Part shown: piece by piece, positions 1 to 64,000 of the stretch
How the letters are laid out: each line of letters begins with the position of its first letter
Position numbering within the stretch: the first letter of the stretch is position 1
Assembly (NCBI GenBank): GCA_002356435.2
Contig: AP018040.2
Coordinates: forward strand, 3,596,001 to 3,660,000
DNA: 64,000 bases
Source of the DNA: Petrimonas sp. IBARAKI
GTDB taxonomy: Bacteria > Bacteroidota > Bacteroidia > Bacteroidales > Dysgonomonadaceae
Reading direction: 5' to 3'
Notes under the pieces: model-generated
Told to the model about the DNA's origin: nothing
Databases searched by the model: none
The model's input: only the letters and a program-made list of their open reading frames with translations
Made by a program: the position numbers and the translations under genes

Positions 1-392
1 AAGGAGCGGTTAACAGAAAAAAAATCACCTCTTCCGATGATGCCTATGCCGTTTTCTATCCTGTGCTGGTAGATTTAAATCACGAAGAGACGTGGGCATT
101 GCTTCTCGACCGATCCAATAAAGTGGTTGCCACTTTGCAGGTCAGCCGTGGTGGTATATCGGGAACAGTAGTTGACATACGGTTAATCCTCCGCGAAGCA
201 ATCAGTCATTATGCAAGCAGTATCGTGTTGGGGCATAACCACCCGTCGGGGAACTGTACGCCTAGCGCACAGGATACCGCAATCTCAAAAAAACTGAAGG
301 AGGCAGCCCGATGGATGGATATTTCTTTACTTGATCATATAATCGTATGTGGTGAAACGTATTACAGTTTTGCCGATAATGGCATGATATAA
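1..392 (+). CDS. radC: RadC family JAB-domain protein, 5' truncated by the window edge
   Basis: The reading frame is already open at base 3 and continues to the TAA at 390-392, so the start lies outside the window; the GTG at 63 is internal. The visible part is the JAMM/MPN-type domain of the RadC family (DUF2466), with the metal-binding motif GHNHPSGN encoded around 231-254 and the downstream Asp of the same motif. Family members are about 220-230 aa, so roughly the last 130 residues are seen. RadC was named for DNA repair but its biochemical role is unsettled. It is followed on the same strand by a DUF59 gene after an inverted repeat. Confidence 0.9.
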   Translation, partial: GAVNRKKITSSDDAYAVFYPVLVDLNHEETWALLLDRSNKVVATLQVSRGGISGTVVDIRLILREAISHYASSIVLGHNHPSGNCTPSAQDTAISKKLKEAARWMDISLLDHIIVCGETYYSFADNGMI

Positions 393-418
393 GAAGATTG
401 AATAAGATAGATAACAGA

Positions 419-474
419 TTGAAGAAGATTGACTAATGAAAACCCGCTTCTCAATCTCGTTCAATCTTCTTCAA
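419..474 (+). repeat. Inverted repeat between radC and the DUF59 gene
   Basis: TTGAAGAAGATTGA at 419-432 is the exact reverse complement of 461-474, giving a 14-bp stem with a 28-nt loop. There is no T-tract, so it is not a clean intrinsic terminator. It may be a transcription end, a processing site or a remnant of duplication. The ATG at 436 lies inside its loop, which argues against that ATG as a start. Confidence 0.55.
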
Positions 475-531
475 GCTAAATCAATCTACAATTTTAATAA
501 ACAGTTCAACGCACTTGAAAAAATAAAAAAA

Positions 532-849
532 ATGAACGACGAATTACAAAAACTTCAAGATAAAATAGTGGTTTTGCTCCGCACGGTGTACGACCCCGAA
601 ATTCCGGTAAATATCTACGACCTGGGATTAATATATGACGTGGACATTGACGATACCAACAACGTAACCATTGAAATGACCTTTACTTCTCCCAGTTGTC
701 CCGCTGCCGACTTCATCCTGATGGATGTGCAGATGAAAATAGAGTCCATACCGGAAGTGAACAGCGTAGACCTTAACCTTACGTTTGATCCACCATGGGA
801 TAAATCGATGATGAGCGAAGAAGCTTTGCTGGAACTTGGGTTTATGTAA
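532..849 (+). CDS. DUF59 / MIP18-family Fe-S cluster assembly factor (SufT-like)
   Basis: This 105-aa protein has the family pattern DPEIPVNIYDLGLIY at residues 21-35, followed by the conserved Cys56 in TSPSCPAAD. Small DUF59 proteins act in the cytoplasm in iron-sulfur cluster carriage or target maturation, often with the SUF system. The frame is open back to an ATG at 436, but that would add 32 residues with no family counterpart, encoded across the inverted repeat at 419-474. The ATG at 532 gives the expected N-terminus. The LpxH-like gene starts 3 nt after the stop, so the two are probably co-transcribed. Confidence 0.85.
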   Translation: MNDELQKLQDKIVVLLRTVYDPEIPVNIYDLGLIYDVDIDDTNNVTIEMTFTSPSCPAADFILMDVQMKIESIPEVNSVDLNLTFDPPWDKSMMSEEALLELGFM

Positions 850-852
850 AAA

Positions 853-1590
853 ATGAACAAAAAAGTATATTTCGTTTCCGACGCTCATTTGGGTTCAAAA
901 ATGCACACCGATTCCGTTGAAACGGAGCGGAAATTGTGCCGTTGGCTCGATTTTGTAAAGGAAGATGCGCAAGCCATTTACCTGCTGGGCGATATCTTCG
1001 ATTATTGGTTCGAATATAAAACCGTTGTACCCAGAGGATTTACGCGTCTGCTGGGTAAACTGTCGGAAATTACCGACTCAGGGGTGGTTGTGTATTTTTT
1101 CATTGGCAATCACGACATCTGGCTCACCGATTATCTCCAGAACGAATGCGGGTTAATTGTCCACCGCAAACCGTTTGTCACGGAACTTTCCGGCAAGAAA
1201 TTTTTTATCGCTCACGGCGACGGATTGGCCGATAAATCGGCTTCGTTCAGGATACTTCGTAGAATTTTTCACAGTACGTTCTTGCGACGCTGTTTTGCGG
1301 CTATCCATCCTCGATGGACCGTGGGCCTGGCACACGCATGGTCGAATAAAAGCCGGGAATCAGGCGGTGTACAGGATTTTTTAGGTGAGGACAACGAATA
1401 CCTTATCCAGTTTGCAAAGCAGGAAATTATCCGAACTCCGGATATTGACTATTTTGTTTTCGGACACAGGCACCTCTTATTGGATTTACCGCTGAACGAA
1501 ACGTCGCGCGTTATCAATATCGGCGACTGGATACAGCATTTCTCGTACGGTGTCTTTGACGGAAAGGAAATGGAACTGAAAAAGTTTTAA
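853..1590 (+). CDS. lpxH: UDP-2,3-diacylglucosamine diphosphatase (LpxH-type metallophosphoesterase)
   Basis: The 245-aa protein has the complete calcineurin-like metal site: SDAH at 9-12, GDIFD at 46-50, GNHD at 85-88, HGDG at 121-124 and GHRH at 204-207. With the length this fits LpxH, which hydrolyses UDP-2,3-diacylglucosamine to lipid X and UMP in lipid A synthesis at the inner face of the cytoplasmic membrane. There is no signal peptide. It follows the DUF59 gene by 3 nt and ends exactly where the opposite-strand GH78 gene ends, with no space for a separate terminator. Bacteroidales can carry more than one LpxH-like paralogue, so the precise substrate is inferred from the family. Confidence 0.85.
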   Translation: MNKKVYFVSDAHLGSKMHTDSVETERKLCRWLDFVKEDAQAIYLLGDIFDYWFEYKTVVPRGFTRLLGKLSEITDSGVVVYFFIGNHDIWLTDYLQNECGLIVHRKPFVTELSGKKFFIAHGDGLADKSASFRILRRIFHSTFLRRCFAAIHPRWTVGLAHAWSNKSRESGGVQDFLGEDNEYLIQFAKQEIIRTPDIDYFVFGHRHLLLDLPLNETSRVINIGDWIQHFSYGVFDGKEMELKKF

Positions 1591-3846
1591 TTACCTGTTG
1601 CTCAACATTACCCGATACACCTGTTTTCCCGAAGTCATTCTTCCAACATACAGGTGTTCCGGCTCCTTTTTCCCTTTAGCAAAAGTAATTTTTTTACCGT
1701 CGAGAAAAACCTCTCTGACCCGTTTACCGGATTTAATCGGTATATAGAGTTCTGCTTGGGTATTTGGCGGAATCTCTACCGACAACTCATATTCATCATT
1801 ATTGATCGTCTTGTAAGTAAATAAAATGTTTCCTCTAATGGTGGGAACAGCAGATTCAACCGAAGTAAGGCTATAAACATGCGGTTTAATTTCAATGCTC
1901 TCGAACCCTGGAGCAGATGGTTTAATACCAACCACGTATCGGGCAATCGTGTTTGCAGGAACCGCTCCCCAAGCATGATTCCAGTCCAGGTTAGGTTTAT
2001 ATTTAATGTCCCAGGCTTCCAGCGCTACTGTTGAGCCTGATCGTATCATGTTGTACCAGCTCCTCTCACCGGTCGATGCCAGCAATTCCTCCGCGTACGC
2101 CCCATTACCACCGTTATACAAAGCATCCATCAGGAACTGAGCCCCGTAAACGCTGCACGCCATTCCTCTGGACTTGATAAAATCCTGCACTCCCTGAGAA
2201 TGTTGTTGAGGAACTAACCCAAAAACAAAGGCAAACATATTGGCATGCAATGATGTATGGCTGGTGGTATCGCCATCTGTATACAGTTTCCGTTTAGGAT
2301 CAAAAAAAGTGTCGTTAAATAGTTTATAAACCTCTTGATGTGCTTTGGCATAAAACAACCTGTCCTCCTGTTTATTCAATACTCGGGCAATCTGCTCCAT
2401 TATTTTCAGGGCTTCGTAATAAAATGCATTTACCACCGCGTTATGGTCACAGAAAACAAACCCGTCTCTTTCTTCCCCGGGCCAATCCACAATATCCTGT
2501 ATGGGTTTATTGAAATTTATAGATTGAAGAAAAGCAGATGTTTGCAGGCCTGTAGTAGTGGAAATCAACCCCTTACTGGTTTTAAGTTGCATCAACGATC
2601 TGTTTTTCAGCAACGGATAATTCTTTTCCAGGGATCGAGCATCACCCGTATACATATAGTCATACCAGGCGATAAGTATAGCCTGCAAAATCCATTCGGT
2701 AGGCCAGGTGGGTTTTTTCAAGATATACTCCAGGGATTTACGTGCAATGGAATATTCCCTATCCACACTGTAATGACTTAGCTGATTGATAAGTATGTCT
2801 GCTTCATACGGGATACGTTCTCTGTCTCCATCAACGTAAACTCCTGTGAATGAAGTTGCCTTCATCGTATACTTACTCATCTCCCAGATTTGATTCAGGG
2901 TATCATTATCGCAGCGGAAGAAGGAGGTTGAATCATCGAATGGATAATGAACAGATTCCCTTATGACATCCTCTTTATCCAACTTATTGCCGTAATGCAG
3001 CACTTCCGCATAACGGAAAGGAACTACCTCGCCTATGTAAGCAGGCATTTTTACGGCAACTTCCAATGTGTTTCGTTTATCTTTATGCACTTTTATACGG
3101 TACAGGTGAGTACCTTTCAATAACGCCAAAGAGTAGGATTGATAACGAATGGTTCCTCCTGGCCGGGAGTCCACACGCCCATCCCGGACTTTCTCTCCCA
3201 GGTTTACGATAACCGTATCATTCCCGGTTTCAGACGTCAGTCTGACAAGCAATTGCCCGAAGGATGCCTTACCAAAGTCAAAAAACCAATTGTCATCGCG
3301 GGTCGAACACAGAACCGGATGTTCGACAGACTTAACAAGAACCTCCCTCGAAGATTGGTATGGCTTTAACTCATCTCCTGTTCTAAAAGATTTGATATCT
3401 GACCAATCGCTTTCTTCGCTATTGCCGGTTATCGCCTTGACTCTCCAGTAGTACACTTTTCGTGGCTGCAACGACCTGCCCCGGTACGCAACGGAGACAG
3501 ACCTGCCGGAGTTTACCGTCCCGCTATCCCACACATTCCCTTCCCCTTTTTGAATAAGGTGCAAAGAGTCCGACAGAATAATCCTGTAACCGGATTGTAG
3601 CGTATTCTTCCCTTTGTTGGGAACAATCCAACTGAACGATGGGTACTCCGAGAGGATTTTGGCTGTCTGAACAGGTTCAATGGCTGAATCGATCCCTTCA
3701 TGATCCAGGGTAGAGGGATAACCATTGATAAAAACCTCTCCCGTATTTTTCAACAAATCCGTCATCAAACCCGTAGGTTTGTTTTGTGCATATGTACAGA
3801 AAATCACCAGCACAAAACACACCAGCAAGCATCCTCGTCTTCTCAT
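1591..3846 (-). CDS. GH78-like alpha-L-rhamnosidase, exported
   Basis: This 751-aa protein has a Sec signal peptide ending near AQ at about residue 21, an N-terminal fibronectin-like/Bac_rhamnosid region, an (alpha/alpha)6-type catalytic region and a C-terminal beta-sandwich (SAPGFESIEIKPH). The acidic motif VDGDRERIPYEAD near residue 339 lies where GH78 enzymes have their catalytic acidic pair, although the usual form is closer to DCPQRDERLGWTGD. Alpha-L-rhamnosidases remove terminal rhamnose from plant or bacterial glycans. It is last in the minus-strand unit with two Tat-exported Gfo/Idh/MocA proteins and a DUF1080 protein, 21 nt after the preceding gene. The family is fairly certain; the sugar removed is less so. 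Confidence 0.75.
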   Translation of the reverse strand: MRRRGCLLVCFVLVIFCTYAQNKPTGLMTDLLKNTGEVFINGYPSTLDHEGIDSAIEPVQTAKILSEYPSFSWIVPNKGKNTLQSGYRIILSDSLHLIQKGEGNVWDSGTVNSGRSVSVAYRGRSLQPRKVYYWRVKAITGNSEESDWSDIKSFRTGDELKPYQSSREVLVKSVEHPVLCSTRDDNWFFDFGKASFGQLLVRLTSETGNDTVIVNLGEKVRDGRVDSRPGGTIRYQSYSLALLKGTHLYRIKVHKDKRNTLEVAVKMPAYIGEVVPFRYAEVLHYGNKLDKEDVIRESVHYPFDDSTSFFRCDNDTLNQIWEMSKYTMKATSFTGVYVDGDRERIPYEADILINQLSHYSVDREYSIARKSLEYILKKPTWPTEWILQAILIAWYDYMYTGDARSLEKNYPLLKNRSLMQLKTSKGLISTTTGLQTSAFLQSINFNKPIQDIVDWPGEERDGFVFCDHNAVVNAFYYEALKIMEQIARVLNKQEDRLFYAKAHQEVYKLFNDTFFDPKRKLYTDGDTTSHTSLHANMFAFVFGLVPQQHSQGVQDFIKSRGMACSVYGAQFLMDALYNGGNGAYAEELLASTGERSWYNMIRSGSTVALEAWDIKYKPNLDWNHAWGAVPANTIARYVVGIKPSAPGFESIEIKPHVYSLTSVESAVPTIRGNILFTYKTINNDEYELSVEIPPNTQAELYIPIKSGKRVREVFLDGKKITFAKGKKEPEHLYVGRMTSGKQVYRVMLSNR

Positions 3847-3867
3847 TTTAAATCCTGTTCTTTCTTC

Positions 3868-5238
3868 TTAGAGTTTGGGTAACTTCCAGGGTTCCCTATA
3901 ATGGGCTTTAGCCAGCCGGTTCGCTTCCGGGTTATCAAAAGTGCCGGTTTCGTTATCCCAGTTCAGCGCTGATCCAACTCTACAAGAAATATTGGCCATA
4001 TGGCTCAGCTTGGCTACTTCTGCCCCTATCGCAATATCGGCATTGGGCAACTGGCGTGAACGCATGCATTCCAGCATGTTTCCTGCATGCAGGTACAATC
4101 CTTTCCCTCCACCCGTTTTTTTCTCTACCGCCTCCATTCTCGGGGTGTTGGGTTTTCGCTCGTTGTCGCAAGGATAACAATAAGGAAAATTGCGGCTGTT
4201 AATCCCCTGTTCGGGCATCACCTCCCATCCTTGCCGGGTTAGGACAAGCGTACCGTTCTCTCCGAAGAAGGCGACCCCTTCGCGAAGCCCGAACAATCCA
4301 TTACCAATGCCGCAGGCATGATCCCAGATAATGTTGAAATCCGGATATTTATAGGTCGCCATAAGTGTATCGGGCGTCTCCATAGCATCATCGGGATAAC
4401 CGAATTTCCCTCCGGCACCGTATACATACGATGGCAATCCGACATTCATTCCCTTCATGGCATAGTCCAGCAAATGTACTCCCCAATCGGCCATCAATCC
4501 GCCGGCGTAATCCCAGAAAAAGCGAAAATTATAGTGGAACCGGTTCTGATTATACGTTCGCTTCGGTGCAGGACCCAGCCACATGTCGTAGTCTACTCCA
4601 GCGGGAGGTGCCGAATCAGGCACCACCGGCAACGTCCATTTGCTGGTTTGGTACGCCCAAACCTTAACGGTTCTCACTCGTCCCAGCTTCCCGCTCTGCA
4701 CATAGGCAGCCGCCTCATCCCAGTGGGGATCGCTCCGCTGCCATTGTCCTACCTGTACAATCCGGTTATATTTCCGGGTAGCACGCACCATCAGGTCACA
4801 CTCCTCCATGGTATTGGCAAGCGGCTTTTCCACGTATACGTCTTTTCCGGTTTCGCAGGCGGCCACCAACTGAAGACAGTGCCAGTGATCCGGCGTACCG
4901 ATAATCACCATGTCTATATCTTTGTTGTCAATCACCCGGCGCCAATCCTTAACCAGTTGAGGTGGTTTTTTTCCGGTTATTTTTTCCACGTCGGCAGCTC
5001 GTTGATAGAGCCACTGATCGTCTACGTCACACAAGGAGATGCATTCGGTCCCGGGGTAGTCAAGGAAAGTTTTCAAGTTGGCCCACCCCTGGTTACGGCA
5101 GCCAATGAGTCCGATTTTGATTTTATTCCCGGGCGCCGATTGTCCGAAAACGGATGAGTAGGATTTCCCCATTAATGGAGTCAGGCTTAGGCCAGTAGCC
5201 GTAACGGCTGATCTCTTGAGAAAATTTCTTCGATCCAT
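3868..5238 (-). CDS. Tat-exported Gfo/Idh/MocA oxidoreductase (unit B, second copy)
   Basis: The N-terminus MDRRNFLKRSAVTATG is a twin-arginine signal, so the NAD(P)-loaded folded enzyme is probably exported to the periplasm. A Rossmann fold follows (KIGLIGCRNQGW) with the Gfo/Idh/MocA signature VYVEKPLA and the usual C-terminal alpha/beta domain. Members paired with DUF1080 proteins oxidise the C3 hydroxyl of glycosides in the 3-keto route. The frame is open to a TTG at 5253, but the ATG at 5238 puts the RR motif at residues 3-4 and leaves a 7-nt gap after the DUF1080 gene, so it is preferred. Confidence 0.88.
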   Translation of the reverse strand: MDRRNFLKRSAVTATGLSLTPLMGKSYSSVFGQSAPGNKIKIGLIGCRNQGWANLKTFLDYPGTECISLCDVDDQWLYQRAADVEKITGKKPPQLVKDWRRVIDNKDIDMVIIGTPDHWHCLQLVAACETGKDVYVEKPLANTMEECDLMVRATRKYNRIVQVGQWQRSDPHWDEAAAYVQSGKLGRVRTVKVWAYQTSKWTLPVVPDSAPPAGVDYDMWLGPAPKRTYNQNRFHYNFRFFWDYAGGLMADWGVHLLDYAMKGMNVGLPSYVYGAGGKFGYPDDAMETPDTLMATYKYPDFNIIWDHACGIGNGLFGLREGVAFFGENGTLVLTRQGWEVMPEQGINSRNFPYCYPCDNERKPNTPRMEAVEKKTGGGKGLYLHAGNMLECMRSRQLPNADIAIGAEVAKLSHMANISCRVGSALNWDNETGTFDNPEANRLAKAHYREPWKLPKL

Positions 5239-5245
5239 GATATTG

Positions 5246-6604
5246 TTATTCAAGTTCTTTAATCTTTATGTTCTGGAACCATACTTCATCGCCGTGATCC
5301 TGCAATAAGAGCAACCCCTCTTCTGCATTTCCGAAATCGGGCCAGTCTTTATACTTGCTGTAATTTACCAACGCATCCCACATCTGGTTGTTGCGTTCAT
5401 ATTCAATAATTTTCACTCCGTTCAACCAGTGTTCTACGTGATTTCCCTTCACAACCACCATAGCCGTATTAAAGAAGCCGGGCCTGAAAGGTTTGTTATC
5501 GGGGGCTGCAATCAAGTCGTAAAGTGAACCAAGTGTCCTGTTTCCAGCAACACCTAATTTGGCATCGGGATGTTTTTTGTCATCCAATATTTGAAATTCG
5601 CAGCCGATGGCTGAACCTGCGCCTTTGTTCAGGTTTGTGTCCACAAAATACTTGATGCCACTGTTGGCACCTTCGGTAATCTTAAAGTCCACTTTCAACA
5701 TAAAATTTTTATACGGGCGGGTGGTAACAATATCGCCACCGTTCGTAGATTCTCCTCCACCGCTTTTTTGAACTTTGAGGATTCCGTTATCGACTGACCA
5801 GCCTTTTTCGGGAAAATTATCGAGCTTTGCTCCTCGCCATCCGTTGGTAGTCTTTCCGTCCCACAACAGTTTCCATCCTTCACGTGCTTCTCGCTCGGAA
5901 ATGGTATTGGCGATGGTATTTACTTGTTCTATTCCGTCTGTGTTTTCACGCGACCTGAACTTATCGAGGTCCTGAGTCAGGATACGGATGTTTCTCCAGG
6001 AGACCGTTTTGCCTTCGAGTTGTTTGTTGTTTATTGAGTGGACCTGTAAGGCAATAAAACCCGATTTTGTGACGTCGTCCAATATATCGGCACAGGGGAT
6101 ACCGTTTACCCACGTGCGTATGGAGTTACCGATTGCCTCTATGCGTGCTTTGTTCCACTGATTATGTTTAAAGGCTTTCTGTCCAATGGGATTGACAGTC
6201 ATAGGATAAAGCCATCCTCTGCGTGCTTCATCGTAAACGCCTCCCGTCCACGATCTGTCGGAAGGGTCAATCTCGAACTGATACCCGTGCACGCGTCCGT
6301 TTTGATACTCTTTCAAGCTATTGCTTCTAAACTGAACTCCGGAGTTCAGTCCGTCGTCCACTTTAAAGTCAAATTCCAGGATAAAGTCGTCATACATCTT
6401 ATTGGTAGCCAAGAATGTATTAGGCGTTCCGCTTTTTGAAATCCCGACAATGGCCTTCTCCTGAATTTTATATTCAGCTGTTCCGTTTAGTTTGGTCCAC
6501 CCTTTCAGGTTCCTTCCGTTGAAGAGATCCTGCCATTTGGCTTCCTGAGCCGAAGCAGAAACAATAAAAACCGTTGCAATTAATACAAGAATATTCCTTT
6601 TCAT
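5246..6604 (-). CDS. Tandem DUF1080 (3-keto-disaccharide hydrolase-like) protein
   Basis: This 452-aa exported protein (Sec signal ending at SASAQ) holds two copies of the DUF1080/PF06439 beta-jelly-roll: one begins [14 protein letters not shown] near residue 24, the other [13 protein letters not shown] near residue 242. Each has the typical NSG(V/I) and late W/H positions. PF06439 members act on 3-keto-glycosides, cleaving after C3 oxidation by Gfo/Idh/MocA enzymes. The gene sits directly between two such oxidoreductases (7- and 13-nt gaps), which supports this role. Single-domain forms are about 200-260 aa, so this is an internal duplication or fusion. Confidence 0.85.
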
Positions 6605-6617
6605 AGATTACTATTTT

Positions 6618-8039
6618 TTATATTTCATAAAAATGTTCCCATCCTTTTCGTGGAGGTGCCCCTGTCAGAAAAGCATCCGCAAAAACATCGTCAACAACCC
6701 GTTTTGTTTTTCGGTCAAAGACAATTCTCCGATTCAGTCGCTGCACTGCTACCCCCAGACAGAACACCTGGCTCAGCGGGCCGGCAATCTCGAAGGGCGA
6801 GCGTGTTTTCTCTTCTCCCTGACAGGCCAATAGGAAGTTGGCGAAATGGTTCGACGGGCTTTTCGGAACAACGGGAAGCTTCCTCTCCATTTCCCGGGCT
6901 TTGTCATCCGGAATAATGCTTAACGTACTCCCGTGCGAACCACCCTTAAAAATCAGGTCTTTGCTGTAAATTTCTTTCCCCGGATTCAGCTTGGCCGGTT
7001 GAATTTTTCCGCCTCCAACACTGGGAATATTCGGATCAAGTTCCGAAACACCATAACCTTCCGGAACGGAAGGAATGTTATCCACACCGTCGTACCACGT
7101 TATGATAACGGGCGGCATTTTCCCGCGCTTTGGAAATTTAAATTCGATCGTGCTCGACATCGGGAAGAAGTAATCGTTGTGCTTGGAGAGTTTTACCGGA
7201 TTCACCTCTTCCGGCAAACCCAGGTCAAGAAACTCGTGGGCCGTATCGAGGATATGCGCTCCCCAGTCGCCCAAAGCCCCCATTCCGAAATCGTACCAGC
7301 AACGCCATTGCCCATAGTGAAAATCCTTGTTGTACTCGTGATACGACTGGGCCGACAACCAGGTGTCCCAATCCATTGTTTCCGGAATGGGCTCGGCACC
7401 AGGGAACTCCTTGATGTTCGGATCCCATCCGTGCCAGCGGCGGGCGTTGTTCATGTGCGCTGTAATGGCGGTAACATCTTTTATGATGCCGGCTTCTTTC
7501 CAGGCTTTGAATTGGAAATAATTACCTTCAGAATGTCCCTGGTTACCCATCTGCGTTACAACTTTTGGATACTTCCGGGCTGCTTTTATCATCAGTTCAA
7601 CTTCGTTAAATGTGCGGCCCATAGGTTTTTCCACATAGACATGCTTTCCTTCTTTAATGGCTAGCATCACTGATGGGAAATGAGCAAAATCGGGAGTGGC
7701 GATGGCTACCGCCTCAAACTCGTTTCCGATTTTATCGAACATCTCTCTAAAATCCTTGAAACGTTTTGCGTTTGGAAATTTAGCCATGGCTTTTTGGGTG
7801 TGCTCGGCTCCTAAATCCACATCACAGAGGGCAACAACGTTTGCCAATTTTGTTTTATCAAAATCGTTGATAATCTCCCAACCTCTGTTTCCTATCCCGA
7901 TGTGTGCCAGATTTACTTTTCGATTAGCCCCTACAATACGGCTGTAGCTAGCTGCATTGGTCTTGGTATAGATACCGCTTAACGCAATTCCCGCAGAGGC
8001 TAAAGCTGTATTTCTCAAGAAATCTCTTCTTGTCGTCAT
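6618..8039 (-). CDS. Tat-exported Gfo/Idh/MocA oxidoreductase (unit B, first copy)
   Basis: The protein starts MTTRRDFLRNTALASAG, a clear twin-arginine signal; the 13-residue upstream extension to 8078 is rejected because it precedes the RR motif and runs into the predicted promoter. It has a Rossmann fold (NLAHIGIGNRGW), the motif VYVEKPMGRT and DWGAHILDTAHEF in the C-terminal domain. It is the first gene of unit B, with a well-spaced promoter at 8076-8107. The expected role is oxidation or reduction of a sugar hydroxyl in the periplasm, feeding the adjacent DUF1080 protein. The substrate cannot be read from sequence. Confidence 0.88.
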   Translation of the reverse strand: MTTRRDFLRNTALASAGIALSGIYTKTNAASYSRIVGANRKVNLAHIGIGNRGWEIINDFDKTKLANVVALCDVDLGAEHTQKAMAKFPNAKRFKDFREMFDKIGNEFEAVAIATPDFAHFPSVMLAIKEGKHVYVEKPMGRTFNEVELMIKAARKYPKVVTQMGNQGHSEGNYFQFKAWKEAGIIKDVTAITAHMNNARRWHGWDPNIKEFPGAEPIPETMDWDTWLSAQSYHEYNKDFHYGQWRCWYDFGMGALGDWGAHILDTAHEFLDLGLPEEVNPVKLSKHNDYFFPMSSTIEFKFPKRGKMPPVIITWYDGVDNIPSVPEGYGVSELDPNIPSVGGGKIQPAKLNPGKEIYSKDLIFKGGSHGSTLSIIPDDKAREMERKLPVVPKSPSNHFANFLLACQGEEKTRSPFEIAGPLSQVFCLGVAVQRLNRRIVFDRKTKRVVDDVFADAFLTGAPPRKGWEHFYEI

Positions 8040-8075
8040 GATATATATTCTAACGTATTTGTTTTTGTAGAAAAA

Positions 8076-8107
8076 CAAAAATATAAAAAAACGCCTTTTA
8101 AAGCAAA
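8076..8107 (-). promoter_or_regulatory. Promoter of unit B (Bacteroidota -33/-7 type)
   Basis: Read on the minus strand there is TTTG (8104-8107), a 20-nt spacer and TATTTTTG (8076-8083), matching TTTG-N19..21-TAnnTTTG. Transcription should begin near 8069, about 30 nt before the ATG at 8039. A 9-bp perfect inverted repeat (8058-8066 with 8071-8079) overlaps the predicted start and could be an operator or a leader hairpin. This promoter separates unit B from the upstream LarA-family gene. Confidence 0.6.
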
Positions 8108-8142
8108 AAAAATGCTTGGATTGCTATCTCTTTAAACGGTCT

Positions 8143-9429
8143 TCAATACTCAAACCGGTCCCTGTGCGCCCATAATCCCAAGGCGGGGCTTGAAATATAA
8201 TATACCTCTTCCCCGTCCGGCAGGATGTTAAATCCTTCTTTCAGGTGTTGGAAATTATATTTTTGCATCGTTTCATCGATATCTCCCCACCGAAAGCCCA
8301 CACTTTCAATCTCTTCCCGTGTGAGGTTTTCTGCTCCTTTACCCGGACAATAGGTGATGGAAAACCTGCCTTCCGACGACCCGTGAATAAGATGTGCCGC
8401 GGCACCCAGATTATTCCTCAACTCTTCGTTATCCTCAACTGCTTTTAATGTTTCAGGAGTTCCAAAATAACCGTATTTCCGGATCAACCGGTCTATCTCC
8501 TTATCCTCTCCGAATTCCTTTAATGCCGGCGCCAACACAACAAGCTCCCCTCCGTCGGCAATAGCCATTCGTGTTCTGTAAATGGATTTGTTTCCCAGCC
8601 AGGTGCTTTTGAACTCCGTGGGGTCTAACCACACTACGACCTTCTTCAACGGTTTTTCAACCATTTGGAAATTAACCTCGAGAGAGAGCTTGGCAGCTAC
8701 GTCAAAAACAGCGAAATCATCACCCACAAACAGTCCGTAAGTCTGTTGTTTTCCTTCTTTGTTTACACCCACTACCGTGAGCACATACACAATAGGGAGT
8801 TGTTTTGCGAAATTTTCCGAAGCATAATTGAACAGCCTGCGAACCGGGGTATCGGCACGTCCCATCATCCGCTCCATGCCATAGACCGCTCCCACATAAT
8901 GGCTCTTGTTGATCGCTTCGAATCCACCGGTTCCCACAAAAACATTCTTGTTATAGTTTGCCATCCCCACTACTTCGTGCGGAACAACCTGTCCGATAGA
9001 AAGGATAAGATCGAAATTGCCCTCAACCAACAACCTATTTACTTGAACCGGCCAATCGAAGTGTACTTTATACTCAGAAACCTCTTCCACAATTTCTGCC
9101 GAAACCCTACCAAGCGTTACCACATCGTTTCGCCAGTCGTGAATTCGTACCAAATTAGCCGGAGTTTTTCCGAACATGTGTGAGATCTGATCATCGGTCA
9201 TGGGTGTATGCGTCCCCAACGCCGGAAGAATATCGGTTAGCCTGTCACCATAATATTCCCAGCTTATTTCTGTCAGTTCACCCGCACGGCTGGGCAGGCG
9301 AGTATAATCGGGCGGGATAGCCAGCACTTTATGCTTTTCACCCAATTTACCGAAAGCCTCGCGAAGACCCGCCTCCAGGTCTTCGCGCGACAGGTTGTTT
9401 GTGGCAGAGCCGTTTTGATAATAAATCAT
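8143..9429 (-). CDS. LarA-family nickel-dependent 2-hydroxyacid racemase/epimerase, candidate gluconate/mannonate 2-epimerase
   Basis: The 428-aa protein carries the whole LarA active-site set: D41 and R44 in IPPDYTR, H74 in GTHTP, H151 in VVPHEV, K161 and H177. The H-K-H spacing of 10 and 16 equals that of lactate racemase LarA (174/184/200). LarA enzymes use the nickel-pincer cofactor NPN; the superfamily includes racemases and a D-gluconate 2-epimerase. Between gnd, a sugar kinase and a mannonate-dehydrogenase-like SDR, interconversion of mannonate and gluconate is the most economical role. The frame is open to 9513, but that overlaps gnd; the ATG at 9429 gives a 16-nt gap. No larB, larC or larE is in the window. 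Confidence 0.75.
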   Translation of the reverse strand: MIYYQNGSATNNLSREDLEAGLREAFGKLGEKHKVLAIPPDYTRLPSRAGELTEISWEYYGDRLTDILPALGTHTPMTDDQISHMFGKTPANLVRIHDWRNDVVTLGRVSAEIVEEVSEYKVHFDWPVQVNRLLVEGNFDLILSIGQVVPHEVVGMANYNKNVFVGTGGFEAINKSHYVGAVYGMERMMGRADTPVRRLFNYASENFAKQLPIVYVLTVVGVNKEGKQQTYGLFVGDDFAVFDVAAKLSLEVNFQMVEKPLKKVVVWLDPTEFKSTWLGNKSIYRTRMAIADGGELVVLAPALKEFGEDKEIDRLIRKYGYFGTPETLKAVEDNEELRNNLGAAAHLIHGSSEGRFSITYCPGKGAENLTREEIESVGFRWGDIDETMQKYNFQHLKEGFNILPDGEEVYYISSPALGLWAHRDRFEY

Positions 9430-9445
9430 CTCTTCAGATTGAATA

Positions 9446-10900
9446 CTAAACTTGGTATGTGGACGAGGCGGTATTTCCTCCGCGACCTGTCCAGTCGGTA
9501 TGGAAGAACTCACCGCGCGGTTTATCTACCCTCTCATACTGATGTGCTCCAAAATAATCACGCTGCGCCTGCAGCAGGTTAGCCGGTAAGCGGTCGTTAC
9601 GGAACCCGTCGAAATAGCACAAAGCCGATGTCAGTGCAGGAACAGGAATTCCGTTTTCGAGTGCAGTAGCGCACACCCTGCGCCAACTTTCCTGAACCGA
9701 TTCGATACTTTCTTTGAAGAACGGATCGAGCAACAGATTTTCCAGCTTGGGATTATTGTCGAATGCTTTTTTGATGTCACCCAGAAATACCGAACGGATG
9801 ATGCATCCTCCACGCCACATCAGCGCTATTCCTCCGTAATTGAGGTTCCAGTTATATTCTTTGGCAGCCTCCATCATCAGGTCGTACCCCTGTGCATACG
9901 AAATGATTTTCGCTCCGTAAATGGCCTGTTCGAGGTCGTTAATGAATTGTTGCCTGTCTCCTTTGAATGCCGGTTTTTTTCCTGCAATCACCTTCGATGC
10001 TTTTACACGAAGGTCTTTCTGAGCCGAAAGGCAGCGCGAAAACACGGACTCGCCGATAAGCGTAAGCGGGATTCCCAGATCGAGCGCCGTTACGGCTGTC
10101 CATTTCCCGGTACCTTTCTGTCCGGCCGTATCGAGAATTTTTTCTACCAAAGGGCTCCCGTCTTCGTCTTTGTACGCCAGGATATCGGTGGTGATTTCAA
10201 TAAGATACGAATCGAGTTTTCCGGCATTCCATTTTTTAAACACTTCGTGTTGTTCAAAAGCATCCATCCCCAGTAATTCCTTCATCAGGTGATATGCCTC
10301 ATTAATTATCTGCATGTCCCCGTATTCGATACCGTTATGTACCATTTTCACGAAATGTCCGGCACCGTCTTCGCCTACCCAGTCGCAACACGGAGATCCA
10401 TCCTCTACTTTTGCCGCTACCGCCTGAAAAATTTCTTTTACGAAAGGCCATGCTTCCGGCGATCCGCCGGGCATCATCGAAGGCCCGAGCAATGCACCTT
10501 CTTCACCCCCGGAAACACCGGTACCTATGTACAGTAATCCTTTACTTTCCACCTGTTTTGTACGGCGGACGGTATCCGGGAAATGGCTGTTTCCCCCATC
10601 AATAATAATATCTCCGGGTTCAAGGAGAGGAATGAGTTGTTCAATGAAATCATCCACCGGCTTTCCGGCTTTTACCAACATCATTACCTTACGAGGGCGT
10701 TCGAGTGAATCCACCAATTCTTCAAGTGAATGTGCCCCGATAAAATTCTTGCCTTTACCTCTGCCGCTCACAAAATTATCTACTTTTTCAACCGTGCGGT
10801 TATAAACGGCTACTGTGTAACCTTTACTTTCCATGTTCAGGACGAGGTTTTCGCCCATTACTGCAAGCCCAATGAGTCCAATATCTGCTTTTTGTTTCAT
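9446..10900 (-). CDS. gnd: 6-phosphogluconate dehydrogenase, decarboxylating
   Basis: This 484-aa protein starts with a Rossmann motif (GLIGLAVMGENL, residues 8-19), carries the 6PGDH signature GVSGGEEGA near residue 128 and the catalytic-lysine segment HFVKMVHNGIEY near 182, and ends with the all-helical domain. It converts 6-phosphogluconate and NAD(P)+ to ribulose 5-phosphate, CO2 and NAD(P)H in the cytoplasm. Rather than sitting beside zwf, it lies inside a run of sugar-acid genes: the LarA-family gene 16 nt downstream and a PfkB kinase ending 22 nt upstream. This points to catabolism of gluconate-type acids. Length and motifs are typical. Confidence 0.95.
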   Translation of the reverse strand: MKQKADIGLIGLAVMGENLVLNMESKGYTVAVYNRTVEKVDNFVSGRGKGKNFIGAHSLEELVDSLERPRKVMMLVKAGKPVDDFIEQLIPLLEPGDIIIDGGNSHFPDTVRRTKQVESKGLLYIGTGVSGGEEGALLGPSMMPGGSPEAWPFVKEIFQAVAAKVEDGSPCCDWVGEDGAGHFVKMVHNGIEYGDMQIINEAYHLMKELLGMDAFEQHEVFKKWNAGKLDSYLIEITTDILAYKDEDGSPLVEKILDTAGQKGTGKWTAVTALDLGIPLTLIGESVFSRCLSAQKDLRVKASKVIAGKKPAFKGDRQQFINDLEQAIYGAKIISYAQGYDLMMEAAKEYNWNLNYGGIALMWRGGCIIRSVFLGDIKKAFDNNPKLENLLLDPFFKESIESVQESWRRVCATALENGIPVPALTSALCYFDGFRNDRLPANLLQAQRDYFGAHQYERVDKPRGEFFHTDWTGRGGNTASSTYQV

Positions 10901-10922
10901 ATTATATTTTTGATTGGTTGTT

Positions 10923-11999
10923 TTATCGTTTCACCCGCGCATTTCCTTTCCAGATGCTCCAGATCATTTCTTCATCGGCAGGCTGGGCATAATCGGTGAG
11001 GAAAGTGGTGGCCAAAGCGCCACTGGCCCACGCAAACTGGATCCACTTTTCAGACGGCATTTCCTTCAGAATACTATAGAGCAATCCACCCACGAAACCG
11101 TCACCCCCCCCAATACGATCCACCACGTTAATCTTGCGCAACGGGGCAACGTGCCAGTTCTCATTTTCATAAACAATTGCTCCCCAAAGATGTTCATTGG
11201 CACTGATCACCTCCCGGAGCGTATTTGCAAATACTGAAACGTTGGGAAATGCTTTTCTTGCATTCAAAATCATCCCTTTAAAGGCATCAATGGTGTCTTC
11301 AATATTTTCACCCCCTGCTTTCGGACCCTGGACACCTAAACAGAGTTGAAAATCTTCCTCGTTTCCAATTAAGATATCCGACAGGAAAGCGATTTCAGCA
11401 AACGCCTCTTTCAACTCCTTTTCCCGGCCCTTCCAGAATGTTGCCCTGTGGTTCAGGTCAAAAGAGATAAGGGTGCCGTGTCTTTTGGCATAGCGGGCTA
11501 GCTGGAGGCAGAAATCACTTGTCTCGGGCGATAAGGCAGCTATCAATCCCGACAAATGCATGATCTGAACTCCCTCTTTGGCAAAAATCCGTTCCAAATC
11601 AAAATCTTTCACGTTCAAGGTCTTTCCTACTTCCCCTGCCCTGTCGTTCTGGACACGGGGCCCACGTAATCCAAAACCACTATCGGCAATATTGAACTGG
11701 TGACGGTAACCCCACGGGCCTCCCTGCGGGATCTCCGGCCCTTCGAAGTCAATGTTTCTTGCCCTCAGGTCGGATTTGATAAAAGCCGCAATCGGGCTGT
11801 CTTTTACAAAGGTAGTCAGCACCTTGACCGGAAGTCCGAGAGAAGATGAAATACTAGCCACATTTGTTTCGGCGCTCGTTGCCTGCATTTCGAAAATCTT
11901 GCTGCTATGTACCGGCTGGGCATTTACCGGTGTAATTCTCACTCCCATACTGGAAGCGACTATCAGTGAATACTTACATTCTCTTTTAAGTTGAAGCAT
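10923..11999 (-). CDS. PfkB-family sugar-acid kinase (KDG kinase-like)
   Basis: The 358-aa protein is a ribokinase/PfkB member: FDLNHR at 180-185 and DRIGGGD at 294-300, where D300 is the expected catalytic base and the glycine run forms the anion hole. The closest familiar pattern is 2-keto-3-deoxygluconate kinase (KdgK). No KDPG aldolase gene is nearby, and a 6-phosphogluconate dehydrogenase is next to it, so phosphorylation of gluconate (or a related acid) at C6 is an alternative. It lies 23 nt from the SDR gene and 22 nt from gnd in the same orientation. The family is sure; the substrate is open. Confidence 0.8.
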   Translation of the reverse strand: MLQLKRECKYSLIVASSMGVRITPVNAQPVHSSKIFEMQATSAETNVASISSSLGLPVKVLTTFVKDSPIAAFIKSDLRARNIDFEGPEIPQGGPWGYRHQFNIADSGFGLRGPRVQNDRAGEVGKTLNVKDFDLERIFAKEGVQIMHLSGLIAALSPETSDFCLQLARYAKRHGTLISFDLNHRATFWKGREKELKEAFAEIAFLSDILIGNEEDFQLCLGVQGPKAGGENIEDTIDAFKGMILNARKAFPNVSVFANTLREVISANEHLWGAIVYENENWHVAPLRKINVVDRIGGGDGFVGGLLYSILKEMPSEKWIQFAWASGALATTFLTDYAQPADEEMIWSIWKGNARVKR

Positions 12000-12022
12000 A
12001 ATGGTGAAGAAGTTAAGTCTGT

Positions 12023-12835
12023 TTAAATACTAAAGGCATCAAAACCGCCATCCACAATAGCAACGGTACCGGTAACAAACCTAGAAGCATCGCTCACCAG
12101 ATAGTGTAGCGTACCAAGTAGATCTGCCGGATTGCCGAAACGTCTGAAAGGAGTATGGGCAATTATGGTATTTCCTCTATCGGAATAAGTCCCGTCAGGA
12201 TTAGTAAGCAGGTTTCTGTTCTGTTCAGTAATGAAAAATCCCGGACAAAGTGCATTTACACGGAAATCTTCACCAAACTTAATAGCCAGTTCACCGGCCA
12301 TGTATTTGGTAAAGTTGGTAACAGCGGCTTTTGCTGCGCCGTATCCGGCCACACGTGATAACGGACGCAACGCCGAAGCGGATGAAATATTGATGATGTT
12401 TCCCTTTTTCTCTTTCACCATATATTCGGCGAAGATAACTGTCGGAACAACAGTCCCCATCAGGTTCAGGTCTACCACCTTACGGAAATCATCCATTTTC
12501 AAATCGAAGATGGTGTTTTTCGGTCCTATAGTGGCACCGGGCATATTGCCTCCCGCTCCGTTAATAAGGGCATCTATTTTACCGTATCTGGCAATGATCG
12601 CCTCTGCGTTTTGCCTTAATACTGCCTCATCAGTCACATCGGTTTGAAGGAACAACGCATCTCCACCCTTTGATCTTACATGCTCAATCTGCTCGTCCCC
12701 CTTTTCTTTGTTCCGGGCCAATACGGCTACCTTCGCTCCGTGCAAAGCCAAGTACTCCACCATCGATGCGCCCAAAACGCCTGTTCCGCCGGTAACAACA
12801 ATTACTTTACCTTGAATGTTAAATAGTTCGTACAT
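12023..12835 (-). CDS. SDR oxidoreductase, fructuronate reductase / mannonate dehydrogenase-like
   Basis: A 270-aa classical short-chain dehydrogenase: cofactor motif TGGTGVLG at 15-22, INGAGG at 91-96, catalytic Ser in NISSAS around 149-154, and Y165/K169 in GYGAAK. The N-terminal form (LFNIQGKVIVVTGG) is that of Bacteroidota SDRs annotated as D-mannonate oxidoreductases, which reduce fructuronate to D-mannonate in glucuronate breakdown. It is the first gene of the SDR-kinase-gnd-LarA unit and is divergent from a LacI regulator. A predicted -7 box and operator lie 37-57 nt upstream of its start. The substrate is inferred from neighbours and resemblance. Confidence 0.8.
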   Translation of the reverse strand: MYELFNIQGKVIVVTGGTGVLGASMVEYLALHGAKVAVLARNKEKGDEQIEHVRSKGGDALFLQTDVTDEAVLRQNAEAIIARYGKIDALINGAGGNMPGATIGPKNTIFDLKMDDFRKVVDLNLMGTVVPTVIFAEYMVKEKKGNIINISSASALRPLSRVAGYGAAKAAVTNFTKYMAGELAIKFGEDFRVNALCPGFFITEQNRNLLTNPDGTYSDRGNTIIAHTPFRRFGNPADLLGTLHYLVSDASRFVTGTVAIVDGGFDAFSI

Positions 12836-12871
12836 GATTTATTTTTGTTTATTAATTGAATTCACGCCTAC

Positions 12872-12887
12872 TTGTGTACGTGCACAA
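12872..12887. promoter_or_regulatory. Candidate LacI operator overlapping the SDR promoter
   Basis: TTGTGTACGTGCACAA is a 16-bp near-palindrome (14 of 16 positions symmetric) with an ACGT centre. It overlaps by 3 nt the predicted minus-strand -7 box at 12885-12892 and extends over the predicted transcription start. That location suits repression of the SDR-kinase-gnd-LarA unit by the divergent LacI protein at 13053. Confidence 0.55.
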
Positions 12888-12892
12888 AGTTA
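12885..12892 (-). promoter_or_regulatory. Predicted -7 box of the sugar-acid operon
   Basis: On the minus strand this reads TAACTTTG, a match to TAnnTTTG. No good -33 TTTG is seen at the expected distance, so the promoter may need an activator or be weak. The leader to the SDR start at 12835 would be about 43 nt. Confidence 0.4.
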
Positions 12893-12974
12893 ACACGAAT
12901 AGACTTACAGCTTTCATTATAAATCATTAATTATTCTTAAATATTTTATAATTTTACTAATGTAAAAAGATGGT

Positions 12975-12988
12975 TGTGTATTTACACA
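12975..12988. promoter_or_regulatory. Second palindrome in the SDR/LacI divergent region
   Basis: TGTGT, four bases, then ACACA form an inverted repeat sharing the TGTG/CACA half-site character of the palindrome at 12872-12887. It lies just upstream of the predicted LacI -7 box at 13006, so it could serve autoregulation. Confidence 0.35.
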
Positions 12989-13005
12989 TTTGCAGAAACT
13001 TTTTC

Positions 13006-13013
13006 TATATTTG
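13006..13013 (+). promoter_or_regulatory. Predicted -7 box of the lacI-family gene
   Basis: TATATTTG matches TAnnTTTG and lies 39 nt before the ATG at 13053. No convincing -33 element is seen at 19-21 nt upstream. Confidence 0.4.
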
Positions 13014-13052
13014 CATTTTAATTTGTAAATCGATAAATATCCCAAGTCCTCA

Positions 13053-14126
13053 ATGAAAAAACGTATCAGAATCAAAGACATAGCTGCTCAGGCTGGAGTA
13101 TCCTCGGGTACGGTGGACAGGATCCTGCACAACCGCGGCAATGTATCGGATAAAGCAAGGATAGCTGTGGAAAAGGTGTTGAAACAGGTGGGTTATAAAC
13201 CCAATATCCACTTGTCGGGCCTTTCGTTGAAAAAAACGTATGAGATAGTGATTACCACTCCTCATGCTTCTCGCGGTGAGTACTGGGAAAGTATTCATAA
13301 CGGCATTCAGGAAGCGATCGATCAGCACGAAAGCTTGCATATCAAAACCACCTACCTGACCTACGACCAATACAACATTTATTCTTGTCAGAATGTCTTT
13401 ACCCAAATCCTTATCCTTGAACCTGATGCGGTTATCATTGGTCCCACTTTTAAAGACGAAACTATTGCCCTCGCAAATAAACTGACAGAAAAAAATATCC
13501 CGTTTACATTTGTCGACTCCATGGTCGAAGGGACATCACCCCTGGCATTTTATTCAGCTAACCACTACATTTGCGGCTACCTGATGTGTAAATTGTTAAA
13601 ATCACTTATCCCGGAATCAAGTGATATCGGGGTACTTCAAGCCATCCGGATTGGGGACCAAAGTGCAAATACAAGTATCCTCCGACGAAAAGGCGCATAC
13701 GATTATTTGACTGAAACCAACTTCTCCAACCGGATACACCATATCCAGTTTTCTGTTTATGAAGCCCAGCGGAACGAAGAAAAAATGAGGGATTTTTTCT
13801 CTTCGCATCCCAACGTAAAAGGCATAATAGTGCTGAACTCCAGGGGAAATGTAATAGCAGATTTTTTGGAAGACAACAACATAAACGACGTAAAGCTGGT
13901 TGGAGTGGATTTGACAAAACCCAATATCTGTGCTTTAAAAAATGAACGAATTATCTTTCTCATTGATCAAAATCCTGACTACCAGGGATATATGGCAATG
14001 AAAACACTGCTTGAATACTTGATTTTGCAGACCAAACCCAAGGTTGAAAATTACATGCCTTTGAATATTGTAACCAAAGAGACCATTGACCTGCAACTTG
14101 AATTTAATTTTTTGAAAAAAATTTAG
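13053..14126 (+). CDS. LacI-family transcriptional regulator of the sugar-acid operon
   Basis: The 357-aa protein begins with a LacI helix-turn-helix and hinge (RIRIKDIAAQAGVSSGTVDRI, residues 4-24; conserved hinge through about 60) followed by a type 1 periplasmic-binding-protein-like effector domain (ASRGEYWESIHNGIQEA and onward). The effector is probably a sugar acid or its phosphate. It is divergent from the SDR-kinase-gnd-LarA operon, and two TGTG/CACA-type palindromes lie in the 217-nt space between them, the usual arrangement for local control. The last residues are followed by an alpha/beta hydrolase gene after 33 nt. Confidence 0.88.
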   Translation: MKKRIRIKDIAAQAGVSSGTVDRILHNRGNVSDKARIAVEKVLKQVGYKPNIHLSGLSLKKTYEIVITTPHASRGEYWESIHNGIQEAIDQHESLHIKTTYLTYDQYNIYSCQNVFTQILILEPDAVIIGPTFKDETIALANKLTEKNIPFTFVDSMVEGTSPLAFYSANHYICGYLMCKLLKSLIPESSDIGVLQAIRIGDQSANTSILRRKGAYDYLTETNFSNRIHHIQFSVYEAQRNEEKMRDFFSSHPNVKGIIVLNSRGNVIADFLEDNNINDVKLVGVDLTKPNICALKNERIIFLIDQNPDYQGYMAMKTLLEYLILQTKPKVENYMPLNIVTKETIDLQLEFNFLKKI

Positions 14127-14159
14127 AAACATTTCTCTTACTCTAACGTTAAAGTAGCG

Positions 14160-14918
14160 ATGAAAAGAGAAAAAGTAACGTTCAAAAATTCAAGGGGGCT
14201 GATTCTTTCCGGCGCAATAGAATTGCCTGAAAACAATTCACCAAAGGCCTTTGCCATTTTTTCGCACTGTTTTACCTGCAACAAGAACCTGATAAATGTC
14301 AAATACATTTCGGAGGCGCTTAGTGAAAAAAGAATTGCTGTACTTCGCTTTGATTTTGCAGGATTGGGAGATAGCCAGGGTAATTTTGCGGAAACTGATT
14401 TCTCATCGAACATCGATGATTTATTGTACGCTGCCGAGTTTTTAACGCTCAATTACGAAGCCCCCAAACTCCTGGTCGGACACTCCTTGGGAGGTGCCGC
14501 ATCTATTGTGGCTGCCGGACAACTAGCCTCTGTTAAAGCTGTTTCTCTGCTGGGAACTCCGTCGACATTGGATCATATAAAACGATTATTCGTCAATAAA
14601 ATGGAGGAGATCACCCACTATGGAAGTGCCATGATCGACGTGGCCGGGAGGGATATTGAGATAGGCAGAGGCTTTGTGGATGACCTGGCGAATCACAACA
14701 TCAAGAAGTCGCTTAATAGACTGAACAAGCCCTTACTTATCTTACACTCCCCCGAGGATGAAATGGTAAGTATAGATCACGCCACGGAGATATTTATGGC
14801 TGCAAGGCATCCGAAAAGCTTCATCGCCCTGGACGGTATCGATCACCTCATCAAAAACATAAAAGATGCCCGGTACGTCGGAAGTTTAATAGGTGAATGG
14901 GTAATGAGGTACCTGTAA
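14160..14918 (+). CDS. Alpha/beta hydrolase
   Basis: This 252-aa cytoplasmic protein has the nucleophile elbow VGHSLGG (S109), an acidic residue in HSPEDEMV (D200) and a histidine in GIDHLI (H229), forming a plausible Ser-Asp-His triad. It resembles the hydrolase half of the Bacteroidota alpha/beta hydrolase-OsmC proteins, but no OsmC domain is fused here. There is no signal peptide. It follows the LacI gene on the same strand and is convergent with the M15 peptidase gene, whose stop is 3 nt away. The ester or other substrate cannot be told from sequence. Confidence 0.8.
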   Translation: MKREKVTFKNSRGLILSGAIELPENNSPKAFAIFSHCFTCNKNLINVKYISEALSEKRIAVLRFDFAGLGDSQGNFAETDFSSNIDDLLYAAEFLTLNYEAPKLLVGHSLGGAASIVAAGQLASVKAVSLLGTPSTLDHIKRLFVNKMEEITHYGSAMIDVAGRDIEIGRGFVDDLANHNIKKSLNRLNKPLLILHSPEDEMVSIDHATEIFMAARHPKSFIALDGIDHLIKNIKDARYVGSLIGEWVMRYL

Positions 14919-14921
14919 GTT

Positions 14922-15605
14922 TCACCTTTTCTCAAAATGATGGTCGTCGTAATATTTTGAAAAAGTGTGCCCCCACCGGAACCCGAGTCTTTGGAACTCC
15001 TCCACCACTCTATGTCCAGAATACAAAGTCCCGTTAACGGTTGTATCCAGCACTGCCCCTTCGGGCTGATTGGGATAATCTGCGTTTTTCCACCGTAACG
15101 GATTAAAACGCGGATTTATATCAATCGCCATTCCCCGCGCATGTTTTGAGTAAGAAACGTTGCGGTAACAAAAACTGTAGGTGTTGTTATCGTCCATCGA
15201 CAAGCTGTCGTCCCAGTTATAATGCACAATAGGAATGGCTTTTTCGATGACGAAATCATTTTCGAGCATAAACACGAACATATTTCGTATGTCGTTTTCG
15301 ATCTTTTTGTTTGTAAGTATTTGTCCTTGATGTAACCTCTGATCTGTTGATCTATACAAAACATCCATAAGAAACAATTCATCCAATATAGATTTTGGTG
15401 CTTTCGTCCCGGCAGTTGCTTCCAGGAAGGTTAACCGGGAGTCGATAATAACGGTATCTCTGGGTTCAACGGCATCGGCCTGGGTATACAAGGAAACTTT
15501 CCGGGCCTGCTGTGCCTCTTTTTTTTTACAGGATTGGATGGAACAGAACAACACCGCAAAACCGATAAAAGACAGGGAAATTATTTTGTTGCGTTGATTT
15601 TTCAA
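14922..15605 (-). CDS. M15-family D,D-/L,D-carboxypeptidase-like lipoprotein
   Basis: A 227-aa protein with a hydrophobic N-terminus and a lipobox-like IQSC (C26), so it is probably a lipoprotein. The C-terminal half has the M15 zinc-peptidase pattern: SKHARGMAIDIN (H155, D162) and GFRWGHTF...DDHHFEKR (H222/H223). Such enzymes trim peptidoglycan stem peptides in the periplasm. It lies 13 nt after dnaX and is probably co-transcribed with it. The lipobox is imperfect, so lipidation is less certain than the family. Confidence 0.8.
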   Translation of the reverse strand: MKNQRNKIISLSFIGFAVLFCSIQSCKKKEAQQARKVSLYTQADAVEPRDTVIIDSRLTFLEATAGTKAPKSILDELFLMDVLYRSTDQRLHQGQILTNKKIENDIRNMFVFMLENDFVIEKAIPIVHYNWDDSLSMDDNNTYSFCYRNVSYSKHARGMAIDINPRFNPLRWKNADYPNQPEGAVLDTTVNGTLYSGHRVVEEFQRLGFRWGHTFSKYYDDHHFEKR

Positions 15606-15618
15606 AACAGCGACCGTT

Positions 15619-17358
15619 TTAGCTCAACTCCAAATCAAATTCGTCGGATAACTTTTGCAACGAAGGGTTTTTCTGTACCAGTTCATCAAAAATCTCTCTC
15701 GAAGTCAAGGGTTTCTTAACCACGGTTGCTTCTGAAATTTTAATGGTCATCGTAATATCATCGTTCTGCAAACTCTCCCGCAAGTAGGCTAAGATTACGT
15801 TGCCATAATCATCCAGATAATTCTTGTTGATTTCCGTGTTCACTTCCACCTCAAAAACAGTGTTTCCCAGCATCTTGGGCTTATAAAGCATCATCGTATT
15901 TCTCAGCAGCTTTTCCTCGACCAAATTCTCAGCAAATTCTTGCCAGGCTTTTTGCAACTCTTTTTCGGTAAAGAGCCGGTTGCTCTGCCTGGGTTCCGCC
16001 TGCAGAGAAATACTTTTCTCAACCGGTTTTTCCGGATTCTCTTCCGTCAATGATGACAACGAAACACCCAATCCCGCAATCGTTGTTACGGTTGACTTCT
16101 TCTCTCCTGGGATTACGGGCAGGGGTTTAATTTCCGGTTTTGGTTCGGAAACAGTCCCGGAAATTTGAACAGGTTGTGTTTTTGTTTTCGGATGAACTTT
16201 TTCCGATGGAGTCACGGGTTTAAGCTCGTTTTTTTTTTCAGCCTCGTTTTTAGGATCTTCGGAATTTTCCGATAACTGACAAAGCTTGATAAGGGTCAGC
16301 TCGAGCAACAAGCGTTTGTTTTTACTCATGCGATAGTTCAGGTCGCAATCGTTGGCCATCTCAATGGCTTTATATAAAAACGCGTTACTGCACTGTTTTG
16401 CGGTGGCAACATACTTTTCACGAATAGATGCTCCCACTTCGAACAATGTTGCAGTTACGGGATCTTTACAAACCAGTAAATCGCGAAAATGCGACGTTAT
16501 TCCGCTAATTACATACTGCCCCTCGAATCCCCGGTTCAAAATATCGTTCAGAACCAACAGGCAATCTACCACACTTCCCGCAACGATGGCATCGGTAAGC
16601 TTGAAATAGTATTCGAAGTCGAGCACGTTGAGGTTCTCAATCACCGATTTATACGTAACATTTCCCGCTGTATAACTTACTGTTTGATCAAAAATGGAAA
16701 GCGCATCACGCATCCCCCCGTCCGCTTTCTGCGCGATGATGTTTAATGCTTCGGGTTCGGCAGAAACATTTTCCTTCTGCGCAACATATTGTAAATGATT
16801 CACCATATCGGCAACGCTGATGCGGTTGAAATCATACACCTGGCAGCGTGAAAGAATGGTAGGAATAATTTTATGCTTCTCCGTAGTTGCCAAAATGAAA
16901 ATAGCATGTGCAGGAGGCTCCTCCAGTGTTTTGAGAAAAGAGTTGAATGCCGATGTGGAGAGCATATGAACCTCATCTATAATATACACTTTGTATTTCC
17001 CTATCTGAGGCGGAATGCGTACCTGATCAATAAGCGAACGGATATCATCCACGGAGTTGTTGGACGCGGCATCCAGTTCGTGAATGTTGTAGGAACGTTG
17101 TTCATCGAAAGCCACACACGATTCACATTGATTGCAGGCTTCATGTTCAGGTGTCGGATTCAGGCAGTTGATGGTTTTGGCAAAAATACGGGCACACGTT
17201 GTCTTTCCCACACCCCGCGGGCCGCAAAACAGATAAGCATGAGCGAGTTTATTTCCTGTAATGGCATTTTTAAGCGTAGTGGTCAATGCCTCCTGCCCCA
17301 CCACTGAGCGAAAAGTCACCGGCCTGTATTTCCTCGCCGAAACAACATAATTGTCCAT
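15619..17358 (-). CDS. dnaX: DNA polymerase III subunit gamma/tau
   Basis: The 579-aa protein has the clamp-loader AAA+ core: Walker A GPRGVGKTT at 46-54, zinc-binding cysteines C65, C75, C78 and C81, Walker B DEVH at 128-131 and the sensor TTEKHK plus SRC segment. After about residue 360 comes a low-complexity linker rich in Glu, Pro, Lys and Thr, then a short C-terminal domain. It loads the sliding clamp in the replisome. A TACATTTG box on the minus strand at 17381-17388 is a candidate -7 element. No clear slippery run signalling a shorter gamma form was identified. Confidence 0.96.
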   Translation of the reverse strand: MDNYVVSARKYRPVTFRSVVGQEALTTTLKNAITGNKLAHAYLFCGPRGVGKTTCARIFAKTINCLNPTPEHEACNQCESCVAFDEQRSYNIHELDAASNNSVDDIRSLIDQVRIPPQIGKYKVYIIDEVHMLSTSAFNSFLKTLEEPPAHAIFILATTEKHKIIPTILSRCQVYDFNRISVADMVNHLQYVAQKENVSAEPEALNIIAQKADGGMRDALSIFDQTVSYTAGNVTYKSVIENLNVLDFEYYFKLTDAIVAGSVVDCLLVLNDILNRGFEGQYVISGITSHFRDLLVCKDPVTATLFEVGASIREKYVATAKQCSNAFLYKAIEMANDCDLNYRMSKNKRLLLELTLIKLCQLSENSEDPKNEAEKKNELKPVTPSEKVHPKTKTQPVQISGTVSEPKPEIKPLPVIPGEKKSTVTTIAGLGVSLSSLTEENPEKPVEKSISLQAEPRQSNRLFTEKELQKAWQEFAENLVEEKLLRNTMMLYKPKMLGNTVFEVEVNTEINKNYLDDYGNVILAYLRESLQNDDITMTIKISEATVVKKPLTSREIFDELVQKNPSLQKLSDEFDLELS

Positions 17359-17380
17359 TTTTTCCTGAAATTATGAAAGA

Positions 17381-17388
17381 CAAATGTA
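17381..17388 (-). promoter_or_regulatory. Candidate -7 box of dnaX
   Basis: On the minus strand TACATTTG matches TAnnTTTG, 22 nt before the dnaX start at 17358. No -33 TTTG is present at the expected distance. Confidence 0.35.
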
Positions 17389-17474
17389 CGAAAAAAACTC
17401 AAAATCTCTATTCATTTGATGAATAGCTTGAGAACTTCAATGAAATTTTTGTACTTTTACACCAAACAAAAAGA

Positions 17475-17532
17475 GCTATTTCGCTAAGCGAGACAGGGCC
17501 AGACTTGCTTGAGCGAAGGCGACTCAAATAGC
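17475..17532 (+). promoter_or_regulatory. Strongly self-complementary leader upstream of the DUF5106 gene
   Basis: TTCGCTAAGC (17480-17489) pairs with GCTTgAGCGAA (17507-17517) with one bulged G, and GCTATT (17475-17480) can close with AATAGC (17527-17532). An alternative pairs TCGC/GCGA locally (17481-17491) and TTGAG/CTCAA (17509-17527). It ends 20 nt before the ATG at 17553. It may be a cis-regulatory RNA leader; no known riboswitch class was recognised. Confidence 0.4.
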
Positions 17533-17552
17533 CTGATGAAACCGAATGAATT

Positions 17553-18530
17553 ATGAATCAATATTCTCTAAAATCATTTTTCGTACTTACCGCTTTTCTT
17601 ATGATCTATGCCTGCTCATCGAGCAAGAAAGCTCAGATCGACACTATCGGTGAAGATTCTTTGAAACGGGAACAAACCATCGTTCCCGACACCTTTGTTT
17701 TGCCATACATCCCTGAAGAGATGACCAATTCCGATGCCCGTGCCGTATATCTTGTGATGCACTACTGGGACAGGTTCGATTTTTCCGACGAAAAGCTCAC
17801 ACTTCGTCCTGAAATTACAGAGCAGGCTTTCGTGGATTACATCAATATTCTTTCTTATGTTCCGTTCGACAGAACCAAAGAATCGCTCAACTACACGTTA
17901 AGGAAAGCCGAAGCGAACAACACCATGTATACTTATTTTGGCACGCTGTTCGATAAATATTTCTACGGTGCCAATTCCCCATTCCGCAACGAAGAGTTTT
18001 ACATTCCCGTTTTGCAGGAGTTGGTAAATTCCGAAATTCTATCCGAAACGGATAAATCCAGGTACCGGTTCCAATTCGAGATGGTAATGAAAAACCGCGT
18101 GGGAGAGACGGCCAATGACTTCGCCTACACACTGGCTTCGGGAGAATCACAAAGGATGCACTCCATCAAAAGTGAATACCTTGTTTTGATGTTTTCAAAT
18201 CCCGGATGTTCTACTTGTGCCTCTGTTACCGATGTGCTAACAAAGTCAGTCACTCTTAACAAGGCTTTTTCAATGAACTCGCCTACCCGCACAATGATAA
18301 CCGTATTAACCGTTTATCCCGATGCAGATATCGACGAATGGAGATCATATTTACCGCAGATGCCTGCAAACTGGATACACTCGTACGATAAAGAAACAAC
18401 TATTACCAAACAGAAACTGTACGACATTAAAGCCATTCCAACGCTGTATTTGCTGGACAAAGACAAGAAGGTGATCCTTAAAGACACCTCCATTGAAGCC
18501 ATTGAGTCGTTTTTTGCAAAGCCTAATTAG
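17553..18530 (+). CDS. DUF5106 thioredoxin-fold lipoprotein
   Basis: A 325-aa lipoprotein (lipobox MIYAC, C21). The N-terminal half resembles the DUF5106 region of Bacteroidota envelope proteins; the C-terminal third is a thioredoxin-like domain with VLMFSNPGCSTC (C219 and C222, a CxxC pair) and a cis-Pro-like AIPTLYLLD. It should sit in the envelope facing the periplasm and act in disulfide or thiol exchange. It is divergent from dnaX, with a structured leader just upstream, and is followed 41 nt later by a CE15-like esterase gene, which may be a separate unit. Confidence 0.75.
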   Translation: MNQYSLKSFFVLTAFLMIYACSSSKKAQIDTIGEDSLKREQTIVPDTFVLPYIPEEMTNSDARAVYLVMHYWDRFDFSDEKLTLRPEITEQAFVDYINILSYVPFDRTKESLNYTLRKAEANNTMYTYFGTLFDKYFYGANSPFRNEEFYIPVLQELVNSEILSETDKSRYRFQFEMVMKNRVGETANDFAYTLASGESQRMHSIKSEYLVLMFSNPGCSTCASVTDVLTKSVTLNKAFSMNSPTRTMITVLTVYPDADIDEWRSYLPQMPANWIHSYDKETTITKQKLYDIKAIPTLYLLDKDKKVILKDTSIEAIESFFAKPN

Positions 18531-18571
18531 TCAGGAACTCCTTTTACCAATAATTTTACACTTCAAACTCC

Positions 18572-19765
18572 ATGGAAATGAAAAAAGAGATACTTTACCT
18601 GCTGTTGTTTACGTTAACAACAACGCTGTTTGCCCAGAACTACGATGAAACCAAAGCCGGCAGCTATGTATTACCGGAACTGCTAAAGGCTCAAAACGGC
18701 AAAGAAATCGTGTCTGCGGAAGACTGGGACAGGATCCGCCGTCCAGAAATTCTAAAACTTTTTGAGGATAACGTGTACGGGCAGGTTCCCAAGGATTTCG
18801 ATAAAATCGAATTCAAGGTGTTGGAACAAAACTACAAGGCATTGAACGGAAAGGCCACCTATAAGCAGGTAGCTGTTGACGTTATCCGGAACAAAAAAGT
18901 TATTACTGTTCAGGTCCACTTGTTTATCCCCAACAAAATAAAAAAGCCGGTTCCTGTATTCCTGACGATTAACCACCGCGGACTGGATACGATGCAAGCA
19001 TCACCCGAAAATGAGTTCTGGCCTGCCGAAGAGATTGTGAACTCTGGCTATGCCATTGCCGGATTTGATGTAAAGAACGTCGCACCGGATCACAAAACAG
19101 ACTACGTAAATCAAATTCTCACCAAACTTTATCCCGAGCAAACCCTGCAACCAAACGGAATGCGTGCATTAGGCGCCTGGGGCTGGGGCGTCAGCCGGAT
19201 AATCGATTATTTTGAAACCGATAAGGATATAGATGCCAGTAAGGTAATTGTTGTTGGACATTCCCGTGGGGGCAAAGCTGCACTTTGGTGCGGAGCACAG
19301 GATAGACGGGTAGCCATTGCCGTATCGAACGAGTCGGGAAACTCGGGTGCAAAAATCTCCCGCAGGAATTTTGGAGAAACAGTGGAAGTAATTACCCGTA
19401 ACTTCCCGCATTGGTTTGTTCCGGGATATGCTGCTTTCGCCAACAACGAAGGAAACCTGCCTGTTGACCAACATATGCTGCTGGCATTAATGGCTCCCCG
19501 GGCAGTCTATGTCGCCAGTGCAGCCGATGATTCGTGGGCGGACCCCAAAGGACAATACCTGGCTCTGGTTGCCGCACAACCGGTTTTTAGCCTGTTTGGC
19601 CTCAAAACAAGTTTACCCGCCAACATGCCCCCGAACAACGAACAGGTCATTCAGTTGCCGTTGGGCTTTCATAACCGAGACGGCATCCACAACATGAATC
19701 TTTTCGACTGGAAACAGTTCGTCAAGTTTGCCGACGAATATTTTAAGAACAACAACAAAAAATAG
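18572..19765 (+). CDS. CE15-like glucuronoyl esterase / alpha-beta hydrolase, exported
   Basis: The 397-aa protein has a Sec signal ending at LFAQ. It shows the CE15 pattern: nucleophile motif GHSRGGKAAL with S231, an acidic residue in NESGNSGA (E254), and a late histidine (H373 in DGIHNMN, with another in HNRD just before it). CE15 enzymes hydrolyse esters between 4-O-methyl-glucuronic acid and lignin alcohols, though bacterial members vary in substrate. It is 8 nt upstream of a DUF1080 lipoprotein gene, so the two probably form one transcript. Acetyl-xylan-type esterase activity is an alternative. Confidence 0.72.
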   Translation: MEMKKEILYLLLFTLTTTLFAQNYDETKAGSYVLPELLKAQNGKEIVSAEDWDRIRRPEILKLFEDNVYGQVPKDFDKIEFKVLEQNYKALNGKATYKQVAVDVIRNKKVITVQVHLFIPNKIKKPVPVFLTINHRGLDTMQASPENEFWPAEEIVNSGYAIAGFDVKNVAPDHKTDYVNQILTKLYPEQTLQPNGMRALGAWGWGVSRIIDYFETDKDIDASKVIVVGHSRGGKAALWCGAQDRRVAIAVSNESGNSGAKISRRNFGETVEVITRNFPHWFVPGYAAFANNEGNLPVDQHMLLALMAPRAVYVASAADDSWADPKGQYLALVAAQPVFSLFGLKTSLPANMPPNNEQVIQLPLGFHNRDGIHNMNLFDWKQFVKFADEYFKNNNKK

Positions 19766-19773
19766 AATATAGC

Positions 19774-20571
19774 ATGAAACAAGTATGGTCACTTTTGGGT
19801 GCCACGACCGCGGCATTCATTCTGATATCCTGCAGCCAGAAAAAAAGCAGCGATGCATCCAGCGGTTGGACTCCTCTCTTCAACGGAACCGATTTAACCG
19901 GTTGGACGGTAAAAATTAAAGGTTACGATGCGGGCGACAATTTCGGCAATACATTCCGGGTGGAAGAAGGCATGATAAAGGTACGTTACGAACAGTATGA
20001 CTCGTTACGCGACCGTTTCGGCCACCTGTTTTACAACGATGAGTTTTCGCATTATAAACTGCGAGTAGAATACCGTATCGTTGGCGAGCAATGTCCGGGA
20101 GCACCCGGATGGGCGTATAAAAACTCCGGAATCATGGTACACGGGCAGACACCGGAGTCAATGGAAAAAGACCAGGATTTTCCCACTTCCATTGAGGTAC
20201 AGTTGCTGGCCAGCGACTCCCTGGTGCAAAGGACCAATATGAATGTTTGCACACCCGGAACAAATATCGTCATGGACGATCAGTTGATCCTTGATCATTG
20301 CATCAACTCTTCCTCGGAAAACTTCTACGGTGAAGATTGGATAACGGCCGAAGTAGAGGTCAGGGGAAACAATGTTATTAGTCATATTATCAACGGCGAT
20401 ACGGTTTTACAGTACAACCGCCCACAGTTGGATGAAAGGGATGCGACCTACGCCAAACTTATCGTGATGAACGGTGGCGACAAAATGCTGAGCAAAGGGA
20501 CCATCTCGCTTCAAAGCGAAGGGCACCCCATTGATTTTAGGAAAGTGGAGATAATGAAACTGGACGATTGA
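19774..20571 (+). CDS. DUF1080 (3-keto-disaccharide hydrolase-like) lipoprotein
   Basis: This 265-aa lipoprotein (lipobox LISC, C20) has one PF06439 domain beginning GWTPLFNGTDLTGWTV near residue 31 and including NSGIMVHGQ and a late conserved block (VIVMNGG-like) near the C-terminus. Members act on 3-keto-glycosides made by Gfo/Idh/MocA oxidoreductases, or simply bind such glycans. No oxidoreductase is adjacent here, unlike unit B at 3868-8039, so its partner would have to be encoded elsewhere. It lies 8 nt after the CE15-like gene and ends shortly before a strong terminator. Confidence 0.8.
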   Translation: MKQVWSLLGATTAAFILISCSQKKSSDASSGWTPLFNGTDLTGWTVKIKGYDAGDNFGNTFRVEEGMIKVRYEQYDSLRDRFGHLFYNDEFSHYKLRVEYRIVGEQCPGAPGWAYKNSGIMVHGQTPESMEKDQDFPTSIEVQLLASDSLVQRTNMNVCTPGTNIVMDDQLILDHCINSSSENFYGEDWITAEVEVRGNNVISHIINGDTVLQYNRPQLDERDATYAKLIVMNGGDKMLSKGTISLQSEGHPIDFRKVEIMKLDD

Positions 20572-20586
20572 CTTTCTTGACTGAAT

Positions 20587-20630
20587 AAAAAATCCCGCTC
20601 TCACGAAAGGAGGCGGGATTTTTTTTTTAA
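20587..20630. terminator. Bidirectional intrinsic terminator between the DUF1080 gene and pckA
   Basis: AATCCCGC at 20591-20598 pairs with GCGGGATT at 20613-20620, followed by a run of T and preceded by a run of A. It can end transcription from both convergent genes. Confidence 0.9.
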
Positions 20631-20640
20631 TCGGTTACGT

Positions 20641-22239
20641 TTAGTCCAATTGCGGTCCGGACGCAACTAACGCCAACGCATCGTCGTTGTCGCAATATTG
20701 CTCAAAGTTTTTGATATATTTGGCCGCAAGCGATTTGGCTTTTGCTTCCCACTCGGCAACATCAGCGTAAGTATTGCGCGGGTCAAGAATTTCAGTGTCC
20801 ACATTGTTCAATGCGGCAGGCGCAACCAGGTTCAAGATAGGAATCTGAATGGTTTCAGCTTCTTCAATTGAACCATCGATGATGGCGTCAATGATGGCAC
20901 GTGTATTCTTTAAAGAGATGCGCTTTCCTGTTCCGTTCCAGCCTGTGTTTACCAGGTAAACTTTTGCATTGTGTTCTTGTGCTTTTCCAATCAATGTTTT
21001 TGCGTACATAGTCGGGTGCAGGGTCAGGAATGCTTCACCAAATGCGGGAGAGAACGAAGGAACCGGCTCGGTAATACCGCGTTCAGTGCCTGCTAGTTTT
21101 GAAGTAAAGCCGGAGAGGAAGTGATATTGAGCTGATTTCTCATCCAAAATAGATACCGGAGGTAATACGCCAAACGCGTCAGCCGACAGGTAAATGATTT
21201 TGCTCGCATGTCCTGCGCGAGATGGAGAAACAATTTTACTGATGTGATAGATGGGGTAAGAAACACGTGTGTTCTCTGTTTTTGAAGCGGCAGCGGAGTA
21301 ATCGGGAGTTCCGTCAGGAAGAACAGTTACGTTTTCCAGCAATGCATCGCGACGAATAGCTCTCCAGATATCGGGTTCTTTGTCTTTTTCCAGATCAATA
21401 ACCTTGGCGTAGCAACCACCTTCGTAGTTGAATACACCGTGATCGTCCCAGCCGTGCTCGTCGTCACCGATCAGATAACGTTTCGGGTCTGCTGAAAGAG
21501 TCGTTTTTCCCGTTCCCGAAAGCCCGAAGAAAATGGCTACGTCTCCTTCTGTACCTACGTTAGCCGAGCAGTGCATAGAAGCAATACCTTTCAATGGCAA
21601 ATAATAGTTCATCAGAGCAAAGATACCTTTTTTCATTTCACCTCCGTACCAAGTACCGCCAATCACCTGCATTTTACGAGTAAGATCAAACAACGTAAAT
21701 ACTTCTGAATTCAGACCTTGTTCTTTCCAGTTTGGATTGCTGGTTTTGGAACCGTTTAAGCAAACAAAATCAGGCTCACCATAGTTTGCCAGCTCGTAGT
21801 GTGAAGGACGAATAAACATATTGGTCACAAAGTGTGCCTGCCAGGCTACTTCCATCACAAAACGCACTTTCATACGGGTATCTTCGTTGGTGCCGCAGAA
21901 CGTATCAACAACATACAATTTTTTAGCTGTTGAAAGCTGAGTTGTCACGAGATCTTTACAGTGGTCGAACACCTCGGGAGTAGTCGGGCGGTTGATGGTA
22001 CCGTCCCACCAAAGCGTGTCTCTGGTAGTGTCGTCCATTACGATGAATTTGTCTTTGGGTGAGCGGCCTGTAAATTTTCCGGTATCCACTGCTACTGCAC
22101 CGGTTGAAGTCAGCACGCCTTTTTCAAAACCTTCATTGGCCGGATCAATTTCCGCCTGAAATAACTCTTCGTAAGTAGGATTGTGAAGGATCTCGAAGTT
22201 GCCTACAATTCCATACTTGCTTAAATCTAAATTTGCCAT
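20641..22239 (-). CDS. pckA: Phosphoenolpyruvate carboxykinase (ATP)
   Basis: The 532-aa protein has the ATP-type PEPCK kinase motif [11 protein letters not shown] at 239-249, the substrate-binding TGRSPKDKF near 57-65 and the metal-binding region around DDEHGWDD. It interconverts oxaloacetate + ATP and PEP + CO2 + ADP in the cytoplasm; in Bacteroidales it often runs in the CO2-fixing direction during succinate fermentation. It ends at the bidirectional terminator and has a predicted promoter at 22350-22380 with a leader of about 100 nt containing three copies of TATTCACA. Confidence 0.97.
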
Positions 22240-22349
22240 GTTAATAATAATTGTTTGTGAATATAAATGTGTGAATAAATCTCTATCTGCTCAAACCGTT
22301 TTACTTGTGAATAACATCCTAAAACATCAACGATATCCTAAAACGGCGA

Positions 22350-22380
22350 CAAAAATAATTAATTAAGTTGAGATAATAAA
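22350..22380 (-). promoter_or_regulatory. Predicted pckA promoter
   Basis: Minus-strand TTTA (22377-22380), a 19-nt spacer and TATTTTTG (22350-22357) fit the Bacteroidota -33/-7 layout with one mismatch in the -33 box. Transcription would start near 22343. Confidence 0.5.
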
Positions 22381-22382
22381 GT

Positions 22383-22406
22383 AATTAAAGAAAAATTTCT
22401 TTAATT
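22383..22406. repeat. AT-rich palindrome between the divergent pckA and upp promoters
   Basis: AATTAAAGAAA (22383-22393) and TTTCTTTAATT (22396-22406) are exact inverted repeats separated by two bases. It lies directly upstream of the pckA -33 element, so it is more likely a protein-binding site than a transcript hairpin. Confidence 0.5.
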
Positions 22407-22481
22407 ATTCCTGTTTTAACTCAAATTTCTTTCCTGAGAAAAAAACACTCAAGTAAATGGAACAAAAAAACGGTGAAAATG

Positions 22482-22512
22482 TTTATCGTTGAGACCAAAA
22501 ATATTACCTTTG
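22482..22512 (+). promoter_or_regulatory. Predicted upp promoter
   Basis: TTTA (22482-22485), a 19-nt spacer and TACCTTTG (22505-22512) match the Bacteroidota layout with one -33 mismatch. The leader would be about 35 nt. Confidence 0.5.
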
Positions 22513-22554
22513 TTTTTCGAAAAAAGATAGTATGAACAATTTGTTATTACAACA

Positions 22555-23214
22555 ATGAATGTAATTGATTTTTCGAAAAACAACTCACTCCTGAATTCTT
22601 TTGTCCGTGAAATAAGAGACATAACCATCCAGAACGACAGGCTCAGATTCCGTAGAAATTTAGAAAGGATCGGTGAAATAATGGCTTATGAAATCAGTAA
22701 GGATTTAAGCTACAAAACAATATCCGTAACCACCCCTCTCGACGTGGCCGAAGTTTCTGTCCCCGATGAAGAGATTGTTATCGGCACCATTTTACGGGCA
22801 GGATTACCTTATCATCATGGCGTGCTGAACTATTTTGATTGTGCCGGAAATGCGTTTGTGTCGGCTTACCGGAAATACAAGGAAACAGGGCATCAATCGT
22901 TTGATATTCATATCGAATACATTGCCTCGCCCAGTATTGATGGAAAAACGCTTATCCTTACCGATCCAATGCTGGCCACAGGAAGCAGCATGGAGCTGAC
23001 GTACAGAGCTTTACTAACGAAGGGAACACCTCGGAGGATTCATATTGCATCCATTATTGCCAGCCAGCAGGCTGTGGATTATTGCACCCAACATTTTCCT
23101 GAAGATAAAACCACCATATGGGTCGCAGCTATTGATCCGGAATTAAATGAATCCTCTTATATCGTACCGGGAATTGGCGATGCAGGCGATTTGGCCTACG
23201 GGGAGAAGATTTAG
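22555..23214 (+). CDS. upp: Uracil phosphoribosyltransferase
   Basis: A 219-aa cytoplasmic protein with the PRPP-binding loop LTDPMLATGSS (135-145), the sequence IGTILRAGLP near 76 and the uracil-binding GIGDAGD near the C-terminus. It makes UMP from uracil and PRPP in pyrimidine salvage. It is divergent from pckA with its own predicted promoter, and convergent with the glycosyltransferase gene, which ends 12 nt away. Nothing unusual is seen in the family residues. Confidence 0.94.
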   Translation: MNVIDFSKNNSLLNSFVREIRDITIQNDRLRFRRNLERIGEIMAYEISKDLSYKTISVTTPLDVAEVSVPDEEIVIGTILRAGLPYHHGVLNYFDCAGNAFVSAYRKYKETGHQSFDIHIEYIASPSIDGKTLILTDPMLATGSSMELTYRALLTKGTPRRIHIASIIASQQAVDYCTQHFPEDKTTIWVAAIDPELNESSYIVPGIGDAGDLAYGEKI

Positions 23215-23226
23215 GTTGATAGACTA

Positions 23227-24216
23227 CTACTCATAAAATTTTTTCTCAAAAGCGTTGAATTCTCCTTTTTTCAGGATTAATCGTTTCCAGATCGCAGAGA
23301 TGAATCCTGCACCGTATCCGAAAAGTTGTGTCCAGGCAGCTGCAATACTGTAAAAGCCGACCCTCAACGAGTTGTTTCTTGCGGTTGAGTCGATCAGTAC
23401 CAGCAAGCTGTATAATGCGGGAGCAAGCACAACGACCGGGTAAAAAAAGGATAAAAGCAGGGAAAGAACCATCACTGTTACGAAGAACGATGGCAGAAAG
23501 TGTACTAATCTTAATGAACCCGGGTGCGCCAGGTGCAAATTGATCCGGGCTATTCCTGAATTGTAAACTTGCTTGAAAAACTGCCTGAAGGTCGACCGGC
23601 GTTTATGATAAACATATGCTTCGGGAATAAGTGCCGTTCCAAATCCTTTTTTAAGCAGCCGGAGGCTGAAATCGATGTCTTCCCCAAAACGCATCTTACC
23701 GTACCCGCCAAGGGCTTCGAACGCTTTTTTGGAGACCCCCAGGTTGAAACTCCGGGGATGAAACTTATCCATCGATTTTTTTCCGCCGCGAATACCTCCG
23801 GTAGTAAAAAAAGAGGTCATGGAATAATTTATAGCTTTCTGTACCGTTGTAAAAGAGGGCAACGCATTATCAGGGCCACCATAGGCATCAACAAAATTCC
23901 TTTCCAGGTAAAAAGAGACATACTCCATGTAGTGTTCGGGGATAATACAGTCGGAATCAAAAAAAATGAGGTAGTCATACTTCGCTTTTTTGGCACCAGC
24001 GTTTCGGGTCAGCCCAGGACCGGAATTAGGTTTCTCAAAATAAACAACAGGGAGTTGCGATACATATTTCTGGACTATACCATCGCACTTCTCAGACGAC
24101 CCATCTTCGGCAATGATTACTTCAAAATTCTTGCCGGATTGTCGGGTTAAACTGTCTAAAAGCTCGTCAACTTCTTCCGGACGATTGTAAACAGGGATAA
24201 CAACAGAAAAATTCAT
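23227..24216 (-). CDS. Family 2 glycosyltransferase, membrane-associated
   Basis: The 329-aa protein starts with a GT-A fold (MNFSVVIPVYNRPEEVDELL), has the DSD metal/nucleotide motif in LIFFDSDC and FGEDIDFSLRLLKKG further on, and has one or two hydrophobic helices near residues 240-285. It should transfer a sugar from a nucleotide donor at the inner membrane, for an envelope polysaccharide or glycolipid. The frame is open to 24243, but the extra nine residues precede the canonical N-terminus, so the ATG at 24216 is chosen. It is not in a recognisable polysaccharide cluster. Confidence 0.85.
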   Translation of the reverse strand: MNFSVVIPVYNRPEEVDELLDSLTRQSGKNFEVIIAEDGSSEKCDGIVQKYVSQLPVVYFEKPNSGPGLTRNAGAKKAKYDYLIFFDSDCIIPEHYMEYVSFYLERNFVDAYGGPDNALPSFTTVQKAINYSMTSFFTTGGIRGGKKSMDKFHPRSFNLGVSKKAFEALGGYGKMRFGEDIDFSLRLLKKGFGTALIPEAYVYHKRRSTFRQFFKQVYNSGIARINLHLAHPGSLRLVHFLPSFFVTVMVLSLLLSFFYPVVVLAPALYSLLVLIDSTARNNSLRVGFYSIAAAWTQLFGYGAGFISAIWKRLILKKGEFNAFEKKFYE

Positions 24217-24350
24217 GTTCACGAAATTGGAATTACAGTGCAAAACTAATTAAATTAAATGATTTTATCTGTAATCCCAGCCATTTCTGTGATTTTATGA
24301 AAAGTATTAAAAATATGTGAAAATATATAGAATTCTTAAAATTAATCTTT

Positions 24351-24358
24351 ATCTTTGT
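24351..24358 (+). promoter_or_regulatory. Candidate -7 box upstream of the DUF4369-like gene
   Basis: TATCTTTG matches TAnnTTTG, about 90 nt before the GTG start at 24449. No -33 TTTG is seen at the expected distance. Confidence 0.35.
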
Positions 24359-24448
24359 CAACTTTCAACGTTTTACTATTTCGGGAGGAACAGTTGGAAA
24401 ATCAGGGAAAGGTAAAGCTGAGTTAGAAGAAACAAAAAAATCAATCGA

Positions 24449-25576
24449 GTGAAGTTTGTAAAGTTGTCCATATTAATCATTATCTGCACATTGTTGTTTT
24501 CCTGCAAAAACAACGAAAATGGGGTTGCGCTTAAAGGTGACATCTCCAGCCTGGAAAATCCCCAGGTTCTGGTTTCTTATTTCGCCGGCGATACCCTCGC
24601 TATCGACACCATCATGAGCGATAAACGCGGCAGATTTACGTATAAAAATACCATAGATACCCTTACTGTATTTTCGTTGTATTTCAACAACCAAAGTTCT
24701 TCAGTCATGGTTTTTGCCCATCCGAAAGATAACATATCCATCAAAGGGGATGCGCAACTGTCCGATTTAATCAAAGTAAACGGAAACGAAATAAACAACG
24801 ACCTCACGTTGTTTAAAGAATCAAACAAAGAGCTGCTTCAACAACGTACGCTTTTACTTCGTAACCTGAAAGAAGAAAAAGAATCGAACTCCGCGTCCAA
24901 TAATAGGATCTTAGCCAATGCTGACGAAATAGCCAAGATCAACTCTTTCAATCAGGAGTTGACATTAAATGCCGAAGAGCAGGTCAAAAAAAATCCCACA
25001 AAAATATCGAGCCTGATTCTTATCAACGAGTTTTTTGCCAACTCGGAAAATCCGAAAGGGCTTAGCCGTGTATTGGAATATATGCAGGGGGATATACTGA
25101 AATCGAAAATGGGGTTGAACCTGAAGGCTTATTCCGAAAAAATCAACCGCTCCGCAGAAGGTTCATCTATGCCTTACTTCCGGCTGGTTGATAAATCGGG
25201 CGACACCATACAATCGTACGATTACCGGGGAAAATACCTCTTGTTGTCTTTCATCTCAACTACAGGAATCGATTCCCGCGAAACGATTCAATCACTCAAG
25301 CAAACCTACAGGGATGTTAACAAAGACAGCGTGGAGTTCATTTCCGTATATATCGATTCCGATATTTATCCCATCAGTTATATTGAAAACGATTCTATCC
25401 CGTGGACCGTTGTACCGGAGAAAAAAAGCTGGGCATCAGACATCGTGGAAGCATACAATATTGAGTTCATTCCGAATAATATCCTTATTTCCCCTGCCGG
25501 CATCATCAGCGACAGAAACGTCCCGGCCATCGCAGTGGAAAATGCACTTAAAAATTCTGTAAAAAACAATCGTTAA
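24449..25576 (+). CDS. DUF4369-type lipoprotein with a CxxC-less thioredoxin-like domain
   Basis: The 375-aa protein starts with GTG and has a lipobox LFSC (C19). Residues about 25-125 resemble the DUF4369 beta-rich domain, followed by a helical linker and a C-terminal thioredoxin-like domain (YRGKYLLLSFISTTGIDSRE, then a PNNILISPAG strand near the cis-Pro position). The position that carries CxxC in redox-active relatives reads ISTTGIDS, so it is probably not a disulfide exchanger. It is 5 nt before the yifB gene. Its role in the envelope is unknown; a binding or scaffolding function is possible. Confidence 0.7.
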   Translation: MKFVKLSILIIICTLLFSCKNNENGVALKGDISSLENPQVLVSYFAGDTLAIDTIMSDKRGRFTYKNTIDTLTVFSLYFNNQSSSVMVFAHPKDNISIKGDAQLSDLIKVNGNEINNDLTLFKESNKELLQQRTLLLRNLKEEKESNSASNNRILANADEIAKINSFNQELTLNAEEQVKKNPTKISSLILINEFFANSENPKGLSRVLEYMQGDILKSKMGLNLKAYSEKINRSAEGSSMPYFRLVDKSGDTIQSYDYRGKYLLLSFISTTGIDSRETIQSLKQTYRDVNKDSVEFISVYIDSDIYPISYIENDSIPWTVVPEKKSWASDIVEAYNIEFIPNNILISPAGIISDRNVPAIAVENALKNSVKNNR

Positions 25577-25581
25577 ATGCC

Positions 25582-27120
25582 ATGCTGGTCAAGGTTTTTG
25601 GTGCGGCAGTACAAGGTATAAATGCCACACTTATAACTATTGAGGTAAATTGCACAAAGGGGATCAAGTTCTTTCTGGTGGGTTTGCCCGATGCATCAGT
25701 GAAAGAAAGCCACAAAAGGATTGTATCCGCCATTCAGGTAAGCGGTTTTAAGTATCCCCGGCAACAAATTGTGATCAACATGTCTCCGGCGGATATCCGG
25801 AAGGAGGGATCAGCTTACGACCTGCCCCTGGCGATAGGCATACTGGCCACCTCCGAAACCATTATGGCGGATAAACTGCCCGATTACCTTATCATGGGTG
25901 AGTTATCGCTCGACGGAAATATCCTGCCCATCAAAGGTGCCTTACCTATAGCTATCATGGCTAAGGAAAACGGATTCAAAGGGTTCATCCTTCCTACGGA
26001 AAATGCTAAAGAAGCAGCTGTTGTGGAAGGATTGGAGGTTTACGGGGTAGAAAATATCCGTCAGGTCGTCGGTTTTGCAAACAATGAACTTGAGCTTGAA
26101 AAAACAACCGCAGATATAGGGCAGGAGTTTTTGCAGAGCCAGTCGAATTTCGAGTTCGACTTCAGCGATGTAAAAGGACAGGAAAATGTGAAACGCGCGT
26201 TGGAAGTAGCGGCTGCAGGTAGCCACAATATAATTATGGTAGGGCCTCCCGGTGCAGGGAAATCGATGATGGCGAAACGAATGCCCTCTATCCTCCCCCC
26301 TTTCACCCTTGAAGAGGCACTCGAAACCACAAAGATACACAGCGTTGCCGGCAAACTGGAAAAAGGCATCTCCCTTATGTCGCGCAGGCCATTCCGGTCC
26401 CCACACCATACCATCAGTAATGTAGCCATGGTCGGTGGCGGAGCCGATCCTCAACCGGGTGAAATCAGTTTGGCCCACAACGGAGTGCTGTTTTTGGATG
26501 AACTTCCGGAGTTTAATCGAAATGTTCTCGAAGTGATGCGTCAGCCATTGGAAAACCGAAAAATAACAATTTCCCGCGCCAAATATTCCGTGGAGTACCC
26601 TGCGAGCTTTATGATGGTTTCGGCCATGAATCCCTGCCCTTGTGGTTATTACAACCATCCCGATAAAGCGTGTGTCTGTCCGGGAGGAGCCGTACAGAAA
26701 TATTTAAACAGAATCTCAGGACCTTTACTGGACAGGATCGATATCCATATCGAAATCGTACCGGTCGCGTTCGAAAAGCTATCCGACAGCACTCCGGCCG
26801 AACGCAGTGCAGAAATCAGTAAACGTGTGGTAAAAGCCCGCCGGATTCAGGCGGAACGGTTTAGAAAAACTCCCGGCATATATTGCAATGCGCAAATGAC
26901 ATCGAGAATGCTGCTCGAATATGCTACTCCCGATGCAGCGGGACTGCAATTACTCAGAACCGCCATGGACAGGCTTAGCCTATCGGCAAGGGCCTACGAC
27001 AGGATACTGAAAGTTTCCCGGACCATTGCCGATCTGGAAGCCAGCCCCCATGTCTTACCGGTTCATCTGGCGGAAGCAATCAACTACCGCAATCTCGACA
27101 GGGAGGTTTGGGCGGGGTGA
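25582..27120 (+). CDS. YifB/ComM family Mg-chelatase-like AAA+ ATPase
   Basis: A 512-aa protein with the ChlI/ComM layout: an N-terminal Lon-S5-like region (VKVFGAAVQGINATL), Walker A GPPGAGKS at 221-228, Walker B LFLDELPEF near 303-311, a zinc-like cysteine group (NPCPCGYYNHPDKACVCP) and a C-terminal helical domain. ComM is a hexameric branch-migration helicase that aids integration of transformed DNA; many non-competent bacteria keep it. The ATG lies 5 nt after the preceding lipoprotein gene. The ECF sigma gene starts 29 nt after its stop. Confidence 0.9.
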   Translation: MLVKVFGAAVQGINATLITIEVNCTKGIKFFLVGLPDASVKESHKRIVSAIQVSGFKYPRQQIVINMSPADIRKEGSAYDLPLAIGILATSETIMADKLPDYLIMGELSLDGNILPIKGALPIAIMAKENGFKGFILPTENAKEAAVVEGLEVYGVENIRQVVGFANNELELEKTTADIGQEFLQSQSNFEFDFSDVKGQENVKRALEVAAAGSHNIIMVGPPGAGKSMMAKRMPSILPPFTLEEALETTKIHSVAGKLEKGISLMSRRPFRSPHHTISNVAMVGGGADPQPGEISLAHNGVLFLDELPEFNRNVLEVMRQPLENRKITISRAKYSVEYPASFMMVSAMNPCPCGYYNHPDKACVCPGGAVQKYLNRISGPLLDRIDIHIEIVPVAFEKLSDSTPAERSAEISKRVVKARRIQAERFRKTPGIYCNAQMTSRMLLEYATPDAAGLQLLRTAMDRLSLSARAYDRILKVSRTIADLEASPHVLPVHLAEAINYRNLDREVWAG

Positions 27121-27149
27121 TTTGAAACGGAAAGAAGTAAGGAGAAAGA

Positions 27150-27719
27150 ATGAAAGAAAAAGATACAATATATGAGAACCTGTTTCGAAAAGTTGCTTTT
27201 CGGGACGATGAGCAGGCCTTCAGGGAACTTTTTCTCGAATTTTATCCGGCACTGTGTGTATTTGCCATGCGGTATATCACACAGGAAGAAACAGCCAGAG
27301 ACGTTGTGCAGGATGTTTTTTTTAAAATTTGGAAAAACCGGAAAAGCATGGATATAACCGTTTCTTTTCGCAATTTTCTGATTACTTCCGTCCGCAACCA
27401 TTGTACGGACTATCTACGGAAGCAGGAAGTAGAAAACCGCTATCAAGAAGAAAACATGTTGTCTGTCATTCACACTTCACCGGAAGAAGTATATACCTTA
27501 AAAGAGTTGGAAACCACTATTGGCGAAGCATTGGCAAAACTACCGCCCAACGTGCGTGAAGCGTTCGAGATGAGTCGCTTTAAGGGAATGACCTACATTA
27601 CCATAGCCGATAAAATGGAGGTTTCCCAAAAAACCATTGAATCCTATATCAGTAGGGCATTAAAAATTTTACGCATTGAATTGCGTGATTACCTTCCCTT
27701 TTTACTGCTGTTTATATAG
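27150..27719 (+). CDS. ECF RNA polymerase sigma factor (PUL-type)
   Basis: A 189-aa sigma-70 family protein with region 2 (EFYPALCVFAMRYITQEETA, then DVVQDVFFKIWKNR) and region 4 (LPPNVREAFEMSRFKGMTYITIADK, then SQKTIESYISRALKIL, together a helix-turn-helix). Bacteroidota ECF sigmas next to FecR and SusC/SusD switch on the locus when the TonB receptor binds its glycan. A GGAG-type sequence at 27139-27144 precedes the ATG, unusual in this phylum but plausible as a ribosome site. FecR follows after 113 nt. Confidence 0.93.
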   Translation: MKEKDTIYENLFRKVAFRDDEQAFRELFLEFYPALCVFAMRYITQEETARDVVQDVFFKIWKNRKSMDITVSFRNFLITSVRNHCTDYLRKQEVENRYQEENMLSVIHTSPEEVYTLKELETTIGEALAKLPPNVREAFEMSRFKGMTYITIADKMEVSQKTIESYISRALKILRIELRDYLPFLLLFI

Positions 27720-27832
27720 ATATTCCTTTTCACCCCACATTGTTAAATTTTTACTTTTCTTAAAAAACTTCACTTTTTTTATAGGGTAACCCGGGAGTTG
27801 TTCGTCAAGTATATATAAATGTCAAAAACGAG

Positions 27833-28750
27833 ATGATTGAAAAGGAGAATCCCAATTCTTTGAATGCTTTACTGGAGAACTACGAGAAACAAAAAACGAT
27901 AGACGCTGTAGCTGATTGGGAACAATTGCGGAAACGCATCACGTCCGATCGGAACAGGCGCTTGTTCTTCAACTACCTGAGAAATACGGCCGCGATTCTT
28001 CTTCCCCTGTTTCTGGTATACCAGTATACGCTCTATCCCATTCTCAAAAAAAGCGGATCCATCGTAGAAACCATTACGGTCACCTCTGCTCCGGGGATGG
28101 TGACAAAAACCATACTTCCGGACGGAAGCGAAGTATGGCTGAATGCGTTAAGCTCACTTACCTATCCACAACGCTTCACAGAAAAAGAACGCAGGGTTCA
28201 ACTTTCTGGAGAAGCTTATTTCAAAGTAACCTCCGACAAGAAACACCGTTTTAATGTGGAAACACCCCAAAAAATGGTCGTCAGCGCTTACGGAACGGAA
28301 TTTAACGTAAATGCATACGAAAGTGAGACAAGCCACGAGGTTACTTTGGCAAGCGGACAGGTAGAGGTCTCTTCTGAAATCGGCTCAAAAGCAACGGAAA
28401 CGTTGGTGGTTGACGAAAAGGCGATCCTCCAGGTTAAAACCGGTAATATCCATGTGGTAACGGCAGATACCTATGTAGAAACAGCCTGGAAAGACGGTAA
28501 AATGGTGTTCCGCCGGGAAAAACTGGATAAGATTGTGACCAGGCTTTCGCGCAAATTCGGAGTAGATATACACCTTGAGGGCGACAGGCTTAAAGAGTAT
28601 GAATACACGGCCACATTTACAGAAGAAACACTCGAGGACATCCTCGACCTATTGAAACGGTCGGCCCCCATTACCTATTCCATATGCAAACAAAAACAGT
28701 TAAACAATGAAACATTCACACGCAGGGAAGTAACCATAAAATCGAGATAA
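27833..28750 (+). CDS. FecR-type anti-sigma factor
   Basis: This 305-aa inner-membrane protein has a short cytoplasmic N-terminus, one transmembrane helix near 44-66 (NTAAILLPLFLVYQY) and a periplasmic FecR domain (MVTKTILPDGSEVWLNALSS, then LSGEAYFKVTSDKKHRF), ending with the DUF4974 C-terminal domain (DKIVTRLSRKFGVDI). It should hold the adjacent ECF sigma until the SusC STN domain signals. A 6-bp hairpin at 28798-28820 lies in the gap before susC. Confidence 0.92.
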   Translation: MIEKENPNSLNALLENYEKQKTIDAVADWEQLRKRITSDRNRRLFFNYLRNTAAILLPLFLVYQYTLYPILKKSGSIVETITVTSAPGMVTKTILPDGSEVWLNALSSLTYPQRFTEKERRVQLSGEAYFKVTSDKKHRFNVETPQKMVVSAYGTEFNVNAYESETSHEVTLASGQVEVSSEIGSKATETLVVDEKAILQVKTGNIHVVTADTYVETAWKDGKMVFRREKLDKIVTRLSRKFGVDIHLEGDRLKEYEYTATFTEETLEDILDLLKRSAPITYSICKQKQLNNETFTRREVTIKSR

Positions 28751-28797
28751 GGAGGACCGCTTATGATAAGATAAATACCAATTGAAATACAAAAAAA

Positions 28798-28820
28798 CGG
28801 GAGAGTAAATACCCCTCCCG
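28798..28820 (+). promoter_or_regulatory. Hairpin in the fecR-susC gap
   Basis: CGGGAG (28798-28803) pairs with CTCCCG (28815-28820) around an 11-nt loop. There is no T-tract after it. It may be an mRNA-processing or attenuation element separating regulator and receptor expression. Confidence 0.45.
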
Positions 28821-28915
28821 CCCATGATTTACATTGCCATCGCGGAAAATCTCACCTCACCGCCAGGCAATCAATTACTAAACCCATAAAATGAATTTAA
28901 TAACAATGTAAAAGT

Positions 28916-31900
28916 ATGAATAATAAATCAATCAACCAAAAAGCACACCTTTTTTATGCTTTATTAAAAAAAATCCCTATTGCTATGAGAATAACGCTTT
29001 TACTACTGTTTGTGCTCACTTTTCAACTACAAGCTGAACACATCTATTCTCAAAACGCCAAAATTTCGTTGGACATGAAAAATTCAACCATCGAGAAAGT
29101 ATTGCAAACCATTGAGGAGAAATCCGATTATTACTTCCTGTACAACAACCGGTTAATTAATGTTGACCGGAAGGTGAGCGTACGGGTAAGGAATGCCGCT
29201 ATTTCCGCTGTACTGGAGAGGCTTTTTAAATCTGAAAATGTGGACTATGAAGTGAAAGGAACACAAATCATCCTTTCTCCCAAAGAGATGCACAACCAAA
29301 TAACCGCCGTTGCCGAAGCGATACAACAACAGAAAAGAGCCATTACCGGAACAATTGTTGATGCAGCTGGCGTGCCTGTAATTGGTGCCAACGTTATTGA
29401 AACAGGAACAACCAACGGTACCGTTACCGATATTGACGGAAAATTTTCGTTGAGTGTGGAAAACAACGCCACTATCCACATTTCATATATCGGATACTTG
29501 GAACAAAGTATCGCCACTGACGGGCAATCCACTTTTAATATTACTCTTTTAGAAGATACTAAAGCGTTGGATGAGCTTGTAGTAGTTGGATACGGTTCTG
29601 CTCGCAAGGGCGACCTCACGGGCTCGATATCAAGCGTTCAGGGCGCAGACCTGATTAACCGTTCTACGCAACAGTTGTCTACCGCCATGCAGGGTCAGGT
29701 AGCCGGTGTACAGGTAACCCGCAACAACGGAGGGCCCGGAGCTTCTGCAACAATTCGCATACGCGGCGTTACCACACTTTCGAATAATGATCCCCTGGTG
29801 ATTGTTGATGGGGTACCCTCATCCCTCAATGATGTTGTAGCGTCTGACGTGGAGACCATGACCGTATTAAAAGACGCGGCTTCGGCTGCTATTTACGGAT
29901 CGCGCGCTGCCGCAGGTGTTATCCTGATTACTACCAAACGGGCCAAGGATCGCCAGTTCTCTTTCGATTACAACTACGAGTACGCTATCGACAGACCTAC
30001 GGCACGCCCTACGAACGGCGATGTGATCGACTGGATGAATATACAGAATGAAGTAAAGTGGAACGATGGGGCTTCGGATCCCTACTCGCAATATTCGCAG
30101 GAGACCATCGCCTCCTGGCTTGACAACCACGCCAGCGATCCCTACCGTTATCCTAACACGGACTGGGTGAACCTGCTGCTGAAGAAATCCACTTCTCACG
30201 AACAACACGTGTTGAGCGTTTCGGGAGGAACGGAGAAACTGCGCACGAAATCTACCTTCAACTACCAGAAAGGTGACGGTTATTACGAGAACAGGTCATA
30301 CGAACGCATAGCCGGCCGCGTTAATAACGACTACCTGGTATCAGACTGGCTTCGCACCAATATTGACCTTGATTTCTCTAAATCCAACTCGATCAATCCG
30401 GCAGAAATCAACCCCATGTACTGGGGCTACCTGGCAGCTCCGTATTACGCTCCTTTCCTGGAGGACGGGCGGTATGCCGACTCAAAAGACGGAGCGAACG
30501 GACTAGCCGGACTCCAAAAAGGGGGAACAAACCGAAACAACTATTACAAGTTTGGAGGCAAAGCGCAGATCGATATCACACCAATGGAGGGGCTCACGCT
30601 GAGCGCTATCTATTCACCGCGTTTCGCATTTACCAAGGGTAAGAAATTTTCGCGTGCTGTTCCTGTCTACTACCAAAACGGGGGCATGACCTACATGCAG
30701 TCGCACAGGACTACATACCTCCAGGAGGCGCGAAACGACAATAACAGCCAAACCTACCAGTTTTACGGCAACTACCAGAACATCTGGGGAGACCACTCGC
30801 TTAACGCGATGGCCGGCTACGAGGGTTTTCTCTATCGTTGGGAGAATCAGGGAGCATCACGGACCAACTACCTGTTGGACTCCTATCCTTATCTCAATAT
30901 CGGTCCCGAAGACTACCAGTATAATACCGGTGAAGCAGGACATAACGCATACGAATCGGTGTTCGGCCGCCTGATGTACTCATACAAGAGCAAGTACATG
31001 ATCCAGGGTAACGTACGTTCAGATGGCTCGTCGCGTTTTTCAAAGGAAAACCGTTGGGGTACATTTTACTCGATGTCGGCCGGTTGGGTGATGTCGGAAG
31101 AATCATGGTTTAAAAACAACCTGGTAGATTACTTGAAGCTGCGCGGTTCTATAGGTCAACTCGGTAACGAACGTATCGGTTCGGAGTTTCCCTATCAGGC
31201 AGCTATCACCTTTGGCAACAGCAACATGTACGACAAGTCCTCCCAATCGGTGACCGCCTTGCAGAATGCTGCTCAAGTCTATTACGCGTTTAGGAATATT
31301 ACGTGGGAAACCACAACAACATACGGTGCTGGCGTTGACCTCGCGTTGTTAAACAACCGCATGCGCTTTATCGGAGATTACTATTACAAGAAAACCACCG
31401 ATATGTTGCTCACACTCGGGTTTCCCTCGTACGCGGGCTTCTCCGCTCCTTCACAGAATGCGGGCGATATGTATACCAAAGGGTGGGACCTGGAATTAGG
31501 CTGGTCAGACACTGTAGGAGACTTATGGTACAGCGTTTCGGCTAACCTGTCGGATTACCGCTCAAAAATGGGTTACCTGGGTGACAGACGCACAATAAAT
31601 GGCAACTTGATATACGAGGAGGGATCGTACTACAACGAGTGGTACATGTACAAGAGTGACGGCCTGTTCATTACAGACGCTGACCTGCTGGATGAAGAAG
31701 GCAAAAAGTATCCCACACTGACGGCAAATGATAAGGCAGGTAACATCAAGTATGTGGACATAGATGAAAACGGCGTTATCAATTCCGACGATAAGGTTCG
31801 TCTGGGCAACTCGATGCCTGAATACCTGTATGGTGGTAATGCTTCACTCGGTTGGAAGAACTTCGATTTAAACCTCTCATTCCAGGGTGTTGGCCATCAA

Positions 31901-32302
31901 CGCGTATTGTTCAACTCGGCATGGATTCAACCCCTGAAAGAACAATGGGGAGCCGTTCCCTCTCTCCTGATGGGCAATTACTGGAGCCAGCATAACACGG
32001 AAGAGCAGAACCGATTAGCCAAGTACCCCCGCCTGACGTACACAAATACTACCAATACCTATGCCGGCTCGGACTACTGGCTCTTCAACGGTGCCTATTT
32101 CCGCATGAAAAATATAACGCTCGGCTATACGTTACCTCAGGAACTGCTTAGCAGAATTAGCATTAAGGATCTACGTCTTTATTTGAGTATAAATGACTTA
32201 CCGGCTATCAGCAACTTCCCGAAAGGATGGGATCCCGAAGTTGGTGCCTCGTCAGAATTTATATCAACATCTTTCGTTTTAGGAGTTAATGTCAAATTTT
32301 AA
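28916..32302 (+). CDS. susC: SusC/RagA-family TonB-dependent glycan receptor with STN domain
   Basis: The 1128-aa outer-membrane protein has an extended N-terminus with a hydrophobic signal around residues 22-42, an STN secretin/TonB domain (near 50-120) that identifies it as an ECF-sigma-linked transducer, a carboxypeptidase-D regulatory-like domain (ITGTIVDAAGVPVIGANV, from about 143), the plug beginning DELVVVGYGSARKGDLTGS near 220, and a large beta-barrel ending in SFVLGVNVKF. It imports oligosaccharides across the outer membrane with SusD. SusD starts 12 nt later. Family certain; the transported glycan is unknown. Confidence 0.96.
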   Translation: MNNKSINQKAHLFYALLKKIPIAMRITLLLLFVLTFQLQAEHIYSQNAKISLDMKNSTIEKVLQTIEEKSDYYFLYNNRLINVDRKVSVRVRNAAISAVLERLFKSENVDYEVKGTQIILSPKEMHNQITAVAEAIQQQKRAITGTIVDAAGVPVIGANVIETGTTNGTVTDIDGKFSLSVENNATIHISYIGYLEQSIATDGQSTFNITLLEDTKALDELVVVGYGSARKGDLTGSISSVQGADLINRSTQQLSTAMQGQVAGVQVTRNNGGPGASATIRIRGVTTLSNNDPLVIVDGVPSSLNDVVASDVETMTVLKDAASAAIYGSRAAAGVILITTKRAKDRQFSFDYNYEYAIDRPTARPTNGDVIDWMNIQNEVKWNDGASDPYSQYSQETIASWLDNHASDPYRYPNTDWVNLLLKKSTSHEQHVLSVSGGTEKLRTKSTFNYQKGDGYYENRSYERIAGRVNNDYLVSDWLRTNIDLDFSKSNSINPAEINPMYWGYLAAPYYAPFLEDGRYADSKDGANGLAGLQKGGTNRNNYYKFGGKAQIDITPMEGLTLSAIYSPRFAFTKGKKFSRAVPVYYQNGGMTYMQSHRTTYLQEARNDNNSQTYQFYGNYQNIWGDHSLNAMAGYEGFLYRWENQGASRTNYLLDSYPYLNIGPEDYQYNTGEAGHNAYESVFGRLMYSYKSKYMIQGNVRSDGSSRFSKENRWGTFYSMSAGWVMSEESWFKNNLVDYLKLRGSIGQLGNERIGSEFPYQAAITFGNSNMYDKSSQSVTALQNAAQVYYAFRNITWETTTTYGAGVDLALLNNRMRFIGDYYYKKTTDMLLTLGFPSYAGFSAPSQNAGDMYTKGWDLELGWSDTVGDLWYSVSANLSDYRSKMGYLGDRRTINGNLIYEEGSYYNEWYMYKSDGLFITDADLLDEEGKKYPTLTANDKAGNIKYVDIDENGVINSDDKVRLGNSMPEYLYGGNASLGWKNFDLNLSFQGVGHQRVLFNSAWIQPLKEQWGAVPSLLMGNYWSQHNTEEQNRLAKYPRLTYTNTTNTYAGSDYWLFNGAYFRMKNITLGYTLPQELLSRISIKDLRLYLSINDLPAISNFPKGWDPEVGASSEFISTSFVLGVNVKF

Positions 32303-32314
32303 ACCATTAATTAG

Positions 32315-34108
32315 ATGAAAAAAATATTATTAATTACCAGCATATTAATGGCATTCACTTTCTCAGCCTGTGTCGACCTCAATCTAAATCCGTTGTCGGA
32401 AGGGTCGAGTGAAAATTGGTATACCACAAAGCAAGAGATCGAAATGTCAGTGAATGATTTTTATCGTACCGCTTTTTTCACGATAGATGACATGACCTGG
32501 GGCGACGACGTGGTAGCACGTAACACAACCTCGGTTGTGCAGAACGGGACAATGACTGCAGAAACCGGCACAGTAGCCACCCGATGGGAGAACTACTACA
32601 AAGGTATCGCGCGTGCATTGCGTCTGTTGAACAACATGGAAAATGCTCGCTCCCTAGGTGTATCGGAAGCCGATATCAAACAGTACGAAGGTGAAGCCAA
32701 TTTTTATTTGGGATACGCTTACGGAATGTTGGCATTCCACTGGGGTGATGTTATTCTCGACAAGGTTGGCATGACGCTTGACGAGGCCTATTCAATAGGA
32801 CGTTCACCCAAAGCAGACGTCCTGGCTTACAGTTACGAATGTTTTGACAAGGCCGCCGAACGCCTGCCTACCAGTTATCCCGGTGTACAACGGGCGACAA
32901 AAGGGGCAGCCCTCGCATTCAAGGCACGTATAGCCCTCAGAAACGGCGATTACCAAGTGGCTGCAACGGCCGCAAAAGCGTGCATGGACTTGGGAGTCTA
33001 CAAACTACACAACAACTACCGCAATTTGTTTACCGCCTCCTGGTCGGATGAGTGGATATTCTTCTATCGCGGCGACGTGACGCTGAGATCCTATTACTGG
33101 GCTGCGGCCGATGTACACAACTGTATCACCCGTCTTGCGGGAGGATGGGGTGGACAAAAGGCTCCATCTTACGAACTGGTATGTGCATATCCTTGTATCG
33201 ATGGCAAACCCATTGACGAGTCGCCGCTTTATAACCCGAAAGATTTTTTCGAGAACCGCGATCCCCGCTTGGCGATGACCATTGTTCCTTTTGCTACGGC
33301 ACACAACAAGAGCGTTCTAGACGGTACTTATGATCCTAAAAATTACGTGTGGCTTGGTTATGAATATTCTCCGTCCCCGAAACGGACAACTGTTTATCGT
33401 GCGTCTGACGGCGCACAGGTAAGCAATACCGATTCAAAAGCACGTGCCGAACATGCGGCTTACAATGGGCTCGTGTTCAAAAAGTTCATCGATGAGTCGT
33501 TTCTTGAAAACGGACGAAACGGAGCTCCCACTACCTATCCCGTTCTACGTTACGGCGATGTTTTGCTGATGTACGCCGAAGCCATGATCGAACTTGACAA
33601 ATGCACGCAAGAGATATTGGATGCGACACTCAACAAGGTACGCGAAAGAGCCTATGCGGGAACCGGGATTGAATATCCCCGTGTCACGATGGGATCACAA
33701 AATGAACTGCGTACAATCCTTCGTACCGAACGCTTCATTGAACTTGCCTGGGAAGGACATCGCTATGCAGATTTGATTCGTTGGAGATTGGCCGAAAAAG
33801 TATACAACAATCCCAGTTATTTCCTGCGTCGTGCATGGTCGGGTTCTGCTTCATGGGATGGCAATGAAACAAAGGTTTCAGAAGAATACCGCCAACTGAT
33901 CCGTAACTGGGAGGAAGGAAGTTATCCCATCGGAGGTGTACCCGAGATTGACGAAAACGGTATTGCAGATCTCAGCTATATGGTTGAAAAAGGGTATATC
34001 GTTAAAGCAAGTGAACGTAAGTTTGACGCCAAGCGCGACTACCTCTGGCCCGTACCTGATGCGGATCGTTTGATTAATGAAAACCTGGACCAGAACCCCA
34101 ATTGGTAA
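32315..34108 (+). CDS. susD: SusD/RagB-family glycan-binding lipoprotein
   Basis: A 597-aa surface lipoprotein (lipobox FSAC, C19) with the RagB/SusD tetratricopeptide-like helical scaffold; recognisable segments are the N-terminal LNPLSEGSSENWYTT, YYKGIARALRLLNN, and the C-terminal ERFIELAWEGHRYADLIRWRLA and YLWPVPDADRLINENLDQNPN. It caps SusC and captures the glycan at the cell surface. It directly follows susC. After it comes a 181-nt gap with alternative hairpins at 34155-34210 before the next gene. Confidence 0.95.
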   Translation: MKKILLITSILMAFTFSACVDLNLNPLSEGSSENWYTTKQEIEMSVNDFYRTAFFTIDDMTWGDDVVARNTTSVVQNGTMTAETGTVATRWENYYKGIARALRLLNNMENARSLGVSEADIKQYEGEANFYLGYAYGMLAFHWGDVILDKVGMTLDEAYSIGRSPKADVLAYSYECFDKAAERLPTSYPGVQRATKGAALAFKARIALRNGDYQVAATAAKACMDLGVYKLHNNYRNLFTASWSDEWIFFYRGDVTLRSYYWAAADVHNCITRLAGGWGGQKAPSYELVCAYPCIDGKPIDESPLYNPKDFFENRDPRLAMTIVPFATAHNKSVLDGTYDPKNYVWLGYEYSPSPKRTTVYRASDGAQVSNTDSKARAEHAAYNGLVFKKFIDESFLENGRNGAPTTYPVLRYGDVLLMYAEAMIELDKCTQEILDATLNKVRERAYAGTGIEYPRVTMGSQNELRTILRTERFIELAWEGHRYADLIRWRLAEKVYNNPSYFLRRAWSGSASWDGNETKVSEEYRQLIRNWEEGSYPIGGVPEIDENGIADLSYMVEKGYIVKASERKFDAKRDYLWPVPDADRLINENLDQNPNW

Positions 34109-34154
34109 TCTTTGAAAAAGAAGATACATTTTTAAATCAAATGGAAGAATGGAA

Positions 34155-34210
34155 TCCCTACAGCAATCTGTAGTTATAAAACTAAAGGTAGCTGTAGGGA
34201 ATTACTTCCC
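34155..34210 (+). promoter_or_regulatory. Overlapping alternative hairpins after susD (attenuator-like)
   Basis: TCCCTACAGC (34155-34164) can pair with GCTGTAGGGA (34191-34200), 10 bp. The same bases can instead form CTACAG-caat-CTGTAG near 34158-34173, and the 3' arm can form GGGAA-ttac-TTCCC (34197-34210). The three are partly exclusive, as in an attenuator or a differential-expression element after susCD. No T-tract is seen. Confidence 0.5.
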
Positions 34211-34289
34211 TCAATCCAACGGAGGCAAGTAGTCTAACACTAGTGTCAACACGCTTGTATCCATTTTAATGTCAAATTTATTTTTACGG

Positions 34290-36764
34290 ATGAAAAATTC
34301 ATATTATTTTTTGGTTGTTTCTATTTTGCTGGTGTTTTATTCATGCAAGACTCCCAAAACATCGAGTTCGAGTGATATGCGAAATGTTAGCGGTATCTAC
34401 CCCCATCTGGCATATTACAACAATGAGGGAGAGTGCGGCACAGGAGCTGTTGTCCCCTGGGCCGACAGGTTGTGGGTAATCACCTACGGACCGCATCTTC
34501 CCTTCGGTTCTTCCGATAAACTCTATGAAGTAACTCCGGACCTGGAACAGATAGTCCGCCCGGAAAGCGTCGGTGGGACACCGGCCAACCGGATGATCCA
34601 CAAGGAAAGCAACCAGCTTTTCATCGGTCCCTATGCGATCGACAAGGAAGGTGGCGTCCGTACAATTCCCTATGCCGTAATGCCTGGAAGACATACCGGA
34701 AATGCCCGACACTTGACCGATCCGGCAAATAAAATTTACTACGGGACGATGGAAGAGGGTTTTTACGAAGTGGATGTGAACAGCCTGGAGCCAAAAATGC
34801 TTTACGAAGACGGGAATGTTAGTCGCAAAGCAGGAGAGATGGCCCAGGAGGCTGCGCTCTTGCCGGGTGCTCACGGTAAAGGATTATACTCCGGCCAGGG
34901 CGTGATGGTCTATTCCAACAACGGGGAGACCGGAGAAGCGGCCCTCAGGCAATTCGACATCGAGGCGGGAGGGCTTTTTGAATGGGACGGCAAGGAATGG
35001 AAGCTCGTCCGCCGCAACCAGTTTGTCGAGGTTACAGGCCCCGGAGGAATACAGGGCAATCCGAACCCGGAGACCGACCCGATATGGGCAACCGGATGGG
35101 ACCATAAATCCGTCTTGCTGGCGGTGCGGAATCCGGAAACGGGGTGGGATTTTTTCAGGCTGCCAAAGGCCAGTCACAGTTACGACGGAGCCCACGGATG
35201 GAATACGGAGTGGCCCAGGATACGGGACATCGGAACCGGGGACAACCCCGACTACCTGATGACCATGCACGGCATGTTCTGGCAGTTCCCCAAATCGTTT
35301 ACAGCCGGCCAGTCATTCGGTATCCGACCGCGGTCGGCCTACCTGAAAGTCATCGGCGATTTTGCCAGGTGGAACGGCCAACTGGTCTTCGGATGTGACG
35401 ATTCGGCAAATAGGGAATTCCTGAATAAACGCAAACACAAAGGAGGGATCGAGGGGCCCGGACAGTCGAACTCCAACCTGTGGTTCACCTCCCTCGACAA
35501 ACCCGACCGACTGGGAACAACCACGGCCTCGGGATCCGTCTGGCTGAACGACCGGGTACAGGCTGGGGACGTTTCCGAACCTTTCCTGTTCGCAGGATGG
35601 CCCGGCCGCGGAGCCTGGATTCACAATGGGGGGGAGACCCCGGCCGTATTCGTTCTCGAGGTAGACAGGGAGGGTACACGGAACTGGAGCAAGTTGAAAA
35701 CCGTCTCCCTCGCCGAGGGAGAAAGCAGCTTCATCGAATTCGATCCCCGGGAACCGGGCGAATGGATCAGGGTCAAGGCCAACGCTCCCGCTGTCGCCAC
35801 GGTCAGCTTCAATTACTCCGGGGACGAGAAGCGCACCGCTTCCGCCTCGCCCCTGTTTAAGGGAATCGCAAAAGTAACCCGGGACAGGACAACCGGCGGA
35901 CTGCTCTACGGCCTGGGCGACAACCGGCGGGCACTGGGGGTAGCGGCCGTCACATTCGAGGACGGGAAAGCCTCGGAAACCGGATATTACGAGCTGGACA
36001 GCCGGCTGAACCTGATAAAAAAAGAGGACCCGCAAACCCATGCGTTCATCAGGGAAAAATTCGCCGTCCCCGAAAAGGTGATAGACGTGCAGGAATCGTC
36101 GGTGCTGGTCGTGGACGACAAGAACCGCAGGTGGAGACTGCCCCTGGGAGACGGGCGCTACAAACAACTTACCGATGACGCGCAACTGCGTATCTGTCGG
36201 GAAGTGGCCACCGAAAGGGACCTCTTCCATTCCTGCGGCACTTTTTATGAGCTGCCGGCGGAAAACGCGGACGGGTTCGCCAAGATCAGGCCCATTTCAT
36301 CACATGACTTCAGGATTCACGATTATGCATCATACCGGGGACTGCTGGTGATGACGGGCATTGAGCCCGAGGCGAAGGCGGGGGAACATGTTGTACGCTC
36401 GGACGACGGAAAGGCTGCCGTGTGGGTCGGCGTGATCGATGACTTGTGGGAGCTGGGAAAACCCGTGGGACATGGCGGACCCTGGAAAAACAGCCGCGTG
36501 AAGGCCGGAGAGCATTCCGACCCCTACCTGATCGGGTTTTACGACGAGCGCAGGCTCGAAATATCCCACGACGCCCGCGAAACGGTAACTTTCGTCATCG
36601 AGACCGAACCCGTGGGACACGGACCCTGGATGCTTTACAAGAAAATAACAGTCAAGCCCGGGGAAACTTTCAACCATAAGTTCCCCGACAATTTCCAGGC
36701 ACGCTGGATACGTTTCTCTGCTGACAGGGAATGCGCAGCGACAGCCTGGTTGGAGTACAAATAA
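34290..36764 (+). CDS. Unrecognised PUL lipoprotein with an internal 87-residue duplication
   Basis: I do not recognise a family. The 824-aa protein has a lipobox VFYSC near residue 20. The N-terminal half has repeated short blades with W, G and D (VPWADRLWVITYGPH, HKSVLLAVRNPETGW) suggestive of a beta-propeller. Residues 423-509 and 737-823 align without gaps: both have V-AG--S-P-L, a later ET--FV-E, then W, GE and WIR, and end in Y. Its GC is much higher than that of the genes after it. Neighbours (SusD, then FAD oxidoreductases) suggest glycan binding or processing at the surface or periplasm. The start at 34269 was rejected because the signal peptide begins at the ATG at 34290. Confidence 0.7.
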   Translation: MKNSYYFLVVSILLVFYSCKTPKTSSSSDMRNVSGIYPHLAYYNNEGECGTGAVVPWADRLWVITYGPHLPFGSSDKLYEVTPDLEQIVRPESVGGTPANRMIHKESNQLFIGPYAIDKEGGVRTIPYAVMPGRHTGNARHLTDPANKIYYGTMEEGFYEVDVNSLEPKMLYEDGNVSRKAGEMAQEAALLPGAHGKGLYSGQGVMVYSNNGETGEAALRQFDIEAGGLFEWDGKEWKLVRRNQFVEVTGPGGIQGNPNPETDPIWATGWDHKSVLLAVRNPETGWDFFRLPKASHSYDGAHGWNTEWPRIRDIGTGDNPDYLMTMHGMFWQFPKSFTAGQSFGIRPRSAYLKVIGDFARWNGQLVFGCDDSANREFLNKRKHKGGIEGPGQSNSNLWFTSLDKPDRLGTTTASGSVWLNDRVQAGDVSEPFLFAGWPGRGAWIHNGGETPAVFVLEVDREGTRNWSKLKTVSLAEGESSFIEFDPREPGEWIRVKANAPAVATVSFNYSGDEKRTASASPLFKGIAKVTRDRTTGGLLYGLGDNRRALGVAAVTFEDGKASETGYYELDSRLNLIKKEDPQTHAFIREKFAVPEKVIDVQESSVLVVDDKNRRWRLPLGDGRYKQLTDDAQLRICREVATERDLFHSCGTFYELPAENADGFAKIRPISSHDFRIHDYASYRGLLVMTGIEPEAKAGEHVVRSDDGKAAVWVGVIDDLWELGKPVGHGGPWKNSRVKAGEHSDPYLIGFYDERRLEISHDARETVTFVIETEPVGHGPWMLYKKITVKPGETFNHKFPDNFQARWIRFSADRECAATAWLEYK

Positions 36765-36804
36765 AAAAAGAGATGAAATTCTCCTGTAACAAATAAATTA
36801 TTAA

Positions 36805-38712
36805 ATGAAACAGAAATCCATAAAAGCTATCTTATTGTTTTCTTTATCTTTCCTCTGCGTGTTGTCATCCCATGCTCAATCCATTTTTATTGAGGCGGAG
36901 AGTTTTCAAAATAAAGGGGGATGGGTTGTCGATCAGCAAAGTATAGATGTAATAGGATCTTCATATTTAATGGCCCACGGACTGGGTATTCCTGTTCAGG
37001 ACGCAGCAACAATCATAAAGGTCCCCCAAAGCGGAAGCTACAAGATTTGGGTAAGAACCAGAAACTGGACTGCATCATGGGCTCCAACAGTAGATCCCCC
37101 GGGAAAATTCCAGGTATTGTTTAATGATAAATTATTGACAAAAACTTTATTCGGCACAGAAGAGGCAAACTGGCACTGGCAAGATGGAGGAGTAATTGTC
37201 TTGGAAAAAGGCGAGCTAAAGTTGTCTCTGCATGATATGACGGGGTTCAACGGAAGATGTGATGCCATTCTATTGACAAGCGATTTGAAGTTCTCACCGC
37301 CGAACGACAACAAAATTCTGTCTGCTTTCAGAAAAAAATCATTGAACCTCGGTAGACCGCATTATGCTGGCAAGTATGACTTGGTTGTGGTTGGAGGAGG
37401 AATTGCCGGAATAACTACCGCCATTACTGCTGCAAGGATGGGAAATAAGGTTGCACTTATCCAAAATCGTCCGGTATTAGGAGGAAATAACAGCTCTGAA
37501 GTCAGGGTAGGTCTTTCCGGACTTATTTTTAAGTCCCCGTATCCTAATCTGGGAAAAGTGGTTGATGAGATAGGACCAATTGGCCATTGGACGCTCTTCG
37601 AAGCAAAACAAGATCCTGACGCCGAAAGAAGTAAAAAAATTCTTAAGGTCATCGAGGAGAATCCTGAAAAAAAACAACACAACGCAGGTCCAAAAAGTAA
37701 TTACGAAGATGAAAAGAAAATAGAAATCGTAAAGAATGAAAAAAATATCGATCTCTTCCTGAATACCCATGTTTTTGATGTCAAAAAGCAAGGCAACAAA
37801 ATTACTGCAGTTCTGGGAAAAGATATAGCCAGTGGAGAAGAGACAATTTTCGAAGGGAAATTTTTTGCGGATTGTACGGGCGATGCCAATTTGGGTTTTT
37901 TAGCCGGTGCGGATTATAGAATGGGAAGAGAAAGTAAAGCAGAAACGGGAGAAAAGAACGCACCATCAGAACCCGATAGTCTTGTGATGGGAACTTCAGT
38001 CCAGTGGTATTCCGATAAACTCACCGAGCCGTCCTCTTTCCCCCTCACGCCATGGGCTATACAATTTACCGAGGAAACCAGTCAAAAATTAACACGCGGT
38101 GACTGGGATTGGGAAGCGGGTTTACTGTCTGACCAGATAAGAGATATTGAAAAAATCCGTGATCATACATTAAGAGCTGCTTTCGGCAATTGGTCATTTC
38201 TTAAGAACCACAGCAAAGATAAAGAGCGATATGCAAATTACAAATTATCGTGGGTGGCATATATTGGAGGAAAAAGGGAATCAAGAAGATTACTGGGTGA
38301 TGTGATTCTGACTGAACAGGATGTCTTAAACAGCATCCCCTATGACGATGCCAGCTTTACAACTACCTGGCCGATAGATTTACATTATCCAAAACCGGTA
38401 AAAGGGTTAGAAAATGAAGAACCGTTTTTGTCTGAAGCCGTCACCCAAAATATAAAACCGTATGCAGTTCCATACAGAACCCTATATTCAAGAAATATTG
38501 AAAACCTGTTTATGGCGGGTAGAAACATCAGCGTAACTCACGCTGCATTGGGTACGGTAAGGGTTATGCGAACAACCGGCATGATGGGAGAGGTTGTTGG
38601 AATGGCTGCATCTTTAGCCATTAAACACAAAACAAGTCCCAGGGATATTTATAAAAATCACCTAAGTGATTTAAAAAAATTGATGGAAAAAGGAGTTCTT
38701 GAAACGAAATAA
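36805..38712 (+). CDS. Exported FAD-dependent oxidoreductase with an N-terminal glycan-binding-like domain (copy 1)
   Basis: The 635-aa protein has a Sec signal (SSHAQ, about residue 25), an N-terminal domain of about 125 residues (FIEAESFQNKGGW and onward) like the carbohydrate-binding region of proteins called xanthan-lyase-like, and a PF12831-type FAD domain: VVVGGGIAGITTA with GxGxxG at 197-202, PVLGGNNSSEVRV, FADCTGDANLGFLAGAD and FMAGRNISVTHAALGTVRVM. No twin arginine is present, so FAD must be loaded after Sec export. The related copy starts 114 nt later. The expected role is oxidation of a sugar or sugar-like substrate outside the cytoplasm; the substrate and electron acceptor are unknown. 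Confidence 0.82.
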   Translation: MKQKSIKAILLFSLSFLCVLSSHAQSIFIEAESFQNKGGWVVDQQSIDVIGSSYLMAHGLGIPVQDAATIIKVPQSGSYKIWVRTRNWTASWAPTVDPPGKFQVLFNDKLLTKTLFGTEEANWHWQDGGVIVLEKGELKLSLHDMTGFNGRCDAILLTSDLKFSPPNDNKILSAFRKKSLNLGRPHYAGKYDLVVVGGGIAGITTAITAARMGNKVALIQNRPVLGGNNSSEVRVGLSGLIFKSPYPNLGKVVDEIGPIGHWTLFEAKQDPDAERSKKILKVIEENPEKKQHNAGPKSNYEDEKKIEIVKNEKNIDLFLNTHVFDVKKQGNKITAVLGKDIASGEETIFEGKFFADCTGDANLGFLAGADYRMGRESKAETGEKNAPSEPDSLVMGTSVQWYSDKLTEPSSFPLTPWAIQFTEETSQKLTRGDWDWEAGLLSDQIRDIEKIRDHTLRAAFGNWSFLKNHSKDKERYANYKLSWVAYIGGKRESRRLLGDVILTEQDVLNSIPYDDASFTTTWPIDLHYPKPVKGLENEEPFLSEAVTQNIKPYAVPYRTLYSRNIENLFMAGRNISVTHAALGTVRVMRTTGMMGEVVGMAASLAIKHKTSPRDIYKNHLSDLKKLMEKGVLETK

Positions 38713-38826
38713 CTAAAATATCAAACAGCCAATATGTTGTTGAACCGAATTACAGTATTGTTTTTTTAAGAAAGTTTTAATTTATCTACTTAATATACAA
38801 AGACTTAAAATAAAATTATTAGAAAT

Positions 38827-40722
38827 ATGAGAAAATTTATTGCAATTGTTTTAACAGCATTGATTATACATTCGGCAAATGCTAAGAGTTTAACTTCGCT
38901 TTTTATTGAAGCGGAGAGTTTTCAAAACAAAGGGGGATGGGTGGTAGACCAACAATTCATGGATCTGATGGGGTCTTCCTACCTGATGGCACATGGCCTG
39001 GGCACTCCGGTGAGCGATGCAACCACAACGGTGAATTTCGCCAAAACCGGAGAATATACCGTTTTTGTCAGAACGTACAACTGGACATCTCCCTGGACCA
39101 CTAAAGAAGGTCCCGGCAGGTTTCAATTGACAGTAAACGGAAGAGCCTTAAACAACAAAATTTTAGGTACAAAAAGCAATACCTGGGAGTGGCAGGAGGT
39201 CGGTAAAGTAAAGATAAACTCCAAGACTGTCACCATTGGATTGCGTGATCTGACAGGTTTTAACGGCCGTTGTGACGCTATATACTTTACTGTGGACAAC
39301 GTTTTACCTCCTAATGAACCGGAAGCGTTAACAGCCTTTAGAAAAGAGAAACTGGGGTTACCGGAAGTTGTACCCAATGCAGGAAAATTTGATTTTGTGG
39401 TCGTCGGGGGAGGAGTTGCCGGCATTGCCGCTGCGCTCACCGCTGCCCGGCAGGGCCTTAAGGTTGCCCTCATCCAGGATCGGCCGGTTTTGGGAGGGAA
39501 CAACAGTTCAGAAGTCAGGGTACACCTTGGGGGCAGGATCAACCTCGATCCCTACCCCAAACTTGGAGATGTGGTCAATGAAATTGCCCCTCTCAGGGGA
39601 GGCAACGCCCAGCCAGGAGATTACTACGAAGATGAGAAAAAACTGGAGATGGTCAACGCAGAGAATAACATCAGCTTGTTCCTTAATTTCAGAGCATTTA
39701 AAGTTGAAAAAGAGGGAACAACTATTCGGACAGTATTTGCCAAGCATATTGAAACAGCCGAAGAATTAAGCTTTTCCGCACCACTTTTTGCGGATTGTAC
39801 CGGAGACGGGACGATTGGCTACTTAGCAGGTGCTGATTTTGCCATGGGAAGAGAAAGTAAAGCTGAATTTAATGAAGCTACCGCTCCCGAGGAAGCGGAT
39901 AAAATGACCATGGGATCATCTGTCCAGTGGTACTCAAAAGAAGTGGACAAAAGCTCCGATTTTCCGGAATTTAACTACGGAATTGACTTTAATGAAACAA
40001 ACGCTCAAAAAGTAACCATGGGTGAATGGACCTGGGAGACGGGCATGAACTTTGATCAAATATCCGATTTCGAGAGAGTAAGGGACTACGGTATGCTGGT
40101 AGTATACTCGAACTGGTCCTACCTGAAAAACAAAAGTTCATTCAAAGAAGAGTACAAAAATAGGTACCTGGATTGGGTAGCTTATATTGCAGGAAAAAGG
40201 GAATCACGCAGGCTAATTGGCGATATGGTGTTGACAGAACAGGACATTACCGATTTCGTAATCTATCCTGACGCCTCTGCACCAACAAGCTGGACGATTG
40301 ATCTCCATTACCCTGATCCAAAAAATACAAAGCATTTTCCCGGGGCTGAGTTTAAATCGATTGCGGTTCACAAAACCATACATCCTTATCCCATACCTTA
40401 CCGTTGTTTTTATTCCCGAAACGTAGATAACCTTTTTATGGCAGGAAGAAACATCAGCGTTACACACGTGGCGCTAGGTACCGTGAGGGTTATGCGTACA
40501 ACCGGTATGATGGGTGAAGTGGTAGGAATGGCCGCCACGGTCGCTGCTAAAAACAAAACAAACCCTCGCGGTGTTTATCAGAAACACCTGGATAAATTAC
40601 AACGACTCATGACAGTGGGTGCCGGCAAGTACAACATCGAGAATATACAGAATTATAATTTAGGAGGAACCTTAGGGCCAAAAAAAATAAATCTTCAGAT
40701 TCCACCTTATGACAAAGACTAA
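38827..40722 (+). CDS. Exported FAD-dependent oxidoreductase, paralogue (copy 2)
   Basis: This 631-aa protein is a clear duplicate of the preceding gene: the same N-terminal domain (IEAESFQNKGGWVVDQQ), GGGVAG at 194-199, PVLGGNNSSEVRVHLGG, FADCTGDGTIGYLAGADF and FMAGRNISVTHVALGTVRVM. Differences include a shorter segment after the NNSSEVR block, where copy 1 has about 30 extra residues, and a longer C-terminus. Its last 14 nt overlap the next gene, whose product resembles an FMN-binding protein, suggesting that the electrons pass to it. A Sec signal is present and again there is no Tat motif. Two diverged copies suggest different substrates. Confidence 0.82.
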   Translation: MRKFIAIVLTALIIHSANAKSLTSLFIEAESFQNKGGWVVDQQFMDLMGSSYLMAHGLGTPVSDATTTVNFAKTGEYTVFVRTYNWTSPWTTKEGPGRFQLTVNGRALNNKILGTKSNTWEWQEVGKVKINSKTVTIGLRDLTGFNGRCDAIYFTVDNVLPPNEPEALTAFRKEKLGLPEVVPNAGKFDFVVVGGGVAGIAAALTAARQGLKVALIQDRPVLGGNNSSEVRVHLGGRINLDPYPKLGDVVNEIAPLRGGNAQPGDYYEDEKKLEMVNAENNISLFLNFRAFKVEKEGTTIRTVFAKHIETAEELSFSAPLFADCTGDGTIGYLAGADFAMGRESKAEFNEATAPEEADKMTMGSSVQWYSKEVDKSSDFPEFNYGIDFNETNAQKVTMGEWTWETGMNFDQISDFERVRDYGMLVVYSNWSYLKNKSSFKEEYKNRYLDWVAYIAGKRESRRLIGDMVLTEQDITDFVIYPDASAPTSWTIDLHYPDPKNTKHFPGAEFKSIAVHKTIHPYPIPYRCFYSRNVDNLFMAGRNISVTHVALGTVRVMRTTGMMGEVVGMAATVAAKNKTNPRGVYQKHLDKLQRLMTVGAGKYNIENIQNYNLGGTLGPKKINLQIPPYDKD

Positions 40723-41860
40723 ATTAGCGATACTCATTTTTTTTTCTTCTCTATTCTTGGGCGGATACAATTATTCTCCCGGTGATTCCTTTAAAACAGC
40801 TTTCCCTTCGGAAGATTTTCTCAATATGAAGGGAATAGCTGTTTCCCACGTTATAAAAAATTCCAGCGATAGTCTGTCTGACAATAAAATCGTAGAATTG
40901 CAGGATGAAAACGGACTTACCATCTGGTTTGGCCGCTATTTTTATAAAGATATCTGTATAACAGGAATATGCCGGATGGTCAAATTGTGGATATTTTGGG
41001 ACGGTGTCGGGAATTATTTAGGCATACAACTGAATGAAAAAGAACCGTTGACAAAATCTGACCACACTCCTTTCGAACCACAGGATTATATCCGGTTGGA
41101 CGAAATTCTGGGGGATACGGTTTCAATTTTAAAAGAACTTCAATACGAGGATCTCGTCATTGAAGATGGGCCTCAGCCCAACATCGATGATATACCTGAA
41201 AAGGATCTATTTGAAGTGGACGGCTACTCAAGTGCTACATTGCCATCCTTGAAAGAATATGTGATCAAGGATGCCGTGTTCACATGTTACACATTGTGGC
41301 ATACGGTGTATGGTGAAACAAAAGTGAACATAGATGATATACTGAAAGGGAGGATTGATTCTAATTATCTGAACAAATTACTGAACGGAAGTGAAAATCA
41401 AAAACTGTTTGCTCTTGAGATAATTAGGCAAAACAGTTCTTTTTTCTTCGAATTTAACTCCCAATTACTCCCCCTGATTGCTTCTCAAAACAAGAATATT
41501 TCTGAAAAAGCACTATCTGTAGTAACTCCTCAGTATCTGAGTAATTCAGAGAATCAACTTAGGTTTATTGAGTTAATGGATCATTCTTTGCCGGAAACAA
41601 AATACGAAATAATTTATAAATTACAGTTGATAGACAATATATCCACTGATGCAATTATTCTTTTAATAGATAAATACGCAACTGGAAAAATAAGCGCAGG
41701 AGGGCTGAATCAAATTTTTAAAATTATTTCTAAACGGATAGTCACCAACAAAAATATCCTGAATAACAACGAGATAGAATCTCGACTGGTTCAACTGTCA
41801 AAACATTCGGATCCCTACACCGCCAATCTTACTAAAAACTTTTTAAAGAGCACCAGATGA
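40709..41860 (+). CDS. Exported protein with FMN-binding-like motif and C-terminal helical repeats
   Basis: No family is firmly recognised. The 383-aa protein has a hydrophobic N-terminal signal. Around residue 171 it reads VDGYSSATLPS, resembling the DxxSGATxxS motif of FMN_bind (RnfG/NqrC-like) domains, where the Thr (here T177) carries covalent FMN; the usual Gly is Ser. A CxxxxC pair (C83, C88) lies earlier. After residue 215 it is helical with HEAT-like repeats. It overlaps the upstream FAD oxidoreductase by 14 nt and the downstream CstA gene by 4 nt (ATGA), so it is translationally coupled to both. An electron-transfer role is inferred. Confidence 0.5.
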   Translation: MTKTKLAILIFFSSLFLGGYNYSPGDSFKTAFPSEDFLNMKGIAVSHVIKNSSDSLSDNKIVELQDENGLTIWFGRYFYKDICITGICRMVKLWIFWDGVGNYLGIQLNEKEPLTKSDHTPFEPQDYIRLDEILGDTVSILKELQYEDLVIEDGPQPNIDDIPEKDLFEVDGYSSATLPSLKEYVIKDAVFTCYTLWHTVYGETKVNIDDILKGRIDSNYLNKLLNGSENQKLFALEIIRQNSSFFFEFNSQLLPLIASQNKNISEKALSVVTPQYLSNSENQLRFIELMDHSLPETKYEIIYKLQLIDNISTDAIILLIDKYATGKISAGGLNQIFKIISKRIVTNKNILNNNEIESRLVQLSKHSDPYTANLTKNFLKSTR

Positions 41861-43287
41861 TTACATTTATTTTGTCCCTGGCCATCCTTTTAGCCGGTTA
41901 TATTTTTTATTCCAGATACCTGGAACGGACTATGGAGGCTGACCCGAACAGGCCTACCCCGGCTGTATCCATGAGTGACGGGGTCGACTTCGTTCCGATG
42001 CCCTGGTGGCGAGTCCTGCTTATCCAATTCCTGAATATTGCCGGATTGGGCCCAATCTTCGGCGCAATCGCCGGCGCTCTCTGGGGACCGGTCGCATTCG
42101 TATGGATAGTCCTGGGAACCGTGTTTGCGGGAGCCGTGCACGACTATTTCTCGGGAATGCTCTCTGTCAGGCACAACGGGCTGAGCATAACTGAAGTCAT
42201 CGGCATCTATCTGGGGAATATAACAAAGCAGTTAATGAGAATCTTCACCATTGTGCTCCTGGTGCTCGTGGGGGTAGTCTTTATATCGGGCCCCGCCGGT
42301 ATCCTCGCCAGCCTGACACCAGCCACTTTGGATTTTAGATTTTGGGTCTGGGTGATCTTTTTCTATTATATTTTGGCAACCCTGCTACCCATTGACAAGA
42401 TCATCGGAAAGATTTATCCGGTCTTTGGATTTGCCTTGCTGTTTATGGCTGCAAGCCTGATTATCGCCCTGATAATTAAAGGGTATGCCATCCCGGAGCT
42501 GACCTCCGAAAATTGGCGGAACTTTCATTATGACAAGGAAAAGTTTCCCATCTTCCCCATGCTCTTCATAACCATTGCCTGCGGTGCCATATCCGGTTTC
42601 CATGCCACGCAATCGCCCCTGATGGCCCGCTGCATGAAAAACGAGAAGGAGGGACGGAAAGTATTTTACGGGGCGATGGTCATCGAGGGGGTCGTGGCCC
42701 TTATCTGGGCGGCGATCAGCATGAGCTTCTTCGGAGGTGTCCGGGAGCTAGGTGAAATGATGGTGGCGCAGAAAGGGAACGCCGCATGGGTGGTGAATGA
42801 AATCTCCAACTCCCTGCTGGGAAAATTTGGGGCCATACTGGCCATACTGGGGGTGGTGGCGGCTCCGATCACTTCAGGCGACACCGCTTTCAGGAGCGCA
42901 AGACTCACCGTTGGCGACCTGCTGAGGTTCAATCAAAAACCGATAAGGAACAGGCTGATAATTACGATTCCTCTCTTCGCAGTGGGCTTCTTGCTTACTA
43001 AAATAAACTTCGACGTGGTCTGGCGATATTTTGCCTGGTCTAACCAGACGTTAGCCACGGTTGTTCTCTGGACCATCACCGTATACCTCTTCCGGAAAAG
43101 AAAACCGTATTGGATAACCCTGCTCCCGGCCCTGTTCATGACAGCCGTGGTGACAACATACATCATGCTTGCCCCCGAAGGGCTTGCCCTTTCAAAACCT
43201 GTCTCATACGCTACAGGATTCGCTGTCACAGCCGTGTCTTTTTTGATGTTTCTCTTCTATACAAAAAATTACATAAAAAGAGGATGA
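41857..43287 (+). CDS. CstA-family carrier (carbon starvation protein)
   Basis: A 476-aa integral membrane protein with many hydrophobic helices and the CstA-family segments QFLNIAGLGPIFGAIAGALWG (about 54-74), HDYFSGMLSVRHNG, GFHATQSPLMARCM and APITSGDTAFRSARL. It is shorter than E. coli CstA (about 700 aa), but short CstA forms are common in Bacteroidota. CstA-family members carry peptides or pyruvate. In this locus the substrate could be a small acid or keto product from the oxidoreductases; that is inference. It starts 4 nt inside the preceding gene. Confidence 0.88.
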   Translation: MITFILSLAILLAGYIFYSRYLERTMEADPNRPTPAVSMSDGVDFVPMPWWRVLLIQFLNIAGLGPIFGAIAGALWGPVAFVWIVLGTVFAGAVHDYFSGMLSVRHNGLSITEVIGIYLGNITKQLMRIFTIVLLVLVGVVFISGPAGILASLTPATLDFRFWVWVIFFYYILATLLPIDKIIGKIYPVFGFALLFMAASLIIALIIKGYAIPELTSENWRNFHYDKEKFPIFPMLFITIACGAISGFHATQSPLMARCMKNEKEGRKVFYGAMVIEGVVALIWAAISMSFFGGVRELGEMMVAQKGNAAWVVNEISNSLLGKFGAILAILGVVAAPITSGDTAFRSARLTVGDLLRFNQKPIRNRLIITIPLFAVGFLLTKINFDVVWRYFAWSNQTLATVVLWTITVYLFRKRKPYWITLLPALFMTAVVTTYIMLAPEGLALSKPVSYATGFAVTAVSFLMFLFYTKNYIKRG

Positions 43288-43515
43288 ATATCGCTGCAAC
43301 AGGAATATATATAATTTATTAGCTCAAATACATCACGCTGTATATCTTTTCGATAACTTTAATGTGTCTGCATTATTTAAGATTCAGATAGTTAATTATA
43401 AAGAATATTTGAGAAACATGTTTTAAATTAATATTTTAATTAAACTTATATTTCAACTTAAACCATTTTGATACATTCTATCGGTGACAGCATTTGGATA
43501 AAATTTAAATTAATT

Positions 43516-44742
43516 ATGGAAAACAAAAACAAGAAGATTCAACTATCCGCCATGATGTTCTTCCAGTTCTTTATTCAAGGCTCATGGTACGTGACCATGG
43601 GAACCTACCTGGGAAGGACCCTCGACTTTTCCGGAGTTCAAATCGGCCTGGCATACAGCACCGCCGCCATAGCAGCCATCATCTCACCGGTGATCGTGGG
43701 AATGGTCGCCGACCGGTTTTTCTCGGCAAACAGGGTGTTGGCATTCCTGAACATCGTGGGGGCAGTACTGCTTTTTTCCCTGACCCGCATCGAATCGTTC
43801 TCCTTGTTTTTTCCCGTCTTGTTGCTCTACAGCGTCTGCTTTATGCCCACCATGTCGCTGACCAACTCCATCTCGTTCGCAAACCTGGGGAATCCGGCCA
43901 GGGAATTTTCCAAGATAAGGCTTTTCGGGTCGTTTGGCTGGATCTGTTCAGGACTACTGATAAGCGCCCTGAAGATTGAACCCTATTCCACCCCTTTCCT
44001 GATCGGGGCAGGCATCTCCCTGCTGGCCGGAGTATACGCGCTGACCCTGCCCCATAACGCTCCCGTGCGGACTATGGAGAAAGCGGACGTGCGTCAACTG
44101 CTCGGGTTCGACGCGTTCAAACTGACCAAGGACAGGTCTTTCCTGGTCCTGCTCGTCTTCTCGGCGCTCATCTGCATCCCGCTGGCATTCTATGACTCCT
44201 TCACGAACCTCTTCATCACGGACGTGGGGATCGAGAATGCGGCCGCAGCCATGAGCCTTGGACAGGTTGCCGAGGTGATCTTCCTGTTCATCTTCCCCAT
44301 CTTCTTCCTCAAGTTACGCTACAAGGGAAGCATCCTCGCCGCCATCGCAGCATGGATCCTGATGTACGGGCTGTTCACGCTGGGGGCGCACACCGGACAA
44401 AACGGATTCATCTTCGCCGTATTGCCCTTCCACGGTTTCTGCTTCACTTTCTTTTTCGTTGCCGGGCAGCTGTTCGTGGATGAAAAGGCTCCCTCCTCGC
44501 TGCGTAACTCCGCGCAGGGACTCATCGCTTTTGCCACGTACGGGGTGGGCAAATACCTCGGCACGTTGATTGCCGGAAACGTGGTGGACCTCTATTCCGA
44601 ACAGGGAAGATACGACTGGATATCCATATGGACGGTTCCTTTCCTGATGGCAATCGTTTTCCTTGCCGGGTTCCTGTTCCTGTTCAGGGAAGATGTAAAG
44701 AAGAGGCATAATATAAAGGAAACAATACCCGGGACGACATAG
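43516..44742 (+). CDS. MFS transporter, nucleoside:H+ symporter-like
   Basis: The 408-aa membrane protein has about 12 hydrophobic helices and begins MENKNKKIQLSAMMFFQFF; the segment FFIQGSWYVTMGTYL is typical of the nucleoside-permease (NupG/NHS) branch of MFS that in Bacteroidota PULs often moves sugars or sugar derivatives. The frame is open to an ATG at 43468, but those 16 residues lack the family N-terminus. A 228-nt gap precedes it, AT-rich with no clear promoter box. It probably imports the product of the locus into the cytoplasm for the Gfo/Idh/MocA enzyme encoded next. Confidence 0.82.
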   Translation: MENKNKKIQLSAMMFFQFFIQGSWYVTMGTYLGRTLDFSGVQIGLAYSTAAIAAIISPVIVGMVADRFFSANRVLAFLNIVGAVLLFSLTRIESFSLFFPVLLLYSVCFMPTMSLTNSISFANLGNPAREFSKIRLFGSFGWICSGLLISALKIEPYSTPFLIGAGISLLAGVYALTLPHNAPVRTMEKADVRQLLGFDAFKLTKDRSFLVLLVFSALICIPLAFYDSFTNLFITDVGIENAAAAMSLGQVAEVIFLFIFPIFFLKLRYKGSILAAIAAWILMYGLFTLGAHTGQNGFIFAVLPFHGFCFTFFFVAGQLFVDEKAPSSLRNSAQGLIAFATYGVGKYLGTLIAGNVVDLYSEQGRYDWISIWTVPFLMAIVFLAGFLFLFREDVKKRHNIKETIPGTT

Positions 44743-44816
44743 GGACTCAGCGGGAGCGGGCATGACTTTCCGTTTGATTGTAAATTGAATCTCAATTAAA
44801 TAAACATTACATAAAC

Positions 44817-45983
44817 ATGAAACAAAGAAAACTGAAAATGGGCATGATTGGCGGCGGCAGCGATGCCTTTATCGGGGCCATACACCGTCGGGCAGCCTTT
44901 ATGGACAACTACATTGAGCTGATTTGTGGCTGCTTCAGCGTCAATCCTGAAATCTCCAGAAGCTCAGGCAGGGAATATTTCCTCCCGGATCACCGGATTT
45001 ACGACTCCTACCGGGAGATGTTCGAGAAGGAGATGGAGCTGCCTGCCGGAGAACGGATGGATTTTGTAACCATAGTCACACCGAACAAGTGGCATTTTGA
45101 ACCCGCTATGATGGCATTGCAAAGAGGGTTTCACGTGGTTATCGACAAACCGATGACTTTTTCACTGGAAGAGGCCCTCAAGCTGAAGGAGAAGGTGGAA
45201 GAGACGGGACTGGTTCTGGCGCTGACCCACGTATACTCGGGATATCCGGCAGTCAAGGAGGCAAAGGCAAGAATCGCAAGCGGAGAACTGGGTAAACTGC
45301 GCAAAGTATACGTGGAGTATACCCAGGGATGGCTGTCGCAACGCATAGAGCTGCAGGGAGGGAATAATGCCGGATGGAGAACCAATCCAAAGACCACGGG
45401 CAAGGCCGGTTGCATGGGCGACATAGGAACGCATGCCTGGCACCTGGCAGAATACGTTACCGGTCTAAAAGTGCTGGAGGTGTGTGCAGATCTGCAAACG
45501 TACGTGGAGGGACGCCTGGTGGACGACGACGGGGCATCCCTGCTGCGAATGGAGAAGGGGGTTACCGGAGTGCTGATGGCTACCCAGATAGCCACCGGAG
45601 AGGCGAACAATATCCGTCTGCGTGTGTATGGTGATAAAGGCGGATTGGAGTGGAGACAGATGGATTCGAACAGGTTGACCCTCAGGTGGGGGGACAGGCC
45701 CGCTGAAGAGCTTTACATGGGAAACAATGAATTTCTAAGCGACCTGGCAAAATGGAATACACGAACGCCTGCCGGCCATCCCGAAGGATTCATCGAAGCC
45801 TTTGCCAATATTTACCGCAATTTTGCCCTGGCCGTCATGGCCAGAGAAAGCGGAGACAATCCGGGTGAACTGATTACCGACTTTCCTACCGTATACGACG
45901 GGGTAAGGGGAATGCAGTTCGTAGAAATGATGGTACAATCGGGAGGCGATAATCATACAAAATGGCAGAAATGGATTGAATAG
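44817..45983 (+). CDS. Cytoplasmic Gfo/Idh/MocA oxidoreductase
   Basis: The 388-aa protein lacks any export signal, unlike the other four members in this window. It has a Rossmann motif GMIGGGSDAFIGAIHR near the N-terminus, the motif VVIDKPMTF in place of EKP (Lys kept) and GDIGTHAWHLAEYV in the catalytic region. NAD(P)-dependent oxidation or reduction of a sugar or inositol-type substrate in the cytoplasm is expected. It lies between the MFS gene (74 nt) and a Tat-exported homologue (41 nt), fitting a route in which a periplasmic oxidation product is imported and then reduced or further processed. Confidence 0.85.
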   Translation: MKQRKLKMGMIGGGSDAFIGAIHRRAAFMDNYIELICGCFSVNPEISRSSGREYFLPDHRIYDSYREMFEKEMELPAGERMDFVTIVTPNKWHFEPAMMALQRGFHVVIDKPMTFSLEEALKLKEKVEETGLVLALTHVYSGYPAVKEAKARIASGELGKLRKVYVEYTQGWLSQRIELQGGNNAGWRTNPKTTGKAGCMGDIGTHAWHLAEYVTGLKVLEVCADLQTYVEGRLVDDDGASLLRMEKGVTGVLMATQIATGEANNIRLRVYGDKGGLEWRQMDSNRLTLRWGDRPAEELYMGNNEFLSDLAKWNTRTPAGHPEGFIEAFANIYRNFALAVMARESGDNPGELITDFPTVYDGVRGMQFVEMMVQSGGDNHTKWQKWIE

Positions 45984-46057
45984 CGAATATTCACGAGATG
46001 GCAAAACTTGACCTTGTTAAATAAATGATGCATAACAAACAAAAAAAATTTAACCAT

Positions 46058-47437
46058 ATGAAAAGAGAGAACAACTTAACGAGAAGAACATTTCTTAAAA
46101 CTTCGGCTGTTGCCGGAGCAGCAGGCGTGATCGGGACCGGAACGACGGGTTTTTTAACCTCTTGCAGCGGTGAGAAAAAGGATGTGACGGTTCCCCTGAA
46201 AGAACCCGGAACGTATTACGTGCCGGAGTTGGTGGACCTGGCTACAGACGGAAAAGAGTTGAAAGCTGGTGTTGTCGGTTGCGGAGGAAGAGGATCGGGC
46301 GCCGCCATGAATTTCCTGAATGCCGCTAACGGTGTTACGATCGTGGCGTTGGGCGACGTGTTCGAAGACAAGGTGAACGGCCTGGCCGACAAGCTGAAAG
46401 CGGAAAAAAGCATCGATGTGCCGGCCGACAAGCGTTTCGTGGGCCTGGATGCGTACAAGCAGGTCATTGACAGCGGGATTGATATCCTGATCGACTGCAC
46501 GCCGCCGTTTTTCCGCGCGGAACATTTCAAGTATGCCGTGGAACAGGGCAAGCATTGTTTCCTGGAAAAACCGGTTTGCGTGGATTCGGTGGGATACCGC
46601 ACCATCGTGGCGACAGCCAAACAGGCCCAGGCCAAGAATTTAAGCGTTGTCACCGGAACGCAGCGCCACCACCAACGCTCATACGTTGAGTCATACAAAC
46701 AGATCATGGGCGGCCTTATCGGGGAGATCACCGGGGGAGCCGTCTACTGGAACCAGAGCATGTTGTGGTACCGCGACCGCCAACCCGCCTGGAGCGATTT
46801 CGAATTCATGGTCCGCGACTGGGTGAACTGGAAATGGTTGTCGGGAGACCACATCGTGGAACAGCACGTCCACAACATCGACGTGTTTACCTGGTTCAGC
46901 GGGTTGAAACCGGCGAAAGCAGTCGCCTTCGGCTCCCGCCAGCGCCGCGTGACCGGAGACCAGTACGATAATTTCAGTGTGGATTTCACCATGGAGAACG
47001 GGATCCACCTGCACAGCATGTGCCGCCAGATTGACGGATGCGCCAACAACGTGAGCGAATTCATCCAGGGAACAAAAGGTTCGTGGACAAGCCAGGGCGG
47101 GCACGTGATCAAGGATCTGGCCGGAAACGTCCTCTGGCAATACGACGGTGAGGCTGAAAAGGCGAACTTCAAGCAGACCGACCCCTACACGCTGGAACAC
47201 GTGAACCTGATTAACTGTATCCGGGCAAACACCCCCATCGAGCAGGCATCCGAAACGGCAGTTTCCAACCTGGCAGCCATCATGGGACGCGAGGCGGCCT
47301 ACAGCGGCCAGGAGACCACCTGGGACGCCATGGCGGCGGCTCCCCTGGATTATACCCCGGCAGACCTGAACATCGGCAAGATGGACATGAAAGGCTTTAC
47401 TGTCCCTGTGCCGGGAAGTGTTAAACAAAAGAAATAA
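46058..47437 (+). CDS. Tat-exported Gfo/Idh/MocA lipoprotein-like oxidoreductase
   Basis: The N-terminus MKRENNLTRRTFLKTSAVAG is a twin-arginine signal that ends in a lipobox-like FLTSCSG, so it may be a Tat-exported lipoprotein. It has KAGVVGCGGRGSG for the dinucleotide, the motif CFLEKPVC and a C-terminal domain with DHIVEQHVHNIDVF. The frame is open to 46025, but the RR motif sits better from the ATG at 46058 (459 aa). Substrate unknown; probable periplasmic sugar oxidation. It lies between the cytoplasmic homologue and the GH97 gene. Confidence 0.85.
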   Translation: MKRENNLTRRTFLKTSAVAGAAGVIGTGTTGFLTSCSGEKKDVTVPLKEPGTYYVPELVDLATDGKELKAGVVGCGGRGSGAAMNFLNAANGVTIVALGDVFEDKVNGLADKLKAEKSIDVPADKRFVGLDAYKQVIDSGIDILIDCTPPFFRAEHFKYAVEQGKHCFLEKPVCVDSVGYRTIVATAKQAQAKNLSVVTGTQRHHQRSYVESYKQIMGGLIGEITGGAVYWNQSMLWYRDRQPAWSDFEFMVRDWVNWKWLSGDHIVEQHVHNIDVFTWFSGLKPAKAVAFGSRQRRVTGDQYDNFSVDFTMENGIHLHSMCRQIDGCANNVSEFIQGTKGSWTSQGGHVIKDLAGNVLWQYDGEAEKANFKQTDPYTLEHVNLINCIRANTPIEQASETAVSNLAAIMGREAAYSGQETTWDAMAAAPLDYTPADLNIGKMDMKGFTVPVPGSVKQKK

Positions 47438-47560
47438 ACGGTGAAATCATGACGGTAGACTGGTCGACTAAACAGCAATTCAAAAGATTGAAAGATCGTC
47501 CTTTTTAAAATCGTTCGTGATTACCAGAAAGAATCAATATGCTGATAGTAAAGTGTTAAT

Positions 47561-49510
47561 ATGAGGAACCAATTATTTGCAGCAATCTGCTGGACCTTGT
47601 TGTCTCAAATTCTTTTTTCGTGTAACGATGTGGAGATTGTATCCATGACAAGTCCGGATTCAACCGTACGGTCTACAATATGGAAAGACGGCATGGAATA
47701 TCGCATCAGCGCATCGAAGAACGATTTTACCTATATTGAGAACGGCAATTTAGGGATATCCATCCAGGATATGGAAAACTTATACAGGTCAATAAAATCA
47801 GTAAAAGGACCCTTTCCGAAGCAAGAGTTGGTTGCAGAAAAAGGAATAAGTGATTCAGTTGTTATTAACTGGAACGAATATTTATTGAATTTCAGTGAAG
47901 GTGAACGGATAGAGATTCGAATCTTTGACCAGGGAATAGCTTATCGGTACAGAGTAGATAAGGAGAGTGCATCAAATCATATTCTGGGAGAAAAATCTTC
48001 TTGGATGATTCCTGCACGTACCCGGGTGTGGTATTTTGAAAGAAATAACCATTGGAAACTGAAATCCTATGCCGGAGAATGGCTGTCGACTACAATAGAG
48101 CAACTGACGGCTGACTCGGAGAGAGGGAGTGTACAGGGTAAACCACTGGTCTTCGAGTTTGAAAATGGCACATACGGCCTGTTAGCAGAATCGGGGTTGT
48201 TCAATTATAGCGGTATGCGTTATGAGGTATTGCCTGGAAACATGCTAAAAGCAAACTTTTATGAAAATGAGAAAGGATTTACACTCGAAGGAAACGTCAG
48301 TTCACCGTGGCGGTTAGCATTTGTTGCCGATGATCTTACCCAACTGGTCAATTTACAGAGCATTGTAACGTCTCTGAATCCCGAAGCAGATACTGAATTG
48401 TTCGCAGACAGAAGTTGGATCAAGCCAGGAAGATCCGTGTGGAGTTGGTGGTCTAACTCTACAGGTACTCCTGAAATACAAAAACAAATGGTTGATTATG
48501 CTAAAGAGCTGGATTTTGAATACGTTTTGATCGATGCCGACTGGGAATTATGGCGAAATAAATGGGATTCCTTAGCGGATATTTGTCAATATGGGAAAGA
48601 TAGTGACGTGAAGACTTGGGTCTGGAAACATTCCAACGAGCTAAACTTCTCTCGCGATGACTATGTCGTAATACAGAATTTCATGGACAGCCTGGTACAG
48701 GTAGGAGTTGCAGGCATAAAGGTGGACTTCATGAATGGAGAAGACAAGACCTTGATTGACTTTGACGAAGCAGTCCTGCGACATGCCGCAAAACGAAAAC
48801 TTTTGGTAAACTTTCACGGCATACAAACAGCTACTGGTGAAGTAAAAAGATATCCAAACGAACTTACTCGCGAAGGTATACGTGGCCTGGAACTGAATGT
48901 CCACTCCGAAGGACCGATTACAGCATCTCATAATGCGGCATTGCCTTTCACCCGTTTTGTACTTGGCCACGGTGATTATACTCCTTTAACTTTTACTGCT
49001 GTAGGAGAAACCACCTGGGCACACCAGTTAGCCACATTGGTATTGTTCACTTCGCCGCTGCAGGTAATTGCAGAAAATCCGGAAATTTTATTGAAACACC
49101 CTGCCGTAAAGGACGCTTTGCCTTTGATTAGACAAATACCTACGGTATGGGACGAAACGGTTGTATTATCGGGAAGCAAAATCGGTGAATTGGCTATCAT
49201 GGCAAGACGGAAAGGCGACGATTGGTACATTGGTGTACTGAACGGGGGGGAGAGAAAGAGTGTGGAGATTGACTTAACAACGATTGGCACCTCATACAAG
49301 AATGCGGTATTGTACCGTGATGCTCCTACTCGTATCCCTAATCCAATCTCCAGAAATTTCAATTCAAGGAATCAGCATTACAGCGAAATGATAACGCCTT
49401 TTGTAATGGAAAACATTCAAATATCCGATAATAAGTTTCTGGTAGATGTCGGTGAAAATGGGGGAGCTGTATTGGTTTTAACAGATAAATCGCAAGTGTT
49501 GAACAATTGA
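47561..49510 (+). CDS. GH97 alpha-glycosidase, probably retaining alpha-galactosidase type
   Basis: A 649-aa lipoprotein (lipobox ILFSC, C21) with the GH97 layout: an N-terminal beta-sandwich (SPDSTVRSTIWKDGMEYRIS), a (beta/alpha)8 barrel (AGEWLSTTIEQL, SWWSNSTGTPEIQKQMVDYA) and a C-terminal sheet. The barrel reads GIKVDFMNGED with D389 at the nucleophile position of retaining GH97 alpha-galactosidases; inverting SusB-type enzymes lack that Asp, so a retaining mechanism is inferred. It releases alpha-linked sugar in the periplasm. Tat-exported Gfo/Idh/MocA genes lie on both sides. Confidence 0.85.
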   Translation: MRNQLFAAICWTLLSQILFSCNDVEIVSMTSPDSTVRSTIWKDGMEYRISASKNDFTYIENGNLGISIQDMENLYRSIKSVKGPFPKQELVAEKGISDSVVINWNEYLLNFSEGERIEIRIFDQGIAYRYRVDKESASNHILGEKSSWMIPARTRVWYFERNNHWKLKSYAGEWLSTTIEQLTADSERGSVQGKPLVFEFENGTYGLLAESGLFNYSGMRYEVLPGNMLKANFYENEKGFTLEGNVSSPWRLAFVADDLTQLVNLQSIVTSLNPEADTELFADRSWIKPGRSVWSWWSNSTGTPEIQKQMVDYAKELDFEYVLIDADWELWRNKWDSLADICQYGKDSDVKTWVWKHSNELNFSRDDYVVIQNFMDSLVQVGVAGIKVDFMNGEDKTLIDFDEAVLRHAAKRKLLVNFHGIQTATGEVKRYPNELTREGIRGLELNVHSEGPITASHNAALPFTRFVLGHGDYTPLTFTAVGETTWAHQLATLVLFTSPLQVIAENPEILLKHPAVKDALPLIRQIPTVWDETVVLSGSKIGELAIMARRKGDDWYIGVLNGGERKSVEIDLTTIGTSYKNAVLYRDAPTRIPNPISRNFNSRNQHYSEMITPFVMENIQISDNKFLVDVGENGGAVLVLTDKSQVLNN

Positions 49511-49693
49511 AATACGGCAATGAATGCGTTTTGCATATCTATGCATACCAACTCGGATATCGAATCCGGGAGATGAGGCAAAATAAGGTATAAATGGATG
49601 TGAGGTGTGTAAAGAAAGAATAAATTGAATTAACAAAGAAGATGCTCAAAAAACAACTGTTATCTAAATGTCTTCTTCTATAAATTAGATCAT

Positions 49694-51034
49694 ATGCAAA
49701 ACAGACGCGAGTTTCTAAAAAAAATGGCCATAGGCACTGTTGCCTTGAATTCGGCCACTTCCCTGCTCCATGCAGCAGGAAGCAAACCAGCCAAAAACGT
49801 GAAATTATCGGTATCACCCAACTCTTTTATCAATATCGGCCTGATCGGCAAGGGAGGCATGGGAACCTCAGACACCCTTACCGCATTAACGGTTAAAGGC
49901 GTTAAGCTTGTTGGGGTTTGTGACTTGTACGATAAACGGTTAAAAGATGCCAAGGCGCAATGGGGAAATGAAATTTTCGTTACGAAAGATTACCGGGAAA
50001 TTCTTCTGCGGAAAGATATCGACGCGGTAATTATTGCTACTCCCGACCATTGGCATCAGCCGATTGCCATTGAAGCGATGAAGGCCGGGAAACACATCTA
50101 TTGCGAAAAACCAGTCATCCATAAGCTGGCAGAAGGAAAAGGCCTGATCGAAGCGCAGAAAAAAAGCGGAGTCCTTTTCCAGGTAGGCAGTCAGGGCATG
50201 GCCTCCCTGGGAAACAGGGCAGCCCGGTTGCTGATTCGGCAGGGAATTATCGGAGCGGTCAATTTTGTTGACGGGCAGTTCACTTCAGCTCCGGGCATGC
50301 TAAATGCCTTTACCGCACCCGATGATGCCTCTGAAGAAACAATCTGGTGGAGCCGTTTTCTGGGAAACGCGCCTAAAATCCCATTCAACCCCCACCATTT
50401 TTTTGAATGGAGAAACTGGAAAGATTATGGTACGGGCATAGCAGGAGACCTGTTTGTACATGTCCTCTCAAGCATTCACTATATCATGGATGCAATAGGC
50501 CCGGAAAAGGTATATACCACCGGAGGAATACATCACTATACCGACGGTTCACGAGATACGCCCGATATCATGCTGGGATATTTCGATTATCCCGACAGGA
50601 ATAACACAGGAGCTTTTACGGTGCAGCTGGGAGCCAATTATGTGGATGGCGTATCCAAAAAGTGGGGAAGCATGGATTTCAGGATTGTCGGCTCAAAAGG
50701 TTCATTGGACGTGGGCTGGGATAAAATTGTACTGAAAACAACCGGGGATGTCAATACCAAAGATTTTGAAGCATTGGGGGAATTGGGACAGGAGTTTGAT
50801 GCTCCCCGGAAAGTATCCTCCCGTGAGTATGTTTTCAATGCGAAAAAAGGGTACAAAGGAGGACATTATGACCATCATTTCAATTTTTTCAATGGAATCA
50901 GGAACAATACACCGTTGACGGCAGACGTCCTCTTCGCAGTCAGAACTGCAGCACCTGCACTGCTGAGTTACGAAAGCCATTTACGCAACGAAGCAATCAA
51001 ATGGGATGCTCAGAAACTCAAAATAAGAAAATAG
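49694..51034 (+). CDS. Tat-exported Gfo/Idh/MocA oxidoreductase (after GH97)
   Basis: The 446-aa protein begins MQNRREFLKKMAIGTVAL, a twin-arginine signal. It has NIGLIGKGGMGTS for the cofactor, IYCEKPVIHK as the family motif and the expected C-terminal domain with GIAGDLFVHVLSSIHY. It should oxidise a sugar hydroxyl in the periplasm. It follows GH97 by 183 nt and is the last gene before a predicted promoter for the GH2 cluster. Compared with the two members in unit B it is shorter and has a distinct motif context, so it may be a different subfamily. Confidence 0.87.
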   Translation: MQNRREFLKKMAIGTVALNSATSLLHAAGSKPAKNVKLSVSPNSFINIGLIGKGGMGTSDTLTALTVKGVKLVGVCDLYDKRLKDAKAQWGNEIFVTKDYREILLRKDIDAVIIATPDHWHQPIAIEAMKAGKHIYCEKPVIHKLAEGKGLIEAQKKSGVLFQVGSQGMASLGNRAARLLIRQGIIGAVNFVDGQFTSAPGMLNAFTAPDDASEETIWWSRFLGNAPKIPFNPHHFFEWRNWKDYGTGIAGDLFVHVLSSIHYIMDAIGPEKVYTTGGIHHYTDGSRDTPDIMLGYFDYPDRNNTGAFTVQLGANYVDGVSKKWGSMDFRIVGSKGSLDVGWDKIVLKTTGDVNTKDFEALGELGQEFDAPRKVSSREYVFNAKKGYKGGHYDHHFNFFNGIRNNTPLTADVLFAVRTAAPALLSYESHLRNEAIKWDAQKLKIRK

Positions 51035-54385
<3,351 letters not shown>

Positions 54386-54415
54386 CTATCTTTGGCATTA
54401 AACTACAAAAGAGAT

Positions 54416-56197
54416 ATGAGAATCGCGAAAATAATTTCCCGGTATGCCCTCGGTGTTTTTCTAGGGTTACCGGTCCTTACAGCTGTGGCGTGTAACAACA
54501 ACCGTCCGGAAAAAGAGTGCATCACCTTCGAAGAGATGAAAGACCCCACCAACGACACCCTGTCCGACTGGTCGCACGTAACTGCGGGATTGCACGCCTC
54601 GTTCATCTCTGTTGATGACAAACTGCCCAAATCCGTGGCACCGGAGATCACCCTCGTCAACAACGTGAAAATTTCCGGATGGAAAGGCGAGAAAGTGTCC
54701 GCCCAACTGCTGCTCTGGACTGCCGAGGATATCGACCAGGTAGAGTACGCGTTTAACGACTTCAAGACTGAAGGGAACAGCCTGCCCGCATCTGTAGCAC
54801 AAGCCCGGTTCGTCCGTTATGTCATGACCGATGAGTTCGGCCCGGGCTGCGGGCACCGCCAACCGGGCGACTTCCCTGCTTCGCTGGCGCCGGACATGCT
54901 GGATAACCTGGAATGCTTTAACCTGGATGCAAAAACCGTCAGGCCGCTATGGATCACCTTTGACATCCCTTCCGATGCTACGGCCGGAAACTACAAGGGA
55001 GAACTTACCATCTACGCCCGGGGCCAGTCACCCCATAATTTCGAGATCGAACTGGAAATCGTTGACCGGCTGTTGCCCGAGCCGTCAGAATGGAGCTACC
55101 ACCTCGACCTGTGGCAGCACCCGTCAGCCGTAGCCCGTGTACACAACCTGGAGCTGTGGAGCGACGCCCATTTCGAGAAAATGAAACCGTTGATGCAGAT
55201 GCTGGCCGATGCGGGACAAAAAGTGATTACTGCTACCCTGAACAAGGACCCCTGGAACAACCAGTGCTTTGATGCGTATGCCGACATGATTGTCTGGACG
55301 AAGAACAAAGACCGGAGCTGGAGTTTCGACTATACCGTTTTCGACCGTTGGGTACAGTTCATGATGGATCTGGGCATCAATAAGATGATCAACTGCTACT
55401 CTCTCCTTACCTGGAATAACCAGCTGCACTACAACGATATGGAGAAAGGCGAGCTGGTTACCGTAGAGCTGAAGGCGCAGTCGAAAGAGTATGAAGAGCT
55501 GTGGGGAGTGTTCCTGAAAGACTTTACCCGTCACCTCCGGGAAAAGGGATGGCTGGAAAAGACCAATATCGCGATGGACGAACGTGGGCCTGCCGATATG
55601 AAGGCAGCCCTTAGAGTGTTGGAACTCTATGCACCCGAGCTGGGTGTTTCGCTTGCGGATAATCACAAGAGTTACCGCGAATATCCGTGGATAAAAGATA
55701 TTTGCGTGGGTGCCGGCAACAAGGTAAGCCGTGAAGAGATCGAGGCACGAAGAGCAAAAGGGCTTACCACCACTTACTACGTCTGTTGTGCCGATAAATT
55801 TCCCAACATGTTTACTTTCTCCCCCTCGGCAGAATCGGTATACGCAGCCTGGTATGCGGCTGCCCTCGATTTAGACGGATTCCTGCGCTGGGCCTATAAC
55901 TCCTGGGTAGAGAACCCGCTGACCGACTCCCGTTTCCGGACCTGGCCGGCAGGAGACACCTATTTCGTGTATCCCGATGCCCGAAGCTCCATCCGGTTTG
56001 AACGGCTGGTGGAAGGGATTCAGGACGCGGAAAAAATCCGGGTACTGCGGAAAAAGTACACCGGAGAGAACACGCCCGAATCCCTGAAGAAGCTGGCGCA
56101 GCTAGAAGAGGCGATTGCCGGGTTCGGCACGCTGGAACCTTCAAGCGACTGGCAGAAGAGATTGAGCGACGCCAAGAGGTTGCTGAACACGCTTTAG
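54416..56197 (+). CDS. GH123-like beta-N-acetylgalactosaminidase lipoprotein
   Basis: The 593-aa protein begins MRIAKIISRYALGVFLG and has a lipobox TAVAC. A beta-sandwich precedes a catalytic barrel with the acidic pair D388-E389 in NIAMDERGPADM, as in GH123 enzymes that use neighbouring-group catalysis (Asp to position the acetamido, Glu as acid/base). DYTVFDRWVQFMMDLGI and SVYAAWYAAALDLDGFLRWA also fit. The frame is open to a TTG at 54392, but that precedes the signal peptide. It lies 30 nt after GH2. GH123 removes terminal beta-GalNAc; related DUF4091 proteins have unknown activity, so confidence is moderate. Confidence 0.75.
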   Translation: MRIAKIISRYALGVFLGLPVLTAVACNNNRPEKECITFEEMKDPTNDTLSDWSHVTAGLHASFISVDDKLPKSVAPEITLVNNVKISGWKGEKVSAQLLLWTAEDIDQVEYAFNDFKTEGNSLPASVAQARFVRYVMTDEFGPGCGHRQPGDFPASLAPDMLDNLECFNLDAKTVRPLWITFDIPSDATAGNYKGELTIYARGQSPHNFEIELEIVDRLLPEPSEWSYHLDLWQHPSAVARVHNLELWSDAHFEKMKPLMQMLADAGQKVITATLNKDPWNNQCFDAYADMIVWTKNKDRSWSFDYTVFDRWVQFMMDLGINKMINCYSLLTWNNQLHYNDMEKGELVTVELKAQSKEYEELWGVFLKDFTRHLREKGWLEKTNIAMDERGPADMKAALRVLELYAPELGVSLADNHKSYREYPWIKDICVGAGNKVSREEIEARRAKGLTTTYYVCCADKFPNMFTFSPSAESVYAAWYAAALDLDGFLRWAYNSWVENPLTDSRFRTWPAGDTYFVYPDARSSIRFERLVEGIQDAEKIRVLRKKYTGENTPESLKKLAQLEEAIAGFGTLEPSSDWQKRLSDAKRLLNTL

Positions 56198-56211
56198 AAC
56201 GTGACGTAAAA

Positions 56212-57801
56212 ATGAAAAAGTACAACACGGTAATCCGCACAACGTGGGCCGGCATCGGCTCACTGGCCCTGCTGACCGCCTGCCAAAATAAAAACGAGGA
56301 GCCCCGGCAGCCGAACATTATTTACATCATGAGCGACGACCATGCCTATCAGGCAATCAGCGTTTACGGATACGGACTCAACCGGACACCCAATATCGAC
56401 CGGCTGGCGAAGGAAGGTGCCCTGTTTACCCGATCGACCGTCACCAACTCCATCAGCGCCCCGAGTAGGGCTGTATTACTAACGGGCAAGCACAGTTTTG
56501 TCAATGGCAAGGTGGACAACGTGCAGCCGTTCGACTGGGACCAGCCCAACTTCCCGAAGCTCATGCAGGCCAACGGCTACCAGACAGCCATGATCGGTAA
56601 GATACACCTCGACGGTATCCCCCAGGGATTTGACTTCTCCATGGTGTTGCCCGGACAAGGCCAGTACTACAATCCCGACTTCCTGATCAACGGAAAGAAG
56701 ATCCGAAAGGAAGGGTACTGCACCGATATCATCACCGAAGCTACCCTCAACTGGCTGAAAAACAAACGGGATCCCGGGAAGCCGTTCTGCGTGCTCTATC
56801 ACCAGAAAGCACCGCATCGTAACTGGCAGCCGGCACCGGAGTACCTCAACCTCTTCGACGACGTCACCTTTGAGCCCCCCTCCACTTTCTTCGACAATTA
56901 CGAAGGGCGGGGAAGGGCCGCAAAGGAGCAGGAGATGCAGGTCCACGGGCATGCTACGTGGGGCCACGATTTTAAAATGATCGTGGATCCGCAGGGCGAC
57001 AGCACCGGATTTCACCTTGAGCTCGAGCGGTTTACGCCGCAGCAACGCGAAAAGTGGCTGGCAGCCTATACACCCAAAAACGAAGCGTTCAAAGCCAGTT
57101 ACCCCCACCTCACCGACGAACAGATTGCCCGATGGAAGTACAACCGATACATCAAAGATTACCTGCGCACCATCCAATCGGTGGATGACGGCGTGGGCCA
57201 GCTACTCGACTACCTGGAAGAGGCCGGGTTGTCGGAAAACACTATTGTGGTGTACACCTCCGACCAGGGATTTTACCTGGGCGAACACGGGTGGTTCGAC
57301 AAGCGGTTCATGTATGAAGAATCGTTCCGGACACCGTTATTGATCCGCTATCCCAAAGAGATCAGGCCCGGCACCGTTGTCGACAAACTTGTTCAGAACC
57401 TAGATTTTGCACCTACCCTCCTCGATTATGCCGGCATCACTCCACCGGAAGAGATGCAAGGGGAAACGTTCCGGGAGCTGGTTGCCGGAAAAACCGACGA
57501 GTGGCGCGACGCGGTCTATTACACCTATTACGAGTATCCTTCGGTACACATGGTGAAGCGCCATTACGGCGTGGCTACTGAACGATACAAGCTGATGCAT
57601 TTCTATTACGACATCGATGAATGGGAACTGTACGACCTGCACACAGATCCGATGGAGTTGAGGAATGTCTACAACGATCCCGGTTATGCCGGTGTGCGCG
57701 AAACGATGCACAAGAAACTGGAGGAGCTGCGGAGACAGTACGGGGATAGCGATGAGCTGGACAAAAAGTTTCTGAAAGAATACCTCGAGCATCAAAATTA
57801 A
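56212..57801 (+). CDS. Ser-type sulfatase, exported (first)
   Basis: A 529-aa S1-family sulfatase with a lipobox-like LLTAC at about residue 24. Metal ligands SDDH occur near 43-46, and the formylglycine motif is S82-A-P-S-R-A-V-L-L-T-G, the Ser form matured by the anaerobic radical-SAM enzyme anSME; no anSME gene is in the window. Later VYTSDQGFYLGEHGWFDKR and the C-terminal ELYDLHTDPMELRNV are typical. It removes sulfate from a glycan, perhaps galactose or GalNAc sulfate given its neighbours. It is 14 nt after the GH123-like gene, and its stop overlaps the next start by 1 nt. Confidence 0.9.
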   Translation: MKKYNTVIRTTWAGIGSLALLTACQNKNEEPRQPNIIYIMSDDHAYQAISVYGYGLNRTPNIDRLAKEGALFTRSTVTNSISAPSRAVLLTGKHSFVNGKVDNVQPFDWDQPNFPKLMQANGYQTAMIGKIHLDGIPQGFDFSMVLPGQGQYYNPDFLINGKKIRKEGYCTDIITEATLNWLKNKRDPGKPFCVLYHQKAPHRNWQPAPEYLNLFDDVTFEPPSTFFDNYEGRGRAAKEQEMQVHGHATWGHDFKMIVDPQGDSTGFHLELERFTPQQREKWLAAYTPKNEAFKASYPHLTDEQIARWKYNRYIKDYLRTIQSVDDGVGQLLDYLEEAGLSENTIVVYTSDQGFYLGEHGWFDKRFMYEESFRTPLLIRYPKEIRPGTVVDKLVQNLDFAPTLLDYAGITPPEEMQGETFRELVAGKTDEWRDAVYYTYYEYPSVHMVKRHYGVATERYKLMHFYYDIDEWELYDLHTDPMELRNVYNDPGYAGVRETMHKKLEELRRQYGDSDELDKKFLKEYLEHQN

Positions 57802-59693
57802 TGCATATGAAAACAACGATCCTTTTACTGATCTTCTTCCTCACCCTCTTTCACAGCGGGGCACAACCCGTTTCTCTGCAGGAGGGCAACCGATTTCCCC
57901 AGAGGGAAAACACCCGCAGGATCATGAGTTACAACATCCACCACGGCAGGGGAATGGACGACACAGTCGATATCGAACGCATCGGAAAACTGATCCTCGC
58001 TGTCAACCCGGAAGTGGTCGGCCTGCAGGAGGTGGACAGCATGACGAACAGGAGCGGCAACATCGATATTATCCGGCTGCTCTCCGAGCAGACCGGGATG
58101 TACGCTACCTTCGGCTACTCCATCCTGCACGACGGAGGAAAATACGGCAACGGCATGCTGACTCGGGAAAAACCGGCGGCGGTGAAGAAAATCGACCTGC
58201 CCGGAGCCACTGAAGCCCGCACAGCGCTCATCGTAGAACTTGAAAAGTATGTGGTGGTCAACACCCACCTTTCCCTCACCGGGGAAGAGCGACTGCAATC
58301 GGTGAAAATCATCACCGAAGCCGTGAGCGGCTACAACAAACCGGTCTTCCTGATCGGGGATTTGAACGCAACCCCCGACTCGGCCCCCATCGAATTCCTG
58401 AGAAAAGGATGGCAGATACTTTCCAACCCCAAACAACCCACCTCACCCTCAGTCAATCCGCTCAACACGATCGATTATATATTTGGATACACAGCCAAAG
58501 GAGAGACCTACGCCAGGTACAAGGCCGAGGTGGTGGATGAACCGGTGGCATCCGACCACCGTCCCCTGTTCGCCGATATACGCCTCAAGACACCTGCATC
58601 GGAGGTGATGCGTACCATCCCTTACCTGCAAAATCCGGGAAGCGACGAGATGACCGTTATGTGGCTTACCCATGTTCCGGCGCGAAGCTGGGTGGAATAC
58701 GGTACCGACAGTACCCGCCTGCAACGGGTGCGACCCTTCCTCGAAGGAGTGATGGTAGCAAACAACAAGATCCACCGCGTACACCTGAGCGGCCTCCGCC
58801 CTGGCACGAAGTACTATTACCGGGTTGTCTCGCAGGAAATCACCCGCTATTCCAGTTACTATAAGGAGTTCGGTGATACGGTCCGGTCCGACCTGAAAAC
58901 GTTTACCACCTGGAACGATAAAGCGCGGGATTTCCGGGTTATCGTCTACAACGACCTCCACAGCAACATGACGATGTTCCACAAGTTGCACGCGCTGGTA
59001 GAGGAGAAGCCGTACGATCTGGTTATCTTCAACGGCGATTGCTTCGATGACGTGGAAGTCGAGGGAGATATCGTGAACCGGTTGCTCGCCTACACGCCCC
59101 GCATTAAAAGCGATGAGGTGCCCTCCGTCTTTATTCGGGGGAACCACGAAACACGGGGCGAATACTCCCTACACCTGTGGGATTACCTCGGGAGAATGAG
59201 AGGCCGTTCCTACAGTGCTTTTTCCCTGGGGGACACCCGCTTTGTCCTTCTTGACTGCGGGGAAGACAAACCCGACAGCCACGAGGTCTATTACGGCATG
59301 AACGACTTCACGCAACACCGGATCGATCAGGCCAACTTTCTGAAAGAGGAACTGGAGTCCGGAGCCTTTACCCAAGCAACCAAACGGATACTGATCCACC
59401 ACATTCCCATTTTCGGGGTGAACCCCGGCAGCTTTTCGCCCTGCTCCGACCTCTGGATACCGGTACTGAAAGGTGCACCGTTCGATATCTCCCTCAATGC
59501 CCATACTCACCGCTTCCGGGTGATCGAGAAAGGCGAAGCGGGAAATAACTTTCCCGTCATCATCGGAGGAGGGAACAAGGAGCCCGATGGCACGGTGATG
59601 GTCCTCGAGAAGAAAGGTGACAGGCTGACCGTTGAAGTGATCAATGCCTCGGGGGAGAGATTGCTTAAAAGAGTGCTCCCGGTAACCGACTAG
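57801..59693 (+). CDS. Fusion of EEP-type nuclease/phosphatase and purple-acid-phosphatase-like metallophosphoesterase
   Basis: A 630-aa exported protein (Sec signal, about residues 1-21) with two complete hydrolase domains. Residues about 38-262 are an endonuclease/exonuclease/phosphatase domain with N45, E77, H156, D187/N189 and D252-H253. Residues about 278-370 form a fibronectin-like domain as in purple acid phosphatases (EMTVMWLTHVPARSWVEYG). Residues 378-600 are a calcineurin-like phosphoesterase with D385/H387, GD at 412-413, GNHE at 447-450, HH at 533-534 and HTH at 568-570. The start overlaps the sulfatase stop by 1 nt; the second ATG (57807) is also possible. It may remove phosphate or degrade nucleic acid around a glycan. 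Confidence 0.82.
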   Translation: MHMKTTILLLIFFLTLFHSGAQPVSLQEGNRFPQRENTRRIMSYNIHHGRGMDDTVDIERIGKLILAVNPEVVGLQEVDSMTNRSGNIDIIRLLSEQTGMYATFGYSILHDGGKYGNGMLTREKPAAVKKIDLPGATEARTALIVELEKYVVVNTHLSLTGEERLQSVKIITEAVSGYNKPVFLIGDLNATPDSAPIEFLRKGWQILSNPKQPTSPSVNPLNTIDYIFGYTAKGETYARYKAEVVDEPVASDHRPLFADIRLKTPASEVMRTIPYLQNPGSDEMTVMWLTHVPARSWVEYGTDSTRLQRVRPFLEGVMVANNKIHRVHLSGLRPGTKYYYRVVSQEITRYSSYYKEFGDTVRSDLKTFTTWNDKARDFRVIVYNDLHSNMTMFHKLHALVEEKPYDLVIFNGDCFDDVEVEGDIVNRLLAYTPRIKSDEVPSVFIRGNHETRGEYSLHLWDYLGRMRGRSYSAFSLGDTRFVLLDCGEDKPDSHEVYYGMNDFTQHRIDQANFLKEELESGAFTQATKRILIHHIPIFGVNPGSFSPCSDLWIPVLKGAPFDISLNAHTHRFRVIEKGEAGNNFPVIIGGGNKEPDGTVMVLEKKGDRLTVEVINASGERLLKRVLPVTD

Positions 59694-59699
59694 ACAGAC

Positions 59700-61418
59700 A
59701 TGACTATGAAAAATCATCAAAAACTGTTGCTGGGTGTATTGCCGGCAACCCTGGGGAGCATCCTACCTGCAGCATCCCAACCGGAAAAAGATCAAGCCGG
59801 GGCAAACCGGCCCAATATCCTGTGGATCTCTACCGAAGATTTCAGCCCCCACCTGGGGTGTTACGGCGATGAACTGGCCAGGACCCCCAACATAGACCGG
59901 CTGGCAGCAGAGGGAATACGTTATACCCATGTGTTTACAACTGCAGCAATCAGCGCTCCCTGCAGAGCTGGCATCATAACGGGCATGTATCAGACCTCCA
60001 TCGGATGCATGCACATGAGAACAACGAGCTATCGCCGCTCCGTTGAGAACCCCGTTGAGTTCACAGCGGTCCCCCCGCATTACGTCAAAGCTTTTACCGA
60101 ATACCTAAGGGCAGGCGGATACTATTGCACCAACAATAGCAAGACCGACTATCAGTTTGCCAAAGATCCTGTGCCGGAAAGCATCTGGGATGAGTGCGGC
60201 AATCAGGCCCACTACAAAAACCGCCCGGAAAAAGACCAACCTTTCTTCGCAGTATTCAACTATACGGGAACCCACGAGAGCCAGAACTGGGACATTTCAC
60301 GGGTGAAGACCAATCCCGACAAGGTGAAGGTTCCTCCTTACTATCCCGATACCGACATTGTCCGGCGCAACCTTGCCAGGATGTACGACAATACCGCTCG
60401 ACTCGATTCGGTCGTAGGCAGGCTGCTGGACGAACTGGAGAAAGAGGGGTTGGCGGACAACACCGTAGTCTTTTTCTGGGGAGATCACGGCGACGGACTC
60501 CCCCGGGCCAAAAGGTGGTTGTACGATTCAGGGTTAAACATCCCGCTAATCATCCGTTTTCCCGGCAGGCGGGATGCGGGATCGGTCAACGACGACCTGA
60601 TCTCGGCCATCGATCTCGGCCCGACGGTTCTCTCGCTTAGCGGCATCCCCGTCCCCGTTCACATGCAGGGACTGCCCTTTCTGGGGCCACAGGCCGGAGC
60701 CCCCAGGGAGTATGTCTTCGCAGCACGCGATCGGGTGGATGAGTCGTACGACATGATGCGCTCCGTCCGCAACAAGAAATACCTCTACATCCAAAACTAC
60801 TACCCCAATGAGCCTTTCGCTATTTGGGTTCCCTACCTCAACCGGATGCCGATCATGCAGGAAGTGATGCGCCTCAATGCGGAAGGCAAGCTGACCGTTC
60901 ACCAGAAAAAATGGATGGCAGACAGCCGGCCGCCGGAAGAGCTCTACGATGTGGAGGCTGACCCTTTCCAATTGAACAACCTGGCCGAAAACCCGGAATA
61001 CAGGGGAGTGCTCGATGAGATGCGCCTCCAACAAAAGCGGTGGAGAGAGGAAACCAACGACATGGGGTTACTCAACGAGTCGGAAATGATTGAGCAAATG
61101 TGGCCTGGCGGGAAACAACCGGTAACGGATAAGCCCTACTTCGTTGTGAATGCGGAAGAGGACCGGGGATTGAAAAACTACCGGGAAGGAGGGACCTACA
61201 CACTCCCGATGTCCTTGTCGTTCTATTGCCCCACACAAGGTTCTTCCATAGTGTATACTACAGAAGAAGGCGATTCTCCTCGCTGGAAGCTGTATGCCGG
61301 GAGTCTCAGGCTGACAGAGGGGACGCATACCATCCGGGTAAAGGCCGTCAGGTACGGATACAGATCCAGTGAAGAACTGACGGGAAAATTTACGATTTTA
61401 CCTCGTAGAAACCCCTGA
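59700..61418 (+). CDS. Ser-type sulfatase, exported (second)
   Basis: A 572-aa S1-family sulfatase with an N-terminal signal. The formylglycine motif reads S85-A-P-C-R-A-G-I-I-T-G: Ser as the residue to be converted, and Cys where Ser or Ala is commonest. Metal-binding parts are ISTEDFSPHLG near 42 and FFWGDHGDGLPRAKRW near 260. A chitobiase-like C-terminal domain (EGTHTIRVKAVRYGYRSSEE) follows the catalytic part. It differs clearly from the first sulfatase, so it probably takes another sulfate position. It starts 6 nt after the fusion gene and is the last gene of the unit. Confidence 0.88.
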   Translation: MTMKNHQKLLLGVLPATLGSILPAASQPEKDQAGANRPNILWISTEDFSPHLGCYGDELARTPNIDRLAAEGIRYTHVFTTAAISAPCRAGIITGMYQTSIGCMHMRTTSYRRSVENPVEFTAVPPHYVKAFTEYLRAGGYYCTNNSKTDYQFAKDPVPESIWDECGNQAHYKNRPEKDQPFFAVFNYTGTHESQNWDISRVKTNPDKVKVPPYYPDTDIVRRNLARMYDNTARLDSVVGRLLDELEKEGLADNTVVFFWGDHGDGLPRAKRWLYDSGLNIPLIIRFPGRRDAGSVNDDLISAIDLGPTVLSLSGIPVPVHMQGLPFLGPQAGAPREYVFAARDRVDESYDMMRSVRNKKYLYIQNYYPNEPFAIWVPYLNRMPIMQEVMRLNAEGKLTVHQKKWMADSRPPEELYDVEADPFQLNNLAENPEYRGVLDEMRLQQKRWREETNDMGLLNESEMIEQMWPGGKQPVTDKPYFVVNAEEDRGLKNYREGGTYTLPMSLSFYCPTQGSSIVYTTEEGDSPRWKLYAGSLRLTEGTHTIRVKAVRYGYRSSEELTGKFTILPRRNP

Positions 61419-61510
61419 GCATCCCTTTTCACCTTTTAAGCCATCCCATGAACCCCTTCTTTATTTTTCAAATTCTTTACTAAAGTTATCTCCGATCTAA
61501 ATATTTACAC

Positions 61511-61518
61511 TAAATTTG
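61511..61518 (+). promoter_or_regulatory. Candidate -7 box before the second ECF sigma gene
   Basis: TAAATTTG matches TAnnTTTG. It lies about 190 nt before the ATG at 61709 in a 290-nt AT-rich gap with no gene. No good -33 element is seen. Confidence 0.35.
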
Positions 61519-61708
61519 CACGCAATGTAATCAGGATATTATGATTTAACCCTCTATATATCAGATGTCAATATTAAATCAGTCCTTGTTTAGTGCCGGT
61601 CTGGAAAGAATAAAGGGGAAAAATCAGACAGGGCCTGACAATATATATGTGTATAATTATTTATAGAGAAAACAGCAGAAATGTTCCCGATCTAATCTCT
61701 TTTTGTTA

Positions 61709-62278
61709 ATGTATGATGAGGCGCAAATATTAGACCAGTTGAAAGAAGGAAACGAAGATGTTTTTTTGTTTGTGTTTCGTAGATATTACAAGGATCTGGT
61801 TTTGTTCGCCGGAACAATTCTTTCCAATAGAAGGGATATTTGTGAGGATATCGTACAGGATGTTTTCCTGGATCTTTGGAACCGTCGTAGTAGCATCAGT
61901 ATCAAGACTTCTCTTAAAGGCTTTCTCCTGCAATCTGTCCGAAATGGATGCCTGGACGAATTACGGCACGGTAAAGTTGTCAGGGCCCACGTTGACTATG
62001 TTTCATTTTTAGGGAACGATACTGACTCTTTGACTGAACAATATATCTTGTACTCAGATTTGGAATCCCGTTTAAAAGAAGGATTGAGCGCAATGCCCGA
62101 AGAATATCGTCAAGCATTTGAGTTAAACCGGATTTACGGATTAAAGTATAAGGAGATTTCGGCCGGCTTGCATGTGTCTGAAAGAACTATTGAAGAAAGA
62201 ATAGGAAAAGCGTTAAAATTCCTGCGTCATTATTTAAGAGACTTTTTTCTATGGATATCATTTTTACTTTATTTATAG
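61709..62278 (+). CDS. ECF RNA polymerase sigma factor (second locus)
   Basis: The 189-aa protein has sigma region 2 (VFRRYYKDLVLFAGTILSN, then DICEDIVQDVFLDLWNRR) and region 4 (MPEEYRQAFELNRIYGLKYK, then VSERTIEERIGKALKFL). The frame is open to a TTG at 61703, but the ATG at 61709 is preferred. It is 131 nt before FecR and is distinct from the sigma factor at 27150. By position it belongs to the polysaccharide utilization locus that begins here and runs out of the window, though it could also act on the sulfatase cluster upstream. Confidence 0.9.
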   Translation: MYDEAQILDQLKEGNEDVFLFVFRRYYKDLVLFAGTILSNRRDICEDIVQDVFLDLWNRRSSISIKTSLKGFLLQSVRNGCLDELRHGKVVRAHVDYVSFLGNDTDSLTEQYILYSDLESRLKEGLSAMPEEYRQAFELNRIYGLKYKEISAGLHVSERTIEERIGKALKFLRHYLRDFFLWISFLLYL

Positions 62279-62409
62279 TTTCATGATGTGGAAAAGAGAA
62301 GATGAAACGTCTTATCAATACAGAAAATAACCGTTGAACGGGTTCATTAAGCAAGAGCTAAGGTGATCGTTCATCCGACGGATGATTTGCCGAGCGAAAA
62401 AAATGTCGA

Positions 62410-63456
62410 ATGAGTTTCAACGATTTTATGATAAAAAAAGAACTGAAATTGGAACGAGATATAGAAATATTAATTGTCAGGTCTTTCAACGGGACCATCA
62501 CTTCTGAAGAGAAAGAGCGATTGGCTGTTTGGTGCAACGAAAGTGCAAAAAACAGACAAGCTTTTGCTCAATTAAAGAATATCTGGGATACGACACACCC
62601 TGCATTTCCCGCTCAAGATATTCGTATCGATCGGGCAGAAGCAAAAATACTGAGAGAAATAAGAAAAGGAAAGAGAGGGCAAACTCGCTTTCTTGTGTGG
62701 TGGCAACGGGCAGCGGCAGTCATCGTCATTCCGTTGTTGTTAATTTCCTTGTATCTATTTTTTAATCGTCAATCCAAGGAAGAGCTCATTGATTCACGAC
62801 AAGAGATCATTGCGCCTAAAGGCACCTATACGCAAATAACCCTACCCGACGGATCCACGGTTTGGCTCAATTCCGGCAGCAAGCTATCTTATTCCATCCC
62901 TTTTGAAAAAACCAAACGGGAAACCTTCCTGGCAGGCGAAGCATTCTTTGATGTAAAGGCTAACCGGGAATCCCCCTTTATTGTTGTCGCCGATGGCATC
63001 AGTATCACGGCTACCGGAACGAAATTCAATGTGGATGCCTACCCTTCCGACACACTACGGACAATCACCCTGGAAGAAGGCCATGTTTTCATCGAATCAC
63101 CTCAACAGCACAAAAAAACGGAAATGGATATTAACCGGCAATTTGTATGGAACACAAATACCAACCGGCACGATGTGTATACCGTGGATGCTTCACTGTA
63201 CGGCAAATGGAAAGAAGGAATTCTTATTTTCAGGGATGAAACCCTCGAAAATATCTTTAAAAGAGTGGCCAGAACCTTTAATGTGGATATTTCCATAAAA
63301 GATCCTGCATTAGCAAAACAACGTTACAGGGCTACCTTTGAACAGGAATCGTTAGACGAAATACTTGAATTGTTGCGGATGTCTGCTCCTATCCGTTATA
63401 GTTTCAACGGGGATAAGCGGAACCCAAAAAAAATAATTGAGGTATCCCAGAATTAG
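62410..63456 (+). CDS. FecR-type anti-sigma factor (second locus)
   Basis: This 348-aa inner-membrane protein has a cytoplasmic N-terminus with a DUF4880-like start (LIVRSFNGTITSEEKERLAV), one transmembrane helix near 98-117 (AAAVIVIPLLLISLYLFF), the FecR periplasmic domain (YTQITLPDGSTVWLNSGSKL) and a DUF4974 C-terminus. The start may be the ATG at 62410 or that at 62428. It should restrain the sigma factor at 61709 and receive the signal from the STN domain of the following SusC. An intrinsic-terminator-like hairpin lies in the gap before susC. Confidence 0.9.
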   Translation: MSFNDFMIKKELKLERDIEILIVRSFNGTITSEEKERLAVWCNESAKNRQAFAQLKNIWDTTHPAFPAQDIRIDRAEAKILREIRKGKRGQTRFLVWWQRAAAVIVIPLLLISLYLFFNRQSKEELIDSRQEIIAPKGTYTQITLPDGSTVWLNSGSKLSYSIPFEKTKRETFLAGEAFFDVKANRESPFIVVADGISITATGTKFNVDAYPSDTLRTITLEEGHVFIESPQQHKKTEMDINRQFVWNTNTNRHDVYTVDASLYGKWKEGILIFRDETLENIFKRVARTFNVDISIKDPALAKQRYRATFEQESLDEILELLRMSAPIRYSFNGDKRNPKKIIEVSQN

Positions 63457-63480
63457 TAGCGGAAAATATAAACAAATTTT

Positions 63481-63528
63481 ATCCCATATTCGATTTTTTT
63501 CACTTTCGGATGTGGGATTTCTTTTTTG
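63481..63528 (+). terminator. Terminator-like hairpin in the second fecR-susC gap
   Basis: Bases 63481-63493 pair with 63506-63518 (13 bp, of which two are G-U), followed by TTTCTTTTTTG. It has the form of an intrinsic terminator. Between an anti-sigma gene and its receptor gene it may attenuate readthrough so that susC depends mainly on its own promoter. Confidence 0.6.
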
Positions 63529-63587
63529 AAACGTCTTAGATACAGAAGCACGTTAATTTTACTTTAATCATTTCAAAAAAAACATGT

Positions 63588-64000
63588 ATGATAAATTTTA
63601 AAAGAAGGAACGCATTTCGTCCTATTATTGTCTTTCTGTGTATGCTTTTTGGATCGCATTTCGCAGGATTCCAGGCACAAGCGCAGATTAGCCTTTCGTT
63701 AGATTTACAAAACGTACCGTTGGAACAAGTATTTTCGGCTATCGAGGCCAGAACAAGTTACCGCTTTTTATACAACAAAGAACTGGTAGAGGTAACCCGC
63801 AAAGTAAGTGTAAATGTACAGAACAAGGATTTGAGTGTTGTTTTATCGCAATTGTTTACCGGAACGGATATTACATACACCCTGAAAAACAAGCAGATTG
63901 TCCTGAACCGAACCTCAGAAAAACAAAGTCAACCCATTAAAACACTAAAAAAAGTTACCGGAAAAATAGTGGATGAAAAAGGAGAGCCCATTATAGGGGC
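63588..64000 (+). CDS. SusC-family TonB-dependent receptor, 3' truncated by the window edge
   Basis: From the ATG at 63588 an open frame runs to the end of the window (137 codons). It starts with a signal region (PIIVFLCMLFGSHFAGFQAQ), then an STN domain (LSLDLQNVPLEQVFSAIEAR and YRFLYNKELV), and at the end the first strand of the carboxypeptidase-regulatory domain (VTGKIVDEKGEPIIGA). These are the first domains of a SusC receptor that signals to FecR. An ATG at 63584 is in another frame and is not used. The plug and barrel are not visible. Confidence 0.88.
   Translation, partial: MINFKRRNAFRPIIVFLCMLFGSHFAGFQAQAQISLSLDLQNVPLEQVFSAIEARTSYRFLYNKELVEVTRKVSVNVQNKDLSVVLSQLFTGTDITYTLKNKQIVLNRTSEKQSQPIKTLKKVTGKIVDEKGEPIIG

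Follow-up and report, generated by a model that had tools for sequence, protein, structure and literature searches.

The four reverse-strand genes encoding an SDR, a PfkB-family kinase, Gnd and a LarA homolog in the 64,000-nt window (the whole stretch of Petrimonas sp. IBARAKI DNA that was analyzed) probably form a hexuronate operon that would end in the pentose phosphate pathway, not in the KDG/KDPG route. The first-pass annotation had proposed a route from fructuronate through mannonate, gluconate and 6-phosphogluconate into the pentose phosphate pathway, and our genomic tests support it. Favoring this route are the genome-wide lack of UxuA and KDPG aldolase matches, a scar where kdgK-eda was deleted, the operon's possession of the only Gnd, the presence of UxaC and UxaE, a similar palindrome before uxaC, and the GntE signature in LarA. 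Gene content, the absences of searched families, the scar, the similar palindromes and the residue signatures were all read directly from the DNA.

Operon organization and proposed route

The operon runs in the order SDR (12835–12023, reverse strand), PfkB (11999–10923), Gnd (10900–9446) and LarA (9429–8143), all on the same strand, with gaps of 23, 22, and 16 nt. Open reading frames, sequence and family models agree on this arrangement, bearing out the earlier description of a four-gene unit with gaps of 16–23 nt. The SDR, a predicted D-fructuronate reductase/D-mannonate oxidoreductase, scored 361.7 bits against NCBIfam PRK08277, “D-mannonate oxidoreductase” (cut-off 281). The PfkB-family sugar-acid kinase (PF00294), a predicted gluconokinase, matched no NCBIfam model above cut-off, the best being NF041633 with 167 of 700 bits. 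Gnd, an NADP-dependent decarboxylating 6-phosphogluconate dehydrogenase, is full-length, with residues 6–471 of 484 matching TIGR00873 (759.4 bits, cut-off 426.7). The LarA homolog belongs to group 18 and is a predicted D-mannonate/D-gluconate 2-epimerase; it scored 648.4 bits against NF052594, “nickel-dependent putative hexonate epimerase” (cut-off 500), and 38.8 bits for the Lar_N domain PF09861 (cut-off 23.3). Its listed reading frame begins at 9513, within gnd; read from the ATG at 9429, the protein has 428 aa, as does the form called in locus L001. Downstream of LarA lies a Gfo/Idh/MocA oxidoreductase (6618–8078, reverse strand), and a protein with a PF06439 3-keto-disaccharide hydrolase domain (5246–6604, reverse strand) is a second conserved neighbor; both were assigned by domain match, and each has relatives of >50% identity in 19 of 80 loci.

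A LacI-family regulator (13053–14126, forward strand; PF00356 plus PF13407) is transcribed divergently. The palindrome TTGTGCACGTACACAA (12872–12887), a predicted operator, overlaps a TAnnTTTG box (12892–12885, reverse strand) whose edge, at 12892, is also where the interval of the first-pass annotation ends; TTGTGNACGTNCACAA has a single exact match within the window. A copy of the palindrome with two mismatches precedes uxaC in the same genome. The LacI-type protein is predicted to bind the palindrome and is likely a common regulator of the operon and uxaC-uxaE. Across loci the palindrome (at most two mismatches) occurs in only 18 of 80, and 9 of 25 sites are not before SDR, UxaC or LacI genes.

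The enzymatic activities and reaction order that follow, like the regulation above and the cofactor source below, are ones that we infer. The substrates are sugar acids of plant material: UxaC would turn glucuronate into fructuronate and galacturonate into tagaturonate, with UxaE linking tagaturonate to fructuronate. The SDR would reduce fructuronate to D-mannonate, and LarA would invert C2 to give D-gluconate through reversible hydride transfer to a nickel-pincer nucleotide (NPN). The PfkB kinase would then make 6-phosphogluconate, from which Gnd would yield ribulose-5-phosphate, CO2 and NADPH, and this NADPH could repay the reductant spent by the SDR.

The route itself is not a new idea, having already been published for Thermotoga: a LarA-type uronate route was proposed for Thermotoga maritima (Rodionova 2012, as related in PMC6978723), and its GntE2 was later assayed (PMC7583248). 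That route likewise leads from uronate through fructuronate to mannonate, LarA-family C2 epimerization, a kinase and Gnd, and the UxaC and UxaE families were also found in T. maritima in our control rows. The two systems differ in that LarA belongs to group 18 here and group 20 in T. maritima, and in that the kinase here is of the PfkB family whereas the Thermotoga kinase belongs to another kinase family. UxuA, KDPG aldolase and LarC all score over the cut-off in the T. maritima control rows, but none was found here; a LarE from T. maritima is also described, to judge by a paper's title, whereas LarE was not found here. The galacturonate pathway of Lactobacillus suebicus, as described in PMC6978723, similarly joins an upper isomerase route to 6-phosphogluconate, but there mannonate is phosphorylated first and the phosphate then epimerized, the genes were not identified, and the pathway ends in phosphoketolase. 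The canonical UxaC-UxuB-UxuA-KdgK-Eda route shares UxaC and the fructuronate-reducing step; UxuA, KdgK and Eda, however, were not found here, and LarA, PfkB and Gnd stand in their place. Our limited literature search found no prior report of this route in Bacteroidota.

Genomic context and conservation

The first-pass annotation had noted that UxuA and KDPG aldolase are missing from the unit, and this extends to the whole single-contig genome. Profile searches of the complete genome gave no match to PF03786 (UxuA) or PF01081 (KDPG aldolase), so that a location of UxuA or Eda elsewhere in the genome can be rejected; both searches were positive in the controls Bacteroides ihuae, E. coli, and T. 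maritima. For mannonate dehydratase, these searches covered the UxuA family. Compared with the intact operon of a congener, kdgK-eda has been deleted from this genome's own uxaC-uxaE operon, leaving a scar. UxaC is present, outside the window's operon, as is UxaE with its reading frame intact. Because kdgK-eda is deleted in the lineage, the epimerase route would be the only complete hexuronate outlet found. The operon's Gnd is the only PF00393 match in the genome; as zwf is present, Gnd also has a role in the usual oxidative pathway, and finding Gnd does not by itself establish that gluconate enters there.

Among loci with full flanks (>6 kb upstream and 5 kb downstream of LarA; n = 38), SDR, PfkB and Gnd lie <8 kb from LarA on the same strand in all 38, the PfkB of L028 having been located by tblastn. 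The grouping is therefore more than chance, and the proposed survey for gnd beside larA-like genes in other genomes came out positive in every such locus. The loci do not all carry the same SDR orthologue; in many, identity to the window's SDR is only ∼42%. UxaC, UxaE or UxuA occurs <8 kb from LarA in 28 of the 38. In 26 genomes, this type of Gnd was present in 15/15 that carry LarA (2 cut by contig ends) vs. 2/11 without it. The expected lack of uxuA from the unit held in the window's own genome but not everywhere, since 9 of 80 loci carry UxuA within the cluster; mannonate could go either way there.

Substrates of LarA and the PfkB kinase

The best solved relative of LarA is 4nar (E 4.1e-31). 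In the LarA superfamily, H108 and H174 form the catalytic His pair and R75, K184 and H200 bind the cofactor. Their equivalents here, set by eye on the 4nar alignment and not on LarA itself, are R44 (R75), H74 (H108), H151 (H174), K161 (K184), and H177 (H200), each of them unchanged in all 95 aligned rows (own locus counted twice). K304, the first candidate for the equivalent of K298, is not invariant (87/95), and another lysine, K281, is. The dN/dS of LarA vs. L001 was 0.05 (of 16 gene pairs tried, only comparisons with L001, four in number, and with L004, two, gave values, nine being saturated in dS), which indicates purifying selection and, together with the invariant cofactor residues, speaks against decay of LarA.

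All 95 rows also carry the GntE specificity residues E152, V153, A345, and H346, a signature (E,V,A,H) that, in PMC11770544, comes from enzymes assayed on unphosphorylated mannonate. This signature bears on the order of the two central steps. If the kinase acted first, PfkB would be a mannonate kinase and LarA would epimerize 6-phosphomannonate to 6-phosphogluconate; the gene set fits either order, and PMC6978723 reports this one for L. suebicus cell extracts, but the residues of LarA make it unlikely. Epimerization followed by phosphorylation, and with it the kinase substrate, is the order that we infer.

Less probable still is action of LarA on some other C6 acid (altronate/allonate, galactonate/talonate, or an aldarate), with Gnd as housekeeping only. 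The NF052594 model specifies the substrate no further than “putative hexonate”, group 18 is only a hypothesized hexonate epimerase of which no member was assayed in PMC7583248, and the presence of zwf would give Gnd its oxidative role. Set against this are the co-occurrence of LarA with this type of Gnd, and in one operon, the GntE signature, and the name of the SDR model and UxaE, both of which lead toward mannonate.

In sequence comparison, KDG kinases are among the nearest solved relatives of PfkB, with 2afb at the top, and PfkB shares 32% identity with the KdgK of L049; no KdgK orthologue was found in the window's own genome. Between 68 PfkB and 17 KdgK rows, 53 columns differ at ≥95% on both sides, some of them being KdgK gaps. 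Among them are G42S, G43A, Y103N, and Y118N, fixed-different in 68/68 PfkB vs. 17/17 KdgK rows, at positions that presumably touch KDG. Two arginines common to KdgK are kept in the operon's PfkB. The two kinases occur together within 8 kb in 8 of the 38 full-flank loci, and in L128 they stand in one gene run, with both routes' genes together. A KDG-route operon, in which PfkB would be a KDG kinase and LarA and Gnd incidental neighbors, would suit the 2afb match and the clusters with UxuA, but it is very improbable given the complete genome without a UxuA or KDPG aldolase match, the kdgK-eda deletion, the fixed-different pocket positions and the coexistence of KdgK with the operon's PfkB elsewhere. 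We predict instead that PfkB is a gluconokinase, or less probably a mannonate kinase, a reading that draws on the operon setting and on the two arginines it retains; we know of no PfkB gluconokinase that has been assayed.

Cofactor supply and implications

LarB, LarC and LarE are the known makers of the nickel-pincer cofactor of LarA. Profile searches of the window's own genome, a single contig 99.99% complete, gave no match to LarC and none above cut-off to LarB or LarE, and the three were not found in 15 sampled members of its family, Dysgonomonadaceae. LarA itself is present in 12 of 16 family genomes (own plus the 15), and a LarC search of 50 further genomes with LarA gave no match in 43. 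Poor assembly is not the cause, given the completeness of the window's own genome and the lack of a LarC match in four records not titled as MAGs: P. acetatigenes DSM 18083 (L028), Seramator thermalis (L007), Proteiniphilum sp. X52 (L031) and Bacteroidales bacterium 6E (L038). The first-pass annotation assumed a nickel-pincer cofactor for LarA, but the genes known to make it were not found, which leaves LarA activity in vivo without explanation. Since these genes are companions of LarA, their absence lowers the case for an enzyme active with self-made NPN, not its family placement.

We tentatively entertain, short of favoring it, that group 18 LarA may be active in uronate catabolism without LarB-LarE-LarC in Dysgonomonadaceae and some other Bacteroidota, whether through salvage of finished cofactor or a precursor from neighbors, an undescribed synthesis, or a different hydride carrier. 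Each would, to our knowledge, be new for the LarA family, and our limited literature search found no prior report of LarA without LarB, LarC, and LarE. How a conserved LarA works where the known cofactor genes cannot be found is a testable question raised by these genomes.

The analysis would carry the route put forward for Thermotoga over to a group of Bacteroidota; it also predicts a PfkB-type gluconokinase, while group 18 LarA, so far a hypothesized hexonate epimerase (PMC7583248), gains a specific substrate prediction. In this lineage the lower half of the textbook uronate pathway has been lost and the epimerase route kept.

Operon content and recurrence

The four-gene unit located by the first-pass annotation was confirmed in coordinates and on the minus strand, and family searches agreed with its gene names and refined them: an SDR (12835-12023) passing the PRK08277 D-mannonate oxidoreductase model, a PfkB-family protein (11999-10923) above no NCBIfam cut-off, Gnd (10900-9446; passes TIGR00873) and LarA (9429-8143), which passes NF052594, "nickel-dependent putative hexonate epimerase," with intergenic gaps of 23, 22, and 16 nt. 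A LacI-family regulator (13053-14126, plus strand) is divergent from the operon. Beyond LarA, 5246-8078 encodes a Gfo/Idh oxidoreductase followed by a 3-keto-disaccharide hydrolase (PF06439). Each has relatives of >50% identity in 19 of 80 LarA loci, a recurrence suggesting that cleavage of 3-keto glycosides is linked to the uronate operon. A protein matching glucuronoyl esterase model PF22244 (18572-19765) is a possible source of glucuronate.

These loci are the best 80 of 577 LarA relatives, from at least 592 pattern matches; the nearest named ones come from records of Porphyromonadaceae, Bacteroidia, Petrimonas, and Proteiniphilum, the last belonging to the Dysgonomonadaceae, so the window's family is probably Dysgonomonadaceae. 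Neighbors were typed by an ORF caller and blastp, and contig ends cut many loci. Anywhere in the 80 loci, we found PfkB in 71, Gnd in 67, SDR in 65 (often ∼42% identical to the window's), a PdxB-like gene in 42, UxaE in 41, UxaC in 31, and KdgK in 17. Among the 38 loci in which LarA has >6 kb of upstream and >5 kb of downstream sequence, SDR and Gnd lay on LarA's strand within 8 kb in all 38 and PfkB in 37, the missing one (L028) being recovered by tblastn. Because 28 of the 38 also have UxaC, UxaE or UxuA nearby (within 8 kb, either strand), we regard the LarA cluster as a uronate cluster. The first-pass annotation had proposed surveying other genomes for gnd beside larA without uxuA or eda; UxuA was found in 9/80 of the loci and Eda in 12/80. 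Across the window's complete genome and 25 relatives, LarA occurs in 15, all with the operon's Gnd type (two partial, at contig ends), whereas the 11 genomes lacking LarA have this type in full in two, as a short partial match in three and not at all in six (Fisher p = 1.8e-5, kinship ignored).

The PdxB-like genes (4-phosphoerythronate dehydrogenase) lie mostly between LarA and Gnd; the one at L041:11386-12525 scores 460 bits against a cut-off of 434. Since 4-phosphoerythronate inhibits 6-phosphogluconate dehydrogenase, and its build-up poisons a B. subtilis mutant on gluconate (PMC6449344, in excerpt), PdxB may, speculatively, guard Gnd; it may equally be a vitamin B6 gene. Loci L037 and L058, with PdxB-like neighbors and LarA of 72-75% identity, are on contigs titled Chromatiales/Xanthomonadales MAGs, reflecting transfer or misbinning.

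A palindrome, TTGTGCACGTACACAA, at 12872-12887 overlaps a TAnnTTTG box, which we take to be the Bacteroidales −7 promoter consensus. Nowhere else in the window does TTGTGNACGTNCACAA match exactly; with two mismatches allowed, a further site is seen at 18605, within a gene. Two-mismatch copies directly precede uxaC in the same genome (L121:14800) and in relatives G008 (L124:143), G006 (L123:5657), and G003 (L126:10386). The LarA loci hold 25 sites with ≤2 mismatches in 18/80 loci, 16 of the 25 preceding SDR, UxaC or LacI genes, vs. 3, 6, and 0 sites in three mononucleotide shuffles. With no such site in 62/80 loci, the motif would at most belong to the closer relatives of the window; the divergent LacI-type protein is predicted to bind it.

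Predicted kinase and epimerase

The operon probably encodes a uronate route as a whole, from fructuronate to mannonate (SDR), gluconate (LarA), 6-phosphogluconate (PfkB), and the pentose phosphate ribulose-5-P (Gnd). In an alignment of 68 operon PfkB and 17 KdgK proteins, all taken from these loci and 300-420 aa long, R120 and R185, presumably carboxylate-binding arginines, are retained throughout. Positions 42, 43, 103, and 118, which we take to line the KDG pocket, are S, A, N, and N in 68/68 PfkB vs. G, G, Y, and Y in 17/17 KdgK. One genomic stretch, L128, has both in a single gene run (UxaC, SDR, UxuA, PfkB, LarA, PdxB-like, Gnd, KdgK, Eda), and this joint presence suggests that they do different jobs. 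Among the papers listed by a literature search, titles and abstract starts showed no PfkB gluconokinase. The best-surviving alternative, that the kinase acts before the epimerase, is unlikely.

Mannonate epimerization has been seen in LarA groups 19 and 20, and for group 18, that of the window's LarA, a hexonate substrate is given as a hypothesis only (PMC7583248, in excerpt). GntE enzymes usually have E, V, A, and H at the positions of F175, F176, W358, and T359 (PMC11770544, in excerpt). These four residues are present in the window's LarA and in 95/95 aligned rows (own locus counted twice), as are equivalents of R75, H108, H174, K184, and H200. Equivalence was judged via alignment to 4nar, titled "putative uronate isomerase" in the PDB and presumably a Thermotoga LarA-family protein. 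It is improbable that LarA acts on a different C6 acid.

Cofactor synthesis genes

The nickel-pincer nucleotide, cofactor of the LarA family, is made by LarB, LarC, and LarE (PMC7583248, in excerpt). Among the 26 genomes, LarC matches, and LarE and LarB above cut-off, occur only in G017, G021, and G022, all LarA-bearing; none of these genes was found in the window's family (16 genomes, 12 of which bear LarA). Weak LarE and LarB matches in the remaining genomes, far below cut-off, resemble other PP-loop and PurE proteins. Of 50 genomes of named LarA loci (50 of the 80; possibly overlapping the 25 relatives), 43 have no LarC, namely 29/29 of L001-L031 (minus L020 and L026) and 14/21 others, although some absences may be assembly gaps. 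A Gfo/Idh gene, GfoA (e.g., L038:11322-12350), accompanies LarA in 29/80 loci, including 7/7 tested LarC-positive and some LarC-negative ones.

In a tree built with FastTree from 94 LarA rows, one clade (support 0.90) joins the 41 rows of the window's family, every one LarC-negative, to L036, itself outside the tested tips. Over the 64 tips tested, LarC status switches seven times. Nine LarC-positive rows share 246 invariant columns; 34 of these are altered in >10% of the family's rows, none equivalent to a cofactor residue (R75, H108, H174, K184, H200). Against L001, dN/dS is 0.05 for LarA and 0.02-0.05 for Gnd, PfkB, and SDR. LarA is under purifying selection and LarB, LarC, and LarE were not found; thus LarA has been retained and known cofactor synthesis has not, a question that stands whether kinase or epimerase acts first. 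The literature listings and excerpts searched contained no prior remark on LarA without these genes; the reverse case, larB/larE/larC without larA, is mentioned (PMC11796402, in excerpt).

Deletion of the KDG branch

The window's genome (single contig, 3.69 Mb, 99.99% complete) encodes UxaC, two UxaE, zwf, and, in the operon, its only Gnd. UxuA and KDPG aldolase (Eda), already reported absent from the window, have no family match across the complete genome either, and the KdgK of locus L049 used as query matched only the operon's PfkB (32% identity). Same-genus relatives have UxuA in 1/8 and Eda in 3/8. The second UxaE (L122:5100-6347) sits away from uxaC and is flanked by two Gfo/Idh genes, one with a match to the GH109 C-terminal domain.

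Operon order is uxaC-uxaE-kdgK-eda-transporter in the congener G008 (L124), uxaC-kdgK-eda-transporter in G003 (L126), and uxaC-uxaE-transporter in the window's genome (L121), and G006 keeps an 85-aa kdgK remnant (L123); the transporter is MFS by Pfam in L121 and was matched elsewhere by position and blastn. Blastn of G008 against the corresponding stretch of the window's genome gave a single junction, where the alignment jumps from within kdgK (position 2966) into the final part of eda (4467). This junction and the relatives' operon orders show that the branch was lost by deletion, and it is highly improbable that the operon serves the KDG route.

The pathway concept is already known, since a mannonate-gluconate-Gnd route in Thermotoga has been proposed (credited to Rodionova et al., 2012, in an excerpt of PMC6978723) and GntE2 activity demonstrated (PMC7583248, in excerpt). 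The window shares that concept but differs from the Thermotoga GntE route in LarA group and kinase family, and in its lost KDG branch and missing cofactor genes. In this Petrimonas genome, the KDG branch is deleted while LarA, PfkB, and Gnd are kept.
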